NCBI GenBank assembly: GCA_902781895.1
Contig: CACZLA010000002.1
Coordinates: 27,369-91,368 of the forward strand
Direction of reading: 5' to 3'
Length of the DNA: 64,000 nucleotides
Source: an uncultured Lachnospiraceae bacterium
GTDB taxonomy: Bacteria > Bacillota > Clostridia > Lachnospirales > Lachnospiraceae
Shown here: positions 1 to 64,000 of the stretch, in pieces
Layout of the letters: each line of letters starts with the position of its first letter
How positions within the stretch are numbered: position 1 is the stretch's first letter
Made by a program: the position numbers and the translations under genes
The notes under the pieces: generated by a model
Database searches by the model: none
What the model saw: the letters and a program-made list of their open reading frames with translations, nothing else
Told to the model about the DNA's origin: nothing

Positions 1-19
1 CCTTTCTCTCATAGAAAGG
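1..19 (-). terminator. Hairpin at the window edge, possible terminator
   Basis: CCTTTCT pairs with AGGAAAG read as its complement (AGAAAGG), giving a 7 bp stem with a 5 nt loop just after the stop codon of the nucleotidyltransferase gene. A U-run downstream would lie outside the window, so the terminator reading cannot be confirmed. Confidence 0.3.
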
Positions 20-29
20 TATGTCTGGC

Positions 30-956
30 TTACCATTTTTCTTCGACATAAACGCCTTCTTCTCTCAGTTCCTTTAATCTCTGCTTTACCTGCTCAAGCT
101 CTTCAACATAAGTCATTCCAAACCAGGTTTCATCCGTCAGTATACATCTGACTCTTCCGATACCCCTGTCCAGCATATCCTGAACTGCATCGGAAATGGT
201 TTCTTCAAACTTTTCAGGGTTATTTTTCACACCCTCAACAAATCTTTTCTCGAAGCTTGTCTCCAAATCATCTATAAATCCTTCAGAGAATGCCCATAAA
301 TTCATGGAAGCCATAGCATCATCCGGAAATACCTCATCGGCATTATCACCATCCGCAAGAATGCAGGCATGTCCATCTCTGTATACTATATTCTTCTTTT
401 CATCTACATGTATGAGATTGCTCTCTTCATTAACCTGACATACACCTCTGTTTACAGATCCTGTTTTTGAAAGTGTCTTAAGCAGATTGTAGCAGATACA
501 TGCATGACTGTCCGATTCTCCGGCACGGCTGAGGAATTCACTTGCTGCTTCAAATGCTCCTCTACCATAGAAATCATCCGCATTGATTGTAAGGAAGGCC
601 TTTCCCTTAAGAACCTCTCTCGCACTCCAGATAGCATGAGTAGTTCCCCATGGCTTTACTCTTCCTTCCGGATAGTCTATAGTTCCGGGATAATCATCCA
701 TAGACTGGAAAACATAAGAAACCTTTATCTTCTTACTTATTCTGTCTCCGATAACTTCCCTGAATCTGTCTTCAAAATCTCTTCTGATAACAAAAACTAT
801 TTCACCAAACCCGGCCTCAATAGCATCATAAATGGAATAGTCCATAAGAATATGTCCCATATCGTCAACTGCTTCTATCTGCTTTAATCCCTTGTAACGA
901 CTTCCCAGGCCGGCGGCCAGTATAAGCAGTACAGGCTTATTTCTATTTTCTCCCAT
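30..956 (-). CDS. Sugar-phosphate nucleotidyltransferase family protein
   Basis: A 308-residue nucleotidyltransferase of the GT-A fold. The N-terminal loop LAAGLGSRYKGLKQ (residues 13-26) is the nucleotide and pyrophosphate binding motif of NDP-sugar pyrophosphorylases, and NADDFYGR near residue 125 carries the metal-binding acidic pair. The family makes NDP-activated sugars or alditols from a sugar phosphate and an NTP. The exact substrate cannot be read from sequence. The start ATG is preceded by AAGGAG. It follows the LCP-family gene on the same strand by 37 nt, so both are probably cotranscribed. A cell-wall polymer precursor role is an inference from that neighbour. Confidence 0.8.
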   Translation of the reverse strand: MGENRNKPVLLILAAGLGSRYKGLKQIEAVDDMGHILMDYSIYDAIEAGFGEIVFVIRRDFEDRFREVIGDRISKKIKVSYVFQSMDDYPGTIDYPEGRVKPWGTTHAIWSAREVLKGKAFLTINADDFYGRGAFEAASEFLSRAGESDSHACICYNLLKTLSKTGSVNRGVCQVNEESNLIHVDEKKNIVYRDGHACILADGDNADEVFPDDAMASMNLWAFSEGFIDDLETSFEKRFVEGVKNNPEKFEETISDAVQDMLDRGIGRVRCILTDETWFGMTYVEELEQVKQRLKELREEGVYVEEKW

Positions 957-993
957 ATTGCTTCTCCTTATTCTTTAAACCCTGAATAATTAC

Positions 994-2535
994 TTATTCG
1001 TCTTCGTAATTATTCTTTTCATTATTTTCAAATGTTCCGTTCTTTACGTCCTCTGCATCCTGAGACTCGATATAAACATTTATCTCATCCTGAGTCAGGC
1101 TTTCTCCGTTAAGAACTTTGTTCATTAACTCTGTTGCCTTAGCAACATCATCTTTGTTTGGCTCCATTACATAAGCGCTACCACCAAGGGAGTAACACTT
1201 CTGTGTTGAATCTGCTCCTCCGACACTGTATGTAAGAACTGTCCAGCCACCATCACTGATAGTACTCTGAACAAGATATCCTACCTCATCCTTTTCCATA
1301 CTTGTCTGGAAGGAATTCTCCATCTGATCCATAACACTGCTGTAATTCATGAGCATATCTGAAGACTCCATCTTCTTGATAGTAGCCTTGATAACCTGCA
1401 TCTGGTTTCTTCCACGCTGTCTGTCTCCATCCTTAAACGCATGTCTTGCTCTTGCAAATCCAAGTGCCTGCTCACCATTCAGGTGATTTACGCCTGCTGT
1501 GAAAGAATAGGTTCCTTCTTCTGTTTCAGAAACAAAGCTGTACTCTGATTCAACATCAATACCACCGATCTTATCGATAATATCCTGGAAACCGGAGAAG
1601 TTCAGTCTTAAATAATAGCTGATATCTATATCGTAAAGCATCTCAAGTGTATCTATAGAACAGTCTATTCCGTAGATACCTGCATGTGTAAGCTTATCCT
1701 TCTGTCCGTTTGAAACCGAAAGCGGAACATAATAATCTCTAGGTGTTGAAACCAGGAGTATAGTATGAGTCTTATTGTTTACTGCTGCAATAATATTTAC
1801 ATCACTTCTGCTTCGCTGTGTAACAGAGCCAAATGTATCTATACCGCTGAAGTACATACAGAAATGATCCTTATCTGCTGTAGAATCATCATCATCATCT
1901 GCAACTTCTTCTTCGAACTGCTCCTCCATGATAACCTTCAGCCCACTTGAATAATCGAGATAGTCTTCTGAACTGTCGAGAGCAAGTATGGTTCCCTTAT
2001 TACATAATATACAGTTTACCGCTCCTGCATCGAAATCAGCTACAAGATCAAATATGCTTTCATACTGTTTTGTATTTATTGTCTGGCCTTCATCAGCCTG
2101 AATCTTATCTATAGTTTCCTGGATATGAGTCTGATCGTCTGTCGCTACCGTAGCAAATACATAATTATTTGCCACAGCATCATTGATAGAGCCTGCACTG
2201 TCATTTGCGGCTACATATACATTTATTTCTTCAACCTCGGTCTTAACACCGGTTACCTTATCTATAGTTTTATTGGTAATAGCAAGATAATAGATAGATG
2301 CACACATTATAATACACATTAATAGTGATATTACTACTGCACTTATCCTGAAGCCTTTCTTTTTCTTCTTTGTAAAGAAAAATACCAAAACAAAAAGTGC
2401 AACAAATACAACTGATGCGAGAATTATATATCCTTTGGGAATCATTTTTGTCTCAATGACATTATAGATTACCAGTACTGATAAAATGAGCTGCATTATT
2501 GCAAATATACGACCAACGATTTTTAACGTTTTCAT
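994..2535 (-). CDS. LytR-CpsA-Psr (LCP) family protein
   Basis: LCP enzymes transfer undecaprenyl-linked glycopolymers such as teichoic acids or capsule onto peptidoglycan. Three hydrophobic segments lie near the N-terminus (within about residues 5-100), followed by a long extracytoplasmic part. LCP hallmarks are RSRSDVN, STPRDYYV and the C-terminal ARARH...GDRQRGRNQ arginine cluster that binds pyrophosphate. The open frame extends 14 codons further upstream to 2577, but GAGGAG at 2549-2554 precedes the ATG at 2535 and lies inside that extension, so I chose 2535 (513 residues). The region between the first TMs and the LCP domain (about residues 90-220) is acidic and not recognised. It is divergent from rsmG. 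Confidence 0.85.
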   Translation of the reverse strand: MKTLKIVGRIFAIMQLILSVLVIYNVIETKMIPKGYIILASVVFVALFVLVFFFTKKKKKGFRISAVVISLLMCIIMCASIYYLAITNKTIDKVTGVKTEVEEINVYVAANDSAGSINDAVANNYVFATVATDDQTHIQETIDKIQADEGQTINTKQYESIFDLVADFDAGAVNCILCNKGTILALDSSEDYLDYSSGLKVIMEEQFEEEVADDDDDSTADKDHFCMYFSGIDTFGSVTQRSRSDVNIIAAVNNKTHTILLVSTPRDYYVPLSVSNGQKDKLTHAGIYGIDCSIDTLEMLYDIDISYYLRLNFSGFQDIIDKIGGIDVESEYSFVSETEEGTYSFTAGVNHLNGEQALGFARARHAFKDGDRQRGRNQMQVIKATIKKMESSDMLMNYSSVMDQMENSFQTSMEKDEVGYLVQSTISDGGWTVLTYSVGGADSTQKCYSLGGSAYVMEPNKDDVAKATELMNKVLNGESLTQDEINVYIESQDAEDVKNGTFENNEKNNYEDE

Positions 2536-2721
2536 ATGAATCTCATACTCCTCTAAATAAACTGTATTTAAAACCACTAGATACTATATCACATTATTTT
2601 AAATAATAATATATCAATTTTTCCAAAACTTTTGTGAATAATAATTATTATTATGGTACAATGACATAAATGTCCTAGCTTATGACATGCAGAAACTCTC
2701 AAATCACATAAGGAGCCACTC

Positions 2722-3444
2722 ATGAAAGATATTTCCTACTATTCAGATATACTCGGTATCTCTCTGTCCGACAAACAGCTCGAACAGTTTAATACATATA
2801 TGAATATGGTCATAGAAAAAAACAAAGTTGTAAATCTCACAGCCATCACAGATCCGGAAGAATTTCATCTGAAGCATTTTGCAGACAGTCTTTCGCTGAT
2901 CAGTGCTGTAAATCAGGCTTCTCCCATAGCAAATGAGGAAGTATCTGTTATAGATGTGGGAACCGGGGCAGGCTTTCCTGCCATACCGCTTAAGATAGCA
3001 TTTCCGAATATTCATCTGACACTTCTGGACTCAAAGAACAAAAGGATCAGCTTTTTAAATGATGTTATTTCCGAACTTTCTCTGGAAAATGTAACAACCA
3101 TTCACGGCCGCGCTGAGGAAGGTGCCCGCACTCCTGAGCTTAGAGATAATTTTGACTTTGCCGTTTCAAGAGCTGTTGCAAAGATGAATTCATTATCGGA
3201 ATACTGTCTTCCCTATGTAAAACCCGAGGGTTATTTCATAGCATACAAATCCGACAACATATCCGAAGAACTTGAGGAGGCAAAAAATGCAGTCTTCCTT
3301 CTGGGCGCTTATCCCGCAGAGGTTGTCCATTTTAAACTTGCCGACTCTGATATAGAGAGAAGCTTTGTGGTCATCAAAAAGAAGACCAATACTCCGAATA
3401 AATATCCAAGGGAATCAGGAAGTATTAAGAAATCTCCCTTATAA
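2722..3444 (+). CDS. rsmG: 16S rRNA (guanine-527-N7)-methyltransferase RsmG
   Basis: RsmG (GidB) methylates G527 of 16S rRNA with S-adenosylmethionine. The SAM-binding loop DVGTGAGFPAIPLKI lies near residues 78-92, and the family motif SRAVAKM is near residue 150. The 240-residue length is normal. AGGAG sits a few bases before the ATG. A weak promoter candidate TTGTGA / TACAAT with 19 nt spacing lies at 2632-2662. In many Firmicutes this gene follows mnmG on the same strand. Here it points the other way and is separated from mnmG by an exonuclease gene, with whose 3' end it overlaps by 20 bp tail to tail. Confidence 0.95.
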   Translation: MKDISYYSDILGISLSDKQLEQFNTYMNMVIEKNKVVNLTAITDPEEFHLKHFADSLSLISAVNQASPIANEEVSVIDVGTGAGFPAIPLKIAFPNIHLTLLDSKNKRISFLNDVISELSLENVTTIHGRAEEGARTPELRDNFDFAVSRAVAKMNSLSEYCLPYVKPEGYFIAYKSDNISEELEEAKNAVFLLGAYPAEVVHFKLADSDIERSFVVIKKKTNTPNKYPRESGSIKKSPL

Positions 3445-4399
3445 TACGTTTCTTTTCCAGCATCTTTTCGCGCTTATCCTTAAGCTCAATATATTTTCTT
3501 CGTTTTATCTTCTCAACACGTTCTATGGCAAATACGTCATCCCGGCTGTCTGATGCCGGTTTAAACTTGATGGTTGCCATTACATTTCCGTGGATCAGAC
3601 ATTTTCCCACAGCCACCTGATTTCCGCCATTCATCTGGAACCACTTTACTCTGCGCTTCGTCGGCTTGCCACACTTAGGACAGACTACGCCCGACAGTTC
3701 CTTATTGCTCATGGCATCCCTCTTGGATGGATATTCCATAGTGATACGTTCTATGATGCTGTTGTGGAAGTCCAGTATTTCCTCATCCTTTGACTTCGGA
3801 TGTCTGTAAATATCGTATGTGTACTTCTCCTTCAGATTCTTCAGATGCGCCCGCTGCATTACACGTGCCGTATAGTAAGCATCGTTAATTGCTGCGTGGA
3901 ATGGCTTATCCATTTCTATCTTCAGCATATCAACAGCCTTCTCAAGCTTGCATATGTCGCTGTTCTTCAGGTACATTTCCCCGAAGATCTGCTGTATGTT
4001 GAAATACTTAAGCGGAAACGGCAGCTTCTCCATCCGGTAGAAGTCCATGTTATTCTGAAGACAGAACAGATCGGCGGTGCCCCATGTACAGAAGGCATAT
4101 TCTTCACCTTCACTTAGACCTTCACCGCACCACTCAAGAAAATCCGTACAGGCAGACTTGAAATCCACGCCGTTACTCTTTAATTCTCTTTCATCATAAT
4201 TCAGAATCGTTCTTATATATTTGTGCAGTCTTTTATAGATCTTAGGCGTAATAAGCCTTCTGAAATCACCAATGATCTCATAGCTGTCACTCAGCTTATA
4301 TGCACCTATCTCTATTATCTCAAATGGAATCCTGGGATGTTCTCCTGCCTGCCCGTTGGGACTCTGGTTCCACTCGAGATCAAACACTATATAGTTCAT
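3425..4399 (-). CDS. DEDDh 3'-5' exonuclease domain protein
   Basis: A 324-residue protein with an RNase T/DnaQ-like exonuclease domain over about residues 1-190. Exo I is FDLEWN (catalytic D and E, residues 6-8), Exo II lies around NNMDFYRMEKL, and Exo III HAAINDAYYTARV carries the catalytic H and D. The type resembles ERI-1/KapD-like exonucleases. The C-terminal third carries CPKCGKPTKRR, half of a possible zinc site, then a lysine/arginine-rich tail that could bind nucleic acid. Substrate is unknown. It has its own strong promoter at 4443-4471 and AGGAGA ahead of the ATG. Confidence 0.8.
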   Translation of the reverse strand: MNYIVFDLEWNQSPNGQAGEHPRIPFEIIEIGAYKLSDSYEIIGDFRRLITPKIYKRLHKYIRTILNYDERELKSNGVDFKSACTDFLEWCGEGLSEGEEYAFCTWGTADLFCLQNNMDFYRMEKLPFPLKYFNIQQIFGEMYLKNSDICKLEKAVDMLKIEMDKPFHAAINDAYYTARVMQRAHLKNLKEKYTYDIYRHPKSKDEEILDFHNSIIERITMEYPSKRDAMSNKELSGVVCPKCGKPTKRRVKWFQMNGGNQVAVGKCLIHGNVMATIKFKPASDSRDDVFAIERVEKIKRRKYIELKDKREKMLEKKRIIREIS

Positions 4400-4442
4400 C
4401 TCTTCTCCTGTTAATGCACATTTCGTTAGCTTTTATTCTTGT

Positions 4443-4471
4443 GTTATAACATATAGGACTGTCTGTGTCAA
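4443..4471 (-). promoter_or_regulatory. Sigma-A-type promoter for the exonuclease gene
   Basis: On the minus strand TTGACA, 17 nt, TATAAC. It sits 44 nt before the exonuclease start and downstream of the convergent part of mnmG, so it reads only that gene. Confidence 0.7.
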
Positions 4472-4510
4472 AACACCATTTTACTTACAGCCTGACTAAC
4501 TCCATTTCTT

Positions 4511-6478
4511 TTACAGTCGGAGATACAGCATTATCATATTCACATCCGCCGGAGAAACTCCTGATATTCTTGATGCCTGTCCTATAGACTCAGGTCTGAT
4601 AAGCTCCAGCTTCTGCCGTGCCTCGATACGAAGATTCTTTACCTGACTGTAGTCTATGTCAGCAGGTATCTTCTTTTCTTCCATTTTAAGGAAATGCTGT
4701 ACCTGGCGGTTCTGTCTGTCTATATAACCCTCATATTTAATGGAAATGTTTATCTGCTCGATAATCTCTTTCGTGATAAGAAGTTCCGGTCTGTCGGAAT
4801 CTATGGGTGCTATCGACTCATAGCTGAACTCCGGTCTTCTGATGATGTCTGCCAGGGATACGGCTGTATGTACAGGGGAGCTGTTATGCTCCTTCATAAA
4901 CTCCTGTATGTTTTTGCCGGCACCTATCATAGTGTTCTTCAGTCTTTCTATCTCGGACAAAATGATTTCCCTCTTTTGACAGAACTCTTCATACCTTTTG
5001 TCATCGATAAGCCCTATCTCATGACCTATATCGGTAAGTCTGAGATCCGCATTGTCCTGTCTCAGAAGAAGCCTGTACTCGGCACGACTTGTCATCATAC
5101 GATAAGGTTCCTTCGTCTCCTTCGTAACCAGATCATCTATAAGAACTCCGATATATCCGTCCGATCGGGAAAGCACTATGGGCTCCTTTCCCTGAAGAAG
5201 TCTTGCGGCATTTATTCCTGCCATAAGTCCCTGTGCTCCGGCTTCCTCATAACCGCTGCTTCCGTTTATCTGTCCTGCTGAGAAAAGTCCCTTTACATTT
5301 TTAAACTCAAGTGAGGGTTTCAGATCTGTTGCTGATATACAGTCATACTCGATAGCATAAGCAGGTCTCACTATCTTTGCATTTTCAAGTCCCGGTACGG
5401 AGTGGACCATTCTGTACTGAACATCCTCAGGCATGGATGAGGACATTCCGTCCAGATACATTTCCGTAGTGAACTCGCCCTCCGGTTCAACAAAGAGCTG
5501 ATGCCTGTTCTTATCCGGAAACTTCATGATCTTATCTTCTATGGAAGGACAATATCTCGGACCGGTTCCCGTTATCACGCCACTGTAAAGCGGAGAACGG
5601 TCAATGTTCTCTCTTATTATCTCATGGGTATCTTCACCTGTATATGTGAGCCAGCAGGATATCTGTTCTCTTGCAATATCCTCTTCTTTATTCGTGAAGG
5701 AAAACGGCTGGATATGCTCGTCACCCTTCTGCTCACTCATTTTTGAAAAATCTATGGAATTCTTATCAAGTCTCGGAGGTGTTCCGGTCTTAAATCTTCT
5801 GAGGGGTATTCCTGCCTCCGTCATGGAGTCGGACAGATGATCTGCCGACATAAGTCCATTTGGTCCTGTATATGTTATCGTATCTCCATAGATGCACATT
5901 GCCTTTAGATATACACCTGTACAGAGAACTACAGCCTTCGCATGGTATACTGCCCCGGAGAAGGTTTTCACACCTGTTACCTTCGCAACTTTTTTTGCCT
6001 CCTCGAAGTAATCCTCCGTTTCCTCAGAAAGATTAGATGGGAATCTTTTCGCTGAATCAGATGAGGAATTGTCTTCATCTGTTATCTCATATATCAGCTC
6101 TGACACCTCGGCCTGTCTCAGGGTAAGATGCGGCTCTGCCTGAAGCGTCATTCTCATCTGCTTCGTGTATTCACCCTTATCAGCCTGAGCTCTCAGGGAA
6201 TGGACAGCCGGACCCTTTGATACATTCAGCATTTTTGACTGGATGTAGGTCTTATCTATATTTTTACCCATTTCTCCGCCCAGGGCATCTATCTCACGAA
6301 CCAGATGTCCCTTGGAGCTTCCTCCTATGTTTGGATTACAGGGCATCATGGCAACACTGTCCATGCTGACAGTGAACATGATCGTTTCAAATCCAAGCCG
6401 TGCGGCAGCGAGAGCCGCCTCGCAGCCTGCATGTCCTGCTCCTACTATTATAATGTCATATGTTTCTTCTACGTTCAT
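4511..6478 (-). CDS. mnmG: tRNA uridine-5-carboxymethylaminomethyl enzyme MnmG (GidA)
   Basis: MnmG with MnmE installs the (carboxymethyl)aminomethyl group at wobble U34 of several tRNAs, using FAD. The FAD-binding loop [13 protein letters not shown] is at residues 9-21. [26 protein letters not shown], and [13 protein letters not shown] are family signatures. The open frame begins at 6562, but the family start [13 protein letters not shown] corresponds to 6478, with AGGA 8 nt before it, giving 655 residues. That is slightly longer than usual because of a roughly 20-residue serine/acid-rich insertion near residue 155. The mnmE gene lies 80 nt upstream on the same strand, and that gap carries a dispersed TGACACTTATGTCA palindrome. 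Confidence 0.95.
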
Positions 6479-6507
6479 TCTTTTATCCTGACTTTTTTGA
6501 ATCTGTC

Positions 6508-6524
6508 TTTTGACACTTATGTCA
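6508..6524 (+). repeat. Copy of a dispersed TGACACTTATGTCA repeat end
   Basis: TTTTGACACTTATGTCA here is identical to positions 19849-19865, the right end of the larger dispersed element near parS. It occupies the mnmE-mnmG gap. Confidence 0.55.
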
Positions 6525-6558
6525 CTATACCACAAAAAAAACTCCTGTGAATAGTAAT

Positions 6559-8016
6559 TCACTTTCCCATGCAGAATTCTGCAAATATCTTGTCTGCGAG
6601 GTCGTCTTCCAAAACTTCTCCTATTATTTCACCCAGAGATTCATAGGCGGCCATCAGATCTATAGTGAGGAAATCCTCTCCCATACCGGCATCGATTCCA
6701 TCTATCACCGTACTGAGACTCTGCCTTGCATCTGCAAGGGATGCCTTATGTCTCGACCTGGTTATATATATCTGATCATTATAGTCGATCTCTGAACTGA
6801 GGAACATATCTCTTATAAGGGCTTTAAGTTCTTCGATACCTTCGCCGGTCTTGGCTGAGATATACATCGTTTTAGAACTCTTCACTCCAACGTCTTTAAA
6901 CTTTTGTTCTATCCGATCCTCAAACTCTTTTGAAGCATCCTCTCTTATTTCACTGATCTTATCTATTTTATTATTTATTACTATTACATTCTTTCCGGAC
7001 AGGCTGTTCATTATTTCTTCATCCTCCGGAGAAATGTTTTCCGTTGCGTCCAGCAGCATAAGTACAAGATCAGCATCCTCTATACTTTCTTTTGCTTTAT
7101 CCACGCCGATCTTCTCAACCACATCCTCTGTTTCGCGAATACCGGCTGTATCGATAAGCCTCAGAAGTACTCCACCTATATCCACATACTCTTCAAGTGT
7201 ATCTCTTGTAGTTCCTTCTATCTCTGTAACTATCGCCCGTTCCTCACCCAGAAGACTGTTCAGCATAGAAGACTTGCCAACGTTTGGCTTTCCTACTATT
7301 ACGGTTCTGATACCTTCTCTGATTATCCTTCCTTCATCGGAGGTTGATATCATCCTGTCTATTCTGTCCATCACTTCCTGAACTTCCGGTCTGAGGGTTT
7401 CTGAAAAACCATCCAGACTGTAATGCTCCGGATCATCAAGGGCGGATTCTATATAGGCGGTCTGATAAAGAATCTTTTCCCGAAGAGCAACTATTTCTTC
7501 TTTAAGCTTTCCGGTCAGCTGATTTACAGATGTCTTAAGAGATCTGTCGGTTTCAGCAGAAATAACATCCATCACGGCCTCAGCCTCTGTCATATCTATC
7601 CTGCCTCCCAGAAAAGCTCTTTTAGTGAACTCTCCGGGTTCGGCAAGCCTAGCACCCCTTTTTACCAAAAGCTCTAATACTCTTTTAATAACATAAGGAC
7701 CACCGTGAACATCTATCTCGACTGTATCCTCGGTTGTATAGGTATGTGGTGCTTTCATAACAAGCACTACAGCTTCATCTATGGTGCGTAACGTTCCATT
7801 CTTTATTCCAGTCTCAGTTTCATTCTCAGCTCCTTCTTCTGCCTCAACAATCCTTCCGAATGCTGCCGTGAAGCTGTCCATTTCCGATATTCGTTTTTTT
7901 CCTATAAATATATCGTTGCATATACTTATGGCATCCGGTCCGCTCACCCTGATAATACCTATGGCTGATCTTGCCATACCTGTTGCAACGGCACATATGG
8001 TTTCATTTTTAAACAT
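6559..8016 (-). CDS. mnmE: tRNA modification GTPase MnmE (TrmE)
   Basis: MnmE is the K+-activated GTPase partner of MnmG in wobble-uridine modification. An N-terminal formyl-tetrahydrofolate binding domain begins [26 protein letters not shown]. The G domain shows GKPNVGKSS (G1), GTTRDT (G2 loop), DTAGIR (G3) and NKID (G4) between about residues 225 and 375. The protein ends FCMGK, the conserved CxGK C-terminus whose cysteine is needed for activity. The 485-residue length is a little above the usual 450-460. A 12 bp hairpin covers its likely ribosome binding site (see 8022-8053). Confidence 0.95.
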
Positions 8017-8021
8017 AATAA

Positions 8022-8053
8022 AATCCCCGATTATCTGATATTAATCGGGGATT
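8022..8053 (-). promoter_or_regulatory. 12 bp hairpin abutting the mnmE start codon
   Basis: On the minus strand AATCCCCGATTA, an 8 nt loop, TAATCGGGGATT, then TTATT and the mnmE ATG. The only purine-rich Shine-Dalgarno candidate, GGGGA, lies in the 3' arm. It may be the terminator of the zinc-ribbon gene upstream, or it may mask the mnmE ribosome binding site, or both. Confidence 0.55.
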
Positions 8054-8109
8054 ATTTTAACATATATACTTTATGAGTTAAAGATTTAATACTGTCTTAG
8101 TAAATATCC

Positions 8110-8958
8110 TTAGAACATAAGTCCGAAGAATGCCATTTCTCCAACCTTTTCGATAGTGAACTGAAGAAGCATCATAGAGAACAAAACAACTGCCTCAGAG
8201 AAAACAGCCTTGTTAACCTTTGCATCTTCACTTCCGCCTGCAACCTCTTTAATAACCAGAACACTGAAACCGGTCCATACTGCTATAGCAGAATACTCAA
8301 ATATGCTTGCCATTGGTGAAGAGAAAAGTCCGAACAGGAACTCTGCTGCGATAGCAAATACAACATATACAGTGGTTGAACCGAGCATTCCGAGTATCTG
8401 CATGTATGAATAATTCTTAACCTTGTCTCTGAATATATATCCCGCAAGAGCTGTAAGGAAATATACTCCTGTCATTAATATAACAGTATAAAGAGCCTGA
8501 GTTGCTCTGAAGCCAATATCATATCCACCATAGGAGCTGTAATTTCCAAATGGAACATGAATAAGGATTAACAGGAATACTACTATAAGATCGAACATTC
8601 CAATAAGAAATCCCTGGATATGTCTTCCTCTGTCAATAACACTTCTGAATGCTGAGTAAGGTCTTGTGATTCCTTCACCAAACAGTCTCCACATATCAGC
8701 AAATACCATACCTGACTGACTTGGAGCCTTCTGAACATATATCATATTTGGCTGCATTCCGGGCTGCTGATATCCACCCTGCATCTGCTGCGGATATCCG
8801 CCCTGCATCTGCTGTTGATAACCGCCCTGCATCTGCTGTGGGTATCCACCCTGCATCTGCTGTGGCTGAGCCTGAACATCACCCGGTATAGGGTTTCCGC
8901 AAACTCCGCAGAACTTTGCACCATCAGGAAGTTCTGCTCCGCAACTAGGACAATTCAT
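8110..8958 (-). CDS. Zinc-ribbon, Q-rich repeat, multi-TM membrane protein
   Basis: A 282-residue protein of unknown function. Residues 3-20 form a zinc ribbon (CPSCGAELPDGAKFCGVCG). Residues 31-65 are tandem copies of an eight-residue unit like PQQMQGGY, encoded by near-identical 24 nt repeats around 8765-8870. The remainder has a cytoplasmic stretch then about five hydrophobic helices resembling Yip1-type membrane proteins. The ATG is preceded by AAGGAGG and a strong promoter lies at 9012-9040. The design (zinc ribbon, flexible Q/G/P linker, membrane domain) mirrors, in reverse order, the PrsW gene at 11998-13377. Slippage in the repeats could vary linker length. Confidence 0.7.
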   Translation of the reverse strand: MNCPSCGAELPDGAKFCGVCGNPIPGDVQAQPQQMQGGYPQQMQGGYQQQMQGGYPQQMQGGYQQPGMQPNMIYVQKAPSQSGMVFADMWRLFGEGITRPYSAFRSVIDRGRHIQGFLIGMFDLIVVFLLILIHVPFGNYSSYGGYDIGFRATQALYTVILMTGVYFLTALAGYIFRDKVKNYSYMQILGMLGSTTVYVVFAIAAEFLFGLFSSPMASIFEYSAIAVWTGFSVLVIKEVAGGSEDAKVNKAVFSEAVVLFSMMLLQFTIEKVGEMAFFGLMF

Positions 8959-9011
8959 ACTTAATTACCTCCTTAAAAACGCATCGAATAAACGATAACT
9001 TAACTTTGTTT

Positions 9012-9040
9012 ATTATAGTTTAAATGATAAAAGTTTGCAA
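9012..9040 (-). promoter_or_regulatory. Sigma-A-type promoter for the zinc-ribbon gene
   Basis: On the minus strand TTGCAA, 17 nt, TATAAT, with the -10 box 54 nt before the start codon. Confidence 0.75.
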
Positions 9041-9077
9041 TGTAGGATTTTTTGCACGATAATAATTGCTGATTCTG

Positions 9078-9276
9078 GTTCATGCAATTGTCAAACCTTC
9101 CTGCCTTTGAAAAAAAGTTCATGCAATTGTCAAACCTTCCTGCCTTCGGCAGTAAGTCGGTGCTACGCACCTACTGTTTGACAATGATGAGGCTTCGCCT
9201 CATATATGATCATAATAAAACAGCCCCCTTTGTAAGCAAGCTTACAGGGAACTGTTTATTATAATCATGCATGAAC
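9078..9276. repeat. Palindromic repeat element with duplicated left end
   Basis: The main unit spans 9117-9276 and is bounded by a 9 bp inverted repeat, GTTCATGCA (9117-9125) and TGCATGAAC (9268-9276). Inside are nested stems: ATTGTCAAAC (9126-9135) with GTTTGACAAT (9176-9185); GGTGC-TAC-GCACC; ATGAGGC (9187-9193) with GCCTCAT (9197-9203); and an imperfect arm around 9207-9267 centred on TAAGCAAGCTTA. The leftmost 30 bases are repeated exactly at 9078-9107, 39 nt upstream. No credible gene is present. It resembles a MITE/REP-type non-coding element. No transposase is nearby. Confidence 0.6.
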
Positions 9277-9338
9277 TCATTTTTCACAAAAGAAAAGGCC
9301 AAAAACCTTGATAAACAAAGTCCTCAGCCCTCCCGGAG

Positions 9339-9411
9339 TGGGCCGCCGGGGGCTCGAACCCCGCACACCCTGATTAAGAGTCAGGTGCTCTACCAAATGA
9401 GCTAGCGGCCC
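9339..9411 (-). tRNA. tRNA-Lys (anticodon CUU)
   Basis: The 73 nt cloverleaf reads from GGGCCGC at 9411, with acceptor partner GCGGCCC, D-arm GCTCA...TGGTAGAGC, anticodon stem CCTGA/TCAGG around loop CTCTTAA (anticodon CTT), and T-arm with GTTCGAGCC. The discriminator is A, and CCA is not encoded. It has a strong promoter at 9456-9484. Confidence 0.95.
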
Positions 9412-9413
9412 GT

Positions 9414-9553
9414 AAAAACGGCGTACAAAAGTACCGTACTAAAAAGTACTTGGATAGTATATTACAAACATTTTCTATTTGCAACCTCTTTTTTCATAAA
9501 ATTTTCATTTTTTTGAAAATTTGGGGATTTCGTACAAATACTACGCCGTTTTT
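9414..9553. repeat. 12 bp inverted repeat flanking the tRNA-Lys promoter region
   Basis: AAAAACGGCGTA (9414-9425) is the exact reverse complement of TACGCCGTTTTT (9542-9553). The 116 bp between them contains the tRNA promoter and an inner GTACCGTACTAAAAAGTAC motif. The left arm touches the mature 5' end of the tRNA. The arms may fold together in transcripts reading through from ldh. Confidence 0.5.
9456..9484 (-). promoter_or_regulatory. Promoter for tRNA-Lys
   Basis: On the minus strand TTGCAA, 17 nt, TATACT. The -10 box lies 45 nt before the mature tRNA 5' end. Confidence 0.75.
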
Positions 9554-9592
9554 ATGCAATTTATCGCCATTTTATTACTGTTTTAAGGCAGA

Positions 9593-10582
9593 TCAGTCGT
9601 CCTCAGAGTAGCTTATCTGCTCCTCTGCTATCACATCTGCCATGGCTTCATTATATATTTCCTTCAGAGAACCGGCGGATTCCTGAAGTCTTATCAGTTC
9701 CTCAACGGAAAGTTTTATCGGAACTATGGCCTCTATTCCGTCTTTTCCCACTATTGCCGGCATAGATAATGTGGCTCCTTCTATACCGAAATCACCATGA
9801 AGAGTTACCGATACGGGAAGTATGGTTTCCTCATCTCTGATGATGGCTTCACAGATTCTTTTTACTGACATCGCTATTCCATAGTAGGTTGCCTGCTTTT
9901 TTTCAATTATCTCATAAGCGCTGTTCTTTACACTTTCAGCTATCTCAAGCATAGATTCTCTGTGAGTATAATGACCTCTCATTTCGCAGAAATCGTTAAG
10001 CGGAACGCCTGATACATTTGCACTGCTCCAGGCAACGATCTCACTATCTCCATGTTCACCGATGATAAATGCATGGATAGTTCTGCTGTCTATACCCAGA
10101 TGCTCGCTGAGAAGGTATTTCAGTCTTGCCGTATCAAGAACCGTTCCTGATCCGATAACCCTTGACTCAGGGAATCCCGTCAGCTTTTGTGCAACTGCCG
10201 TAAGTATATCTACAGGATTTGCTACTATTAAAAGTATTCCTTCAAACCCACTTTCCTTTATCTGCGGCATAATGGATTTAAAAATACTTACATTCTTTTT
10301 CACAAGATCCAGCCTGGTTTCTCCGGGCTTCTGTGCTGCACCTGCACTTACTATTACTATAGCTGCATCCGAAAGATCACTGTAATCTCCGGCATAGATA
10401 TCCATAGGCTTGGCAAATGAAATACCATGACTTATATCAAGAGCCTCACCTTCAGCCTTCTCTTTATTTGCATCTATAAGTACCATTTCCCTGAAAAGGC
10501 CGCTCTGCATTATGGCAAAGCATGAGGCTGATCCCACAAATCCGCATCCTATCATTGCTACCTTTGACTGATTAATCTTCAT
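9593..10582 (-). CDS. ldh: L-lactate dehydrogenase
   Basis: A 329-residue NAD-dependent 2-hydroxyacid dehydrogenase of the LDH/MDH family. The Rossmann loop GCGFVGSA is at residues 12-19. The substrate loop reads AGAAQKPGETRLDL; glutamine at the specificity position indicates lactate, where malate enzymes have arginine. The catalytic histidine is in GEHGDSE (near residue 178), and TRLDL holds an active-site arginine. It converts pyruvate and NADH to lactate at the end of glycolysis. AGAAAGGA precedes the ATG. It follows the alcohol dehydrogenase by 57 nt on the same strand, a plausible fermentation operon, although a REP-like hairpin lies between them. Confidence 0.93.
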   Translation of the reverse strand: MKINQSKVAMIGCGFVGSASCFAIMQSGLFREMVLIDANKEKAEGEALDISHGISFAKPMDIYAGDYSDLSDAAIVIVSAGAAQKPGETRLDLVKKNVSIFKSIMPQIKESGFEGILLIVANPVDILTAVAQKLTGFPESRVIGSGTVLDTARLKYLLSEHLGIDSRTIHAFIIGEHGDSEIVAWSSANVSGVPLNDFCEMRGHYTHRESMLEIAESVKNSAYEIIEKKQATYYGIAMSVKRICEAIIRDEETILPVSVTLHGDFGIEGATLSMPAIVGKDGIEAIVPIKLSVEELIRLQESAGSLKEIYNEAMADVIAEEQISYSEDD

Positions 10583-10610
10583 ATTATTATATATCCTTTC
10601 TGTAAAATAG

Positions 10611-10632
10611 ATTCTTGAGCTACGCTCAGAAT
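10611..10632. repeat. REP-like hairpin between adh and ldh
   Basis: ATTCTTGAGC, TAC, GCTCAGAAT form a stem with one bulge, followed by GACAC. Sequences of the type ATTCT-GAGC...GCTC-AGAATGAC recur as small intergenic repeats in gut anaerobe genomes (from memory). Only one copy is seen here. Confidence 0.4.
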
Positions 10633-10639
10633 GACACTT

Positions 10640-11830
10640 CTATGACACAATACTTTCCAGCACTTCTCTGTCCACATGATATGGGACCTTATTTATTCTG
10701 GCCGGTTCTCTCAGAATATCCTTTATGGAATTCTCTACTATGATTCCATATTCTATCTCGCTGATACCGCGTATATCGCAGGTTGCCCCGAGAAACCTTT
10801 TAAATTCATTTATATCGGAAAAATCCATGGCTCTGAGAAGTGTATCCCGGGTCTTCTCATCTGCGTGTCCCAAAAATCCCGGTTGAAATATACCCGTTGC
10901 CGGTCCATGTGCAATATGGGCCTGATAGGTAAGACGATAGCTGAGTGCATGAGGAAGGGATGTGCCTGTTATAGCTATGGCCTTTCCGGCAATGTTAGAA
11001 GCCGTCAGCATATCTCCGAGTATCTTAAGATCCGTTACCTGATCGGCAGCCGCCTTATCAGGATCACTGGTACGCCTTACGTAATCCGATACATTTCCTA
11101 TGTGCTCGTCCTTCGTATATCCGACCTTTCTTTTTCCCAGCATAACATCCTTTGCCCTGCTCCAAAGACGAAGTCCCTGCAATACAAGATTTTTGCTTTC
11201 CGAAGTAGCATTTGTATTGATATAGCTTTCGATCAAATGAGACATGGCATCTATTCCGGTATTTCTGATAATCTCATAAGGCGCATACATCAGATACCTG
11301 GGATCCAGAAGTGCCAGCTTCGGATAAACCTTATGCGGCAGACTCTTCTTGGTCTGAAGATCATTTCTCGTAAGGACAGAAACACCTGTTACCTCGGAAC
11401 CTGTTCCACAGGTTGTCGGGATTGCAATTACAGGATAGGAAAGGGTATGGCCGTTTTCATCAACCTGATTTCTCGACGGTTTCTCGTAGAGGAAATCAGC
11501 CCCCTTATCACTATGAAACAGCAGGATCGCCACCGCCTTTGCAGCATCCATCGGAGAACCTCCGCCAAGTCCGATGCACATATCCGCACCCTTGCTGACT
11601 CCCAGATCTCTTGCCGCAAGTATGGTCTCCACCGAAGGATTCTCTTCAACCTTGTCAAATATTATATATTCCGTTTCCGTATCCTGAAATACCTTCTCAA
11701 GCTCCATCAAAGAACCGTTCTTTTTTGCCGAATATTTACCTGTCAGGATCAGGGCACGCCTTCCGAGACGTGCTATATCATGGGCATGATTACGGACTGC
11801 ATATTCTTCATTTATTATTTTCGTATACAT
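10640..11830 (-). CDS. Iron-containing alcohol dehydrogenase family protein
   Basis: A 396-residue group III dehydrogenase. The cofactor loop GGGSPMDAAK is near residue 89, preceded by the typical ENPSVETI pattern. PTTCGTGSEVT follows. Metal ligands are expected in GIDAMSHLIESYI (D and H), TSLPHALSYRL and HGPATGI. These enzymes oxidise or reduce alcohols, diols or aldehydes with NAD(P). The natural substrate cannot be assigned, and a role in fermentative redox balance alongside ldh is inference. A strong promoter lies at 11874-11902. Confidence 0.88.
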   Translation of the reverse strand: MYTKIINEEYAVRNHAHDIARLGRRALILTGKYSAKKNGSLMELEKVFQDTETEYIIFDKVEENPSVETILAARDLGVSKGADMCIGLGGGSPMDAAKAVAILLFHSDKGADFLYEKPSRNQVDENGHTLSYPVIAIPTTCGTGSEVTGVSVLTRNDLQTKKSLPHKVYPKLALLDPRYLMYAPYEIIRNTGIDAMSHLIESYINTNATSESKNLVLQGLRLWSRAKDVMLGKRKVGYTKDEHIGNVSDYVRRTSDPDKAAADQVTDLKILGDMLTASNIAGKAIAITGTSLPHALSYRLTYQAHIAHGPATGIFQPGFLGHADEKTRDTLLRAMDFSDINEFKRFLGATCDIRGISEIEYGIIVENSIKDILREPARINKVPYHVDREVLESIVS

Positions 11831-11873
11831 TTTTCGTACCTGACAATATTTTTATTTTTTTTATAGTGATTTT

Positions 11874-11902
11874 ATTATAACATCCATTGTTTCTTATAAC
11901 AA
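11874..11902 (-). promoter_or_regulatory. Promoter for the alcohol dehydrogenase gene
   Basis: On the minus strand TTGTTA, 17 nt, TATAAT, ending 44 nt before the start codon. It lies in the 167 bp gap shared with the divergent PrsW gene. Confidence 0.65.
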
Positions 11903-11997
11903 ACAATAAACTCAGATACCATTTGCCGAAAAACTAAAAATGGTGTATCCTTGACGTTGGATATAAACATAGAACTTTTTTACTAAGGAGCTATATT

Positions 11998-13377
11998 TTG
12001 AATCATTTTTTACTTGTATTTATTGCGGTCCTGCCGGCGATCGCTCTTATGATCTACATATATCTTCAGGATAATCATGAGAAGGAGCCTATAGGGCTTT
12101 TGATGGCCATATTCGGTCTCGGTATACTCTCATGTCTTCCTACTATGCTTTTTGAGTGGTTATTCTCTTATATGCTGGATGCACTCATTGGAGGACTCAG
12201 TACCAATCTGTACTGGTTTATATATGCCATGATAGGTGTTGCTATCGTTGAGGAGTTTTTCAAATTCCTCGCAGCATACCTGCTTACCTGGAGGAACCGG
12301 CACTTTAATTACAAATTCGACGGTATAGTTTACTGTCTGTTTGCTTCCATGGGATTTGCCGCTACAGAAAATATAATGTATCTGGTTGTGGAAAATATGA
12401 CAACCGGAGATTCTCAAGATGTTTTGAATCTCGGAATCCAGAGGGGACTTTTTGCCATACCTCTTCATGCTATGTGCGCCATTTTCATGGGATATTTTTA
12501 TGGAAATGCCAAATATGCAAAATCATATGGAAACAGATCCAAATGCAGACAAAACATACTGCTGGGTCTGCTTATAGCAAGTCTGCTTCACGGATTCTAC
12601 GATTTCTGTCTGTTTACCGGAAATCCGACTCTTTACTATGTATTCCTTGCTTTTGTTATTCTTGCTGATATTGCTACTATTGTTCATATACATTTTGCAA
12701 AGAAAAACAATCAGCAGATGTATATCGCTCCGGAATATCAAAACTACTGGATAGGTCCTGCCGCGAATCCGTACCAGCCTTTCGGCGGTCAGCAGGCACC
12801 TGTTTACGGAGGTTATAATTTCGGCGGATCCACCGGGGATATGTCACAGCCTCAGTTTAGTCCTGCTATGCAGGCAGCACCACAGACACGGTATATGCCT
12901 CAGTCTCCGACAGGGGGGCAGCAACGATATATGCCACAAGCTATGGCAGGAATGCAGCAGCAATACACGCCTCAGGGTCAGGCAGGGATACAGCAACAAT
13001 ACATGTCTCAAACACCGACAGGATCTCAACCGCAATATGCGCCTCAATCTCCGGCAACGGCGCAGTCACCATATACTCCCCAAACTACGGCGGATTCGCA
13101 GTATGGTACTACTCCTGCTCAGGTTGATTCACAGTTTGCACCGCAGCTTCAGTTTTCTGATCCAAATGTTTCACAGGGAACAGGTACTACAGAGGTTCCT
13201 CAACAGTCTACCGGAAGTAAAGCAACGGGTACAGATATATACGGACGCCCTCAGACAGCAATCATTCCGCCACAAAACTTCCGTAATCAGATGGTCAGAT
13301 GTCCTAACTGTGGATGTGCAAACAGATTTAATGCATTTTATTGTTCAGAGTGCGGATCATCTCTTCATCAGTTTTAA
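11998..13377 (+). CDS. PrsW-family intramembrane glutamic protease with Q-rich tail and C-terminal zinc ribbon
   Basis: A 459-residue protein. Residues 1-235 form a polytopic PrsW/CPBP-like domain with the four expected motifs: VEEFFKF (EE pair), FAATENI (ExxN), PLHAMCA and LLHGFYD histidines. Bacillus PrsW cleaves the anti-sigma factor RsiW within the membrane; no sigma/anti-sigma pair is seen here. Residues ~240-420 are a low-complexity P/Q/T linker with repeats of the form GxQQQYxPQ. The last 28 residues are a zinc ribbon (CPNCGCANRFNAFYCSECG). The start is TTG, with AAGGAG 7 nt upstream. The extra linker and ribbon are absent from classic PrsW. Confidence 0.82.
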   Translation: MNHFLLVFIAVLPAIALMIYIYLQDNHEKEPIGLLMAIFGLGILSCLPTMLFEWLFSYMLDALIGGLSTNLYWFIYAMIGVAIVEEFFKFLAAYLLTWRNRHFNYKFDGIVYCLFASMGFAATENIMYLVVENMTTGDSQDVLNLGIQRGLFAIPLHAMCAIFMGYFYGNAKYAKSYGNRSKCRQNILLGLLIASLLHGFYDFCLFTGNPTLYYVFLAFVILADIATIVHIHFAKKNNQQMYIAPEYQNYWIGPAANPYQPFGGQQAPVYGGYNFGGSTGDMSQPQFSPAMQAAPQTRYMPQSPTGGQQRYMPQAMAGMQQQYTPQGQAGIQQQYMSQTPTGSQPQYAPQSPATAQSPYTPQTTADSQYGTTPAQVDSQFAPQLQFSDPNVSQGTGTTEVPQQSTGSKATGTDIYGRPQTAIIPPQNFRNQMVRCPNCGCANRFNAFYCSECGSSLHQF

Positions 13378-13384
13378 GAATATT

Positions 13385-13419
13385 AAAAGAGCAGTAATCG
13401 TAAAGACTACTGCTCTTTT
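13385..13419. terminator. Bidirectional rho-independent terminator
   Basis: AAAAGAGCAGTA (13385-13396) and TACTGCTCTTTT (13408-13419) form a perfect 12 bp stem with A/U tracts on both sides. It separates the PrsW gene from the convergent tRNA-Arg. Confidence 0.85.
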
Positions 13420-13421
13420 TG

Positions 13422-13495
13422 CGTCCCCGAGGGGATTCGAACCTCCGACCTACCGCTTAGGAGGCGGTCGCTCTATCCAGCTGAGCTACGAGGAC
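13422..13495 (-). tRNA. tRNA-Arg (anticodon CCU)
   Basis: A 74 nt cloverleaf from GTCCTCG at 13495 to its partner CGGGGAC. The anticodon stem ACCGC/GCGGT surrounds loop CTCCTAA (anticodon CCT), the T-arm has GTTCGAATC, and the discriminator is G. CCA is not encoded. Confidence 0.95.
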
Positions 13496-13515
13496 TTATA
13501 ACAATTGCAAGGCAT

Positions 13516-13544
13516 ATTTTACTTTATATTTATCAAATGGTCAA
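13516..13544 (-). promoter_or_regulatory. Promoter for tRNA-Arg
   Basis: On the minus strand TTGACC, 17 nt, TAAAAT, with the -10 box 20 nt before the mature tRNA. Confidence 0.7.
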
Positions 13545-13652
13545 GTGTGATTCCTTCAGATATTTATATATATTTCTTCATATTTTATGTTTATTTTTTT
13601 GCTTTCACTTTCATTATTCTGTGATTGGATGTATAGTACTATTATATTGTAA

Positions 13653-13697
13653 GGGTGTCAAAAGTATCATTTGATATCATATGAAATATGTACGGAT
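13653..13697 (+). repeat. Degenerate copy of the GGTGTCAAAAG dispersed element
   Basis: GGGTGTCAAAAGTATC... and the following ...CATATGA..TA.GGAT match, with scattered changes, the left end of the element at 19670. Here it fills most of the leader of the hypothetical gene at 13722. The rest of the 13545-13652 gap shows only AT-rich sequence. Confidence 0.5.
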
Positions 13698-13721
13698 ATG
13701 AAACCAACAAAGGAGAACATG

Positions 13722-14228
13722 ATGTCAGAGTCAAAGATAAACCGGAAATTTTATGAAGCAATCATTAACTTTTCCAATAATAAGGAAGCCAGGGATTATT
13801 ACTATGAGGTTATGAATTCCAAAACCGGCAAAACAAATAAAAAAGGAAAAGAGGAAACTGTCAGAGATCAGGTACTCAGAATATATTCCTTGCTTTTTTG
13901 CGAAGATACAGGTATAGAGCCCGGCGATTATGCCGAGGTAGATGATGTTGCCAACACCGCTGACAGACTTTATATAGGATCTGTAGGATACGATTCAAAA
14001 CACTGGTATCGTATGAAACACAATTTCCATGTAATTGATGAAGATAATTATGACAGATTTGCAGCGCTGGTAATTGCCGATCTTCATTCCGGCGAACTCC
14101 ATGAAGCAGCTGTAAATGATGGGAATATGCTGATCGTCGGGGAAGCTGATCCTCTTCATATGACAGTTGAACATAGAAAGAATCAACATCAATCCGTTGT
14201 ATCTCTTTCCGGAGGAGATGATTTATGA
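13722..14228 (+). CDS. Unrecognised protein cotranscribed with a response regulator
   Basis: I do not recognise this 168-residue protein. It is soluble, with no signal peptide or TM helix. The N-terminal half is charged (KINRKFYEAIINFSNNKEARDYYYEVM, split here as a helical stretch) and the middle is acidic (EDTGIEPGDYAEVDD). The open frame extends upstream to 13671, but AGGAG at 13711-13715 sits inside that extension and best serves the ATG at 13722. Its stop overlaps the response regulator start by 4 bp (ATGA), which implies translational coupling. A partner or signal protein for the regulator is possible; no kinase domain is visible. Confidence 0.6.
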   Translation: MSESKINRKFYEAIINFSNNKEARDYYYEVMNSKTGKTNKKGKEETVRDQVLRIYSLLFCEDTGIEPGDYAEVDDVANTADRLYIGSVGYDSKHWYRMKHNFHVIDEDNYDRFAALVIADLHSGELHEAAVNDGNMLIVGEADPLHMTVEHRKNQHQSVVSLSGGDDL

Positions 14229-15031
14229 AAATAATAGCAGTAGATGACAATAAAAAAGATCTGAAAATCATATCAGATATAGTTAAGGATATTCTTCCTG
14301 ATTCTGAATATGATGCATTTGAGGATCCCCTCTCTGCTCTCGCTCTTGCCAGAGAGAAAGAGATCGACATTGCCATTCTTGATATAAAAATGCCCGAGCT
14401 TGACGGTATAGAGCTTGGACGCTTTTTAAAGGAGCTCAATCCATTTATAAATATCATTTTTCTTACTTCTCACAAGGATTATGGATTTGAAGCTATGGAA
14501 ATGCATGCAAGTGGATATATGATCAAGCCTGCAACAAAAGATAAGTTAAATGAAGAACTGGCAGAGCTTAGATACGCAGAAAAATATAATTCTCACAAGA
14601 GAGTATTTGTGCAAACCTTCGGAAACTTTGAAATATTTGTTGACGGTAAGCCTGTTGATTTTAAATATAAGCGAACAAAAGAAATGGTTGCCATATTGGT
14701 TGCCAACAAGGGCGCCCAGACTACAAACGGCGAGATTATTGCTAACATGTGGGAGGATGAAGGAGATCCGGATAAGAAGGTTTCCTATCTCGGTAACATT
14801 CGTCAGGATTTACAGAATACATTCTCCGATCTCAAGCTTGAAGGAATAATCCTGAAGCAGAGAGGAAGTATGGCTATTGCCAAGGACAGGATAGACTGTG
14901 ATCTATATGACTGGCTTGAGAAGAAGGACGCTTCAAAGTACAAATATGCAGGAGACTTTATGAATCAGTACAGCTGGTCGGAGTTTTATCATGCTGATCT
15001 GGATGATGAACTTTACGGTTACGATTTTTAG
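14225..15031 (+). CDS. Response regulator with winged-helix (SARP/OmpR-like) output domain
   Basis: A 268-residue regulator. The receiver domain covers residues 1-120, with acidic pocket VDDN (7-9), phosphoacceptor D53 in ILDIKMPELDG, T/S in FLTSHKD near 82 and K near 103 in MIKP. The C-terminal half, RVFVQTFGNFEIFVDGKPV onward, resembles the winged-helix domain of SARP-type regulators with KRTKEMVAILVANKG, and lacks a BTAD repeat domain. It probably binds DNA. There is no adjacent histidine kinase; the kinase-like gene at 21831 is 7 kb away and lacks a phosphorylatable histidine. Confidence 0.82.
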   Translation: MKIIAVDDNKKDLKIISDIVKDILPDSEYDAFEDPLSALALAREKEIDIAILDIKMPELDGIELGRFLKELNPFINIIFLTSHKDYGFEAMEMHASGYMIKPATKDKLNEELAELRYAEKYNSHKRVFVQTFGNFEIFVDGKPVDFKYKRTKEMVAILVANKGAQTTNGEIIANMWEDEGDPDKKVSYLGNIRQDLQNTFSDLKLEGIILKQRGSMAIAKDRIDCDLYDWLEKKDASKYKYAGDFMNQYSWSEFYHADLDDELYGYDF

Positions 15032-15082
15032 GTATTCTGTTTTTGATAAAAGTTTATATTTCTGATAATTACAAATACATAA

Positions 15083-15114
15083 AAAAGACGGAACAGTTCG
15101 AGGTTCCGTCTTTT
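15083..15114. terminator. Bidirectional terminator
   Basis: AAAAGACGGAAC (15083-15094) and GTTCCGTCTTTT (15103-15114) form a perfect 12 bp stem between the response regulator and the convergent serS. Confidence 0.88.
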
Positions 15115-15165
15115 CATTTATATCTTATTTTTAGAAAATTTATGATATGGGTATCAAATGTATTC

Positions 15166-16455
15166 TTATGCCTGCGGCTTGATGATTTCTTTACCACCCA
15201 TATAAGGTCTGAGTACCTCAGGGATATTAACAGAACCATCTTCGTTCAGATTATTCTCGAGGAATGCTATAAGCATACGAGGTGGTGCTACTACTGTATT
15301 ATTAAGTGTATGTGCAAGATACTTATTTCCATCCTCGTCCTTTACTCTGATCTTAAGACGTCTTGCCTGTGCATCTCCGAGATTTGAGCAGCTTCCAACC
15401 TCGAAATATTTCTTCTGTCTTGGTGACCATGCTTCTACATCGCAGGATTTTACCTTCAGATCAGCAAGATCTCCGGAACAGCACTCAAGAGTTCTTACAG
15501 GAATATCAAGGCTTCTGAAAAGCTCTACCGTATAGCTCCACATCTTGTTGTACCAGTCCATTGACTCCTCAGGCTTACAGATAACGATCATCTCCTGCTT
15601 CTCAAACTGATGAATTCTGTAGACACCTCTCTCCTCTATACCATGAGCACCCTTCTCTTTTCTGAAGCAAGGTGAATAACTGGTAAATGTAAGAGGAAGC
15701 TTCTCCTCATCAACCATCTTATTGATAAATCTTCCGATCATTGAATGCTCACTTGTACCGATAAGATACAGATCCTCACCCTCGATCTTGTACATCATTG
15801 ATTCCATTTCATCGAAACTCATTACACCTGTAACCACATCGCTTCTGATCATGTATGGTGGAATAACATAGGTAAATCCCTTATCGATCATAAAATCTCT
15901 GGCATATGTTAGTACAGCACTGTGGAGTCTTGCCACATCACCTATAAGGTAATAGAAACCATTTCCGGCAACCTCTCTTGCTGAATCAAGATCAATACCT
16001 CCAAGCTTCTCAATAATATCTGTATGATAAGGAACTTCAAAGTCTGGAACAACCGGCTCACCGAATTTTTCAAGCTCCACATTCTCACTGTCATCCTTAC
16101 CGATAGGAACACTGTCATCAATGATGTTTGGTATACGCATCATTATAGCTTTGATCTTATCTTCAACCTCAGGAGCTCTGTCCTCAAGCTCCTTAAGACG
16201 TGCTGCTGACTCGGCAACCTTTTTCTTTACCTCTTCAGCCTCATCCTTTTTGCCCTGCGCCATAAGTGCACCGATCTGCTTGGAAATCTTATTCTTTTCT
16301 GCACGGATAGCATCAGCTTCAGCCTGACTTTCTCTTCTTTCCTTATCAAGCTCTATAACCTCATCAACTAAAGGAAGCTTAACATCCTGGAATTTCTTTT
16401 TTATATTCTCTTTTACTGTATCAGGATTTTCTCTGAGAAATTTAATGTCTAACAT
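15166..16455 (-). CDS. serS: Seryl-tRNA synthetase
   Basis: A 429-residue class II synthetase charging tRNA-Ser. Residues 1-110 form the antiparallel coiled-coil tRNA-binding arm (ERRESQAEADAIRAEKNKISKQIG region). The catalytic core shows GTSEHSM, motif 2 in SPCFRKEKGAHG (ATP-binding arginine), and motif 3 near LAHTLNNTVVAPPRMLIAFLE. Length is normal. The 75 nt upstream gap is too short for a T-box and shows none. It is the last gene of a parA-parB-DUF4446-serS strand run. Confidence 0.96.
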   Translation of the reverse strand: MLDIKFLRENPDTVKENIKKKFQDVKLPLVDEVIELDKERRESQAEADAIRAEKNKISKQIGALMAQGKKDEAEEVKKKVAESAARLKELEDRAPEVEDKIKAIMMRIPNIIDDSVPIGKDDSENVELEKFGEPVVPDFEVPYHTDIIEKLGGIDLDSAREVAGNGFYYLIGDVARLHSAVLTYARDFMIDKGFTYVIPPYMIRSDVVTGVMSFDEMESMMYKIEGEDLYLIGTSEHSMIGRFINKMVDEEKLPLTFTSYSPCFRKEKGAHGIEERGVYRIHQFEKQEMIVICKPEESMDWYNKMWSYTVELFRSLDIPVRTLECCSGDLADLKVKSCDVEAWSPRQKKYFEVGSCSNLGDAQARRLKIRVKDEDGNKYLAHTLNNTVVAPPRMLIAFLENNLNEDGSVNIPEVLRPYMGGKEIIKPQA

Positions 16456-16530
16456 GATTATCTCCTTTAATCTATATATTTGTTCTTATAAAATTTAATA
16501 CTAAAATATTTATTATTTAAATGATAAATG

Positions 16531-17082
16531 TTATGTCATTGCATCAACTTCATTAGGTTCTTCTACAAGCTTCTCTATTTCTTCATCAACAGTTAATGCT
16601 TTTTTGATTGCTTCCTTTTCCTCACTGGAAAGGGTCAGATAAGAATCACCCTTTATTATTTCTTTTGCGTAGGAAAAGCATCCCTGTTTTGAATGCATTG
16701 ACGTGATTACAAATCCCGAATTATCTGCGTTTAACAGAGCAAGACTGTAACTCAGTTCTCCGGCCATGTTATCAAATGCATCATATTTTACAAGACCCAT
16801 TTTGTTGTAGCAGGTATCCAGATGACCTTTAAATGTTTTATGATCTCTGGAAAATCTTTTTACAAGAGCCTTTATCTTATCCATCTCATCAAATCTGGTT
16901 AACATAATATTTTCAAGATCTTTTGCTGTTTTACCGCTTGTAAGTGTATAATACTTTCTTGTGATCTTTTTCAGCTTATTTAAAGTAACAAGAAGACCAA
17001 TAAACAGAATAATTATAAACACCATCAACAGGATAACAACAATTTCCAGATTTAATCCAAATACTGTAGTTGATAATATCAT
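16531..17082 (-). CDS. DUF4446 family membrane-anchored protein
   Basis: A 183-residue protein with one N-terminal TM helix (about residues 9-34), then a basic coiled segment and the DUF4446 core: MGLVKYDAFDNMAGELSYSLALLNADN, broken here around residues 95-120, then VITSMHSKQGCFSYAKEI. This family is commonly encoded directly after parB in Clostridia, but its function is unknown. The spacing to parB is 11 nt, so the two are surely cotranscribed. A membrane role linked to chromosome segregation is only an association. Confidence 0.82.
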   Translation of the reverse strand: MILSTTVFGLNLEIVVILLMVFIIILFIGLLVTLNKLKKITRKYYTLTSGKTAKDLENIMLTRFDEMDKIKALVKRFSRDHKTFKGHLDTCYNKMGLVKYDAFDNMAGELSYSLALLNADNSGFVITSMHSKQGCFSYAKEIIKGDSYLTLSSEEKEAIKKALTVDEEIEKLVEEPNEVDAMT

Positions 17083-17093
17083 TTATAATCTCC

Positions 17094-18083
17094 TTACTGC
17101 TTAGCTCCGGTACTGATTATGTGTATGATTCTCTCAAGGTCATCAGAAGATACATATTCTATCTCTATCTTACCCTTTTTACCTTTAGATTTTATCTGAA
17201 CTTTTGAACCAAGCACATTCTTCAGATTTTCAGCAACTTCTGCAAGAACTGCTTCTAATGCTTTATTATCTTTTTTCTTGTCAACAGCCTGTCCCTTATC
17301 ATCTATTTCTTTTCCATTCAGGATATTGTTAACTCCTTTAACAAGCTGCTCTGTTTCACGAACACTGAGACCCTCATCAAAAACAGAAAGAGCTGTTTCA
17401 TACTGAACATCTTCATCCTCAATAGCCAGAAGACATCTTGCATGACCAGTTGTTATCATATCATCGATAAGCATTTGCTTAACCTTATCGGAAAGATTTA
17501 AAAGTCTGAGAGCATTTGTAATAGTAGATCTTCCCTTTGATACACGCTCAGCTACATCATCCTGTTTTAAATCATATTCATTAATAAGGCTCTGATAAGC
17601 CAATGCTTCTTCTATAGGATTAAGATCCTCTCTCTGAAGATTCTCAATAAGAGCAACCTCCATACGTTCTTTATCGGAGTACTCCCTGATTATTGCAGGG
17701 ATTTCTTTAAGTCCGGCAAGACGAGCAGCACGCCATCTTCTTTCACCGGCGATAATTTCATAATACTTGCCTTTTTTTGTAACAACTATAGGCTCAATAA
17801 CTCCGTATTTTTTTATAGAATCAGCAAGTTCTGCAAGAGCATCCTCATTAAAATCTCTACGAGGCTGATTTGCATTTGGTTCAATATCGGTAATCTTAAG
17901 CTTAATATCAGCCGGAACTTCTTTTATAACTTCAACCTCTTTAACTACCTCTTTAATAACTTCCTTTTCTTTTACCTGTCCGGAAGCCTTTGATTTTCCC
18001 GAGGTACTCTTCTTTGTTGATTTATCTTCTTCAGTAGGTATGAGCATATTAAGCCCCTTACCTAAACCTCTTTTTGCAGCCAT
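17094..18083 (-). CDS. parB: Chromosome-partitioning protein ParB (Spo0J)
   Basis: ParB binds parS, uses CTP to clamp and slide on DNA, and loads condensin. A roughly 60-residue charged low-complexity N-terminus with KEVIKEVVKEVEVIKEV leads to the ParB core. Box I-type PNANQPRRDF and the CTP/arginine patch GERRWRAARLAG are present, followed by ENLQREDLNPIEEA and the helix-turn-helix around DDVAERVSKGRSTITNALRLL. The last ~70 residues form the dimerisation domain. parS sites lie 1-2 kb away upstream of parA. At 329 residues it is slightly longer than Bacillus Spo0J because of the N-terminal tail. Confidence 0.95.
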   Translation of the reverse strand: MAAKRGLGKGLNMLIPTEEDKSTKKSTSGKSKASGQVKEKEVIKEVVKEVEVIKEVPADIKLKITDIEPNANQPRRDFNEDALAELADSIKKYGVIEPIVVTKKGKYYEIIAGERRWRAARLAGLKEIPAIIREYSDKERMEVALIENLQREDLNPIEEALAYQSLINEYDLKQDDVAERVSKGRSTITNALRLLNLSDKVKQMLIDDMITTGHARCLLAIEDEDVQYETALSVFDEGLSVRETEQLVKGVNNILNGKEIDDKGQAVDKKKDNKALEAVLAEVAENLKNVLGSKVQIKSKGKKGKIEIEYVSSDDLERIIHIISTGAKQ

Positions 18084-18111
18084 TATAACCCTCCGAATAA
18101 TACATTATTAA

Positions 18112-18882
18112 TTACTGAAACAATTTATTTTTTATAACCTCATCTGCAAGATTTCTATAGGCTTCAGCTCCGGCACATCTGCTATCGTACATATTAATAG
18201 GCAGACCAAAGCTTGGAGCCTCAGCAAGTCTTACATTTCTGGGTACCAAAGTATCATAGATAATCTCATCAAGATTTTCTCTGACATTTTCAACAACCTG
18301 TTGTGAAAGATTGTTTCTGGAATCATACATTGTAAATACAACGCCTTCAATTTCCAGGTTCTTATTAAGCTTCTTCTTAATAAGATTTATAGTATAAATC
18401 AATTGAGATAATCCTTCCAAAGCATAAAACTCACATTGTATCGGAACAATCACTGTATCTGCAGCAGTCATAGCATTAATTGTAAGCATACCAAGTGCAG
18501 GAGGACAATCAATAACAATAAAATCAAATTTCTTTCTAAGATTTCTGACAATACCTTTTAATATCTGTTGTGGTTTTTCCTGATCTATAAAATCAACCTC
18601 TACACCTGCCAGATTTCTGCTGGAGGGAACAAGACTAAGATTCGGGAATATATCGAGTAAAGTACTGTCACCTATATTACATTCACCGATCAATGTCTCA
18701 TAAATAGTATTCTCAAGTTCATCCTTTTCAACACCAAGGCCACTCGTCATATTTCCCTGAGAATCCATATCAATAGCAAGAACACGCTTACCTTTTTCAG
18801 CTAAGCATGCCGCCAGATTTATAGCTGTAGTTGTTTTTCCAACGCCACCTTTCTGGTTGGCGATTGCTATTATTCTTCCCAT
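18112..18882 (-). CDS. parA: Chromosome-partitioning ATPase ParA (Soj)
   Basis: A 256-residue deviant Walker ATPase. The P-loop KGGVGKTT is at residues 10-17 with the signature lysine. DMDSQGN (Walker A') and VIDCPPALGML (Walker B) follow. It dimerises with ATP on DNA and is regulated by ParB. The open frame reaches 18903, but GAGG sits about 6 nt before the ATG at 18882, which yields the family N-terminus MGRIIAIANQKGG. parB follows after 28 nt. Confidence 0.95.
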   Translation of the reverse strand: MGRIIAIANQKGGVGKTTTAINLAACLAEKGKRVLAIDMDSQGNMTSGLGVEKDELENTIYETLIGECNIGDSTLLDIFPNLSLVPSSRNLAGVEVDFIDQEKPQQILKGIVRNLRKKFDFIVIDCPPALGMLTINAMTAADTVIVPIQCEFYALEGLSQLIYTINLIKKKLNKNLEIEGVVFTMYDSRNNLSQQVVENVRENLDEIIYDTLVPRNVRLAEAPSFGLPINMYDSRCAGAEAYRNLADEVIKNKLFQ

Positions 18883-19010
18883 AATAACCTCAATTTTTAT
18901 CAATAATTATTGCAAATAGTCATTATTTTTATAATATTAACTAATGACATACGTGTAATTATACAACAGCAGGAAACCGCTTGCAACCATTATAATACAT
19001 TTAAATTGTA

Positions 19011-19026
19011 CGTTTCACGTGGAACA
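19011..19026. other. parS site 1
   Basis: Its reverse strand reads TGTTCCACGTGAAACG, matching the Firmicutes parS consensus TGTTNCACGTGAAACA at all but the last base. Confidence 0.88.
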
Positions 19027-19057
19027 ATTTGACTATTTAAACAAATATAATACTACA

Positions 19058-19073
19058 TGTTTCACGTGAAACA
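19058..19073. other. parS site 2
   Basis: A perfect TGTTTCACGTGAAACA palindrome. Confidence 0.92.
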
Positions 19074-19101
19074 TTTTGTTTATAAAAAATATAACATTAT
19101 A

Positions 19102-19117
19102 TGTTTCACGTGAAACA
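19102..19117. other. parS site 3, inside a 38 bp palindrome
   Basis: A perfect TGTTTCACGTGAAACA. Symmetry continues outward so that 19091-19128 is a perfect 38 bp palindrome with ATAACATTATA and TATAATGTTAT flanks. Confidence 0.92.
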
Positions 19118-19238
19118 TATAATGTTATTACAAATAATCATAGACAGATATAATATAATAGAAAAAAACTCATACAATATTAATTCATTATACAAGCAAC
19201 AAACAAATATAAATATGGAAATACAATTTAATTATTTA

Positions 19239-19603
19239 ATGAGAAAAACATCATATGAATTATATGACTATTACTTTTTGAATAATATTACTAATATTTC
19301 ATATATTTTTTTCTCTATGTTATATTAAGCGACATTAAAAGAATTATTGTATGTAGAGAAAAAGTTGATGCATATGTAAAATCTGTATCAGAGGAAATAA
19401 AGGAAACTGAAGATTGTAAATCCGAATATAACTATGACAATACTTTTGTATACGATTATAATGGACAATCATATAAGTCAAGTCATAGTTATTCTAAACA
19501 TTGCATTTATTATAAAGGTCAGAATACAGCAATTATATTTATTCCAAATAAACCAACTGAAAGTTGGACAAAAGGTGAACTTAAAAACGGCCTTTTAAAA
19601 TAA
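19239..19603 (+). pseudogene. Broken DUF3592-like small membrane protein gene
   Basis: From about 19295 to the TAA at 19601 one frame is open and protein-like but has no ATG, GTG or TTG. It encodes a hydrophobic stretch, then VDAYVKSVSEEIKE, then FVYDYNGQSYKSSHSYS and IIFIPNKPTESW. This Y/V-x-Y-x-Y-NG-x-x-Y followed by a PNKP-type turn recalls DUF3592 domains. The upstream frame (MRKTSYELYDYYF, from 19239) ends in a stop at the hydrophobic part. A single indel in the T-run at 19305-19312 would join them. I therefore call it a frameshifted remnant. No good ribosome binding site is seen. Confidence 0.5.
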
Positions 19604-19669
19604 CACAACAAATATTCTTTTAAATAATCAAGACTACAATATTATTGTATTATTATATAATAATGATGT

Positions 19670-19865
19670 GGGTGTCAAAAGTACCTTTTGACACCATATG
19701 ACATACGGATTGCTCCATTTCTTACGAAATTCTCGCAATCCTAGAAACATTCGGAAACCGCTATTTTTCTAAGAAAATGCTATTTCCTCATGTTTCAGCG
19801 TGTCATAAGGTCAACATGCTTTTCCTGCAAGCAGGAACGCATTTTGACTTTTGACACTTATGTCA
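19670..19865 (+). repeat. Dispersed palindromic element, full-length copy
   Basis: The left end GGTGTCAAAAG-TAC-CTTTTGACACC (19671-19695) is a perfect 11 bp hairpin. The right end is CTTTTGACACTTATGTCA, found again at 6507-6524. The internal hairpin around ATTGC...TTTCTTACGAAAT...GCAATCC recurs in changed form at 21794-21828, and the left end at 13653. It has no coding capacity and no flanking transposase. Confidence 0.6.
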
Positions 19866-19885
19866 TAATAATTAATTCAAAGTAC

Positions 19886-19920
19886 AAAAATACCGACAGT
19901 AAAATACTGTCGGTATTTTT
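19886..19920. terminator. Bidirectional terminator, serving argS
   Basis: AAAAATACCGACAGTA (19886-19901) and TACTGTCGGTATTTTT (19905-19920) form a perfect 16 bp stem with a 3 nt loop. Confidence 0.85.
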
Positions 19921-19935
19921 GTTTCATGTGTAACA
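19920..19935. other. Degenerate parS-like site 4
   Basis: TGTTTCATGTGTAACA differs from the perfect palindrome at two positions. It may be a decayed parS and may not bind ParB well. Confidence 0.45.
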
Positions 19936-19958
19936 TTATAAGATTTATATTACTATAA

Positions 19959-19974
19959 TGTTTCACGTGAAACA
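19959..19974. other. parS site 5
   Basis: A perfect TGTTTCACGTGAAACA, with symmetry extending to ATAA...TTAT on the flanks (19955-19978). Confidence 0.92.
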
Positions 19975-19997
19975 TTATAAAATTATTATTAAGATAT

Positions 19998-20013
19998 TGT
20001 TTCACGTGAAACA
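19998..20013. other. parS site 6
   Basis: A perfect TGTTTCACGTGAAACA, 27 bp before the argS stop codon. Confidence 0.92.
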
Positions 20014-20040
20014 TCTACATTATTACGATATAAGAATTAA

Positions 20041-21753
20041 TTACATCTGTTCAACACATCCGATACCAAGAAGATCAAGACAGTCTCTAAGTATTCTTCT
20101 GGTGATATAAGTAACAGCACATCTTGATATACGAATCTTTTCTTCATCAACTGCGATTCTGTTTTCCGTGTAGAATCTATTGAAAGCCTGCGCAAGATCT
20201 ACAGCATAACGGGCAATGACTGACGGTTCATATCTTTCAGCGGATTCATGTATTATATCTTCTAATCTATCAATTTCTTTAAGTAATTCTGTAGATGCAG
20301 GATCACTGAGAACTGAGTAATCAATATCAGCAGAATTTATATCAAAACCATCAATATTTCTGAGAATACTTGAACATCTGGCGTAAGTATACTGAACATA
20401 TGGGCCGGTTTCACCTTCAAAACTTGTAATATGTTCCCACTTAAAAGATACATCCTTAATTCTCTGATTATATAAATCATTAAATATTACAGATCCAACA
20501 CCAACTATACGTGAAGCTTCTTCCTTTTGTTCTTCAGTCAGATCAGGATTCTTTTCGTCAATTATTTCTCTGATCTTATTAATAGCTTCCTTAAGAATAT
20601 CTTCTGCATAAATAACATTTCCACCACGAGTAGATAATTTCTCACCGGAAAGACTAACCAGACCATAAGGTATATGAATCAGACTATCTTTAGCCCATTC
20701 ATTTCCAAGCAACTCCATAACCTTAAATACCTGAGCAAAATGAAGTTTCTGTTCCTGACCGGTAACATATAAACACTTTGTAAAATCATAAGTCTTTTTA
20801 CGATATTCTACAGCAGCAATATCTCTTGTGGCATATATAGAACTTCCGTCTTTCTTTAGTATAAGACAAGGTGCCATATCATATTCCGAAAGATCAACTA
20901 TCTTTGCACCTTCACTATCAGTGAGAAGATTCTTTTCTGTTAGTTCCTTAACAACATCATCTGTCTTATCTCTATAAAAGCTTTCACCGGTATAGTGATC
21001 AAATTCCATACCCATGAGCTTATAGACTCTTTTAAATTCTTCAAGACTGATATCAAAGAACCACTTCCAAATAGCTAAGGCTTCTTCATCTCCAAGCTCC
21101 ATTTTATGGAACCAGGCTCTTGCTTCATCCTCAAGACTCTCATCTTTATCAGCCTCGTCGTGGAAGAGTACATATAAACGCATAAGCTCTTCGATACCTT
21201 TTTCTTTTACTTCTTCCTCAGATCCCCATCTTTTATAAGCAACTATAAGCTTACCAAACTGAGTACCCCAGTCACCAAGATGATTTATTCTTTCTACATT
21301 ATATCCAAGCTTATCAAATATCTTGTAAAGAGAGTTACCAATTACTGTAGTTCTGAGATGACCAACATGGAAATTCTTAGCAACATTAGGAGAAGAGTAG
21401 TCAATACATATTGTTTTTCCATTTCCTTCAGATGAACTACCATAGCTGTCCTGTCTTGCTTTTTCAATAACAGTCTCAGCAAAAAGACTCTTGTTAGCAA
21501 AGAAATTAACATACGCACCCTTTGTTTCAATCTTTTCAAAGCTATTTCCACGCTTATCATCGGCGTTGATTTTTTCACATATTTCTTCTGCAATAAGATT
21601 TGGGGCTTTTCTCATTGTTTTTGCAAGTCTGAAACATGGAAATGCAAAGTCACCAAGTTCAGGTTTTGGTGGCTGTTCCAATGCTTCACTAATTTCAGCT
21701 ATATCCAGATCATCTATAGCATTATTCAGAAGTTCAATAACAAGTGTTTTCAT
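20041..21753 (-). CDS. argS: Arginyl-tRNA synthetase
   Basis: A 570-residue class I synthetase. The N-terminal Add-1 domain (residues 1-90) recognises the tRNA D-loop. SSPNVAKNFHVGHLRTT contains the HIGH-like HVGH (near residue 130). The KMSKS equivalent is LSGEKLSTRGGN, a reduced form normal in many ArgRS. The C-terminal DALR anticodon domain holds GPYVQYTYARCSSILR and ends at the methionine typical of the family. The ATG follows AGGGAG. Transcription probably ends at 19886-19920, beyond two parS sites. Confidence 0.96.
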   Translation of the reverse strand: MKTLVIELLNNAIDDLDIAEISEALEQPPKPELGDFAFPCFRLAKTMRKAPNLIAEEICEKINADDKRGNSFEKIETKGAYVNFFANKSLFAETVIEKARQDSYGSSSEGNGKTICIDYSSPNVAKNFHVGHLRTTVIGNSLYKIFDKLGYNVERINHLGDWGTQFGKLIVAYKRWGSEEEVKEKGIEELMRLYVLFHDEADKDESLEDEARAWFHKMELGDEEALAIWKWFFDISLEEFKRVYKLMGMEFDHYTGESFYRDKTDDVVKELTEKNLLTDSEGAKIVDLSEYDMAPCLILKKDGSSIYATRDIAAVEYRKKTYDFTKCLYVTGQEQKLHFAQVFKVMELLGNEWAKDSLIHIPYGLVSLSGEKLSTRGGNVIYAEDILKEAINKIREIIDEKNPDLTEEQKEEASRIVGVGSVIFNDLYNQRIKDVSFKWEHITSFEGETGPYVQYTYARCSSILRNIDGFDINSADIDYSVLSDPASTELLKEIDRLEDIIHESAERYEPSVIARYAVDLAQAFNRFYTENRIAVDEEKIRISRCAVTYITRRILRDCLDLLGIGCVEQM

Positions 21754-21793
21754 ATAATTCTCCCTTAATATTTTGTCTTTTTATATAACTTAT

Positions 21794-21828
21794 GAATTGT
21801 CCGTTTCTTAAGAAATACTCACAATCCT
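21794..21828. repeat. Hairpin copy of the dispersed element core, upstream of argS
   Basis: AATTGTCCGTTTCTTAAGAA and the following ATACTCACAATCC align with the inner hairpin of the 19670-19865 element with a few changes. It lies between the kinase-like gene and argS on the minus strand. Confidence 0.45.
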
Positions 21829-21830
21829 TA

Positions 21831-22994
21831 TTATTCATATTCAAAATTTATCTTCACTTTTGTTCCGTTGGAATTTTTAATAACCATATCACCGGAAAGA
21901 ATAAATAGTAATTCTTTAGCTCTATGTATTCCGCTATACCATTCAGCATCTGACAGATAATTCTTTTTTATTCCTATACCATCATCTGAAATATCTATTT
22001 CAAATTTACCATTTTCCTCTGAAATAGATAAAGACGCATGTTTTGCTTCTGAATGCTTATATATGTTATCAAAGAATATTTCCAGCAGCTTGTATATATA
22101 AGAGTAGAGAACAAAATCAGGTTTACGTTTTACTCCATCTATATTTATATCGATAATAACTTCCGGATGTTTTTCTGATAATTCCTGAATATAATCACGG
22201 ATACTGTCATCAAATTTCTTCTTTTCATCAATATTATAGTTCATCCTGCGAAGCTGTTCATCAATAACGGAAATCATACTGTTATCCGAAGTAATTACTT
22301 CATTAATAAGCATCTTACTTTTTCCCGGGTCTGAAGAGATAATTCCGTTTACAGATTCCAGCTTACTGCTGTTCCTGTATATATTATTCTTTATCCTTTT
22401 ATCGAGAACAGTAGAGTAGTAAGTATTATCGAATGATTCAATCATCATTATATTTTTGAAATGCTTCTTCATTTCATCAATACTAATACTATTCTTATTT
22501 TTCTCCTCTATTTCCTTTTCTTTTTGTAGTTTTTGTTCTTCATGCTTCTCAACTGCAGTCTTTGCTGCTTCTTCTTTTTCTTTTATAATACTGTCTTTAT
22601 TATCAACCTCCAGCATTAACTCACCGAGAGCAACCTTTGAAGCATTCAGCTTCTGAATTCTTTTATCTATGGATTTTAAATATATAGTCTGTTCATTGAT
22701 ATCATACTCATATTGATTTCTTTTTGTTTTAAGATTTAATATCTCTGCTTTTATCTCGGATTCTTTTTCAGACTCCTCCGGAACAAACTCTATAGGACTG
22801 AAAACATTCTTTCTGTAATCAGTATTTAAAGAATAAACATTTTGAGTTCTGGTTAACTCATCAAGCTTTACTGATACTTCAAAAAGCTTTGCATTATACT
22901 CTTGAAGCTGAGCGTCATGTTCAGAGTATAACTTACTGAAATATGAAAGCATTTCTTCCATTGTTTCATTTATAATATTATAATAATTATCCAT
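21831..22994 (-). CDS. Soluble coiled-coil protein with HATPase domain, kinase-like but lacking a clear phosphoacceptor His
   Basis: A 387-residue cytoplasmic protein with no TM or signal peptide. Residues 1-175 are predicted coiled coil, very rich in K/E/Q. Residues ~250-387 resemble the DegS/NarX-type ATPase: N-box EIFFDNIYKHSEAKHASL, G1 box ISDDGIGI, and GIHRAKELLFILSGDM followed by NGTKVKINF. In the region where a HisKA_3 helix should be (about 180-260) I see no ELHD-type motif; the histidines present are not in a suitable context. It lies 51 nt after dacF on the same strand. It could be a divergent sensor, a phosphatase-type partner or an ATPase with another role. Confidence 0.65.
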   Translation of the reverse strand: MDNYYNIINETMEEMLSYFSKLYSEHDAQLQEYNAKLFEVSVKLDELTRTQNVYSLNTDYRKNVFSPIEFVPEESEKESEIKAEILNLKTKRNQYEYDINEQTIYLKSIDKRIQKLNASKVALGELMLEVDNKDSIIKEKEEAAKTAVEKHEEQKLQKEKEIEEKNKNSISIDEMKKHFKNIMMIESFDNTYYSTVLDKRIKNNIYRNSSKLESVNGIISSDPGKSKMLINEVITSDNSMISVIDEQLRRMNYNIDEKKKFDDSIRDYIQELSEKHPEVIIDINIDGVKRKPDFVLYSYIYKLLEIFFDNIYKHSEAKHASLSISEENGKFEIDISDDGIGIKKNYLSDAEWYSGIHRAKELLFILSGDMVIKNSNGTKVKINFEYE

Positions 22995-23045
22995 AATATA
23001 TCTCCATCATTAAAATATTATGTAAACCAGTGATAAATCTAATAA

Positions 23046-24791
23046 TTATTTGTTTTCATCTTCCTTCTCATTATCCGATCCGGATTCTGAATATGTTTCT
23101 TTTTTGTCTTCAATATTATTATCTTTATTTTTTTCTTCTATTATATTAGTTTCTGTTTTGCTTTCTTTTTTTATATTTTCTTCTTTTAATTCTTCATCTT
23201 TTATATTTTTATCTTTAATATTATCTTCTTTTTTATTTTCTTTTGGATTACTCTCGGATTTTTCCTTTGATTCATCGTTGCCGGAACTTTCATCATTCTT
23301 CTTTTTACTGTTCTTTTTTGCTTCTGCCTCTTCCTTCTTCTTATTAAGTCTGGCATCTCTGGAGATGGGGTAGTAGCGAATATTTCTTTTACTGTTATAG
23401 TATTGAATCCTTTTTCGGATTTTTACTACTATTATGATAGTAAGTAAAATGATGATAAGTATTATAGTAATAATTATCGTTGTTTTAACCCAGTCAAGAT
23501 AAGATATACCTTTATCTGTTTCTTCCTCATCCCTGTTCATTATCGCATCAGTAGAAGAAGCTTCTATATATGGTTTATTTACAAGTATCTCTGTTTCACC
23601 GACTACTTCACCATTATAAAGAAATGTTATCTTTCCTCGCTTATCATCCGTAATCTGAGGATACATTTCAACTTTTTTCTCTATCTGCGAATCATCTATA
23701 TATGATCTGATGCAGAAGGAATACTTTCGGTTTATATAATATTTTATATTGTGATGATCCAGATCGTTATAATAATTATCAAGTATATATAAACCCTTTG
23801 GATTTTCAGAATTGAATTCGTAGTCCATCAGCGGCTTACAGGAACGATAATGACTGAAACAGAATTCATCCAGCTTAATGGTATCCAGATAAGAATCTGT
23901 TGTCGGATCACATCTCATTACAACAGTAACAAGTCTTTTACCATCTCTCTCTGCATAGGATATGAGAGTAGCAAGTGCATCCAGAGTATATCCTGTTTTT
24001 CCACCTGTGGAATATTCATAATAATATTCACCATTTCCGGAATAAATAAGTCTGTTCTCCTGCCAAAGTGGACGCTCCTCATTCATATTTGTTTCCGGAA
24101 TAGTATAACTCTGAGATGAGATAAGCTTCTTGAATTCAGGATACTGGTAAGCCTTCTGACCTATAAGAGCCATATCGTAACAGCTGGTATAATGATCAGG
24201 ATCATGCAGACCGTTTGGATTAACGAAATGTGAATCAGTACATCCAAGACCTCTTGCGGTTTCATTCATAAGATCTGCAAAAGCTTCTGTTGATCCGGAT
24301 ATGTATTCAGCTATGGCAAGAGCACACTCATTACCGGAATTAAGCATCATTCCATAAAGTGCATCTCTGAGCGTCAACTGTTCTCCGGCCTGAAGACCTA
24401 TAGATGAGCTTCCTGATTCCACCTGATTCATAGCTGACCCGGAAACTGTTATTATATCATTTACATTTCCGTTTTCAACAGCAAGAAGACATGTCAGTAC
24501 TTTGGTAATACTGGCAGGATACATAGCCTGATGGGCAGCCTTTTCATACAAAATCTCACCTGTATCAACATCCATGACTATTGCAGCCTTAGCATTGATT
24601 TCAGGTGCATCCGCAGGAACATAACCTGCATCTGTTGTTGTTGCATTTCCGGCTATATCAGAAGCAGATGGATATTTCTTTTGTTTTGTATCCACAGACG
24701 GATCATATAAAGTTTTCGCATATATATCATTACAGCCGGCTCCGAATATTATCAAAAATATAAGAAGGACTGCTAAAAACTTTTTCTTCAT
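23046..24791 (-). CDS. dacF: D-alanyl-D-alanine carboxypeptidase with C-terminal membrane anchor and charged tail
   Basis: A low-molecular-weight penicillin-binding protein that trims the terminal D-Ala of peptidoglycan stems. An N-terminal signal peptide (about residues 1-25) is followed by the peptidase S11 domain with SITK (catalytic S/K), SGNEC and KTG in STGGKTGYT. A PBP5-like C-terminal beta domain comes next. Unusually, a second hydrophobic helix follows (WVKTTIIITIILIIILLTIIIVV, in two parts around residues 440-465) and then about 110 residues of K/E/N/D-rich low-complexity sequence ending at 581. Typical members have ~400 residues and end in an amphipathic anchor. The tail should be cytoplasmic. 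The symbol is a family-level choice. Confidence 0.85.
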   Translation of the reverse strand: MKKKFLAVLLIFLIIFGAGCNDIYAKTLYDPSVDTKQKKYPSASDIAGNATTTDAGYVPADAPEINAKAAIVMDVDTGEILYEKAAHQAMYPASITKVLTCLLAVENGNVNDIITVSGSAMNQVESGSSSIGLQAGEQLTLRDALYGMMLNSGNECALAIAEYISGSTEAFADLMNETARGLGCTDSHFVNPNGLHDPDHYTSCYDMALIGQKAYQYPEFKKLISSQSYTIPETNMNEERPLWQENRLIYSGNGEYYYEYSTGGKTGYTLDALATLISYAERDGKRLVTVVMRCDPTTDSYLDTIKLDEFCFSHYRSCKPLMDYEFNSENPKGLYILDNYYNDLDHHNIKYYINRKYSFCIRSYIDDSQIEKKVEMYPQITDDKRGKITFLYNGEVVGETEILVNKPYIEASSTDAIMNRDEEETDKGISYLDWVKTTIIITIILIIILLTIIIVVKIRKRIQYYNSKRNIRYYPISRDARLNKKKEEAEAKKNSKKKNDESSGNDESKEKSESNPKENKKEDNIKDKNIKDEELKEENIKKESKTETNIIEEKNKDNNIEDKKETYSESGSDNEKEDENK

Positions 24792-24875
24792 TATAATAAG
24801 TCGTATTAATAATACTTACCCCTTTTTATGTACATATGACATTATCGTATAAATCAAAGAAAATCTCAACATTTT

Positions 24876-24904
24876 TTGCATTTTAAAAGATTTTTGTATA
24901 TAAT
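24876..24904 (+). promoter_or_regulatory. Promoter for trmB
   Basis: TTGCAT, 17 nt, TATAAT, ending 40 nt before the trmB start codon, in the 153 bp gap divergent from dacF. Confidence 0.75.
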
Positions 24905-24944
24905 GTATTTTCGACACTCAAAAATATAAAAACAGGAGATCAAC

Positions 24945-25592
24945 ATGAGACTCAGAAATATTCCGGGATCCAGAGAAGTTATCGCAGAAAGTGAATATGT
25001 AATCCACAGTGAAGAGGGATGTAAAGGAAAATGGCATAAGTTATTTGGTAATGATAATCCCATCCATATTGAAATAGGAATGGGTAAGGGAACATATATC
25101 ATGGAATGTGCAAGACGAAATCCCGATATAAACTATATAGGTATAGAGAAATACTCAAGCGTACTGCTCAGAGCTCTGGAAAAAAGAGCACTTGAGCCGG
25201 ATCTTAAAAATCTGTACTTTATAAGAATGGAAGCAGAGAATATAGAAAATGTATTCGACAAGGATGAAGTAGATAACATATTCCTTAACTTCAGCGATCC
25301 ATGGCCAAAGGACAGAAATGCAAAAAGAAGACTTACCTCTGACAGATTTTTGAATCGTTATATTAATATAATGAAGAAAGACGGTAAGATAACCTTTAAA
25401 ACCGACAACATCGACCTCTTTGAATATTCACTGGAAACAGCAAGAGAGTGCGGATGGGAAATACTTGTTGAAACAAGAAATCTGCATAATTCCGAATATA
25501 ATGAAGGAAATATTATGACTGAATATGAGAAAAAATTCTCAGGGCTGGGCCATAAGATAAATATGATGATAATACGTTACAATTCACAGTAA
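24945..25592 (+). CDS. trmB: tRNA (guanine-46-N7)-methyltransferase TrmB
   Basis: A 215-residue SAM-dependent enzyme making m7G46 in tRNA. The SAM loop IEIGMGKGTY is near residues 42-51. The signature FSDPWPKDRNAKRRL, near residue 115, holds catalytic aspartate and lysine/arginine contacts, and the C-terminal TEYEKKF motif recognises substrate. Length is normal. AGGAG precedes the ATG. It is a single-gene unit between its own promoter and the terminator at 25596-25652. Confidence 0.96.
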   Translation: MRLRNIPGSREVIAESEYVIHSEEGCKGKWHKLFGNDNPIHIEIGMGKGTYIMECARRNPDINYIGIEKYSSVLLRALEKRALEPDLKNLYFIRMEAENIENVFDKDEVDNIFLNFSDPWPKDRNAKRRLTSDRFLNRYINIMKKDGKITFKTDNIDLFEYSLETARECGWEILVETRNLHNSEYNEGNIMTEYEKKFSGLGHKINMMIIRYNSQ

Positions 25593-25595
25593 TAT

Positions 25596-25652
25596 AAAAA
25601 TAAAAACATGTGCCGTGACTACTCGTAGTCAAAGGCACATATTTTTATTTTT
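25596..25652. terminator. Bidirectional terminator between trmB and jag
   Basis: Arms 25596-25614 and 25634-25652 pair (AAAAATAAAAACATGTGCC type with GGCACAT and a U-rich side), capped by an inner TGACTAC/GTAGTCA stem. It serves both converging genes and touches the jag stop codon. Confidence 0.85.
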
Positions 25653-26547
25653 ACCTACCATTACGCTTAGGATATACAACAACCTTACGATATGGCTCTT
25701 CACCTTCAGACTTTGTTGATACATACTTATCACCCTGGAGTGTAGAATGAATGATTCTTCTCTCATATGGGTTCATAGGCTCAAGTGTAAATGGTCTTCT
25801 TGATTTCTTTACCTTAAATGCTATATTCTTGGCAAGATTTTCAAGAGTTTCTCTACGTCTCTCCCTATAATTTTCCGTATCAAGCTTAATTCTGATATAT
25901 GTTTCTGATTTTTTATTTACATATAAACTGATGAGATACTGAAGTGCATCAAGAGTCTGTCCACGTTTTCCGATGATTATTCCCATTTCAGGACCTTCTA
26001 CATCAATATTCATGGTTCTTGTGTACTTATCAAGTGTTATATCTATCTGAGACTCAAGCTCCATAGCATCAAAGAGCTTCTTAAGATATTCCTTAGTCTC
26101 ATCAATGATTGAATCATCTATATTTGCAGGCTCAGCAGGAATTTCTTCCTTCTTTGAAGTATTCTCTTCCTTTTCAAACTGTTTCTCTGCTTTTTCAACC
26201 TTATCTTCAGCATCCTGCTTATTAAATGATTCATCCTTCTTAGGTGTTTCAGCTTTCTTTGTATCATTTACTTTAGCAGTTTCTGCAGGCTTAGAAACCG
26301 GCTTAGATGATTTCTTTCCTGAACGTCCCGGCTTCTGAGCAGTAGCAAGGATATCATCTATTTCATCCTTAACTTCCTTCTTAGGCTTAGCCTTTATAAC
26401 TGCAGGCTTAGCACCAATTCCCAGAAATCCGCTTGTGCCCTTACTTACAACCTCAACATCAAGCTCAGAACTTGCAATACCGAGTGTTGTAGCTGCTTCT
26501 ATAAGAGCATCTTCAACAGTCTTTCCTGAAAACTCTCTATATTCCAT
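25651..26547 (-). CDS. jag: RNA-binding protein Jag/KhpB
   Basis: A 298-residue protein. The Jag-N domain (residues 1-55) contains GTSGFLGIGAKPA. A ~110-residue charged low-complexity linker follows, then a KH domain with GIIIGKRGQTLDALQYL and an R3H domain ending in MNPYERRIIHSTL. It binds RNA in complex with KhpA and affects cell elongation and envelope in Gram-positives. Its start overlaps the yidC stop by one base (TAATG), implying translational coupling. Confidence 0.93.
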   Translation of the reverse strand: MEYREFSGKTVEDALIEAATTLGIASSELDVEVVSKGTSGFLGIGAKPAVIKAKPKKEVKDEIDDILATAQKPGRSGKKSSKPVSKPAETAKVNDTKKAETPKKDESFNKQDAEDKVEKAEKQFEKEENTSKKEEIPAEPANIDDSIIDETKEYLKKLFDAMELESQIDITLDKYTRTMNIDVEGPEMGIIIGKRGQTLDALQYLISLYVNKKSETYIRIKLDTENYRERRRETLENLAKNIAFKVKKSRRPFTLEPMNPYERRIIHSTLQGDKYVSTKSEGEEPYRKVVVYPKRNGR

Positions 26548-27842
26548 TAATCATTTACCCCCGTGTCGTTAAAGCGCTTCACTGCTCCGGCTTTATCGGC
26601 GAGTGAACCTTTCTTAGTTGTACTTGTTGTAGCATCTGATTCATAATTCTTAAGATTCATATTTCCATACTTGCTTACAGTTCTGTTTGCAGGTGTTCTG
26701 CTCTGAGATTCATCTGCTGGCTGACCTGCCCCGGCTGTAAGTCTTTCGGTTAATGAAACCTTACCTTTTGCTTTTCGTTTGGCTATAGCTACAGCTGCTT
26801 TTTCCTTTTGTTTCTCAACTATCTTTTCCATATCAGCATGGTCATAATAATAGTTAGTTAAAACAGTGATAATAAAGCTTACAAATGCTGATGTTGCCCA
26901 GTAAAGACCAAGACCTGCAGGTACATTTACAGTAACGAAGAATGAGAAAACAGGCATGATAATCATCATTTTTCTCATCGTCTTCATCTGAGCATCCTGC
27001 TGAGGATCGCCGGTCTCTGTCATCGGAGTAACCTTCATTGAAAGGAACTGGAATAGAAATGCGGCTATGGGAATAATAAGAGCCCATGACCATTTGAATC
27101 CGGGAGCCTCTGAAAGGTTAATATCAAATATGAACTTATTTACATGATTGATTTTTTCCGAATGAGCAGCTATCTCTGCCGCTACCTGTGCATTACTCGC
27201 AAATGTTTCATTTCCGAGCTTTGAAAGCATATCTGTATCACATTTATACAGAATATCAATAATATAATTGATGGCCTGCTCACCTTTTGCTGAAGCTGCA
27301 TCAGTTACACTGGCAAAATCAACAGCTTTTGTGGTAAGTCTTGTTATATTCTTTGAAGCAAATTCTGTAATAAGATTACTTGAATTTGCAGTATTGAAAA
27401 TAGCTTCAGCTATTCCCTGATATAATATTCTGATTTTACCAACATAAGCAGGAACATTCTGTATAACATTGTAAAGTCCAATAAAAACAGGAAGCTGTAT
27501 AAGAGCTGTTACACAACCCTGAGACATCTTAATGCCATACTTTTCCTGTAACTCTCTAGTCTCTTTCTGCTGGGCAAATATAGAATTCTGATCTTTTTTG
27601 CCCTTATATTTCTTATTGATCTTGTTAAATTCAGGTCTTAAATACTGCTGAATTTTTGAAGATCTGGTGGTCTTAAGGTTAAATGGGAAAAGAATAAGCC
27701 TTATTAATACAGTAAATACTATAATACTTAAAGCTATGGATTCTACACCCATACCAAAAAACACAGCATAAATACCGCTGAATATTTTCCCCAATACCCA
27801 AGTTATCGGAGAGAATATTCCGGTTGCCTGAGTTAATATCAT
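26547..27842 (-). CDS. yidC: Membrane protein insertase YidC/Oxa1/SpoIIIJ
   Basis: A 431-residue insertase. The first TM lies near residues 10-45, followed by a cytoplasmic hairpin loop with NKINKKYKGKKDQ, and the conserved hydrophilic-groove segment LIQLPVFIGLYNVI. Later TMs include WALIIPIAAFLFQFLSM and GLGLYWATSAFVSFIITV. There is an enlarged extracytoplasmic loop of about 100 residues between TM2 and TM3, and a K/T-rich C-terminal tail. AAGGAG precedes the ATG. It is fourth in the rpmH operon. Confidence 0.94.
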   Translation of the reverse strand: MILTQATGIFSPITWVLGKIFSGIYAVFFGMGVESIALSIIVFTVLIRLILFPFNLKTTRSSKIQQYLRPEFNKINKKYKGKKDQNSIFAQQKETRELQEKYGIKMSQGCVTALIQLPVFIGLYNVIQNVPAYVGKIRILYQGIAEAIFNTANSSNLITEFASKNITRLTTKAVDFASVTDAASAKGEQAINYIIDILYKCDTDMLSKLGNETFASNAQVAAEIAAHSEKINHVNKFIFDINLSEAPGFKWSWALIIPIAAFLFQFLSMKVTPMTETGDPQQDAQMKTMRKMMIIMPVFSFFVTVNVPAGLGLYWATSAFVSFIITVLTNYYYDHADMEKIVEKQKEKAAVAIAKRKAKGKVSLTERLTAGAGQPADESQSRTPANRTVSKYGNMNLKNYESDATTSTTKKGSLADKAGAVKRFNDTGVND

Positions 27843-27853
27843 CTCGAACTCCT

Positions 27854-28066
27854 TTATGGAACCGGATCGTATCCACCCTTATTAAAAGGATTACATCTGA
27901 GTATTCTCCAAATAGTAAGAAGTGTACCCTTAAAAAAACCATACTTTTCATATGCTTCTATAGCATACTGGGAGCATGTAGGATAAAAAATACAGGTTCC
28001 ATGACACTTTAGATGTGACAAATGTTTTCTGTAAAATTTGATAATAGCTATACAAACTCTTTTCAT
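27854..28066 (-). CDS. yidD: Membrane protein insertion efficiency factor YidD
   Basis: A 70-residue protein with the family pattern [28 protein letters not shown] and [14 protein letters not shown]. An amphipathic membrane-associated protein that aids YidC-dependent insertion. It lies 18 nt after rnpA and 11 nt before yidC. Confidence 0.94.
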
Positions 28067-28084
28067 AGATACCTTAAAGATAAT

Positions 28085-28420
28085 TTACTTAAGAACATCC
28101 TGTTTACTGCATAAATGGAGAAATGCACTTTCTATTTCCTTAAAGCCTTTTCCCTTAGCTGTATTACGTGCAACTACAACTATATCGTAGCCATCCTTCA
28201 GTTTGTCCTTATTTAGTCTATAGCTTTCTCTTATAAGACGAATGATCCTATGTCTTACAACACTGTTTCCGGTTTTCTTACTCACAGAGATTCCAATTCT
28301 ACTGTACGTCAGATCATTCATTTTGACATACATCACTAAATACTTATTTGCCAACGATTTTTTGTGGTTATACACCTCGGCATATTCTCTGTGGTTTTTG
28401 ATTGAATTAATATTTCTCAT
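28085..28420 (-). CDS. rnpA: Ribonuclease P protein component
   Basis: A 111-residue basic protein that assists the RNase P RNA in removing tRNA 5' leaders. The RNR motif region reads SVVRHRIIRLIRESYRL, and IGISVSKKTGNSVVRHR is the family core. The start codon lies 6 nt after the rpmH stop and lacks a strong Shine-Dalgarno, so translation is probably coupled to rpmH. Confidence 0.95.
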   Translation of the reverse strand: MRNINSIKNHREYAEVYNHKKSLANKYLVMYVKMNDLTYSRIGISVSKKTGNSVVRHRIIRLIRESYRLNKDKLKDGYDIVVVARNTAKGKGFKEIESAFLHLCSKQDVLK

Positions 28421-28426
28421 TGAATA

Positions 28427-28561
28427 TTAAACTGTAAGAGATTTTCTACCCTTAGCGCGTCTTGCAGAAATAACCTTGCGTCCATTTGCTGTGCTCATTC
28501 TCTTTCTGAATCCATGAACCTTAGATCTCTGTCTCTTTTTTGGCTGAAATGTCATTTTCAT
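28427..28561 (-). CDS. rpmH: 50S ribosomal protein L34
   Basis: This short gene encodes 44 residues beginning [18 protein letters not shown], with the L34 signature [15 protein letters not shown] and ending in [11 protein letters not shown]. It is the first gene of the rpmH-rnpA-yidD-yidC-jag operon, driven by a consensus promoter at 28663-28691. An AGGAAGG-type ribosome binding site precedes the ATG. Confidence 0.96.
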
Positions 28562-28662
28562 AATTTTTTTCCTTCCTTTCTGTCTTTTTTCATTACCTCT
28601 TAAATTTTCAGAAAAATGCAGTCACTAAAACAGCCTTATTCTGAATAGGGCAAATCTACACT

Positions 28663-28691
28663 ATTATATTTTTATAGTATATAAAAGTCAA
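28663..28691 (-). promoter_or_regulatory. Promoter of the rpmH operon
   Basis: On the minus strand TTGACT, 17 nt, TATAAT, about 100 nt before rpmH and facing away from dnaA. Confidence 0.8.
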
Positions 28692-28938
28692 GTAATTTCG
28701 AATTTCTACTATTATAAATACATTAAAGTTATCAAAAATTTTTTTTGCGTTGACATAAATTATCAACATTTTGTTATTAAATTGTTGATAACTATTGTTT
28801 TTTTTTGTTATTTTTGTGTGAGTTATCAAAAAAGTTACCTATTTATAACACTTTTGTAACATTTTGACATATTAACAATTTTTATAATTTTATTTACATA
28901 ATTTGACTTTTACCTTCCGGCTGCGGCTTGTTTTAAAC
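28692..28938. other. Putative replication origin (oriC) between rpmH and dnaA
   Basis: This very AT-rich gap holds DnaA-box variants TTATCAACA at 28760-28768 (plus) and 28783-28791 (minus, as TGTTGATAA). Weaker TTATCAAAA copies lie near 28729 and 28825. The consensus is TTATCCACA. T-runs at 28738-28746 and 28797-28806, plus the stretch 28850-28900, would suit an unwinding region. Location and neighbours strongly support oriC. Confidence 0.75.
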
Positions 28939-28967
28939 TTGTTAAAATACCCTTTTTGTAGTAGAAT
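28939..28967 (+). promoter_or_regulatory. Promoter candidate for dnaA
   Basis: TTGTTA, 17 nt, TAGAAT, ending 43 nt before the dnaA ATG. Confidence 0.55.
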
Positions 28968-29010
28968 ATAGGAGTGCAAATTTGCCCTTTAGAAAGGTTT
29001 TATACTAAAA

Positions 29011-30456
29011 ATGAAAGATCAGATTATTAAAAATTGGGACGCAATACTAAGCATACTTGAGACACATTATGACGTTTCGAATATCATTATAGAAACCTGG
29101 ATAAGACCGCTTAGTATATATGAAATAAAGGATAAAACTATCTATTTCTTCGTTGATGAGAAAAGAGGAAAGCACGGCGTAGACTATCTCCATAACAAGG
29201 GATATGATATGTTTCTTCTTTCTTCAATAAGAGAATTCTTTAATGATCCGAATATAGATGTAGTAATTGATGAAAAATATAAATTTGTAGTCGGTAATAA
29301 TGATGATGAAAATGGTTCAGGTGAATCAACAGAGGACGGACATTACAGTGCAGACTATTATCAAGCTGTAAAAAAGAGTAACCTGGATCCTATGTATACA
29401 TTTGAAAACTTTGTCATTGGTGAAAGTAACAGACATGCATATGCTACGTGTACTGCCGTTGCTGATCTTCCAAGCCAGGATGCTCTGAATCCATTATTCT
29501 TATATGGCGGATCCGGACTTGGCAAGACTCATCTTATTCAGTCTATAGCACATTTTATATTGCAGCATAATCCAGCGATGAACGTTCTGTACGTATCATC
29601 AGAGAAATTCACTAACGATATTATCACTGCTATTCAGAATAATAAAACGGAAGAGTTCCGTAAAAAATACCGTCAGGTTGATGTTCTTATAATAGATGAT
29701 ATTCAGGAGATTATCGGAAAAGAAAGAACACAGCAGGAGTTCTTTAATACGTTCAATTTCCTGTATGAAGAGAAAAAACAGATTATTCTGTCATCAGATA
29801 GACCACCAAAGGAAATGAAGCATCTGGAAGAAAGACTTCGTTCAAGATTTGAATGGGGTGTTCCTATAGATATTCATGCTCCGGATTTTGAAACTCGTAT
29901 GGCTATCCTTAAAAATAAGGCCAGCAAGATGAATATGGACTATCTTCCTGAGTATGTATTTGTTTATATTGCTGAGAATATTCATTCAAATGTAAGACAG
30001 CTCGAGGGTGCACTTAATACTCTCAGTGTATTTATACGTATTAATAATGAAGATATTAAACAGATCATAAAAAGCGGAAAAGCCGAAGACGAAGAAAGTA
30101 AACAATTTATTATGAACATCGTCAAGGATGCTCTGAGCGGCATAATATCTGATGAATCGGATGTCAGCGTAACACCTGAAAAGATATTATCAACAGTTTC
30201 CGAACATTATAATGTAAGTATTAATGACATATTATCAACAAAAAGAAGTAAAGATATAGCCCTTGCAAGGCAGCTTGTTATGTATTTATGTCGTTCACTT
30301 ACCGACAAAAGCCTCCAATCTATTGGGGAAATCGTAGGTGGAAAGGATCACGCTACCGTATATAACGGCATTAAACGTATAGAAGACAAAATGAAGAAGG
30401 AATCTCAGTTTGAATCCAACGTTACTGTCATTATAAACAAGCTTAATCCACAATAA
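29011..30456 (+). CDS. dnaA: Chromosomal replication initiator DnaA
   Basis: A 481-residue initiator. Domain I spans residues 1-85, a short acidic domain II lies near 100-120, and the AAA+ domain has Walker A GGSGLGKTH and Walker B VLIIDDIQEI with sensor SSDRPPKEM. The C-terminal domain IV carries the DnaA-box-binding signature GGKDHATVYNGIKRI. AGAAAGG precedes the ATG. It binds the boxes at 28760-28791 and probably represses its own promoter. Confidence 0.97.
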   Translation: MKDQIIKNWDAILSILETHYDVSNIIIETWIRPLSIYEIKDKTIYFFVDEKRGKHGVDYLHNKGYDMFLLSSIREFFNDPNIDVVIDEKYKFVVGNNDDENGSGESTEDGHYSADYYQAVKKSNLDPMYTFENFVIGESNRHAYATCTAVADLPSQDALNPLFLYGGSGLGKTHLIQSIAHFILQHNPAMNVLYVSSEKFTNDIITAIQNNKTEEFRKKYRQVDVLIIDDIQEIIGKERTQQEFFNTFNFLYEEKKQIILSSDRPPKEMKHLEERLRSRFEWGVPIDIHAPDFETRMAILKNKASKMNMDYLPEYVFVYIAENIHSNVRQLEGALNTLSVFIRINNEDIKQIIKSGKAEDEESKQFIMNIVKDALSGIISDESDVSVTPEKILSTVSEHYNVSINDILSTKRSKDIALARQLVMYLCRSLTDKSLQSIGEIVGGKDHATVYNGIKRIEDKMKKESQFESNVTVIINKLNPQ

Positions 30457-30525
30457 TAAAAAATTCCAACAAGGAAATAACAAGAAATATTAACAACGAT
30501 TTTTGTTGTATTTACTGGTCTGAAA

Positions 30526-30550
30526 GGCTGTTTCAACATATCAAACAGCC
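30526..30550. other. Hairpin in the dnaA-dnaN gap
   Basis: GGCTGTTT (30526-30533) and AAACAGCC (30543-30550) form an 8 bp stem with a 9 nt loop. No U-run follows, so it is not a standard terminator. Otherwise the 166 bp gap shows only AT-rich sequence and the dnaN ribosome binding site. Confidence 0.45.
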
Positions 30551-30622
30551 CCTACTATTACTATAACTAATTAATATATATTTATTAAGTATGATGAAGA
30601 ACCTCGAAAGGAGCTTTTATAA

Positions 30623-31738
30623 ATGAGAATCAAATGTAAGAAGAATATACTTTTAGCCGGTATTAATACAGTTTCAAAAGCTGTATCTAATAAAACCACT
30701 AAGCCTATACTTGAATGTATACTTCTTGAAGCAAGAAACGGAGAGTTAAAGCTTACAGCCAATAACCTTAATCTCGGAATAGAGACATATATCGAATGTA
30801 CTATTCTGGAAGAGGGTATGATAGCTCTTAATGCAAAGCTTTTCTCTGATATTATCAGAAAGCTTCAGGATAGTGATATAGATATAGAAACAAGTGCTGA
30901 TTACAAAACTACTATTATATGTGAAAAATCAAGATTTGATATACCATGCTGGTCAGGTGAAGATTTCCCTGAGCTTCTTGCTGTTAATAAAGAGAAGAGT
31001 ATTGTTATGTCACAGCTTGGTCTTAAGGATATTATCAGACAGACTATTTTCTCCGTATCGGATAATGAGAATTCAAAGCTTATGAGTGGTGAGTTCTTTG
31101 ATGTTAAAGATAATGTACTTTCTGTTGTTTCTCTCGATGGACACAGAATATCTATGAGAAAAGTAAATCTGAAGGGTGATAATTCAGATGTATCAGCTGT
31201 AGTTCCGGGAAAAACTCTTCAGGAAGTAAGCAAGATAATAAACGGAGATGCAGAGGAAGAGGTTACTATTTACTTTGCAGATAAGAATATAAGCTTCGAG
31301 TTTAATAAAACAAGAGTTGTTTCCAGACTTATTGAGGGAGAGTACTTCAAGATAGCTCATATGCTTTCAATGGATACTTCTCTTATGATCAAAGCAAACA
31401 GAAATGAGCTTATGGGTTGTATAGACAGAGCATCACTCCTTATTCAGGAAACAGATAAGAAGCCTATCATAGTAAGTGTTAAGAATGATAATAATATTTA
31501 TATCAGACTTGATACGAATATCGGTTCGATAAAGGAAGAGATGGAAATAGAGAAGGAAGGCGGAGAGATAATCATCGGCTTCAATCCTTCATTTATTATG
31601 GATGCACTCAGAGTTATTGATGATGATAAGGTAAATATTTATATGAATGATTCAAAGAGTCCTTGTATTATAAAGGATGCTGAGGAAACATTTACTTATA
31701 TCATTCTGCCTATCAATATCAATCCAGATGCTTATTAA
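30623..31738 (+). CDS. dnaN: DNA polymerase III beta sliding clamp
   Basis: A 371-residue clamp made of three repeated folds. Recognisable parts are the N-terminal NTVSKAVSNKTTKPILECILLEA, the central LKDIIRQTIFSVSDNE and the C-terminal conserved ending ETFTYIILPIN, which is the equivalent of the usual YLILPVR. It encircles DNA and tethers the polymerase. AAAGGAG precedes the ATG. Gene order and spacing to yaaA are canonical. Confidence 0.96.
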   Translation: MRIKCKKNILLAGINTVSKAVSNKTTKPILECILLEARNGELKLTANNLNLGIETYIECTILEEGMIALNAKLFSDIIRKLQDSDIDIETSADYKTTIICEKSRFDIPCWSGEDFPELLAVNKEKSIVMSQLGLKDIIRQTIFSVSDNENSKLMSGEFFDVKDNVLSVVSLDGHRISMRKVNLKGDNSDVSAVVPGKTLQEVSKIINGDAEEEVTIYFADKNISFEFNKTRVVSRLIEGEYFKIAHMLSMDTSLMIKANRNELMGCIDRASLLIQETDKKPIIVSVKNDNNIYIRLDTNIGSIKEEMEIEKEGGEIIIGFNPSFIMDALRVIDDDKVNIYMNDSKSPCIIKDAEETFTYIILPININPDAY

Positions 31739-31822
31739 AAGATACCTCAGCAGGTTAATTCGAATCTGTCTTTATTAAAAAGTGAAAATAGACAGGCAGA
31801 ATATGTGATGTAGAGGTGTGAA

Positions 31823-32038
31823 ATGGATGAAATAAAAATAAGAGAAGGCGAAGAATATATAAAGCTGGGACAGGCTCTGAAAAAAGCCGGTCTTGTTGGT
31901 TCGGGTGTTGATGCCAAGATAGTTATTCAGGATGGTCTGGTTAAGGTAAATGGTGAAATCGACACCAGAAGAGGGAAAAAGCTTTATGATGGGGATACAT
32001 TTGAATACGATAATAAAGAGATAAAGGTAATTAAGTAA
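31823..32038 (+). CDS. yaaA: S4-domain RNA-binding protein YaaA/RlbA
   Basis: A 71-residue protein with an S4 RNA-binding fold: IKLGQALKKAGLVGSGVDAK, then VKVNGEIDTRRGKKLYDGD. It is typically found between dnaN and recF in Firmicutes and has been linked to ribosome assembly. GAGGTG precedes the ATG. It is separated from recF by 19 nt. Confidence 0.92.
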   Translation: MDEIKIREGEEYIKLGQALKKAGLVGSGVDAKIVIQDGLVKVNGEIDTRRGKKLYDGDTFEYDNKEIKVIK

Positions 32039-32057
32039 ACAGAAAGAAATCCCGCTA

Positions 32058-33134
32058 ATGTATGTTGAATCACTTGCTCTTAAAAATTTCAGAAACTATG
32101 AAAAGCTGGAAATACATTTCAGTGACAAAATAAATATAATACATGGCGATAATGCTCAGGGAAAGACAAATATTCTCGAAGCAGTTTTTATGGCGGCGAC
32201 CACAAAGTCACACAGAGGATCAAAGGATAAAGATATCATAAGATTTGATAAAGATGATTCTCATATAAGACTGAATCTGAAGAAAAGAGAAGTAAGCCAT
32301 AGAATAGATATGCATCTCAGAAAAGCCAAGCCAAAGGGTGTGGCAATAGATGGGTTGCCGATAAGAAGAAGTACTGAGCTTTTCGGACTAATAAATATTA
32401 TCATGTTTTCTCCGGAAGATCTTTCTGTTGTAAAGAACGGTCCGGGTGAAAGAAGAAGATTTATGGATATGGAGATATGTCAGATAAGCCGTATCTATTA
32501 CAGCAATCTGCTCAGGTTTAATAAGATACTTGATCAGAGAAATAATCTTCTGAAGCAGATAATATTTAAGCCGGAGATGAAGGATACTCTTGATACATGG
32601 GATGATCAGCTGGTTGAAGCCGGAAGTTCCATAATAAAAGAGAGAAGGAACTTTATTGATATGATGAATGATATCATTCAGGAGGTTCATGACCATCTTT
32701 CATCCGGAAAAGAAAAAATAGAACTCAGATATGAACCGAATGTTGAGGAAAAGGATTTCGCCAAGGTTCTTAAGGAAAAAAGAAAGCTGGATCTGAAAAA
32801 TACCATTACAATGACAGGCCCCCAAAGAGATGATTTCGGTATATTTATAAACGGAAATGATGTAAGGATATACGGATCCCAGGGGCAGCAGAGAACTGCC
32901 GCACTTTCTCTGAAACTTGCTGAGATTGAAATAGTAAAAAAAGTAATAAATGATAATCCTATTCTGCTGCTGGATGATGTTATGTCCGAGCTTGATAGTC
33001 TGAGAAGAGATGCTCTTCTTGAAACAATGAATGATATACAGACTATCATAACCTGTACAGGATATGACGATTTTATCAGGCAGAGAATAAAGGTAGATAA
33101 GATATATAAGATAAATAATGGCAGAATTGTGTGA
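32058..33134 (+). CDS. recF: DNA replication and repair protein RecF
   Basis: A 358-residue SMC-like ATPase loading RecA at gaps. Walker A is [13 protein letters not shown] (residues 31-43), the ABC signature is [16 protein letters not shown] and Walker B is [13 protein letters not shown]. The C-terminus ends with ITCTGYD near the family H/D loop. Length is normal. It overlaps the GTG-initiated extension of gyrB, but the probable gyrB start lies 23 nt after its stop. Confidence 0.96.
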
Positions 33135-33157
33135 TCATCCTACTGAAGGAGGATATG

Positions 33158-35149
33158 ATGGAAGAACCAAATAAGATGAACGAAGAAATACAGGATTATG
33201 GTGCTGATCAGATACAGATTCTTGAAGGTCTCGAGGCTGTAAGAAAAAGACCGGGAATGTATATCGGAAGTACCTCTACAAGAGGACTTCATCATCTCGT
33301 ATATGAGATAGTTGATAACTCTGTTGATGAAGCACTTGCAGGCTACTGTTCTGAAATTCAGGTTTTTATTAACGAGGATAATTCAATAACCGTAATAGAT
33401 AATGGTCGTGGAATTCCTGTGGGAATACAGGAAAAAGCCGGAAGGCCTGCTGTTGAGGTTGTATTTACGGTGCTCCATGCCGGGGGTAAATTCGGTGGTG
33501 GAGGATATAAGGTATCAGGAGGACTTCATGGTGTAGGTTCTTCTGTTGTTAATGCTCTTTCAGACTGGCTGGAGGTTGAGGTTTCCAGAGAAGGAAAGAT
33601 TCATCAGCAAAGATATGAAAGAGGAAATATCTGTTATGACCTGAAGGTTATCGGTGATACAGACAAAACCGGAACAAAGGTTACATTTAAACCGGATGCA
33701 ACAATTTTCGATGATGTTATCTATGATTATGATACTCTGAGAATCAGACTCCGTGAGACTGCATTTCTTACAAAGGGACTCAGTATAACTCTGACGGACC
33801 TCAGAAAACCTGTTAAGAAGGAAGAAGAAACAGACGAAGAGTTTAAGGAGAGAGAAGAGAACTGGCAGCCTAAGTCTGAGAACTTCCATTATGAGGGTGG
33901 AATCAAGGAATTCGTTCAGTATCTCAACAGACATAAGACTCCTATATATGACAAGGTCATTTATTGTGAGGGTACAAAAGAAGATATATATGTTGAGGTA
34001 GCACTTCAGCATAACAATTCATACAGTGAAATGGTTTACAGCTTTGTAAACAATATCGTTACACCTGAGGGTGGTATGCATCTGACAGGTTTCAGATCGG
34101 CAATGACAAAGGTCTTCAATGACTATGCCCGTCAGAATAAAATCCTCAAAGAAAAGGATGACAATCTTTCCGGTGAGGACCTTCGAGAGGGACTTACCGC
34201 TATCATAAGTGTAAAGATAGAGGATCCTCAGTTCGAAGGACAGACCAAACAGAAGTTGGGAAATGCACCTGCAAGAACTGCAGTTGAGTCTCTCCTCAAT
34301 GAACAGCTGGTTATATTCCTCGAGCAGAATCCTTCTGTTGCAAAGGCTGTTATAGAAAAGGCAGTAAATGCACAGAGAGCCAGAATAGCTGCCAGAAAGG
34401 CAAGAGATGTTGCAAGAAAGAATAATCTATCGGAAGGTATGTCTCTTCCCGGTAAGCTGGCTGATTGTTCAGATAAGAATCCAAAGAACTGTGAGATATA
34501 TATAGTCGAGGGAGATTCCGCCGGTGGATCTGCAAAGACCGCTCGTAACAGAGCAACCCAGGCTATACTTCCACTTCGTGGAAAGATACTGAATGTTGAG
34601 AAAGCACGTATAGATCATATCATGGAGAATAAAGAAATCCAGGCTATGATAACAGCATTCGGAACCGGAATTCATGAGAATTTTGATATAGAAAAGCTTC
34701 GCTATGACAAGATAATAATTATGACGGATGCCGATGTTGACGGTGCTCATATAGCAACATTGTTACTTACATTTTTCTATAGATTTATGCCGGATCTGAT
34801 CCGTCAGGGTCATGTATATCTAGCACAGCCGCCACTTTACAGGCTGGAGAAGAATAAGAAATTCTGGTATGCATACAGTGATGATGAGCTTGCTTCTATC
34901 ATAGAAGAGGTTGGCAGGGACCAGAATAACAAGGTTCAGCGTTACAAAGGTCTTGGTGAGATGGATGCTGAGCAGCTCTGGGATACCACCATGGATCCGG
35001 CGAAGAGAATACTTCTCAGAGTTTCCATGGACGGCGAAGATGAATCAGAGGTGGATCTTACATTTAACGTCCTGATGGGCGACAACGTAGAACCACGTAA
35101 GAAGTTTATAGAAGAAAATGCTAAATTTGTAAAGAACCTTGATATATAA
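33158..35149 (+). CDS. gyrB: DNA gyrase subunit B
   Basis: The ATPase subunit of gyrase. GHKL motifs are [18 protein letters not shown] and [14 protein letters not shown]. The TOPRIM domain has EGDSAGGSA and DADVDGAHI (metal-binding acidic residues). The open frame can begin at a GTG at 33131 overlapping recF, but AAGGAGG at 33146-33152 best serves ATG 33158 (663 residues) or 33155. The QRYKGLGEM region and the C-terminal end are complete. Confidence 0.97.
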
Positions 35150-35196
35150 GGCTTCCCCCTGGGGGGAAGCTGTCAGCGAAGCTGACTGATGAGGGG
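35150..35196. repeat. REP-like double hairpin between gyrB and gyrA
   Basis: GCTTCCCC and GGGGAAGC (35151-35170) form a strong stem, followed by GTCAGC-GAA-GCTGAC (35172-35186) and TGATGAGGGG. This pattern of a G/C hairpin, a CAGCGAAGCTG stem and TGATGAGGGG is familiar from intergenic repeats in gut Clostridia (from memory). It fills most of the gyrB-gyrA gap. Confidence 0.65.
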
Positions 35197-35223
35197 AATA
35201 TAATAATAATATGAGGTAGATAA

Positions 35224-37794
35224 ATGTCTGACGATAATATCTTCGATAAACCTCACGACGCTGTTAAAGAGGTTGATCTTAAGAAAACTATGGAGAATTC
35301 CTACATCGATTATGCCATGTCGGTTATTGCCGCAAGAGCGTTGCCGGATGTAAGAGACGGTCTGAAGCCCGTTCAGAGAAGAATTCTCTATTCAATGATT
35401 GAACTTAATAACGGACCGGATAAGCCGCATCGTAAGTGTGCCCGTATAGTCGGTGATACTATGGGTAAGTATCATCCACACGGAGACAGTTCTATCTATG
35501 ATGCTCTTGTTAAGCTGGCTCAGGAATGGAATACCAGATATCCGCTGGTTGACGGACATGGAAACTTCGGTTCTATGGACGGTGATGGTGCTGCTGCCAT
35601 GCGATACACAGAGGCACGTCTTACAAAGATCTCTATGGAGATGCTGGCTGATATCAACAAGGATACGGTTGATTTTGAACCGAACTTCGACGAGACTGAG
35701 AAAGAACCTGTAGTTCTTCCTTCACGTTATCCGAATCTCCTTGTAAACGGTACCTCCGGAATCGCCGTAGGTATGGCAACAAACATACCTCCACACAATC
35801 TTAGAGAAATCACAGATGCTGCTGTAAAGATAATAAACAACAGGATCGATGAGGACAGAGAAACCGATATAGAAGAGGTAATGGAAATAGTCAAGGGTCC
35901 TGATTTCCCTACAGGTGCAGAGATACTCGGTAGAAGAGGAATCGAAGAGGCCTATAGAACCGGACGTGGCAAGATAAGAGTAAGAGCCGTTTCCGAGATA
36001 GAGCCTATGGCAAAGGGAAAGCAGAGAATCGTAGTTACCGAGCTTCCTTATATGGTTAACAAAGCTCTTCTTATCCAGAAGATAGCTGATCTGGTAAAGA
36101 CAAAAAGAGTTGATGGAATAACAGATCTTCGTGATGAGTCATCACGCGAGGGAATGAGAATAGTTATTGAGCTTCGTCATGATGTAAATGCGAATCTGCT
36201 TCTCAATAACCTTTACAAGCATACACAGCTGGAGGATACATTTGGCGTAAATATGCTTGCGCTTGTTAACAGACAGCCAAAGGTTCTTTCACTTCTTGAT
36301 ATGCTGAAATATTACATCAAGCATCAGGAAGATGTTGTTACAAGAAGAACAAAGTTCGAGCTGGCAGCTGCAGAGAAGAGAGCACATATCGTTGAAGGTC
36401 TGCTGATAGCTATCGACAACATCGATGAGGTTATAAAGATAATCCGCGGTGCTGCAAATGTAAACGAAGCAAAAGCTAAATTGATAGAGAGATTTCAGCT
36501 TACTGAAGCACAGGCTCAGGCTATTGTTGATATGAGACTGCGTGCTTTTACAGGTCTCGAAAGAGACAAGCTGGAGGCTGAGTTTAAAGAGCTTCAGGAA
36601 AGAATCGCTTACCTGAAGAGCATACTCGCTGATGAGAAGATGCTTCTCGGAGTTATCAGAGATGAGATGCAGATAATCGCTGACAAGTACGGTGATGATA
36701 GAAGAACTAAGATAGGTCAGGCTGTTGATGGATTCACAGATGAGGATCTGATCGATGATGAGCCTACAGTTCTTACTATGACAAACTTCGGTTATATCAA
36801 GAGAATGTCTGTTGATAACTTCCATTCTCAGAACCGTGGTGGAAAGGGTATCAAGGGTATCCAGACTATTGAGGATGACTTTATTGAAGATCTCCTGATG
36901 ACAACAGCTCTTAACTACATCCTGTTCTTTACGAACAAGGGTCGTGTATTTAAGCTGCGTACTTATCAGATACCTGAAGCCGGAAGAACTGCAAGAGGTG
37001 TTGCCATGGTCAATCTCCTTTCTCTTGAAGGTGATGAGCATGTTTCAGCTGTTGTTCCTATCAGAGAATTCAGTGAAAATAAGTACTTCATAATGGTTAC
37101 TAAGTCCGGAATGATCAAGAAGACTCCGGAAATGGATTACAAAAATATACGTAAGAATGGTATCATCGGAATCAATATCAAGGAAGACGATGAGCTGATA
37201 GAGGTTAAGACAACCGATAACACCAGAGATATATTCATGGTATCAAAAAATGGTATGTGTATAAGATTCAGAGATACTGATATCAGAAGTACCGGTAGAA
37301 ACTCCATGGGAGTAAGAGGTATGAATCTCGACCATGAGGATGAGGTTATCGGTATGCAGATGAATACTCAGGGTGAGAAGCTTCTGGTCGTTACCGAAAA
37401 GGGTATGGGAAAGAAGACCAACATCGGAGAATTCACTCTTCAGAGAAGAGGCGGAAAGGGTCTCAAGTGTTATAAGATTACAGAGAAGACCGGTAAGGTT
37501 GTGGGTGTTAAGGCTGTTAACGAAGACCATGAGGTAATGATGATCACAACAGAGGGTATCATTATCCAGCTTCGCTGCGATGAAATATCAACCTACGGAA
37601 GGATCGCATCAGGTGTTAAGCTTATAAATCTCAAGGGTGATGTAACAGTTGCCAAGCTTGCAAAGGTAAGACAGACAAATAAGGTTGAAACTGTTGATGG
37701 TGAAGAGGTTGTTCTTGAAGAGCTTCCGGAGACACAGGAAGAAGCTACTGATGCAGACGTAGAGAATAAAGATAAAGAAAATGATGCAGAATAA
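35224..37794 (+). CDS. gyrA: DNA gyrase subunit A
   Basis: An 856-residue breakage-reunion subunit. The catalytic tyrosine lies in AAMRYTEARL (near residue 125). The quinolone-determining region reads HGDSSIYDALVKLAQ near residue 86. The C-terminal beta-pinwheel includes the GyrA-box QRRGGKG, which marks it as gyrase and not topoisomerase IV. The C-terminus is acidic (TQEEATDADVENKDKENDAE, in part). AGGT precedes the ATG by 7 nt. Confidence 0.97.
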   Translation: MSDDNIFDKPHDAVKEVDLKKTMENSYIDYAMSVIAARALPDVRDGLKPVQRRILYSMIELNNGPDKPHRKCARIVGDTMGKYHPHGDSSIYDALVKLAQEWNTRYPLVDGHGNFGSMDGDGAAAMRYTEARLTKISMEMLADINKDTVDFEPNFDETEKEPVVLPSRYPNLLVNGTSGIAVGMATNIPPHNLREITDAAVKIINNRIDEDRETDIEEVMEIVKGPDFPTGAEILGRRGIEEAYRTGRGKIRVRAVSEIEPMAKGKQRIVVTELPYMVNKALLIQKIADLVKTKRVDGITDLRDESSREGMRIVIELRHDVNANLLLNNLYKHTQLEDTFGVNMLALVNRQPKVLSLLDMLKYYIKHQEDVVTRRTKFELAAAEKRAHIVEGLLIAIDNIDEVIKIIRGAANVNEAKAKLIERFQLTEAQAQAIVDMRLRAFTGLERDKLEAEFKELQERIAYLKSILADEKMLLGVIRDEMQIIADKYGDDRRTKIGQAVDGFTDEDLIDDEPTVLTMTNFGYIKRMSVDNFHSQNRGGKGIKGIQTIEDDFIEDLLMTTALNYILFFTNKGRVFKLRTYQIPEAGRTARGVAMVNLLSLEGDEHVSAVVPIREFSENKYFIMVTKSGMIKKTPEMDYKNIRKNGIIGINIKEDDELIEVKTTDNTRDIFMVSKNGMCIRFRDTDIRSTGRNSMGVRGMNLDHEDEVIGMQMNTQGEKLLVVTEKGMGKKTNIGEFTLQRRGGKGLKCYKITEKTGKVVGVKAVNEDHEVMMITTEGIIIQLRCDEISTYGRIASGVKLINLKGDVTVAKLAKVRQTNKVETVDGEEVVLEELPETQEEATDADVENKDKENDAE

Positions 37795-37888
37795 TCATTT
37801 ATGTGATTCGTAACTATACAAAAGCTTTAGTATTCAAGGAAAAGAAGACAGATAGAAAGTATAGGAACAGGCAGAAGGAGGACAAGGT

Positions 37889-38080
37889 ATGGATGATGTA
37901 AGAGAAACCATAAATTCTCTGTCAAATACAGGTACGCTTGAAAATATCCTTATAGCAATAGCATATTGGCTTGGTGTGGCTGTCATCATTCTTTTCGTGT
38001 TTTTTGTAGCCATTAAGATAAATAATTACAGGCTGTACAGAAGATATATGAAGGATGATGTGGATGATTTTCTGCACTGA
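37889..38080 (+). CDS. Small single-TM membrane protein
   Basis: An unrecognised 63-residue protein. Residues ~21-43 form one hydrophobic helix (ILIAIAYWLGVAVIILFVFF), followed by a basic/aromatic segment NNYRLYRRYMKDD, which suggests the C-terminus lies in the cytoplasm. A strong ribosome binding site GGAGGA lies just upstream, which supports translation. It sits between gyrA and the fumarase genes on the same strand. Confidence 0.6.
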   Translation: MDDVRETINSLSNTGTLENILIAIAYWLGVAVIILFVFFVAIKINNYRLYRRYMKDDVDDFLH

Positions 38081-38157
38081 TATAACATTATTTAATCTTA
38101 TTGACTAAATGTCAGAAGATTAGTACTAAAAATAAAAAAAGAAGCAGGTCATATAAA

Positions 38158-39000
38158 TTGAGAGAAATAGATACAGAGCTTATTATAAGCAAGGTGGCAG
38201 ACCTTTGTATTGATGCAAATCTGGAGCTTTCCGAAGAAATGCAGAGCTGTATAGCCGGAGCAGAGGAAAGTGAAGACAGTCCTCTTGCAAAGGAGATACT
38301 GGGTCAGCTGAAAGAAAACATGAATATTGCTAAGGAAGACAGAATACCGATATGCCAGGATACTGGCATGGCGGTATTCTTTGTCGAGCTCGGACAAGAG
38401 GTGTATATAACCGGTGGCAGTCTGACAGATGCAATAAATGAAGGAGTAAGAAAAGGTTATACGGAAGGATATCTAAGAAAATCCGTGGTTTCTGATCCCC
38501 TTATCAGGGAGAATACAAAGGATAATACTCCTGCTATTATTCATTATGATATTGTTCCCGGAGATGAACTGAAGATAACTATAACTCCGAAGGGCTTTGG
38601 AAGCGAAAATATGAGTAAGCTGGTTATGCTTAAACCCGCGGATGGTGTTGAAGGAGTAAAGCAGGTTGTTATCGATGCGGCTAAGAACGCAGGACCGAAT
38701 GCCTGTCCTCCATTTGTTATAGGAGTGGGAATAGGCGGTGACTTTGAGCTGGTTGCAAAGCTTGCAAAAAAGGCACTTACCAGAGAACCGGGAAGTCATA
38801 ATCCTAAGGAGCATATAGCTCAGCTGGAAAAGGAACTTCTTGATGAGATTAATAAGCTTGGTATAGGACCGGCAGGACTGGGTGGAAAAACTACGGCGCT
38901 GGCGGTGAATATAGAAACATATGCAACGCATATAGCGGGGTTGCCGGTTGGAGTAAACATGTGTTGTCATGTGGATAGACATAAAACAGTGATTATATGA
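38158..39000 (+). CDS. Class I fumarate hydratase, alpha subunit
   Basis: The iron-sulfur half of a two-subunit fumarase/tartrate dehydratase-type enzyme interconverting fumarate and malate. Cysteines for a [4Fe-4S] cluster are expected in PICQDTGMAVF, NACPPFVIGVGIGG and VNMCCHVDRH. The frame is open from a TTG at 38101, but a TTG at 38158 gives the usual N-terminus REIDTELIISKVADLC and 280 residues, the normal length. AGCAGG lies 9 nt upstream. The beta subunit gene follows after 315 bp that hold a palindromic element. Confidence 0.88.
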   Translation: MREIDTELIISKVADLCIDANLELSEEMQSCIAGAEESEDSPLAKEILGQLKENMNIAKEDRIPICQDTGMAVFFVELGQEVYITGGSLTDAINEGVRKGYTEGYLRKSVVSDPLIRENTKDNTPAIIHYDIVPGDELKITITPKGFGSENMSKLVMLKPADGVEGVKQVVIDAAKNAGPNACPPFVIGVGIGGDFELVAKLAKKALTREPGSHNPKEHIAQLEKELLDEINKLGIGPAGLGGKTTALAVNIETYATHIAGLPVGVNMCCHVDRHKTVII

Positions 39001-39039
39001 GTGTAAGATATTAATATGAAAGCACTCATAGTTGCGAGT

Positions 39040-39161
39040 AATACATTTCTCGACACGGCTCTTGCCTCCGTTCGGGACGCCCCTAGCGGACGCTAAGCTC
39101 TCACATCGCAAAGCTCGTGAGTCGCTAAGCGCCGAGGCCCGAAAGGGTCTCGAAATGTATT
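39040..39161. repeat. 122 bp palindromic element between the fumarase subunit genes
   Basis: AATACATTTC (39040-39049) and GAAATGTATT (39152-39161) are exact terminal inverted repeats. The interior is GC-rich relative to its surroundings and self-complementary in parts: CTCAC...GTGAG around 39096-39121, CGGACGCTAAGC against GTCGCTAAGCGCC, and CGGCTCTTGCC against GGCCCGAAAGGGTC. There is no coding capacity. Positions 39162-39315 show nothing else but AT-rich leader. It resembles a MITE. Confidence 0.6.
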
Positions 39162-39315
39162 CTCTGACTATTCGTGCATATAGGTTACAAATAAAAATAG
39201 TATAAAATATCAAATAATCTAAAAGAAATAAAAAATGCGAGATGCGCCTGTGATTGTGAGCACATAATAAATTAAAACTTGCTTAAAGAAAGCGTAAAGG
39301 AAAGAATATAAGAAG

Positions 39316-39870
39316 ATGGAAAAAAGATTAGTGATTCCGGCGACGGATGAGGAGATAGCAAGTCTCCGTGCCGGTGATATGTTATATATAACAGGAACTA
39401 TATATACAGCGAGAGATGCTGCACATAAAAGAATGTTCGATACTTTAAATGATGGAGGGGAGCTTCCGTATGATATAGATGGAAGCTTTGTTTATTATCT
39501 GGGTCCGACTCCGGCAAGGCCGGGGCAGGTTATCGGTTCGGCGGGACCGACTACCTCCAGCAGAATGGATAAGTATACTCCGCTTCTTCTCAGTAAGGGA
39601 CTGAAGGGTATGATCGGTAAAGGAAAAAGAAGCCCTGAGGTTGTAGATGCGATAGTAAAGAATAAGGCTGTTTATATGGCTGCTATAGGTGGTCTGGGTG
39701 CGCTGCTTTCAAAGAGAATAGTGGCATCTGAGGTTATTGCATACGATGATCTCGGAACGGAAGCTATAAGAAAGCTGACGGTAGAAAATCTCCCGGTGGT
39801 TGTTATCATTGATACTGAGGGTAACAATCTTTATGAAACGGCTGCTGAGGATTATCTGAAGACAATTTAA
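39316..39870 (+). CDS. Class I fumarate hydratase, beta subunit
   Basis: The 184-residue C-terminal subunit of the two-part hydro-lyase. Family features are LRAGDMLYITGTIYTARDAAHKR, YLGPTPARPGQVIGSAGPTTS, GMIGKGKR and the central AAIGGLGALLSKRI. Together with the alpha subunit it forms a fumarase feeding or draining malate. The ribosome binding site is weak (AAGAAG), so expression may depend on the long leader with its palindromic element. Confidence 0.9.
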   Translation: MEKRLVIPATDEEIASLRAGDMLYITGTIYTARDAAHKRMFDTLNDGGELPYDIDGSFVYYLGPTPARPGQVIGSAGPTTSSRMDKYTPLLLSKGLKGMIGKGKRSPEVVDAIVKNKAVYMAAIGGLGALLSKRIVASEVIAYDDLGTEAIRKLTVENLPVVVIIDTEGNNLYETAAEDYLKTI

Positions 39871-39895
39871 GGAGTGGTTATAGGGGATATTAAGT

Positions 39896-40453
39896 ATGGC
39901 TAAGGATGAAAGAAAAAAGAAAAAGAAGAAAAATAAAAAAGCTATGGCAGCTGTAATCTGCCTGATATCAATAATAGTTATAGCCGGAGCAGTATGGGCA
40001 TGGGCTCAGTTTACATCAGGTTATATATTTGTGACTGATGCTGTTGATAACTATTTCAAGGCCGTAAGCTCAGAGGACAGGGAGTTATACAAAGAATGCT
40101 GTTATCCCGGCAAGTGGCTGGATAATTATATTAACGGCGGTAAAGATATAAATGATTCACTGGATGAGATGTTCGCACTTCAATCCGGAGCTACTTACAG
40201 TGGTGTAACTATTGTTTCAGAGGAGACTCTGGATGAAGAGTTTGCTGATAAAATGACGGATTTTCTCAAAACCAGATATAATGTTGATATAAGCATCAGT
40301 AAGATAGAAAAAGTGAATTTTACTCTGGATTCGGATTTCGAAGGAAAGACTGACAGTTCGGAAAAGATTATAAGATATTGTTATAAAACCGGCGGAAAAT
40401 GGTTTTTCCTGGCTGATCCCGATGTACTGGTAGAGCTCGGAATAGAAGGGTAA
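39896..40453 (+). CDS. Membrane-anchored extracytoplasmic protein, unknown function
   Basis: A 185-residue protein not recognised at family level. A lysine-rich N-terminus (residues 1-16) precedes a TM helix near 18-40, followed by a ~140-residue outside domain. Segments like AVDNYFKAVSSEDRELYKECCYPG and a final GGKWFFLADPD recall NTF2-like folds seen in Clostridial membrane proteins. It starts 25 nt after the fumarase beta gene and ends 11 nt before the TAXI gene, so it is probably in the same transcript. Confidence 0.55.
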   Translation: MAKDERKKKKKKNKKAMAAVICLISIIVIAGAVWAWAQFTSGYIFVTDAVDNYFKAVSSEDRELYKECCYPGKWLDNYINGGKDINDSLDEMFALQSGATYSGVTIVSEETLDEEFADKMTDFLKTRYNVDISISKIEKVNFTLDSDFEGKTDSSEKIIRYCYKTGGKWFFLADPDVLVELGIEG

Positions 40454-40464
40454 AGGTAAAACTA

Positions 40465-41478
40465 TTGAAAAAACTGAGACTTATTATTGTCTGCCTGCTT
40501 TTAGCAGGTATTATTACATTTTTCGTCTGCTATCACATTTTCTCAAAAGAGAAGATAAGAATAGGAACCGGCGGAACCATGGGAATGTATAATACTTATA
40601 CTCAAAAGCTGGCAGAGATAGTAAAAAATGACTTTAAAATAGAAATTAAAAAAACAGATGGATCATCTGCAAATCTCAGACTGATGCAAAATGGATATAT
40701 TGATGTTGCTTTGGTTCAGAGTGATACTTTATATAATGCGGAAAACGGTCTGGGAATCTTTGAAGGAACACCTTTAAGAAAAAACCGGCATTACAGTGCT
40801 GTTACGGGTGTTTATACGGAAGCTGTTCAGATAGTTGTCAGAAAGGGTTCCGGGATAGAAACCATAGCAGATCTGAAACAAAAAAAGGTTTCCGTAGGTG
40901 ACGAGGAGTCCGGTGTTGTTCAGAATGCTCTGGAGATATTAAATCTTTACGGACTATCCTTTGATGCTATAGAGCCGGTATATATGTCATTTAAGGAGTC
41001 ATCAGAAGCACTTAAAAATGGTGAGATTGATGCCTTTTTTTGTACCGGAGGAACTCCGACAGAGGCTGTTAATATATTGTCTAATGAATGTGATATAAAG
41101 TTTATAGAGCTGACAGAGGATGATATAAGCAGAATAATGAACAGAAATCCCGGTTATGTGAGATGCACTATACCTGCGGGAACATATAATGGACAGGACA
41201 AAGAAATAAGTACTATAGGTGTACGTGCAGTTCTTGTAGCATCTAATGAATTGAATGAAGATATTGTTTATGAACTGATAAAAGATATATTTGATAACAG
41301 CGATGAACTGGAAAAAATAGCTTCAATAGACAATAAGATTACGACTCAGTCGGCAGTGGAGTCTGTAATGATTCCATTTCATGCAGGGGCAGCTAAGTAT
41401 TTGCAGGAAGTCGGTGTAACTGTTGAAGTGGAAAAAAACAGTGATGGCGGTTCTGTTTTCGGCAGCCAGGACGAATAG
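40465..41478 (+). CDS. TAXI-family solute-binding protein
   Basis: A 337-residue extracytoplasmic binding protein anchored by an N-terminal helix (residues 5-26; no lipobox cysteine in a good context). The TAXI signature includes IRIGTGGTMGMYNTY, the DGSSANLRLMQNGYIDVALVQSD region, and later DAFFCTGGTPTEA and MIPFHAGAAKYLQEVG. TAXI proteins usually deliver substrates to TRAP transporters. No DctM/DctQ-type membrane subunit is present; a GltS sodium/glutamate symporter follows after 12 nt. The start is TTG. At least one characterised TAXI protein binds glutamate (recollection: Vibrio cholerae). Confidence 0.82.
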   Translation: MKKLRLIIVCLLLAGIITFFVCYHIFSKEKIRIGTGGTMGMYNTYTQKLAEIVKNDFKIEIKKTDGSSANLRLMQNGYIDVALVQSDTLYNAENGLGIFEGTPLRKNRHYSAVTGVYTEAVQIVVRKGSGIETIADLKQKKVSVGDEESGVVQNALEILNLYGLSFDAIEPVYMSFKESSEALKNGEIDAFFCTGGTPTEAVNILSNECDIKFIELTEDDISRIMNRNPGYVRCTIPAGTYNGQDKEISTIGVRAVLVASNELNEDIVYELIKDIFDNSDELEKIASIDNKITTQSAVESVMIPFHAGAAKYLQEVGVTVEVEKNSDGGSVFGSQDE

Positions 41479-41490
41479 GGGGTACTCGGG

Positions 41491-42678
41491 ATGGTAATTA
41501 ATCTTGATATGTATCAGACCCTGGGACTCGCTACATTTGTTCTTCTGGCCGGAGCAGGATTAAAGAAAAAAGTAGGTTTTCTGGAGAAATTTTGTATACC
41601 TGCGCCGGTGGCCGGTGGTCTGTTATATGCTTTACTGATGTATATGCTCCATTCCTTTGGCATTCTGGAGTTTAATTATGATGAAACTCTGAAAAATGTC
41701 TGTATGGTTATTTTCTTTACATCAGTTGGATTTCAGGCAAATATTAAAATACTGAAAAAGGGCGGCACAAGTCTGTTGATATTTCTGATAATAGTCATTA
41801 CACTTGTAGTTTCCCAGAATAGTGTTGCTATAGGGCTTGCAAAGCTTATCGGTGTGGATATGAAGGTTGGTCTTTCAACGGGTTCGATACCTATGGTTGG
41901 AGGACATGGAACGGCAGGTGCATTCGGCCCGATACTTGAGGATTTCGGTCTTAAGGGTGCGACAACACTTTGTACGGCGGCAGCCACCTTCGGCCTTGTT
42001 GCCGGATCTCTGATGGGCGGACCTGTGGGTCAGAGACTTATTAAGAAACATGATCTGCTAAGTAAGATTGAGAATGAGGATGCAACTCCTTTGTTAAATG
42101 AGGAAATAAAGCATCAGCATAAAGCGGCAAATTATGCTACGGCAACTTATCAGTTAGCAATAGCCATGGGTCTGGGAACCATTATTTCATGGCTGCTTTC
42201 ACTTACCAATATGACATTTCCGGTATATATAGGCGCTATGATAGTAGCGGCAGTTATGAGAAATATCGGTGAGATGAGTGATAAGATGACCATTTATATA
42301 GGTGAGATAAATAACCTGGGTGGTATATGCTTATCTCTGTTTCTCGGAATAGCCATGATAACTCTGAAACTATGGCAGCTGGCAGATTTGGCACTTCCAC
42401 TTGTACTTCTTCTTGTGGGACAGACAGTTCTTATGTTTATCTTCTCATATTTCATAGTATTTAATCTGATGGGAAGGGACTATGATGCTGCGGTGTTATC
42501 TGCGGGCGTGTGTGGCTTCGGAATGGGAGCAACACCCAATGCCATGGCAAATATGCAGGCGGTGACGGATAAATATCAGCCGTCTATAAAAGCATATATA
42601 CTTGTTCCGATAATAGGAAGTATGTTTGCAGATTTTATAAACAGTCTTGTAATTACTATGTTTATAAACTTTATTTAG
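41491..42678 (+). CDS. gltS: Sodium/glutamate symporter GltS family
   Basis: A 395-residue polytopic transporter with about ten hydrophobic segments. The two inverted GltS repeats carry GHGTAGAFGP and GFGMGATPNAMANM, the re-entrant loop motifs that form the sodium and glutamate sites. A 20-residue hydrophilic loop near residue 190 separates the halves. AGGGGG precedes the ATG. Its direct linkage to a TAXI binding protein is unusual, since GltS carriers normally work without a binding protein. Confidence 0.88.
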   Translation: MVINLDMYQTLGLATFVLLAGAGLKKKVGFLEKFCIPAPVAGGLLYALLMYMLHSFGILEFNYDETLKNVCMVIFFTSVGFQANIKILKKGGTSLLIFLIIVITLVVSQNSVAIGLAKLIGVDMKVGLSTGSIPMVGGHGTAGAFGPILEDFGLKGATTLCTAAATFGLVAGSLMGGPVGQRLIKKHDLLSKIENEDATPLLNEEIKHQHKAANYATATYQLAIAMGLGTIISWLLSLTNMTFPVYIGAMIVAAVMRNIGEMSDKMTIYIGEINNLGGICLSLFLGIAMITLKLWQLADLALPLVLLLVGQTVLMFIFSYFIVFNLMGRDYDAAVLSAGVCGFGMGATPNAMANMQAVTDKYQPSIKAYILVPIIGSMFADFINSLVITMFINFI

Positions 42679-42722
42679 TGAATATTATTAACAGGAAAAT
42701 GGTTATTAACAGGAGGAAGGAA

Positions 42723-43052
42723 ATGGATAATAAGAATGTACATATATCAATTAATACGGAGGGACTGGCAGTTCCCGAGGTTATGGTTGAAAATGATGTG
42801 AAGCATGAGACCTACACTACGGCAGGAGTATGCTCGAGACAGATAGATTTTGACATGGATTCGGAGGGCTGTATTCATAATGTAAAGTTTATCGGAGGAT
42901 GTAACGGAAATCTTAAGGCCATAGGGCTTCTTGTAGAAGGAAAAAACGCACAGGAGATAGCAGATCTCCTGCGCGGTAATGATTGTGGCGGTCGTGGAAC
43001 CTCCTGCGCCGATCAGCTGGCAAAGGCTATTGATAAAGCCATGGCTGAATAG
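42723..43052 (+). CDS. TSCPD domain protein (TIGR03905-like)
   Basis: A 109-residue protein. The core has YTTAGVCSRQIDFD, then FIGGCNGNLKAIG, and ends GGRGTSCADQLAKAI, which is the TSCPD motif (TSC.D) also found at the C-terminus of class II ribonucleotide reductases. The conserved cysteines suggest metal binding; the function of stand-alone members is unknown. The frame opens at 42678, but AGGAGGAAGG lies just before ATG 42723. It converges with the phosphatase gene at 43070 with only 17 nt between and no obvious terminator. Confidence 0.8.
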   Translation: MDNKNVHISINTEGLAVPEVMVENDVKHETYTTAGVCSRQIDFDMDSEGCIHNVKFIGGCNGNLKAIGLLVEGKNAQEIADLLRGNDCGGRGTSCADQLAKAIDKAMAE

Positions 43053-43069
43053 ATATAAGACCGGACAGG

Positions 43070-44875
43070 TTATCCATAATATTTCACGGCTAGCATTGTC
43101 AGGTCATCGAACTGATCTGCTTCACCTACGAATTTATCAACGGATGCTTTTACATTATTAATTAAATCCTCAGGCTGTGAGTCAGGGGATTTGTTGAGTT
43201 CCTCAAGCATCCTGTTAATTCCGAACAACTTCTCTTCGGAATTTGTAGCCTCGGGAACACCGTCGGTATATACAAAAATACTGTCACCACTCTTTAACTG
43301 GATCTTTTCATCTTTATACTTCATACCCGGCATTCCGCCGATAACAAAACCGTGCTTATCTTTGAAAAGCTCGAAGCTGCCGTTAATGTTAATAGCAGGA
43401 TATTCATGTCCTGCATTTGAAGTTGTAAGGATTCCGGTATTCAGATCAAGGATTCCCAGCCATACGGTAACAAACATATCAATATTGTTTCTGCTGCAAT
43501 TCTCTTCATTTATGTTTTTAAGAATCTCAGACGGCGTATCAATAAGAGAAGCGTAGCTTCTTATGGAAGTAATGGTGGACATCATAACGAGAGATGCGGG
43601 AACTCCCTTTCCTGCAACATCCGCAATAATAAGTACGAGATGATCATCATCTACCATAAAGAAATCATAGAAATCTCCCCCTACTTCCCTTGCAGGAGTC
43701 ATAGATGCGAAAAGTTTGAAAGCTTTGTCATCCGGGAATTCTTTGATAAGCATATCATCCTGTATTTTTGCTGCAATACTCAGATCTGCAGCTATCTTTT
43801 CCCTCTCTTGAACAAGAGCTATGTTCTCTTCATTATAATGATCTATTTCTGCAGTAAGTTTTCGGAAGTTATTCGCAATAAGTCCCATTTCATTTCGGGA
43901 TTTTATCGATGACATTTCTTTATCAACCTTTGAGCTGTCTTTTTCATTTATATATTCCATGATGGAGGTTTTAATTTTAGTCAGAGGTTTAATGATGATT
44001 GAGAATAAAAATATAGATATCAAAATTGATGTAATAAAAATACCTATCAGGATTCGGGTGACTATCCTGGCTAAAATTCTAACGGTATCGGAATTTGTAA
44101 GCTTCTCTGTTTTAAATGATATGGAAATTATATAGGTTAACTCATTATTTTCATATATTGGGGCAACGATGTTTGTTATTTTTTCCCCGTTAATTTTTAA
44201 TTTTTCAGTTTCGTAAGGATTGGTGCTTCCGTTGAGATATTCTTCAGCAGCAGGATGATCATTTAAAACATAATCAGATTTGGTACCTACATGAGAATCT
44301 ATTATTATATCATCATAATCGTAAAGCTCTTTAAAATCATCAGATGTAGAAGATTTACCCAGTCTTATTAAAGTATTACCGTGGTTCTCTTTAGTAACAT
44401 CAACAATGATCAATTCTTTAAAATTGTGTTTATTATAATCAAAAAGAAGGTCATGAAATAAAAAGTTGAATAGATTGAAAGCAACAAATTCTTTTTTTTC
44501 TTCACTGAGGCCATTGAAATATTCGGAAGTTATATGTTGACCAAGCATTCTGTCGAATGTTTCCGGATCAGTTTCGTATGTATCTGTTGTTTTGCTCGTA
44601 TAATCTTTACCCTTTAACAGAGCTTCAGGATTTTCAAAAATATACTGCCTTATATAATCCGGAGTGTATTTTTCAATACTATCTTCAACATCCATAAGAT
44701 TTACATACATATTATCCTTAATGCTTTGATTCTTAAGAAAAAAGGTTAATCCGTTTATAATGAAAATAAGAATAAGCGCAAGAATAGACAGTATAAGTGT
44801 AATAAACATACCTGTCTGAACAACCAGTTTTTGGTTTTTCTTCTTATCTAATTTCTTCTTTTCATGTTTCTTCAT
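43070..44875 (-). CDS. SpoIIE/RsbU-type PP2C phosphatase, membrane sensor (copy 1)
   Basis: A 601-residue protein. A lysine-rich N-terminus and TM1 (about residues 20-48) precede a ~200-residue extracytoplasmic sensor with a Cache-like look, TM2 (near 270-300), a HAMP linker (KPLTKIKTS), then the PP2C domain: MTPAREVGGDFYDFF (metal-binding D), IIADVAGKGVPASLVM (D and G), and FVYTDGVPEATNSE. Such enzymes dephosphorylate anti-anti-sigma proteins and free sigma factors. No STAS or anti-sigma gene is nearby. It follows its paralogue by 20 nt on the same strand. Confidence 0.87.
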   Translation of the reverse strand: MKKHEKKKLDKKKNQKLVVQTGMFITLILSILALILIFIINGLTFFLKNQSIKDNMYVNLMDVEDSIEKYTPDYIRQYIFENPEALLKGKDYTSKTTDTYETDPETFDRMLGQHITSEYFNGLSEEKKEFVAFNLFNFLFHDLLFDYNKHNFKELIIVDVTKENHGNTLIRLGKSSTSDDFKELYDYDDIIIDSHVGTKSDYVLNDHPAAEEYLNGSTNPYETEKLKINGEKITNIVAPIYENNELTYIISISFKTEKLTNSDTVRILARIVTRILIGIFITSILISIFLFSIIIKPLTKIKTSIMEYINEKDSSKVDKEMSSIKSRNEMGLIANNFRKLTAEIDHYNEENIALVQEREKIAADLSIAAKIQDDMLIKEFPDDKAFKLFASMTPAREVGGDFYDFFMVDDDHLVLIIADVAGKGVPASLVMMSTITSIRSYASLIDTPSEILKNINEENCSRNNIDMFVTVWLGILDLNTGILTTSNAGHEYPAININGSFELFKDKHGFVIGGMPGMKYKDEKIQLKSGDSIFVYTDGVPEATNSEEKLFGINRMLEELNKSPDSQPEDLINNVKASVDKFVGEADQFDDLTMLAVKYYG

Positions 44876-44895
44876 ATTATTTCTCCAAATAGGGA

Positions 44896-46611
44896 TTATT
44901 TGTTATTCCCTAAATATTTAAGGCACAGCATAGTAAGATCATCGAACTGAGGAGCTTCTCCTACAAACAAATTGACATCATCTTTTACTGTTTTCAGCAT
45001 ATCTTTAGGATTTCCCTCCGGCAGGCTGTTCAGTGTTTCCAGCATTCTGTCAGTTCCGTATAACTGATTATCAGCATCGGTTGCTTCGGGAACGCCATCG
45101 GTATATACAAAGATACTGTTTCCGGGCTTAAGATACAGTTCTTCGTTTTTATATTTCATACCATTCATACCACCCAGAACAAAGCCGTGTTTATCTTTAA
45201 AAAGCTTATAGCTTCCGTCTTCATTTATTGCAGGAAACTCATGTCCGGCATTTGAGGTGATCAGTTTTCCGGTATCAATGTCCAGAATTCCCAGCCATGC
45301 AGTGACAAACATATTCATCGAATTCTTCCGGCATAGATCATTATTAACATGTTCAAGTATTTCCGATGGATCATTTAAGAGTTTTGAATAGTTCCTTATT
45401 GAGGTCATGGCAGACATCATAACGAGGGATGCCGGAATACCCTTGCCTGAAACATCAGCAATCGTCAGAACCAGATGGTGATCATCAGGGAAGAAGAAGT
45501 CATAAAAATCTCCCCCCACCTCTCTTGCGGGAGTCATAGATGCAAAAAGCATCAGATCATCTCTCTCCGGAAATGTCTTGATAAGATAATCATCCTGAAT
45601 CTTAGCGGCCAGTTCCAGTGAGGATTTTACTCTTTCTTTTTCTGCTGCAAGTCTAATGTTGTCATTTGTATAATTGTCAAGCTCCACAGCAAGGACACTT
45701 ACATCATCAGCCAAAAGTCCAAGCTCATTTTTAGACTTAATGTTGTCCATGGATTCGACAACCTCAGTACTGTCTTTGTTATCCATATATGACTGAAATG
45801 CTTTCTCAATAATTCCCAGCTGTTTTGTAGTTGTTACATGAAGATAAACCAGAACAATGATATCCAGTAATACCAGAATAACTACAATCGATATAATGCC
45901 GATCTCAAATGCTGACTGAATGACAAAGGATATAATATCATCCATATTATAATGGAACACTAAAAAGCAGTTGATATTTCCATTGTCATCAAATACCGGT
46001 TTATAGGAATAAGCCATAGGGGTTAAAAGATTTCCGGTTACTTCATAGGTGAAGGTATCATAGTCTCCTGTAAATAATTTGATTACGGGTTCCCGTTTCA
46101 GAAAATCTCCGTCAAATACCTCTCCGAGAGCCCAGACTTCGTCAGTATCTCTGGAATAGGAAAGAAGAACGCAGCCCATACCTTCATCATCTATCTTTAT
46201 ACAGAAGAAATAGTCATAGTAGGGATCCTCCAGAAATAATGAAAATGTGTCATGATCATATTCGTAGTAATATCTCGCCAGAAGGTTCAGATCTTCTTCA
46301 TTGTGAAGGGTTTTTTCATTAATTTCAGGAACACTCAACTTTTCTTTTTCAGTAAGGGGCTTTTGTGTTTCTTCAGGATGCTCCAACCAGTATTCAGTTA
46401 TTTCAGGATATTTATAAATATCGGAAAGATAATGTTCGATCTCTCTATAATCATTTTTGATGGGCTCTTTTTTGCTGGAAAGAATCAGATATTCCATATT
46501 GCTTATAACATAATGAACACACAAAAGAAGCCCTACAAGAAAAACAAGAGTTATTGCAAGACCGATTTGAAACAGTATTTTCGAGTTGTAAATATTTTGT
46601 TTTTTGTCCAT
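44896..46611 (-). CDS. SpoIIE/RsbU-type PP2C phosphatase, membrane sensor (copy 2)
   Basis: A 571-residue paralogue of the next gene on this strand with the same plan: TM near residues 13-35, an outside sensor domain, TM near 225-255, linker and PP2C domain with MTPAREVGGDFYDFF, TIADVSGKGIPASLVM and FVYTDGVPEATDAD. The phosphatase halves are closely similar, while the sensor domains differ, so the pair seems to be a tandem duplication with diverged inputs to a shared output. It is first in the pair; no strong promoter stands out upstream. Confidence 0.87.
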   Translation of the reverse strand: MDKKQNIYNSKILFQIGLAITLVFLVGLLLCVHYVISNMEYLILSSKKEPIKNDYREIEHYLSDIYKYPEITEYWLEHPEETQKPLTEKEKLSVPEINEKTLHNEEDLNLLARYYYEYDHDTFSLFLEDPYYDYFFCIKIDDEGMGCVLLSYSRDTDEVWALGEVFDGDFLKREPVIKLFTGDYDTFTYEVTGNLLTPMAYSYKPVFDDNGNINCFLVFHYNMDDIISFVIQSAFEIGIISIVVILVLLDIIVLVYLHVTTTKQLGIIEKAFQSYMDNKDSTEVVESMDNIKSKNELGLLADDVSVLAVELDNYTNDNIRLAAEKERVKSSLELAAKIQDDYLIKTFPERDDLMLFASMTPAREVGGDFYDFFFPDDHHLVLTIADVSGKGIPASLVMMSAMTSIRNYSKLLNDPSEILEHVNNDLCRKNSMNMFVTAWLGILDIDTGKLITSNAGHEFPAINEDGSYKLFKDKHGFVLGGMNGMKYKNEELYLKPGNSIFVYTDGVPEATDADNQLYGTDRMLETLNSLPEGNPKDMLKTVKDDVNLFVGEAPQFDDLTMLCLKYLGNNK

Positions 46612-46911
46612 ACGCCTATTTTAAACAATTAGAGAGGTATGTTCAAGAAAAAAGAGTCTGATAGTATAAGTGACAGATGTATTATTTGATGGTATCATTA
46701 TGTCGAAATATATTATCGTAATAAAATCACAAAATCAGTTTGGGATCGGGACCAACCGGAGTAGCGGTGCTGGGTTATGTTGCACCTCTGATCATTCATG
46801 TCTGATAGACATTAGGAATCTGAGGTCTACCGGACAAAGAGAGCAGAAAAAGTCGGGATGGCAGTTCTTTGATATGATACATTGATTTTACAGCGAAATG
46901 AGGTGATCGTT
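46612..46911. other. 300 bp divergent intergenic region, little visible
   Basis: The gap lies between the phosphatase gene and the AraC-type gene, which are divergent. A 71-codon open frame at 46670-46885 has no ribosome binding site and an unconvincing, cysteine/serine-rich product, so I leave it out. GAGGTGA at 46900-46906 is the ribosome binding site of the AraC-type gene. The sequence around 46740-46850 is more GC-rich than its flanks and might be a remnant, but I recognise nothing in it. Confidence 0.4.
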
Positions 46912-47754
46912 TTGAATGGATGGATAGAAGGTTTTCAGGCATCCATTGATTATATTGAGCAAAACCTTACGGAGGAGCTGGACATAGATGATATAGCGAG
47001 GAAGGCAGCACTTTCAACCTTCTATTATCAGCGTATATTCGGTGCTCTTTGCGGAATGACCGTCGGTGAATATATTCGCTCGCGTCGTATGACGGCAGCT
47101 GCACAGGAACTGGCCTGCTCCGATCTTAGGGTGATCGACATCGCCATGAAGTATGGATATGAATCACCCGACAGTTTTGCGAAAGCTTTTCAGCGTTTTC
47201 ATGGAATCACTCCGACACAGGCAAGGGAGTCGGGGGCAGAACTACGATCATTTGCTCCGCTGCATATCAAAATATCATTGGAGGGCGGAAATATGTTAGA
47301 TTATCAAATTGTTGAAAAGGCACCATTTACAGTTGTGGGCATCAAAAGGCGATTTAACTGTGAGACCAGTTATCAGGAGATTCCGAAGTTCTGGGATGAG
47401 TGGACGAAGGACATGAAGGGGCTGAAAGGAATATTCGGCGTATGCTCTGACATGGACGGAAAAAACTTTGACTACTGGATTGCCGATCTCTATATACCTT
47501 GGGAAGAATATCCGCAGGAGTGCAGCACCTATCAGATTCCCGGCGGACTTTGGGCACTGTTTAAGTGTAAAGGTCCTTTGCCTGAAAGTATGCAGAAGGT
47601 CAACACGGAGATCTGGTCCCAGTGGCTTCCCTCTTTGCAGGGCTATACCTTAGCCGGAAATTATTCCCTGGAGGCCTATATGCCGCCTGCCGAAAATCCT
47701 GCCGATACGATCAGCTACATATGTATTCCTCTGAAAAAGACGGAGGAGGTGTAA
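46912..47754 (+). CDS. AraC-family regulator with GyrI-like effector domain
   Basis: About 280 residues. Residues 1-105 form two helix-turn-helix units (IDDIARKAALSTFYYQRIFGALCGMT, here in part, then VIDIAMKYGYESPDSFAKAFQRFHGITP). The C-terminal ~150 residues, from LDYQIVEKAPFTVVGIKRRF, are a GyrI-like/SOUL-type small-molecule binding domain. Such proteins resemble Rob/BltR-type regulators of stress or efflux genes. The frame is open from 46882, but GAGGTGA and a TTG at 46912 give the standard N-terminus NGWIEGFQASIDYIEQNL. The MutS-like gene begins 2 nt after its stop. Confidence 0.85.
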   Translation: MNGWIEGFQASIDYIEQNLTEELDIDDIARKAALSTFYYQRIFGALCGMTVGEYIRSRRMTAAAQELACSDLRVIDIAMKYGYESPDSFAKAFQRFHGITPTQARESGAELRSFAPLHIKISLEGGNMLDYQIVEKAPFTVVGIKRRFNCETSYQEIPKFWDEWTKDMKGLKGIFGVCSDMDGKNFDYWIADLYIPWEEYPQECSTYQIPGGLWALFKCKGPLPESMQKVNTEIWSQWLPSLQGYTLAGNYSLEAYMPPAENPADTISYICIPLKKTEEV

Positions 47755-47756
47755 GA

Positions 47757-49481
47757 GTGGATAAAAGCCATGGATTTAGTCTGATGCATCCGTCCGATAC
47801 TGAAAGCGAATACCGCATGCTTCCGGATCATGTGATGCATGATCTTGGGCTTGATGTATTTTGTGAGAAAATATCAGGTGATGCCAAGGAACGTCGAATG
47901 ATTATAAATGTACTCTCAAAGATTTCGTCTGATCCGTCGGTTGCTCTATATCGTCAGCAGATTTTCAGAGATATACTCCGACTGCCGGAACTGAGAAAGA
48001 CCATGGTGGAGCTGTTTGATAAGATACAGTTCATGAGGGATTTTTCGACCATACATAAAACCTCCGATGAGGAGCAGGGGCTGTGGCATCTTTTTCACCG
48101 TCTTGACGAGCTGGACAGCTATATTAAGATCGTGGAAACCATGAGGAACTGTCTCTCTGACGAGAGGATTGAGTCTGAGGGACTCCTCTCCCTGAGAGAT
48201 TACATTTCCGGGCTTTATGAGGATGCCTGCTTTGAGGCTATGAAGAAGGATATTACCGAACTTAAAATGAACGCATCTGACGTTAAGAGCGTCACCCTGG
48301 GAATAAATGTTAATGAGCGATTTGAAGCGGTCAGTATAGGTCTGGTTTCTGTAAATAAAAAGTCCTTTAAGAAATCCGGCATAGTCAGTAATTTTGCTGA
48401 TGCGATAGCGTCAAAGGACAGAATAAATGAAGCTGCTGACTGGGATGGGGATATGCACTATCAGGTTATAGAGAAGGAAGAGAAAAACAGCGCTATCGAT
48501 TCTATGATCAAAAACGGAAGCTTTCTGAATGCAATCTCATCTATATCCTCTGACACAGGATCTTCCTCTACAGTCGTAAATGCTGCGGCAGATGGTGCGA
48601 CTTCGAATGCTACATTTTATCTGGATAACGTGGTGAACAAAATGCTTGGTACGCTGGTGAAGAAGCTGAGAGATACACTTACCAGGTATGCAAATGTTGC
48701 CATAGTGAACATATCCGATCTGGTTCCGGAATTTATATACTATATAAGATGCGCTGAGTTTATCAGCAGTCTTATGGATAAAGGCTGTATTTTTTGTGAG
48801 GCACAGCCACAGATCGGGGGCGATATTTCCATGGATGCCAGAGGCTTCTATAACCTGAAGCTGGGAGTGATGATGGAAAATATCGACGAAATCGTGACCA
48901 ATGATCTTTTCTTTGATGAAAAGCACTGCGTCTATATTCTTACCGGGGCTAATCGCGGGGGAAAGACAACCATTACGCAGGCTGTGGGTCAGCTCTTTGT
49001 TCTGGCACAGGGTGGTCTTTTTGTTCCTGGAGAGAGCTTTCGATATGTTCCATGTGACTGTATCTATACCCATTTTCCGGCAGACGAGGATAAGACAATG
49101 GATCTGGGAAGACTGGGAGAGGAGTGCGTACGCTTCAGGGAAATGTTTTCTCAGGCCACAGACAGAAGTCTTATGCTTCTTAATGAAACCTTCTCTACTA
49201 CATCCTTTGAGGAGGGCTATTATATCGCAAAAGACTCCGTTAAAGCACTTCTTTCCAAGGGTGTTAGGACTGTTTACAATACCCATATGCATAAGCTTGG
49301 TGAAGTTGCTGAAGAACTATCCCTTGAGGGAAACGGTGCAGGAGCGGCATCTCTGGTCATGAGAACCGATGAGGGAAAGAGGTCCTTTAAGGTTGCTCTG
49401 GCGAAGCCGGAGGGCTCGTCATATGCAAAGGATATTGCCGAAAAATATGGGGTGACATATGATATGCTCGTTGGATTATAA
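47757..49481 (+). CDS. MutS-family ATPase lacking the mismatch-recognition domain
   Basis: 574 residues. The C-terminal ATPase (from about residue 395) has Walker A TGANRGGKTT, and a Walker B-like LMLLNETFSTTS where the usual aspartate is asparagine, followed by the signature YIAKDSVKALLSKG and a YNTHMHKL switch histidine. The N-terminal half is helical lever/clamp-like. There is no domain I with the Phe-x-Glu mismatch reader, so it is not canonical MutS. The start is GTG, after GGAGGAGG. It appears to be in an operon with the AraC-type gene. Function is unknown. Confidence 0.8.
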   Translation: MDKSHGFSLMHPSDTESEYRMLPDHVMHDLGLDVFCEKISGDAKERRMIINVLSKISSDPSVALYRQQIFRDILRLPELRKTMVELFDKIQFMRDFSTIHKTSDEEQGLWHLFHRLDELDSYIKIVETMRNCLSDERIESEGLLSLRDYISGLYEDACFEAMKKDITELKMNASDVKSVTLGINVNERFEAVSIGLVSVNKKSFKKSGIVSNFADAIASKDRINEAADWDGDMHYQVIEKEEKNSAIDSMIKNGSFLNAISSISSDTGSSSTVVNAAADGATSNATFYLDNVVNKMLGTLVKKLRDTLTRYANVAIVNISDLVPEFIYYIRCAEFISSLMDKGCIFCEAQPQIGGDISMDARGFYNLKLGVMMENIDEIVTNDLFFDEKHCVYILTGANRGGKTTITQAVGQLFVLAQGGLFVPGESFRYVPCDCIYTHFPADEDKTMDLGRLGEECVRFREMFSQATDRSLMLLNETFSTTSFEEGYYIAKDSVKALLSKGVRTVYNTHMHKLGEVAEELSLEGNGAGAASLVMRTDEGKRSFKVALAKPEGSSYAKDIAEKYGVTYDMLVGL

Positions 49482-49523
49482 AGAAGTTTATTATCGCCGT
49501 GATTTCAAAGCAGATATTTTAAT

Positions 49524-49556
49524 AAAACTTCCTATCTTTGTATAGGGAGTTTTTTT
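49524..49556 (+). terminator. Rho-independent terminator after the MutS-like gene
   Basis: AAAACTTCCTAT and ATAGGGAGTTTT pair with one mismatch around a CTTTGT loop, followed by a run of seven T. Confidence 0.8.
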
Positions 49557-49584
49557 GTGTGTTCTGTTCATAAAAGGCCGAATG

Positions 49585-49593
49585 TGGTATAGT
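49585..49593 (+). promoter_or_regulatory. Extended -10 promoter candidate for the signalling operon
   Basis: TGGTATAGT matches an extended -10 element. No good -35 box is present (TGTTCA at 49565-49570). It lies 52 nt before the Hpt gene and just after a terminator, where a promoter is expected. Confidence 0.45.
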
Positions 49594-49645
49594 AGTATTA
49601 TGTTTATGCAGTTTTGGCATAGTAGCTTAAAAAAGGGGGAGTATT

Positions 49646-50020
49646 ATGACAATTCAGGAATTATACAATATTATTGATGGGGACTATGACCAGGCTATCC
49701 GTGTACTTAGGATGGATAAGCTGGTGGATAAACATATAAGAAGGTTTACGTCGAATGGAATTATGGACAGACTGCTTGCGGCCGGCAAAAGTATGGATCC
49801 GACGGCTCTTTTTGAGGCGTCTCATGCCATGAAGGGTGTATGTGCAAATCTGGGACTGGTTAAGCTTTCGAATGGGGCTTCGGAGATTACCGAAGAGTTT
49901 CGTCCGGGAACGGAGAGACAGCTTTCTGATGATGAGGTTAAAGAGAGAATAGAAAATATTCGGGAGTTGCATATTCAGACGGTAGAGGGTATAAAGCAAT
50001 ATGTGCAATCATGTGAATGA
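49646..50020 (+). CDS. Hpt-domain histidine phosphotransfer protein
   Basis: A 124-residue all-helical protein. H60 lies in [15 protein letters not shown], the Hpt phosphorylation motif HxxKG. It should carry phosphate between a receiver domain and another receiver. It has no other domains. It is the first gene of the operon that includes two hybrid-type sensors, and its end overlaps the permease-kinase start by 20 nt. A strong AAGGGGGAG ribosome binding site precedes the ATG. Its likely partners are the receivers of genes 50001 and 56279. Confidence 0.88.
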
Positions 50021-52862
50021 TCAGAGGAAATATCTGGGAGTTTTCGGTGCCTGGGCACTTGCATTCGGATGCAGCGTGGGCTGGGGATCTTTTGTTATGC
50101 CGGGAACTACATTTCTCCCAATCGCAGGACCGGTAGGTACTGCGATCGGTCTAAGTCTTGGCGGGTTGGTAATGCTTCTTCTCGCCGTAAATTATCATTA
50201 TCTTATGAATCGTTATCCTGATGGTGGTGGAGCCTATACCTATACTAAGAAGGCTTTCGGCTATGATCATGGATTCCTCAGTGCGTGGTTCCTCATACTC
50301 ACATATATAGCAATCATATGGGCAAATGCGACCGCTCTTCCGCTTATAGCAAGAACTCTTCTGGGTGAAACCTTCCGGTTTGGTTATCTGTACGAGATAG
50401 CCGGTTATCCTATATATCTCGGAGAGTTTCTGCTTGCCATTGGTGCTTTGGTTCTTGCTGCGTTAGTCTGCCTGTTCAGAAGACCGGCTGCATGGACGCA
50501 GATAGTTATGGCGGTTCTGCTATTTATGGGAGTGGTAATTTGTTTTGTTGCTGCTTCTGGAAAGTCTACAGTAAATGGATATACACCGGCCTATGCCCCG
50601 GGAAAAGGAGCTGTGAGTGGAGTGTTTACTATTTTCGCTCTTGCACCATGGGCATTTGTCGGATTCGAATCGATATCTCATTCAGCTGCAGAAGCAAGGT
50701 TCTCGTTAAAGAAATCTTTCCGAATCCTTGCGGTTGCAGTAATAACAGCAACTATCGCATATGTGCTTCTATCGTTGCTAGCTGTGAAGGCTCTGCCGGA
50801 GGGCTGCAGCTCATGGACAGACTATATATCAAATCTGGGGGAATACTCGGGTGTTGCTTCTCAGCCGACATTCCATGCGGCTGATGCACTATTGGGTGAT
50901 ACCGGAAGTCTGCTTCTGGGTGTTGCAGCATTGGGAGGAATATTTACCGGACTGATCGGTAATTACATCGCCCTCAGCCGACTTATTGCGTCTCTTTCAG
51001 AAGACGAGCTTTTTCCGGAGTGGCTGGGAAAGAAAAGGGGCTTCGTTCCGCGAAATGCAATCCTGTGTATACTTGCAATATCTGCAGTCTTTCCGTTTTT
51101 GGGACGTACTGCTATCAGTTGGATAGTGGATGTTACAACAGTAGGTGCGACTATAGCTTACGCGCTTGCATCAGCGTCTGCGTTGAGAACTGCGCGAAGC
51201 GAAAATAATAAAAAGTATGAAATATTCGGGCTGCTCGGACTTATAGTTTCGGTGCTTTTTGCTGTGGAATTTCTTATCCCGAATATCATCTCAATCAGTA
51301 CGCTTTCAACGCAGTCTTATCTGATTCTTTCGATATGGAGCATATGCGGACTTTTGTATTTTCGAGTATATCTTCACAAGGATCATGAGAGACGTCTGGG
51401 AAAGTCCGTCGTGGCATGGGTGGTACTGTTGGGACTGATCATATTTACTTCAACTGTGTGGATGCACCAGACTATTAACAAGGTGTTGGAAAAGTATCAA
51501 AACGATTTTGACAAGATCCATCGATCTATGCATACTGTCAGCTTGATCCAGATGGGACTTATAGTTTTATCGCTTATTATTCTTTTGAATATATATAGAG
51601 TTATGCAGATCAGAGAAAGAAAAATTGAGATTGAAAAGGCTCGCGCCGAGGAAACAAGCCGGGCAAAATCCAGCTTTCTTTCCAATATGAGTCACGAGAT
51701 CAGAACTCCGATGAATGCCATAATCGGTCTTCAAAGCATCGCGCTTCGGGATCCGGAACTGACACCGGGGACCAGAGATAATCTGGAAAAAATAGGAGCC
51801 AGTGCAGATCATCTGCTGGGACTTATCAATGATATACTGGATATGAGTCGAATTGAATCCGGAAGAGTGGCTCTGAAAAACGAAGAGTTTTCTTTCAAGG
51901 AATTTCTGGATCAGATAAATGTCATTATAAGCGGTCAGTGTCAGGACAAGAAGCTGCACTATAAATGCGATGTTGTAGGAGAGGTAAAGGATTATTACGT
52001 AGGAGATGATCTGAAGCTGAAGCAAATAATGATAAATATTCTCGGAAACTCTGTGAAGTTTACAGAGTCTCCCGGAGATGTGACATTTACAGTGGAACAG
52101 CTAAGTGAAGAAGATGGAATATGCAGGATGAGATTTATCGTACAGGATACGGGAATCGGTATGGATCCTGAATATATTCCGAAGATATTTGAAACCTTCT
52201 CACAGGAGGATGTCAGCAATACGAATCAATACGGCGGAAGTGGTCTGGGAATGGCTATTACAAAAAATCTTGTGGATATGATGGATGGTGAAATCCTTGT
52301 AGAGAGCGAGAAGGGAGCCGGTTCCGCATTTACGGTAATTGTTCCTCTGGAGATAAAGAAGGAAGCAGAACTAAGTGAGGATATTGATAATATAACTGAT
52401 GAGACACCTGCACATGCAGAGGAGGCTCTAAGTGAAGAAGAAATATCGCAGACTCTCTCAGGAAAGAGAGTTCTTATGGCAGAGGATGTGGATCAGAATG
52501 CAGAGATACTTGCCGATCTTCTGGAGCTGGAGGATATACACTGCGCCTGGGCTAAAAATGGCGAGGATGCAGAGATGATGTTCTCGAAGAGTGAACCGGG
52601 ATTCTACAGTGCGATACTGATGGATGTACGAATGCCGGTGATGGATGGTCTTGAAGCGACTCGTGCAATACGAGCCCTGGATCGTCCGGACGCTAAGACG
52701 ATACCGATCATAGCAATGACAGCAAATGTGTTTGATGAGGATGTGGAGCGGTCGTTTGAGGCCGGGATGGATGCACATTTATCAAAACCGGTTGAACCGG
52801 ATAAACTATATGAGACTATGGCTCGCCTGATTATGGAGCAATCATCAGAGGAGGTGGACTAG
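50001..52862 (+). CDS. APC-family amino-acid permease fused to histidine kinase and receiver
   Basis: A 953-residue fusion. Residues ~8-450 are an APC permease with about 12 TM helices; [16 protein letters not shown] is the broken TM1 substrate site and [16 protein letters not shown] lies after TM2. Two further TMs (~470-490 and 515-537) lead into HisKA with [15 protein letters not shown] (H565), HATPase with [11 protein letters not shown] (~678), DTGIGM (~716) and GGSGLGMAI, then a receiver (~822-945) with D875 in ILMDVRMP. This suggests a transporter-like sensor (transceptor). All kinase motifs are intact. The GTG at 50013 is another possible start. Confidence 0.9.
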
Positions 52863-52863
52863 A

Positions 52864-55800
52864 GTGCAAAAACATAAAATAACAAACCGGATAATAGTAT
52901 CCCTGATGCTTATAATTATGGCACTTAATTCTTTTGCTGTGCTCCCTGCTAAAGCAGAGGAAAAGGATCATAAGAAGGTGCGGGTTGGCTGGTATGATTC
53001 ATCCTTCTGTTATTATGACAGCTTTGGAAGAAGATGTGGTATCGACTACGAATATCAGCAGAAAATATCTGCATATACCGGCTGGGAATTCGAGTATGTG
53101 GAGGACAGCTGGCCAAACCTTTTTGAAAAACTTAAGAATGGTGAAATAGATCTTCTTAGTGACGTTTCTTATAAAAAGGAGAGAGAAGAGTTTTTGTTGT
53201 ACCCTGATCTTCCGATGGGTACAGAGTCGTATTATATCTATGTTGGAATGGACAACAGAGAAATAACTGCAGATAATCTGCAATCACTAAACGGAAAACG
53301 TATTGGTGTTAATAAAGGAAGTATTCAGGCAACATTTCTGGAGGAGTGGACAGAGAAGAACGGTATTAAGCTGGATATAGTTCCGCTGGTTGTTGAAGAA
53401 GATGAGTCCATGAATATGGTTGCCCGTGGAGAAATAGACGGATATGCTGCTATCTTTTCTTTTGATTCTGAGGAAAAGGTGGTTCCGATATACAGGATCG
53501 GTGGATCGGACTATTACTATGCAGTTAATAAGGATCGACCGGATCTTTTGGCTGATCTGAACATGGCTCTTGCTGAAATACAGGATGAGGATCCGTTCTT
53601 TAATCAGAAAATATCTGAAGACCGTTTGTATAGTGAAAGAACAAATGCACTTCTGACGCCTGCGCTGGAGGATTGGATCAAGGAACACGGTGCTATTCGT
53701 ATCGGATACAGAGATAATTACCTGCCATTCTGTGATAAGGATGACAAGACAGGTGAACTGACGGGAGCTCTGAAGGATTATCTCGCTCATGCAGAGAACA
53801 ACCTCAGTAATGCGGGTATCAGCTTTGAAACTATTCCGTATGGATCGACCCAGGAGGCATTGGATGCGCTGAATGCAGGAGAGGTAGATGCGATTTTTCC
53901 TGTTTATTTAAATACATATGATGCTGATCAAAAAGGTATAAGACTTACTGACGCAGCTATGAAGACGGAAATGAATGCAATAATTCGGACGTCGGATAGC
54001 AGAACTCTGTCAAAGGACAGTGAGATTACCTTTGCTACCAATGAAGGTATGATGAACATAGAAACTTTTATAATGGACGAGTACCCGAAAACTCAGAGGA
54101 AACCTTATAAGGGACTGGAAGCATGTTACAAAGCGGTGTCTGATGGAAAAGCTGACTGTGTTCTTGTAAGTAATTACAGGATTCCTTTTGCAGAGGAAAC
54201 CCTAAAGAAGTACAAGCTTTATTCTGTTCCGACAGGAGAATCGATGCCATTTTCCTTTGCAGTTAATAAGTGGGATACAGAAGTATATTTCATTCTTAAT
54301 AAAACGGTAATAACAACTAAAAGTGCAGATATGGATTCTGCGCTTGCCTCCTATATGAAGAGTGATAATAAGGTTTCCTTTAAACAGTTTCTGGATGATA
54401 ACTGGCCGATAGTTTTAGCAATCATTATTGTGGTTTTTGCTATAGTTGTATTCCTGCTTTCACAGAAGATGAGAGCGGAGAGAACTGCCGCAAGACAGAG
54501 AAGGCTTTTGGCTGAGGTTGCAGAGATTGCAGATCTTAAACAGACGATTACAGCGCTTCTCGATAACATGCCGGGTATGAATTTCACCAAGGACGCTGAG
54601 ACAGGACAGTATCTCGCTTGTAATCAGGCCTTTGCGGAGTTTGCGCATAAGAAGGATCCATCAGAGGTGGTGGGACATACACCTGAGGAACTATTTGATG
54701 CTGAAACGGCAAAACGTTTCGTCGAGGATGATAAGATTGCGATTTCTATGGATGAGCCATATATCTTCTTTGAGGATATGGCGGATAAGGATGGCATTCA
54801 GAAACAGATAAAAACGACAAAGCAGAAATATACTGATAACAATGGTCGTCTCTGTGTTCTGGGTATGTACCAGGATGTCACAGACTCATTCCGTATATTC
54901 AGAGATGATGCAAGAACAAAGCAGTCTTATGAAAAAGCTCGAAGCTCTGGTGTTATTTTTACTCATATAGCACAGACCCTGGCTCAGGGATATATTGATC
55001 TGTATTATATAGACCTTAATACAGAAGAATTTGTGGAGTTTCGTACAGATGCCGAGAGTGGAAGTCTTGTTGAGGCGCGTCGTGGCTGGCATTTCTTTGA
55101 ACTATGTCTGGATGAAATAGAGGATCATATCTATCCTGAAGATCGAGATATGGTAAAGGCGGCAATGGATAGAAAGACTCTCGTATCAGAATTGGATCAG
55201 AACGGCACATTTATGATGTCTTACCGTGTTATAGGTAAAAATGGCCCGACTTATGCAAGCATGAATATAACAAGGATGCATGATGACCGATATATCATCC
55301 TGGGTATAACGGATGTTGATGAGCAGATGAAGGAGCATAATGCAGCACAGAAGGCTCTGGAGGAACAGGTTGCATACAACAGGATCAGTGCACTTGCCGG
55401 TGATTTCTTCTGCGTCTATGTCGTTATTCCGGAGACGGGTCAATATCGCGAGTTTAGTGCAACAGCCGGCTTCAATACATTTGACCTTCCTGAAGAGGGA
55501 GAGGACTTCTTTGCTGATTACAGAGTACAGGCCCTTACAATGGTATATCAGGAGGATCAGAGCCGATTCCTTTCAATGCTCACCAGGGAAAATGTTCTGG
55601 CTGAGGTTGAACAGAGTGGCATATTCACTCTCAGCTATCGTTTAATGACGGATGGGGAGCCACGCTATGTTCAGCTAAAAGCTGCCATGGTAGATGAAAA
55701 AGAAGGTCGCCGTCTGGTAGTAGGTGTTAATGATATCGATTCACAGGTTCGTCAGGAAGAGGAATATAGCCGACGTCTTGCTCAGGCGAGAATAGAAGCA

Positions 55801-56271
55801 AATATTGATGCGCTTACGGGAGTAAAGAATCGTAATGCTTATCGAGTATACGAAGAGAGACTCAATGCTCAGATTGAGATAAACCGTGCCCCTGACTTTG
55901 CCATAACAATACTTGATGTAAATGACCTGAAAAAGGTCAATGATAATGAAGGCCACAAGGCAGGAGATCAATACCTGCGTGATGCCTGCAAGATCATATG
56001 TACTACATTTAAACGAAGTCCTGTTTTCCGCGTGGGCGGTGATGAGTTTGCTGTTCTTTCGCAGGGTGACGATTATGCCCGCATTGAGGAACTGGTAGAG
56101 CAGATGAATGAACACAATATAGATGCAATAGAAAATGGTGGAATAGTTATCGCGCTCGGTATGGCAAAATATGAGCAGGATTCGAAGGTTGCTCCGGTAT
56201 ATGAGCGTGCGGACCAGAGAATGTATGATAACAAGAGTGACCTCAAAGCGAGAAAAAAACAAGAAGGATAA
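52864..56271 (+). CDS. Two-SBP, PAS-like, GGDEF diguanylate cyclase
   Basis: 1135 residues. After a signal peptide (1-31), two solute-binding-protein family 3 domains lie at ~37-250 and ~275-510 (second begins IRIGYRDNYLPFCDKDD). One TM (~519-541) leads to a PAS-like domain (LLDNMPGMNFTKDAETGQYLACNQAF), two further PAS-like units, and a GGDEF domain with intact GGDEF at 1058-1062 and DALTGVKNRNAY. No RxxD inhibitory site precedes it. Extracellular amino acid or similar ligand binding probably controls cyclic-di-GMP synthesis. The start is GTG after GGAGGTG, one base after the previous stop. Confidence 0.9.
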   Translation: MQKHKITNRIIVSLMLIIMALNSFAVLPAKAEEKDHKKVRVGWYDSSFCYYDSFGRRCGIDYEYQQKISAYTGWEFEYVEDSWPNLFEKLKNGEIDLLSDVSYKKEREEFLLYPDLPMGTESYYIYVGMDNREITADNLQSLNGKRIGVNKGSIQATFLEEWTEKNGIKLDIVPLVVEEDESMNMVARGEIDGYAAIFSFDSEEKVVPIYRIGGSDYYYAVNKDRPDLLADLNMALAEIQDEDPFFNQKISEDRLYSERTNALLTPALEDWIKEHGAIRIGYRDNYLPFCDKDDKTGELTGALKDYLAHAENNLSNAGISFETIPYGSTQEALDALNAGEVDAIFPVYLNTYDADQKGIRLTDAAMKTEMNAIIRTSDSRTLSKDSEITFATNEGMMNIETFIMDEYPKTQRKPYKGLEACYKAVSDGKADCVLVSNYRIPFAEETLKKYKLYSVPTGESMPFSFAVNKWDTEVYFILNKTVITTKSADMDSALASYMKSDNKVSFKQFLDDNWPIVLAIIIVVFAIVVFLLSQKMRAERTAARQRRLLAEVAEIADLKQTITALLDNMPGMNFTKDAETGQYLACNQAFAEFAHKKDPSEVVGHTPEELFDAETAKRFVEDDKIAISMDEPYIFFEDMADKDGIQKQIKTTKQKYTDNNGRLCVLGMYQDVTDSFRIFRDDARTKQSYEKARSSGVIFTHIAQTLAQGYIDLYYIDLNTEEFVEFRTDAESGSLVEARRGWHFFELCLDEIEDHIYPEDRDMVKAAMDRKTLVSELDQNGTFMMSYRVIGKNGPTYASMNITRMHDDRYIILGITDVDEQMKEHNAAQKALEEQVAYNRISALAGDFFCVYVVIPETGQYREFSATAGFNTFDLPEEGEDFFADYRVQALTMVYQEDQSRFLSMLTRENVLAEVEQSGIFTLSYRLMTDGEPRYVQLKAAMVDEKEGRRLVVGVNDIDSQVRQEEEYSRRLAQARIEANIDALTGVKNRNAYRVYEERLNAQIEINRAPDFAITILDVNDLKKVNDNEGHKAGDQYLRDACKIICTTFKRSPVFRVGGDEFAVLSQGDDYARIEELVEQMNEHNIDAIENGGIVIALGMAKYEQDSKVAPVYERADQRMYDNKSDLKARKKQEG

Positions 56272-56278
56272 ATAGCCT

Positions 56279-58936
56279 ATGTATTATTCTACAATCGGTG
56301 TGCTGGCCATTCTGATACTCTTCATAGTGAATTGGGATATGTTAAGAGGCTTCAATGTGTCTTTTGACAAGCCTGCATGGAATGTGTACAGGAGATTTCT
56401 GTTTGTTGTTCTGATCTATTACATCACAGATGTTTTCTGGGGAATCCTTGAGAGCCAGAAGCTGTCAGCAGCACTATTTTCTGATACAACTATATACTTT
56501 GTAGCTATGGCACTGGGTATATCCTTTTGGGCGGAATATACAGTTGCTTATCTGGATGAGAAGACTACCTTTGGGCGATTTCTGATCTATGCCGGTCGAT
56601 TTATCGCCTGTGCGATTACTATACTCGTTGTTATTAACATCTTCGTTCCGGTATATTTTACTGTTGATGAGAATTGTGTATACCGTGAGCTTCCGGTTCG
56701 TGATGTGATGCTGGTCTGCCAGATTCTGATGCTTCTTACTATTTCCGTGTATGCTCTTTCCTCGATGTTCCGTGTGGATAAGTCGGTCGGAAAACGTACA
56801 CGATATAAGATACTGGCGTCGTTTGGAATCATTATGGCTGCGTGCCTTTTTGTTCAGCTATGGTTCCCGTATCTGCCACTTTACTCCATAGGCTATATGC
56901 TCGGAACCTGTCTGCTGCACTCTTTCGTTGCAAGTGATGAGAAAGAGGAGCATAAGCGTGAGAAGGAAGAAGCAAAAAAGATTACTGAGATTAAGGATAG
57001 ATTTAAATCACTTTTGGATAACATGCCTGGAATGACATTTACGAAGGATGCAAAAACCGGAGTTTATCTGGCTTGTAATCAGGCATTTGCAGAGTATGCG
57101 CATAAGGATAGTCCGGATGGAGTAGTTGGATTTACGGACGTACAGATCTTTGATGCTGAGACGGCAGCACATTTTGCTGAGGATGACAGGATTGCACTTT
57201 CGCTTAGTAAGGCATATGTATTCTATGAAGATGTTACGGATGCCGAAGGAAACCAAAGACAGCTGCAGACTACGAAGATCAAGTACAAAGATATCATGGG
57301 ACGCCTCTGTGTACTTGGTATGTGTCAGGATGTTACTGATATGGTACGTATTCAGCATGAGCAGGCTATGACGAAGGAAGCCTATGAGAGTGCTGTCAGC
57401 TCGGGACTGATGTATACGCATATCGCCCAGACGCTGGCGCGAGATTATATAGATATGTACTATGTCAATACGGATACAGAAGAGTTTATCGAATATGGAA
57501 TGGGAGAGGAGAGCGGAACACTTTCCGAGATACGCCGGGGCTGGCACTTCTTTAGTGACTGTAAAGCGGAGCTTGCAGAAAATGTATATCCTGATGACAA
57601 GGAGTCATTTTTGCAGGCTATGAACCGTAAAACTCTTATGAAGGCACTTGGGCGGAAGGATACATTTATCATGACATACCGTCAAAACGGCAGTGATGGA
57701 CCGGTTTATGTCAATATGAAGATATCCCGTATGATCGATAAGGACGAGCCTTATATAATACTGTGCTTTACAAATGTTGATGCCGAGATGCGCGAGACTG
57801 TGGCAAAGAGTATTGCCCTGGCAGATGCCCTTAAATCAGCAGAGCAGGCAAATAAAGAAAAGACAAGCTTCCTTTCGGGAATGAGCCACGAGATCCGAAC
57901 TCCGATCAACGCAATAATAGGACTTCATACTCTTGCTCTTAAGAATGAGAATCTGGAGACCGGAACACGTGATTATCTGGAGAAGATAGGCGACAGTGCC
58001 CAGAATCTTCTGGGATTAATAAATGATATACTTACTCAAACCGGCTCCACGGTTAATCCTCAGGGTATAGAGGAAACCTTAAGCAGTCGATATCTATCCG
58101 GAGAGATAAATCCGGAGGCTGTGCGTATTCTGGTTGTGGATGATAACCCCATCGAGGTGGAGCATGCAAGAATAGTGCTGGAAGAGGTTGGAATTGAGGC
58201 AGATACCTGTACAAGCGGACAGGAAGCTCTAAGAAAGATGGAGATTCAGCACGCTAAGCATACGCCGTATAATATAGTTCTCATGGACTGGATAATGCCG
58301 GGAATGAGCGGACAGGAAACATCTGCTGAAATCAACAAGCTGTATGAAGATGAGAGTACGGTTGTTGTGCTTACGGCAAATAACTGGGACAATATCAGAG
58401 AGGATGCAGAGAGTGTCGGAGTAGATAATTTCCTTTTGAAACCGCTTTTTGCTTCAAGTGTTTTGGAGAATCTTCAGCAGATTGCCCGTCGTAACAAGAT
58501 AAATATTTTCAAGGAAAAGAAGCGTGCGAAGCTGGCAGGTCGCCGTATAATTCTGGCAGAGGATGTTGAGATCAATGCGGAGATAATGATAGACACACTT
58601 GAGATAGAGAATATCAAGGTCGATCATGCTTCCAACGGAAAAGAGGCAGTTGAACTGTTCGAGAAGAGTACGGCCGGTGTATATGCGGCTATATTGATGG
58701 ATGTCCGTATGCCTGAGATGGATGGTCTTGAGGCGGCAGAGATAATCCGTGCTATGGAAAGGGAGGACGCAAAGAAGATTCCAATTATAGCACTCACTGC
58801 AAATACATTTGATGAAGACGTTCTGAGATCTTTGCAGGCAGGTATGAATGCGCATCTGAGTAAGCCTGTTGATACAGATCAACTGATAAGAGTTCTGGGT
58901 GAGCTGGTTTATGAGGCAGAGTATTCTGATTGTTAG
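56279..58936 (+). CDS. Multi-TM sensor with DHp domain and two receivers but no HATPase
   Basis: 885 residues. About seven hydrophobic helices span 1-225, followed by a PAS-like module near 240-520 that closely matches the one in the GGDEF protein. [15 protein letters not shown] places H537 in an intact DHp helix. After [10 protein letters not shown] the sequence passes in ~30 residues to a receiver (~612-735, D670 in VLMDWIMPG) and then a second receiver (~760-880, D808 in [12 protein letters not shown]). The ~120-residue ATP-binding domain is absent. It starts 8 nt after the GGDEF gene. It could act as a phosphate acceptor from the permease-kinase via the Hpt protein. Confidence 0.88.
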   Translation: MYYSTIGVLAILILFIVNWDMLRGFNVSFDKPAWNVYRRFLFVVLIYYITDVFWGILESQKLSAALFSDTTIYFVAMALGISFWAEYTVAYLDEKTTFGRFLIYAGRFIACAITILVVINIFVPVYFTVDENCVYRELPVRDVMLVCQILMLLTISVYALSSMFRVDKSVGKRTRYKILASFGIIMAACLFVQLWFPYLPLYSIGYMLGTCLLHSFVASDEKEEHKREKEEAKKITEIKDRFKSLLDNMPGMTFTKDAKTGVYLACNQAFAEYAHKDSPDGVVGFTDVQIFDAETAAHFAEDDRIALSLSKAYVFYEDVTDAEGNQRQLQTTKIKYKDIMGRLCVLGMCQDVTDMVRIQHEQAMTKEAYESAVSSGLMYTHIAQTLARDYIDMYYVNTDTEEFIEYGMGEESGTLSEIRRGWHFFSDCKAELAENVYPDDKESFLQAMNRKTLMKALGRKDTFIMTYRQNGSDGPVYVNMKISRMIDKDEPYIILCFTNVDAEMRETVAKSIALADALKSAEQANKEKTSFLSGMSHEIRTPINAIIGLHTLALKNENLETGTRDYLEKIGDSAQNLLGLINDILTQTGSTVNPQGIEETLSSRYLSGEINPEAVRILVVDDNPIEVEHARIVLEEVGIEADTCTSGQEALRKMEIQHAKHTPYNIVLMDWIMPGMSGQETSAEINKLYEDESTVVVLTANNWDNIREDAESVGVDNFLLKPLFASSVLENLQQIARRNKINIFKEKKRAKLAGRRIILAEDVEINAEIMIDTLEIENIKVDHASNGKEAVELFEKSTAGVYAAILMDVRMPEMDGLEAAEIIRAMEREDAKKIPIIALTANTFDEDVLRSLQAGMNAHLSKPVDTDQLIRVLGELVYEAEYSDC

Positions 58937-58993
58937 TTTTGGAAAAATGTTGCAAAACCTACTTGAAAACCTCGGAAAAAAAATAACTCAGGA

Positions 58994-59140
58994 GTGGACT
59001 TGATTGAAGTTAAGTCCGGGAATGATTATAAGAACCATAATGCATTGGATAATCTCTACTCTCCGTAGATTGTACTCGATTCAGAAGAACGAAAAGCGCT
59101 TGAAAAGGCGGCGGATATGCTGTTTGGGAAAGATGAATAA
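58994..59140 (+). pseudogene. Remnant of a DUF4143-type ATPase gene
   Basis: One frame reads VDLIEVKSGNDYKNHNALDNL, then a TAG at 59066, then VLDSEERKALEKAADMLFGKDE and TAA. The first part recalls the nuclease-like C-terminal region (VEVKSGxDYKRHxAL) of DUF4143/AAA ATPases. There is no start codon or upstream ATPase domain, so it is a decayed tail. The rest of the 58937-59214 gap holds the following terminator. Confidence 0.45.
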
Positions 59141-59143
59141 AGA

Positions 59144-59192
59144 AATCAAAAAAACTTGTTTGTCCAACTTGAACAAACAAGTTTTTTTGATT
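59144..59192. terminator. Strong bidirectional terminator
   Basis: Two exact 20 nt arms (59144-59163 and 59173-59192) with core ACTTGTTTGT/ACAAACAAGT and A7/T7 tracts form a long perfect stem with a 9 nt loop. Confidence 0.88.
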
Positions 59193-59214
59193 GGGACCAT
59201 AATCAAGGAGAGAG

Positions 59215-59243
59215 TTGACAAATGAGCTTCTATAGCGCATAAT
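59215..59243 (+). promoter_or_regulatory. Promoter for the padR gene
   Basis: TTGACA, 17 nt, CATAAT. The palindromic operator at 59242-59260 overlaps its -10 edge and transcription start. Confidence 0.75.
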
Positions 59244-59260
59244 ATATCAAAATGATATAT
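59242..59260. promoter_or_regulatory. Palindromic operator candidate for the PadR-type regulator
   Basis: ATATATCA-AAA-TGATATAT is a perfect 8+3+8 palindrome placed directly downstream of the -10 box and 3 bases before the ribosome binding site, as expected for autorepression. Confidence 0.6.
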
Positions 59261-59277
59261 CTGAGGTGGTTGATAAG

Positions 59278-59823
59278 ATGGCTAAAGACAGAAAGATAGA
59301 TGTGGTAATCCTTGGGCTTCTCGCACATAAAGATCTGACTGGATATGATATAAAAAAACAGATAGATGGAGCAATAAGCTTTTTCTGGAAGGGAAGCTTC
59401 GGAAGTATATATCCTGCGCTCAGTGATATGGAGAAACAGGGGCTTGTAAAGCGTAAAAAAGCAGATAGCACGAGTGGACGTGAGAAGATAGTTTATCAGA
59501 TAACAAAGAAGGGCAAGGATACGCTTAAGACCTGGCTGAAGGATGAGAAGGCAACTAATGATCTTAAATATGAAACTCTTCTCAAGATGTATTTCGGTGG
59601 CATCGAAGACAGAAGTGTGACGGTACATAATATAGAGATATTTGAAAATCAGGTAAGAGGTGACCTGAAAGTCTTAAAGTTTTATAAGGAAAATCTGGAG
59701 AAGATCCTGGATCAGGAGGATCATATACACTATTACCTGACTGTTACTTTTGGAATTGAGACCTATGAGGCGTATCTCAGATGGTGCAATAAGGCTAAGA
59801 AGATTTTGATGGATAAAAGGTGA
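59278..59823 (+). CDS. PadR-family transcriptional regulator
   Basis: A 181-residue regulator. Residues ~5-80 form the PadR winged helix (VVILGLLAHKDLTGYDIKKQI, in part, with GSFGSIYPALSDMEKQGLVKRKK), then a helical C-terminal Vir-type dimerisation arm. PadR proteins repress efflux or stress genes in response to small molecules. GAGGTGG is 11 nt before ATG 59278; an in-frame GTG at 59266 overlaps that site and is unlikely. The radical SAM gene follows after 6 nt. Confidence 0.85.
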   Translation: MAKDRKIDVVILGLLAHKDLTGYDIKKQIDGAISFFWKGSFGSIYPALSDMEKQGLVKRKKADSTSGREKIVYQITKKGKDTLKTWLKDEKATNDLKYETLLKMYFGGIEDRSVTVHNIEIFENQVRGDLKVLKFYKENLEKILDQEDHIHYYLTVTFGIETYEAYLRWCNKAKKILMDKR

Positions 59824-59829
59824 AGTGAT

Positions 59830-60708
59830 ATGCATTTTGTTGAGGCGAAGGGGATATTAACTAGTAATAATGGAATGACCGGAATGAATATATACCGGGG
59901 CTGCTCCCATGGGTGCATATACTGCGACAGCAGAAGCAGGTGCTATCAATTTACACATCCATTTGAAGATATAGAAGTAAAACAGAATGCACCTGAGCTT
60001 CTTGAGAAAACACTTAGATCTAAAAGGAAGAAGTGCATGATAGGAACAGGTGCTATGTCTGATCCATACATGCACTGTGAAGAAGAACTTCAGCTGACAA
60101 GAAGGTGCCTAGAAGTCATTCGAAAATATGAATATGGACTGGCAATACAGACCAAATCAGATAGGATCCTTCGTGATATTGATCTTCTGGATGAGATAAA
60201 CAAGGCAGCTAAATGTGTAGTACAGATGACATTAACTACCTATGACAATGAACTGTGTAAAAAGCTGGAGCCTAATGTTTGTAATACTAAGCGGCGGATA
60301 GAGGTTCTTGAAAAGATGCAGGAGAGAGGAATCCCAACGATTGTCTGGATTACACCGATCCTGCCTTTCATAAATGATACGCGTGAAAATGTTGAGTCAA
60401 TACTAAGAGAGTGTGCCAGAGTTGGCGTGAAGGGTATCATAGATTTCGGAATGGGTCTGACTCTTCGTGAAGGCGACAGGGAGTATTATTATGCAGCACT
60501 TGATAAACATTTCCCCGGTATGAAAAAGAGGTATATTGAAACATACGGGAATGCTTATGAATTACCGAGTCCCAAAAGAAAGGAGTTGCTTAATCTCCTT
60601 CGGACAATCTGCATGGAAAAGGGAATGATGTATAAACCTCAGGATTGTTTTAACTACATGATGGAACTGCCGGATAAATATCCGCAGATGAGTATTTTTG
60701 ATTTATAG
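59830..60708 (+). CDS. SPL-like radical SAM protein
   Basis: A 292-residue radical SAM enzyme. The cluster motif is CSHGCIYCDS (CxxxCxxC, residues ~22-29) within GMNIYRGCSHGCIYC. TGAMSDPYMHCEEELQLTRRCLEVI and QTKSDRILRDIDLL match the SPL-family/Rv2578c-type subgroup, related to spore photoproduct lyase but found widely in non-sporulating species. Substrate is unknown. It is tightly linked to the PadR gene and probably controlled by it. Confidence 0.85.
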   Translation: MHFVEAKGILTSNNGMTGMNIYRGCSHGCIYCDSRSRCYQFTHPFEDIEVKQNAPELLEKTLRSKRKKCMIGTGAMSDPYMHCEEELQLTRRCLEVIRKYEYGLAIQTKSDRILRDIDLLDEINKAAKCVVQMTLTTYDNELCKKLEPNVCNTKRRIEVLEKMQERGIPTIVWITPILPFINDTRENVESILRECARVGVKGIIDFGMGLTLREGDREYYYAALDKHFPGMKKRYIETYGNAYELPSPKRKELLNLLRTICMEKGMMYKPQDCFNYMMELPDKYPQMSIFDL

Positions 60709-60737
60709 ACATAGTTTGAATAGGAGAGAACAAGTAT

Positions 60738-61208
60738 ATGGATATAAAATATGATATAGCTACAAAGGATGATATTGATGAACTTATTCGTCTTAGAATT
60801 GCATATATGGTAGATGATTTTGGAAGTGTTTCCGAGGAAGAAAGGGCGGGAATGGAGAAGCAGCTGCCGGACTATTTCGCAAGAAAGCTCGGAAGCGAGC
60901 TGATTGCATTTGTTGCAAGAGATGCAGATATAATAGTATCTGTTGCATATCTGCATATTATTGAAATGCCGGCTAATTCAATCCTACTGAACGGAATATA
61001 TGGTGATGTACTGAGTGTTTATACTGAGCACGAATACAGAGGCAAGGGGCTTTGCACTAAGCTTATGGAGAATCTTATTGAATATGGGAAGAAGACAGGT
61101 TTGGGACGTATTGATCTAAAGGCAACAGGAGATGGTTACCCTATATATAAAAAAGTAGGGTTTGAGGATGCAGAAAATAGATATAAGGATATGGTGCTCA
61201 AGTTTTAA
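60738..61208 (+). CDS. GNAT-family N-acetyltransferase
   Basis: A 156-residue acetyltransferase. The acetyl-CoA binding segment is VYTEHEYRGKGLCTKLMENL, split here between motifs, with RGKGL as the pyrophosphate loop (near residue 104). The end reads YKKVGFEDAENRYKDMVL, a typical GNAT C-terminus. Substrate cannot be assigned. AGGAGAG precedes the ATG. Confidence 0.85.
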   Translation: MDIKYDIATKDDIDELIRLRIAYMVDDFGSVSEEERAGMEKQLPDYFARKLGSELIAFVARDADIIVSVAYLHIIEMPANSILLNGIYGDVLSVYTEHEYRGKGLCTKLMENLIEYGKKTGLGRIDLKATGDGYPIYKKVGFEDAENRYKDMVLKF

Positions 61209-61236
61209 GTAGAATATTAGCAAATTGGAGGGAGAA

Positions 61237-61407
61237 ATGTTTGGATCTGAGAATAATATCGGGAAAATGCCGCAGAGCCCGGAAGAGTTCATAAAGGTGA
61301 CAATGGAAAGGATAGTCTTTACAATGAAGGATCCCATGATCCGCAAGATGCGGATGTTTCTTGTTCAGGAACAGTATTTTATAAGGATAGCAAAGGAGTT
61401 CTGCTGA
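61237..61407 (+). pseudogene. Fragment of a TetR-type regulator (C-terminal domain only)
   Basis: A 56-residue frame with a ribosome binding site GGAGGG. The segment SPEEFIKVTMERIVFTMKD followed by PMIRKMRMFLVQEQY matches the middle of a TetR C-terminal ligand domain (helix with a FTMxDPxIxKxR pattern). The N-terminal helix-turn-helix and the rest of the C-terminus are absent. It ends 2 nt before the AAC(3)-type gene. It may be a truncated regulator that once controlled a neighbour. Confidence 0.55.
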
Positions 61408-61409
61408 TT

Positions 61410-62162
61410 ATGGTCACAAAGACAATGTTTAAAAATGCGCTGATTGAACTTGGGGTCGAGAAGGGTATGGTATTAGAGGTTCACTCATCACTTAGCAGTT
61501 TTGGAGAACTTGAAGGAGGAGCTGAAACTGTGATAAGTACGCTGAAAGAGATTGTCACGGAGGAAGGAAGTATTTTCATGCCGGCGCTTAGACTGAGCCC
61601 GGAGCTACCACTTTCTGAAGAGGATAAAGAACTTGGAATCACAGTAAAAATAAAAGTATTATCGCCCGATTCTGACAGAACAGCTATGGGGATTATTGCA
61701 GACACTTTCCGAAAACTTCCGGATACTTATACCGGACAAAACACTATAAGCACTTCAGGCTGGGGCAGGCACGGAAAAGAAGCATTAACGGGCGGTCTTG
61801 ATTATCCAATCCATAATGGCGGTAAGGCACTTATGCTCGGAGTTGATATATATAAGCTTACTGCAATGCATTATGTGGAAGGCATAACACCGGAAGATAT
61901 TAGTAAGAAGTTTGAACCGACAGAGGAAATAAATCAAAAGTATCCACCTGATGAGTGGTTTGTGGAAGCCGGCCAACCACCCGTAAAAGCATGGTATAAA
62001 ATCCAGGAAATGGCTTATGAAAAAGGACTCATCAGAGAAACTGCTATCGGTGATTGCAAGGTGATGTTTTTTGATATATGGTCAGTGGTTTCGCTGTATG
62101 AAAATGAGTTAAAGCGTGATCCGTACGGGTTATGGGGATTGAACCAGGATGAATGTAACTGA
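61410..62162 (+). CDS. AAC(3)-family aminoglycoside N-acetyltransferase-like protein
   Basis: A 250-residue member of the Antibiotic_NAT family. LEVHSSLSSFGELEGGAETVI is the N-terminal acetyl-CoA region (residues ~22-43); GWGRHGKEAL, PIHNGGKALMLGVD and the histidine in TAMHYVE are family features around the active site. Members acetylate the 3-amino group of aminoglycosides, but many environmental homologues act on other amines, so resistance is not established. Length is close to the usual 260-270. Confidence 0.8.
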   Translation: MVTKTMFKNALIELGVEKGMVLEVHSSLSSFGELEGGAETVISTLKEIVTEEGSIFMPALRLSPELPLSEEDKELGITVKIKVLSPDSDRTAMGIIADTFRKLPDTYTGQNTISTSGWGRHGKEALTGGLDYPIHNGGKALMLGVDIYKLTAMHYVEGITPEDISKKFEPTEEINQKYPPDEWFVEAGQPPVKAWYKIQEMAYEKGLIRETAIGDCKVMFFDIWSVVSLYENELKRDPYGLWGLNQDECN

Positions 62163-62182
62163 GATTAGCAAAATTCTCATTT

Positions 62183-62383
62183 GTGGAGGCTTTAGATTTT
62201 CAAATGGAGAAACTGATAGAGAATATGATTTGCTTTGCTGAAAGCAAACTTGGCAGCACAGAGTATGCAGGCTGGTGTCTTGCGTTTATCGAGGACGCAC
62301 TTGAAATCAGCAATAATATCGAAGTATTCGGCGGAGATTCCGGTGAAGAAGAAGGATTGAAAAGCCTTTATTTATGGGCATGA
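62183..62383 (+). pseudogene. Fragment resembling the N-terminus of an NlpC/P60- or CHAP-like hydrolase
   Basis: A 66-residue frame: FAESKLGSTEYAGWCLAFIEDAL carries a catalytic-type cysteine (W-C-L-x-F), then NNIEVFGGDSGEEE and an early stop. Related full proteins continue for at least 100 residues with histidine and further catalytic residues that are absent here. An ATG at 62204 is the nearest standard start (GTG 62183 overlaps the GGAGG). The following 106 bases hold no gene. Confidence 0.45.
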
Positions 62384-62489
62384 CACGAATCGTATCACGG
62401 ATGTGACAGAACGTAGCTTTCCTTCTTCATGGGTCTTTGATACTTTCAAATTGCCGACAGGCAATATCGTATGAAAGGACAAAGAGAAC

Positions 62490-63131
62490 ATGAAGGAAAA
62501 AAGAAATCTTCTGACAGGAGTGGGATTGATCGTTTCATTTGTCTTGTGGACTGTTTTGATCCAGTGTGTTGATGTGCAGGCTGTGGGGCAGAATGGAACG
62601 AAGATCGGATTTGCTGATTTTAATGTATGGTTCCATCAGGTGACCGGCGCGCACATGACGCTTTATACGATCACGGACTGGCTGGGGCTTGTTCCCATAT
62701 TTATATGTCTGTGTTTCGGAGTGATGGGGCTGGTGCAGCTGATAAAGAGGCGGAGCCTGCTAAAGGTTGATTCGGACATACTGTTATTGGGTGTCTATTA
62801 TGTGCTGGTCATAGCCTGCTACCTGATTTTTGAGATAATCCCGGTCAATTACAGGCCTGTCCTGATAGAGGGAAGGCTGGAAACATCCTATCCGTCATCA
62901 ACGACATTGTTGGTGCTTTCTGTAATGCCGACTTTGATGTTTCAGGCATACAGGAGAGTAGAGAATACTCTGACCAGAAAATTGACTGCTGTGTTTGTAG
63001 TCGCCTTTTCGGTGTTTATGGTGATCGGAAGGCTGATTTCAGGTGTACACTGGGCGACGGATATAATTGGCTCCGTATTTTTAAGTGCGGGGCTGTATAT
63101 GCTGTACCGGTCAGCCGTTCTTGAATTTTGA
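62490..63131 (+). CDS. PAP2-superfamily membrane phosphatase
   Basis: A 213-residue protein with about five TM helices. The phosphatase motifs are SYPSSTTLL (a variant of PSGH) and GRLISGVHWATD (SRxxxxxHxxxD-type with catalytic H). It may dephosphorylate lipid pyrophosphates such as undecaprenyl-PP. AAAGGA precedes the ATG. The next gene, an XRE regulator, starts just downstream; PAP2-XRE pairs occur in other Clostridia (recollection). Confidence 0.82.
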   Translation: MKEKRNLLTGVGLIVSFVLWTVLIQCVDVQAVGQNGTKIGFADFNVWFHQVTGAHMTLYTITDWLGLVPIFICLCFGVMGLVQLIKRRSLLKVDSDILLLGVYYVLVIACYLIFEIIPVNYRPVLIEGRLETSYPSSTTLLVLSVMPTLMFQAYRRVENTLTRKLTAVFVVAFSVFMVIGRLISGVHWATDIIGSVFLSAGLYMLYRSAVLEF

Positions 63132-63160
63132 GAAAGCAAAGAAAGTCGGCAGGAGCAAAG

Positions 63161-63475
63161 ATGGAATTTAATGAAAAACTACAGGAATTAAGAAAATCCA
63201 GATCAATGACGCAGGAAGAGCTGGCGGAGGCTCTGTTTGTTTCAAGAACCGCAATCTCAAAATGGGAATCTGGAAAAGGCTATCCGAGTATTGATTCGTT
63301 GAAAGAAATATCAAAGTTCTTTTCAGTGACAATCGATGAACTGCTGTCATCGGAAGAGCTCATTACCGCTGCAAAAGAGGAAAATTGCACGAATCTCGGG
63401 AAAATGACAGATCTGCTGATCGGCCTGACAGATTTCATGAGCCTGATGCTGATCCTTCTTCCTCATCCAATTTGA
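63161..63475 (+). pseudogene. XRE-family regulator cut off at a sequence junction
   Basis: Residues 1-65 form an intact HTH_3 domain: MTQEELAEALFVSRTAISKW, then GYPSIDSLKEISKFFSVTIDELL. The following part, LGKMTDLLIGLTDFMSLMLILLP, is the start of the membrane region typical of this family, which normally goes on with three or four TM helices. Instead it ends after HPI at 63475, where the sequence becomes the antisense of a helicase gene. An AGGAGC site lies before the ATG at 63161 (the frame is open from 63128). Confidence 0.7.
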
Positions 63476-64000
63476 TGCTTATGTTATCAATGTCTCTGGC
63501 CTTTTCTGCACTGTCTTTTTTCAGCTGTTTTAACTCTTCGGGAGTTCTGCATCTTTCAAGTCTTTTGAAGTATTCATCATCAATGACTCTATTGACCTTT
63601 AAAATAGTTTCACCATTATTAATCAAATCGCTTACAAGCTTTGCAAGGTCTTTGGATAGCATTTGAAGATTGTTTCTGAACAGTCCTAAAATTGGCATGT
63701 TGTACTTTTCAAGGTCAGGTGCAATGATTTTGGGCTTGTCCTCTACTCTTGCATGCTGGTATTCACCATCAAGCTCAACAAACTGATTGCAGTGATTGAT
63801 AATATTTCTGCTGGATCGGTAATTGGTTCTTAAGTTGATTTCCCTGACGTCAATTCCAAGTTTTTCTCTAACCCTTGACTTGAAATTTGTAAAAAGATCA
63901 ACTGTTGCTCCCCTGAAACGGTAAAGTGATTGGTCATCATCACCTACAACTGAAATGCTTCCGCCATTTGCAATTGCTGACTGGGCCATTGTAAAGTAGA
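63435..64000 (-). pseudogene. Internal fragment of a UvrD/Rep-type DNA helicase
   Basis: The frame is open to the window end, where the N-terminal part continues. It contains ISVVGDDDQSLYRFRGA (motif III) and INLRTNYRSSRNIINHCNQF (motif IV), then a KPKIIAPDLEKYNMPIL segment and ends KLDEEEGSASGS at a stop codon that belongs to the XRE-side sequence. Motifs V and VI are missing, so the helicase is cut near 63470. The style resembles archaeal (Methanobrevibacter-type) superfamily I helicases to me; this is an impression, not a search result. Confidence 0.65.

Follow-up and report, generated by a model that had tools for sequence, protein, structure and literature searches.

A conserved block of signaling genes in Lachnospiraceae, with a permease-fused hybrid kinase and a likely link to cyclic-di-GMP

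In the genome of an uncultured Lachnospiraceae bacterium, genes for a phosphotransfer protein, a permease-kinase, a solute-binding GGDEF protein and a membrane sensor follow one another directly, which raises the question of whether they work together and, if so, on what. A first-pass annotation of the 64,000-nucleotide stretch of DNA analyzed here (the window) had proposed that they form one solute-sensing phosphorelay with a cyclic-di-GMP arm. Here, we set the block against its relatives within the genus and in other Clostridia (G numbers denote genomes, L numbers loci).

The four genes and their domains

The four genes lie on one strand with intergenic gaps of −20, +1 and +7 nt (Table 1), and we infer that they are co-transcribed. 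The first-pass annotation had described this tight spacing, had named the domains that Pfam profile searches recovered, and had placed flanking terminators at 49524 and 59144. A terminator-like site is indeed present at the former and an inverted repeat, scored on the minus strand, beside the latter; our scan of the region called 26 terminator-like sites, versus 10.2 ± 3.0 in shuffles. For gene 2, position 50001 and the resulting 20-nt overlap with the Hpt gene simply follow from taking the first start codon, and since the two genes lie +5 to +233 nt apart in eight relatives, the true start may be slightly downstream. The proposed neighborhood comparison showed that the block is not unique to the window: all four genes occur on a single contig and in identical order in nine genomes of the genus, the window's included. 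With this shared order and the conservation of key residues, the block is more than a chance arrangement, and is a conserved set of signaling genes.

Gene 1 has the pattern of a phosphorelay Hpt, with HxxKG in 21 of 22 aligned rows and HVLKE in the other. Gene 2 matches AA_permease_2 (1.2e-25), HisKA (1.5e-18), HATPase_c (4.7e-26) and Response_reg (2.7e-21), and two further hydrophobic stretches can be seen by eye between permease and HisKA. In an alignment of 23 rows, the HisKA His is present in 21/21 readable rows and the REC Asp and Lys in 19/19, while the N, G1 and G2 boxes are conserved apart from single substitutions in some rows (19 to 21 readable per motif); judged by these residues, gene 2 is a predicted hybrid histidine kinase. 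The AA_permease_2/AA_permease profile spans the whole permease domain, as expected of an APC permease. Its TM1 VGxG and TM6 GFES stretches are conserved in the alignment, and no Lys is found in the aligned TM5 stretch; we take these to be coupling-site positions relevant to transport. Because of the missing Lys, the permease may not be a transporter.

A transporter domain and a histidine kinase are also joined in one polypeptide, with nutrient input, in the SLC5-STAC transceptor kinases CbrA, CrbS and RpuS, as described in PMC13022988 and PMC9100948. Gene 2 shares this joining of solute transporter to kinase, but its transporter belongs to the APC amino-acid permease families, with no SLC5 or STAC family among its Pfam matches (E ≤ 0.001), and it is a hybrid with a REC and a separate Hpt, accompanied not by a DNA-binding regulator but by genes for cyclic-di-GMP enzymes. 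Transporter-type membrane sensors also occur as 5TMR sensor kinases, described in PMC11109136 as joined to PAS, GGDEF, EAL and REC domains; these have the fold of an ECF S-component rather than an APC permease, and one architecture in that study carries an NRAMP-like transporter domain. The first-pass annotation knew of no reported system made up of precisely these genes. Our literature search agrees: among the best-ranked papers, few of them from subscription journals, none had a title or abstract that deals with a fusion between an APC permease and a histidine kinase, although a search of this scope does not prove absence. Related make-ups do, however, exist in several other Clostridia, as shown below.

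In gene 3, Pfam matches SBP_bac_3 (two stretches, 2e-22), PAS_4 and GGDEF (2.1e-21). The conserved Arg of its first solute-binding domain may be the residue that holds the alpha-carboxylate of the ligand. The GGDEF motif is intact in 26/26 rows, which predicts diguanylate cyclase activity at the A-site; FKRS stands in 26/26 rows in place of RxxD, at what we take to be the position of the optional inhibitory I-site. BvgS and EvgS are tandem-VFT sensors with family-3 solute-binding domains outside and a signaling enzyme inside. RmcA, a c-di-GMP enzyme with SBP_bac_3, is described as sensing L-arginine (PMC8846402). Gene 3 has the same layout, but couples its tandem domains to a GGDEF cyclase, without kinase or EAL. 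Pfam finds neither a receiver nor a HisKA in gene 3; therefore, nothing in its sequence wires the cyclase to the phosphorelay, and the link rests on gene order and on the fusions described below. Genes 3 and 4 carry PAS modules of very similar appearance, and gene conversion between these modules was considered and rejected (mean identity of 49.9% within genomes versus 49.3% between genomes, 26 genomes).

Table 1. Coordinates of the features of the four-gene block within the window.
Feature	Position	Strand	Basis
Terminator-like hairpin, 12-bp stem, upstream of the putative operon, after a MutS-like gene	49524..49553	+	Consensus scan
Gene 1 (124 aa): free-standing histidine phosphotransfer (Hpt) protein with phospho-site motif HAMKG	49646..50020	+	Pfam PF01627, 1.8e-6; His in 22/22 rows
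Gene 2 (953 aa): APC-family amino-acid permease, HisKA, HATPase, REC (candidate "transceptor" hybrid kinase)	50001..52862	+	Pfam
Gene 2 APC permease domain (AA_permease_2)	50034..51278	+	Pfam; phmmer to solved amino-acid transporters 6f34 (2e-10) and 5oqt (3.2e-10)
Gene 2 HisKA	51663..51863	+	Pfam
Gene 2 HATPase_c	52002..52352	+	Pfam
Gene 2 REC	52470..52817	+	Pfam; 58% identical to gene 4 REC2
Gene 3 (1135 aa): tandem family-3 solute-binding domains, TM, PAS and PAS-like modules, GGDEF (predicted diguanylate cyclase)	52864..56271	+	Pfam
Gene 3 first SBP_bac_3 domain	52984..53589	+	Pfam; Arg of xxxR motif in 24/24 readable rows (26 rows)
Gene 3 second SBP_bac_3 domain	53659..54378	+	Pfam (two stretches); no matching Arg seen
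Gene 3 GGDEF domain	55798..56241	+	Pfam
Gene 4 (885 aa): 7TM-PAS-PAS-like-HisKA-REC-REC, HATPase missing	56279..58936	+	Pfam, alignment, AlphaFold model
Gene 4 7TM sensor domain	56279..56968	+	No Pfam family
Gene 4 HisKA (DHp), His kept	57860..58036	+	Pfam, alignment
Gene 4 junction lacking the HATPase (CA) domain; modeled as a linker of low confidence	58037..58123	+	Alignment, AlphaFold model
Gene 4 REC1, Asp and Lys kept	58124..58492	+	Pfam, alignment, AlphaFold model
Gene 4 REC2, Asp and Lys kept	58547..58894	+	Pfam, alignment
Terminator-like 20-bp inverted repeat (minus-strand score), downstream end of the putative operon	59145..59191		Consensus scan

Two modules and their association with cyclic-di-GMP enzymes

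Among 61 genomes, gene 2 (mostly with the Hpt gene) was found in 23, genes 3/4 in 32 and both in 17, a co-occurrence above chance when ancestry is ignored (Fisher p = 0.016). Gene 2 stands without gene 3/4 in 6 genomes (one of which, G036, has gene 3 in pieces), gene 3/4 without gene 2 in 15, and only fragment-sized gene 2 frames lie beside genes 3-4 at L140, L141, L157, L167, L168 and L169. What had been claimed as one system is thus better described as two modules, each of which is found without the other. These could even be fully independent, with the Hpt and permease-kinase signaling elsewhere, the cyclase and 7TM hybrid acting alone, and the block reflecting convenience or co-regulation; separate occurrence, the gene 2 fragments and the lack of a receiver in gene 3 would all fit. 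We nevertheless consider such independence unlikely, if still deserving of some weight, given the co-occurrence, the gene order common to nine genomes, and the fact that other Clostridia fuse the permease to the relay module of gene 4, beside a gene 3-like cyclase.

The latter arrangement takes several forms. At L049, L054, L056, L058 and L061, a 7TM-PAS-GGDEF gene is followed by a single protein with the domains APC-PAS-HisKA-HATPase-REC-REC (L053 holds a broken copy), in which a permease 39-41% identical to that of gene 2 is joined to gene 4's own PAS-kinase-receiver module; at L055, the first gene is SBP-SBP-PAS-GGDEF by Pfam, the form of gene 3. Permeases of the gene 2 kind are also fused straight to GGDEF (L188), to GGDEF-REC-GGDEF-EAL (L145 and L146; by BLAST also L190, L071 and L104) and to an HD domain (L191). 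A REC-GGDEF-EAL gene and/or an Hpt gene lies a few genes away from APC-HK-REC genes at L124, L126, L193, L194, L195, L065, L067 (here an Hpt and a cut REC) and L094 (on the opposite strand), and at L187 an EAL-GGDEF gene adjoins. BLAST showed no Hpt or EAL neighbor for the APC-HK-REC genes of L185, L186, L189 and L192, or for L066, L090, L096 and L100, some of these loci being short. Through these re-fusions and neighbors, the block is linked to cyclic-di-GMP, which the first-pass annotation had proposed as one arm of the system and which is its likely currency.

The genome itself holds 33 GGDEF matches, 15 EAL matches and 7 c-di-GMP-I riboswitches, and PilZ had no match in it. Two of the riboswitches precede genes for a choline-binding-repeat protein and a C-type-lectin protein. 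A REC-GGDEF-EAL enzyme at L143 would be a candidate target of the relay, but an uncertain one, because the Hpt beside it is only 30% identical to that of the window and because L143 has its own hybrid kinase.

Repeated loss of the ATPase domain in gene 4

Gene 4 matches PAS_4, HisKA (1.9e-14) and Response_reg (two stretches, 7e-43), but HATPase_c, which a functional kinase should have, is absent at E ≤ 0.001, and the alignment shows its deletion. Its 7TM domain has no Pfam match above cut-off (stray matches at E 0.18-0.93); its best Foldseek matches, to GPCR bundles (E at least 0.003), are not strong enough to assign it to a known family. With the AlphaFold model of the protein (mean pLDDT 75.7, pTM 0.34), the best Foldseek matches are to PleD, with ShkA tenth. 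In these Caulobacter proteins, paired receivers are arranged around c-di-GMP; gene 4, unlike them, has neither CA nor GGDEF.

In 31 aligned relatives of gene 4, the CA (HATPase) domain is kept in 16 and degenerate, deleted or cut off in 14, a graded series from intact to truncated. (Frames of <500 aa, namely L166, which runs off a contig end in G052, and the first piece of L165, were left out of the counts, as were second copies from the same contig or region, L142 and L136; trees were also built without G034p.) The 14 defective proteins are not one clade, and a single ancestral loss is excluded by AU tests (p = 5e-6 and 1e-8). For the eight full deletions alone, the test gives no clear verdict against one ancestral event (AU p = 0.027 with the 7TM part included and 0.18 with it removed). 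An assembly artefact is unlikely: eight genomes lack the domain, one of them, G005, is a single-contig genome, and the deletion junctions that were compared differ between the window's gene, those of G005 and G043, and that of G028/G057, two similar sequences. The absence of CA is therefore a derived state, reached more than once: the first-pass annotation was right to call the window's protein kinase-less, but this is not the original design, as relatives keep the kinase domain.

What is left of gene 4 has been maintained. Asp and Lys of both receivers are kept in 28/28 proteins that have receivers, and the HisKA His in 10 of the 14 CA-defective proteins, including the window's; G009 has Arg in its place, and G053 and G056 have lost the His and both receivers. 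In the pairs G057/G028 and G043/G005, both of whose members lack CA, omega was 0.09 and 0.14 for HisKA, 0.08 and 0.09 for REC1, and 0.09 and 0.05 for REC2. HisKA reached 0.32 in G013/G009 and 0.27 in the window's own pair, G000/G051, in which it is less constrained than the other domains (0.05-0.12). Across the CA-defective pairs, every remaining computable domain lay within 0.05-0.32, mostly below 0.15. The remnant is thus under purifying selection, as a probable phosphorelay hub rather than a dead gene. With a phosphorylatable His in its DHp and a lost CA, gene 4 resembles phosphotransferases derived from histidine kinases, such as PhyT/PhyP, ChpT and Spo0B, described in PMC5898713 as keeping HisKA/DHp with a degenerate ATPase domain and passing phosphate rather than making it. 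The same role is proposed for gene 4 from its residues, but gene 4 differs in having two receivers and a 7TM-PAS sensor, and in the repeated loss of CA among near relatives.

Where might such a hub obtain its phosphate? A trade-off in which gene 4 sheds its CA because gene 2 supplies one was rejected, as CA state showed no association with the presence of gene 2 (8:7 vs 8:7, p = 1; G037 and G041, in which a contig edge lies next to gene 4, were scored as lacking gene 2). Kinase-less gene 4 also persists where gene 2 is absent or fragmentary (G009, G013 and G057), and gene 2 can therefore be neither its sole possible phosphate donor nor a necessary partner. A more specific possibility is a split kinase, in which gene 4 forms heterodimers with gene 2 and serves as the acceptor half, its His being phosphorylated in trans by the gene 2 ATPase. 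Consistent with this, the two HisKA domains share 62% identity over 72 residues, the His survives in 7/7 CA-defective proteins with gene 2 versus 3/7 without (p = 0.07), and HisKA is more constrained in G043/G005, which have gene 2, than in G013/G009, which do not. In the RcsC/RcsD relay, phosphate moves from a hybrid kinase to the phosphotransfer module of another sensor. LadS and GacS are described as doing the same, and RetS-GacS provides a precedent for hybrid-kinase heterodimers, although LadS is presented in the same source as signaling without them (PMC4866733). Our block differs from these systems in that its Hpt is a protein of its own and that gene 4, as second sensor, keeps receivers rather than an Hpt. 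The association between His and gene 2 is weak, with rows related by descent; G013, G030 and G057 retain the His without an intact gene 2; and HisKA omega is 0.27 in G000/G051, though both have gene 2, and 0.09 in G057/G028, though G057 has only gene 2 fragments. We therefore regard the split kinase as distinctly improbable. That gene 4 is simply decaying, with ATPase loss as the first step in pseudogenisation of a redundant hybrid kinase, might be read from the graded series, the two proteins without His and receivers, and the raised HisKA omega of two pairs, but is very improbable in view of the long open frames, the low omega, the receivers intact in 28/28 and the CA-less form in G005.

Proposed working and meaning

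The reading that we favor, to which we give about even chances, is a solute-sensing phosphorelay tied to cyclic-di-GMP and built on an APC permease as the sensor of a hybrid kinase, i.e., a transceptor. An amino acid or similar solute that binds to or passes through the gene 2 permease would alter the attached kinase, and phosphate would travel from the gene 2 His to its own REC, on to the gene 1 Hpt and from there to further receivers, the likely acceptors being the related gene 4 REC2 and, at another locus of the genome, a REC-GGDEF-EAL enzyme. Having lost its ATPase, gene 4 would no longer start phosphorylation, and may serve as a membrane-anchored sensor and phosphate hub whose HisKA and two receivers accept, store, pass on or drain phosphate. 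Gene 3 would make cyclic-di-GMP in response to its own solute input, and at least part of the messenger's effect would be exerted by riboswitches on surface-type genes. Of the integrated phosphorelay originally claimed, the conserved signaling block and the likely involvement of cyclic-di-GMP stand, whereas the separable modules, the lack of a receiver in gene 3 and the persistence of CA-less gene 4 without gene 2 speak against full integration.

Taken together, the four-gene set suggests a nutrient-sensing switch of undescribed make. More tentatively, and with doubt outweighing confidence, we propose that APC-permease transceptor kinases arose in Clostridia as a class apart from the SLC5-STAC kinases, with cyclic-di-GMP as dedicated output, and that within this class a hybrid kinase lost its ATPase time and again, persisting as a phosphate hub under the control of its sensor (or as the acceptor partner in a split kinase that the permease kinase supplies). 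CbrA has been termed a rare case in which transporter and histidine kinase are linked (2026 preprint, PMC13022988). If the APC permease is used as CbrA uses its transporter and apparently feeds into messenger enzymes, the conversion of transport into signal would become a question for another transporter family and another lineage, while the near relatives of gene 4 offer a natural series, from intact through degenerate to deleted ATPase, for studying the change from kinase to phosphotransferase. Many of the genome records name rumen or gut samples. Given these sources and the c-di-GMP riboswitches ahead of surface-type genes, attachment is a plausible trait worth examining.

The four-gene block in the window and its distribution in the genus

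The first-pass annotation had described four genes on one strand at 49646-58936, flanked by terminators, and had read them as one solute-sensing phosphorelay with a cyclic-di-GMP arm. The arrangement was borne out, with gaps of -20, +1 and +7 nt and terminator-like sites bracketing the block, and Pfam assigned the domains listed in the table to the four genes. Among the best ≤25 models per protein, no NCBIfam equivalog scored above its cut-off for any protein, and the Hpt protein had no NCBIfam match.

Features of the window and of loci (L-numbers) in genus genomes or other Clostridia; plain coordinates refer to the window
Feature	Coordinates	Description
Gene 1		Hpt (Pfam)
Gene 2		AA_permease_2-HisKA-HATPase_c-Response_reg (Pfam)
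Gene 3		Two SBP_bac_3 stretches-PAS-GGDEF (Pfam)
Gene 4		PAS-HisKA-two Response_reg, HATPase_c missing (Pfam); N-terminal 7TM domain without Pfam family
7TM domain of gene 4	56279-56968	
Terminator-like sites	49524-49553; 59145-59191	
Gene 4 to terminator	58996-59140	To the eye resembles what remains of the C-terminal end of a further gene; 9 stops in one frame checked
Antibiotic_NAT (1.1e-29)	61410-62162	Predicted aminoglycoside 3-N-acetyltransferase family protein
Clostridiales-1 RNA (RF01699, 9e-27)	19699-19865	RNA family not known to have an assigned role
Three c-di-GMP-I riboswitches	L203 (G000 contig 31): 302-377; 4231-4306; 7052-7127	Within 7 kb
Split gene 3 of G038	L128:4848-8104	Two overlapping frames, break between PAS-like modules
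Short gene 4	L159:4473-8922; L161:3253-7717	Ends near HisKA; separate HK-REC gene (923-929 aa) follows with short overlap
Permease-dehydrogenase fusion	L196:3519-6179; L201:8877-11576	Odd, unrelated fusion that joins an amino-acid permease with an iron-containing alcohol dehydrogenase, seen in the order's other genera; similar long permease frames at L197-L200

A neighbourhood search showed that the block is not confined to the window's genome (G000; 2.35 Mb, 87 contigs, 91.7% complete): Hpt and genes 2, 3 and 4 share the same order on one contig in 9 genus genomes (G000, G051, G005, G043, G047, G038, G011, G016 and G028). In six more (G027, G034, G003, G059, G060 and G052) the contig ends inside the block, so that the order there is compatible rather than demonstrated, and G002 has the order gene 3, gene 4, another HK, Hpt, gene 2. 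Gene 2, counted as frames of >400 aa of which some are cut by contig ends, occurs in 23 of the 61 genus genomes (Hpt alongside in 21 of these), and 32 carry gene 3 or 4. The two modules coincide in 17 genomes; 6 have gene 2 alone and 15 have gene 3/4 alone (co-occurrence over all 61: Fisher p=0.016, with incomplete genomes counted and kinship ignored). Beside genes 3 and 4 at L140, L141, L157, L167, L168 and L169, only fragment-sized gene 2 frames were found. Considering that gene 2 and gene 3/4 occur both separately and jointly, we regard the block as two modules that are often joined.

The ATPase, relay and 7TM domains of gene 4

Of 31 aligned gene-4 proteins, one of which (G034p) is the second fragment of an interrupted gene, 16 (G034p and 15 others) carry an ATPase (CA) domain with its motifs. 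The domain has degenerated in 4 (G030, G046, G047, G051; ATP-lid and/or N-box residues gone) and is deleted in 8 (G000, G003, G005, G009, G013, G028, G043, G057); two proteins (G053, G056) stop near HisKA and have no receivers, and a contig end truncates G025. When the CA columns were left out of the tree (30 rows, 856 columns), intact versus not intact took 7 changes, 5 of them forced by well-supported branches; a single clade of all 14 CA-defective proteins was rejected (p 5e-6), and one of the 8 deletions weakly so (p 0.027). With five CA-bearing outgroup proteins added (35 rows, 612 columns) there were 6 changes, 3 of them forced, and the same clades gave p 1e-8 and p 0.18. Since the outgroups carry CA, loss is the likely direction of change. 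At L159 and L161, the relay part of gene 4 looks as if it had been replaced by the separate HK-REC gene.

All 28 gene-4 proteins having receivers keep the Asp and Lys in both of them, and the HisKA His is retained in 27/31, being absent from G009, G053, G056 and G046 (His to Tyr, besides the degenerate CA). Pairwise selection ratios (omega; low values mean purifying selection) are rough, given large synonymous distances and saturation in some pairs (G000/G043), and they point to a looser HisKA and tighter receivers. For the CA-less pairs G057/G028 and G043/G005, omega was 0.09 and 0.14 for HisKA, 0.08 and 0.09 for the first receiver (REC1), and 0.09 and 0.05 for the second (REC2); two CA-bearing pairs gave 0.09 and 0.16, 0.15 and 0.20, and 0.13 and 0.06, respectively. 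HisKA, REC1 and REC2 values were 0.27, 0.11 and 0.05 when G000 was compared with G051, its nearest relative, whose CA is degenerate, and 0.32, 0.17 and 0.09 for G013/G009 (CA-less, without gene 2). Among the 14 CA-defective proteins the His is kept in 7/7 with gene 2 versus 3/7 without (p=0.07). CA state itself is unrelated to gene 2 presence (8:7 and 8:7), which counts against a strict dependence.

In the model of the 7TM domain (pLDDT 85.3), helices 4 and 5 are separated by a beta hairpin; the domain also occurs fused to GGDEF domains. Among the best 50 PDB matches listed, its model matched GPCR 7TM bundles only (E 0.003-0.019; TM-score 0.41-0.64 by query length), a weak likeness that perhaps reflects shared topology only.

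Ligand domains and known systems

In 24/24 readable rows the first SBP domain of gene 3 carries an Arg of the sort that amino-acid-binding SBPs would be expected to have; no matching Arg was seen in the aligned rows of the second. The gene 2 permease shows distant similarity to an amino-acid transporter of bacterial type whose structure is solved (6f34 2e-10, 5oqt 3.2e-10). For the four-gene system, the data show anatomy, conservation, recurrent association and selection, whereas its ligand, transport or its absence, phosphate route and gene 3 coupling are inferences.

Parts of the literature already describe transporter-kinase fusions, the SLC5-STAC proteins (PMC13022988, PMC9100948); transporter-like folds serving as sensors, plus one NRAMP-like fusion (PMC11109136); an HK-derived phosphotransferase with degenerate ATPase, PhyT, for which Spo0B and ChpT are precedents (PMC5898713); relay from a hybrid kinase to another sensor (LadS/GacS) and heterodimers (RetS/GacS; both PMC4866733); and SBP_bac_3 in c-di-GMP proteins, with RmcA as the studied case (PMC8846402). 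The word "permease" appears nowhere in the text of the latter review, and among the papers listed by our literature searches there was no report of an APC class of transporter-kinase or of this gene combination.

Cyclic-di-GMP machinery and re-dealt modules

The G000 genome yields 33 matches to GGDEF, 15 to EAL and none to PilZ, and it has 7 c-di-GMP-I riboswitches. Of the three clustered on contig 31, the first stands before the gene of a Listeria-Bacteroides-repeat/choline-binding protein, the second before that of a double C-type lectin protein and the third before an ORF of 189 aa. The sole other short Hpt protein of G000 is encoded on contig 14, between REC-GGDEF-EAL and a hybrid kinase.

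Among the 17 longest fused frames examined, APC-HisKA-HATPase-REC proteins were found in at least 8 of 391 other sampled genomes of the order (L185, L186, L187, L189, L192, L193, L194, L195). A REC-GGDEF-EAL and/or Hpt gene lies a few genes off at L193, L194 and L195, at L124 and L126 in the genus, and at L065, L067 and L094 of a 79-locus set; at L187 an EAL-GGDEF gene adjoins. BLAST found no REC-GGDEF-EAL, Hpt or EAL-GGDEF neighbour at L185, L186, L189, L192, L066, L090, L096 or L100. The gene-2 kind of permease is also fused straight to GGDEF, GGDEF-REC-GGDEF-EAL or HD domains.

Fusion architectures over the 79 loci were read by BLAST with window domains; Pfam was run on the two genes at L055 and on the first gene at L049. 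At five loci (L049, L054, L056, L058, L061), a 7TM-PAS-GGDEF gene containing gene 3's PAS-like modules is followed by a single APC-PAS-HisKA-HATPase-REC-REC protein; L053 holds a broken version of this pair, and at L057 an EAL gene comes after the APC protein. At L055, SBP-SBP-PAS-GGDEF precedes an APC protein of the same kind as in the L049 group. In the L049 group and L055, the permease kind of gene 2, the relay module of gene 4 and the cyclase module of gene 3 are therefore re-dealt as a two-gene unit.
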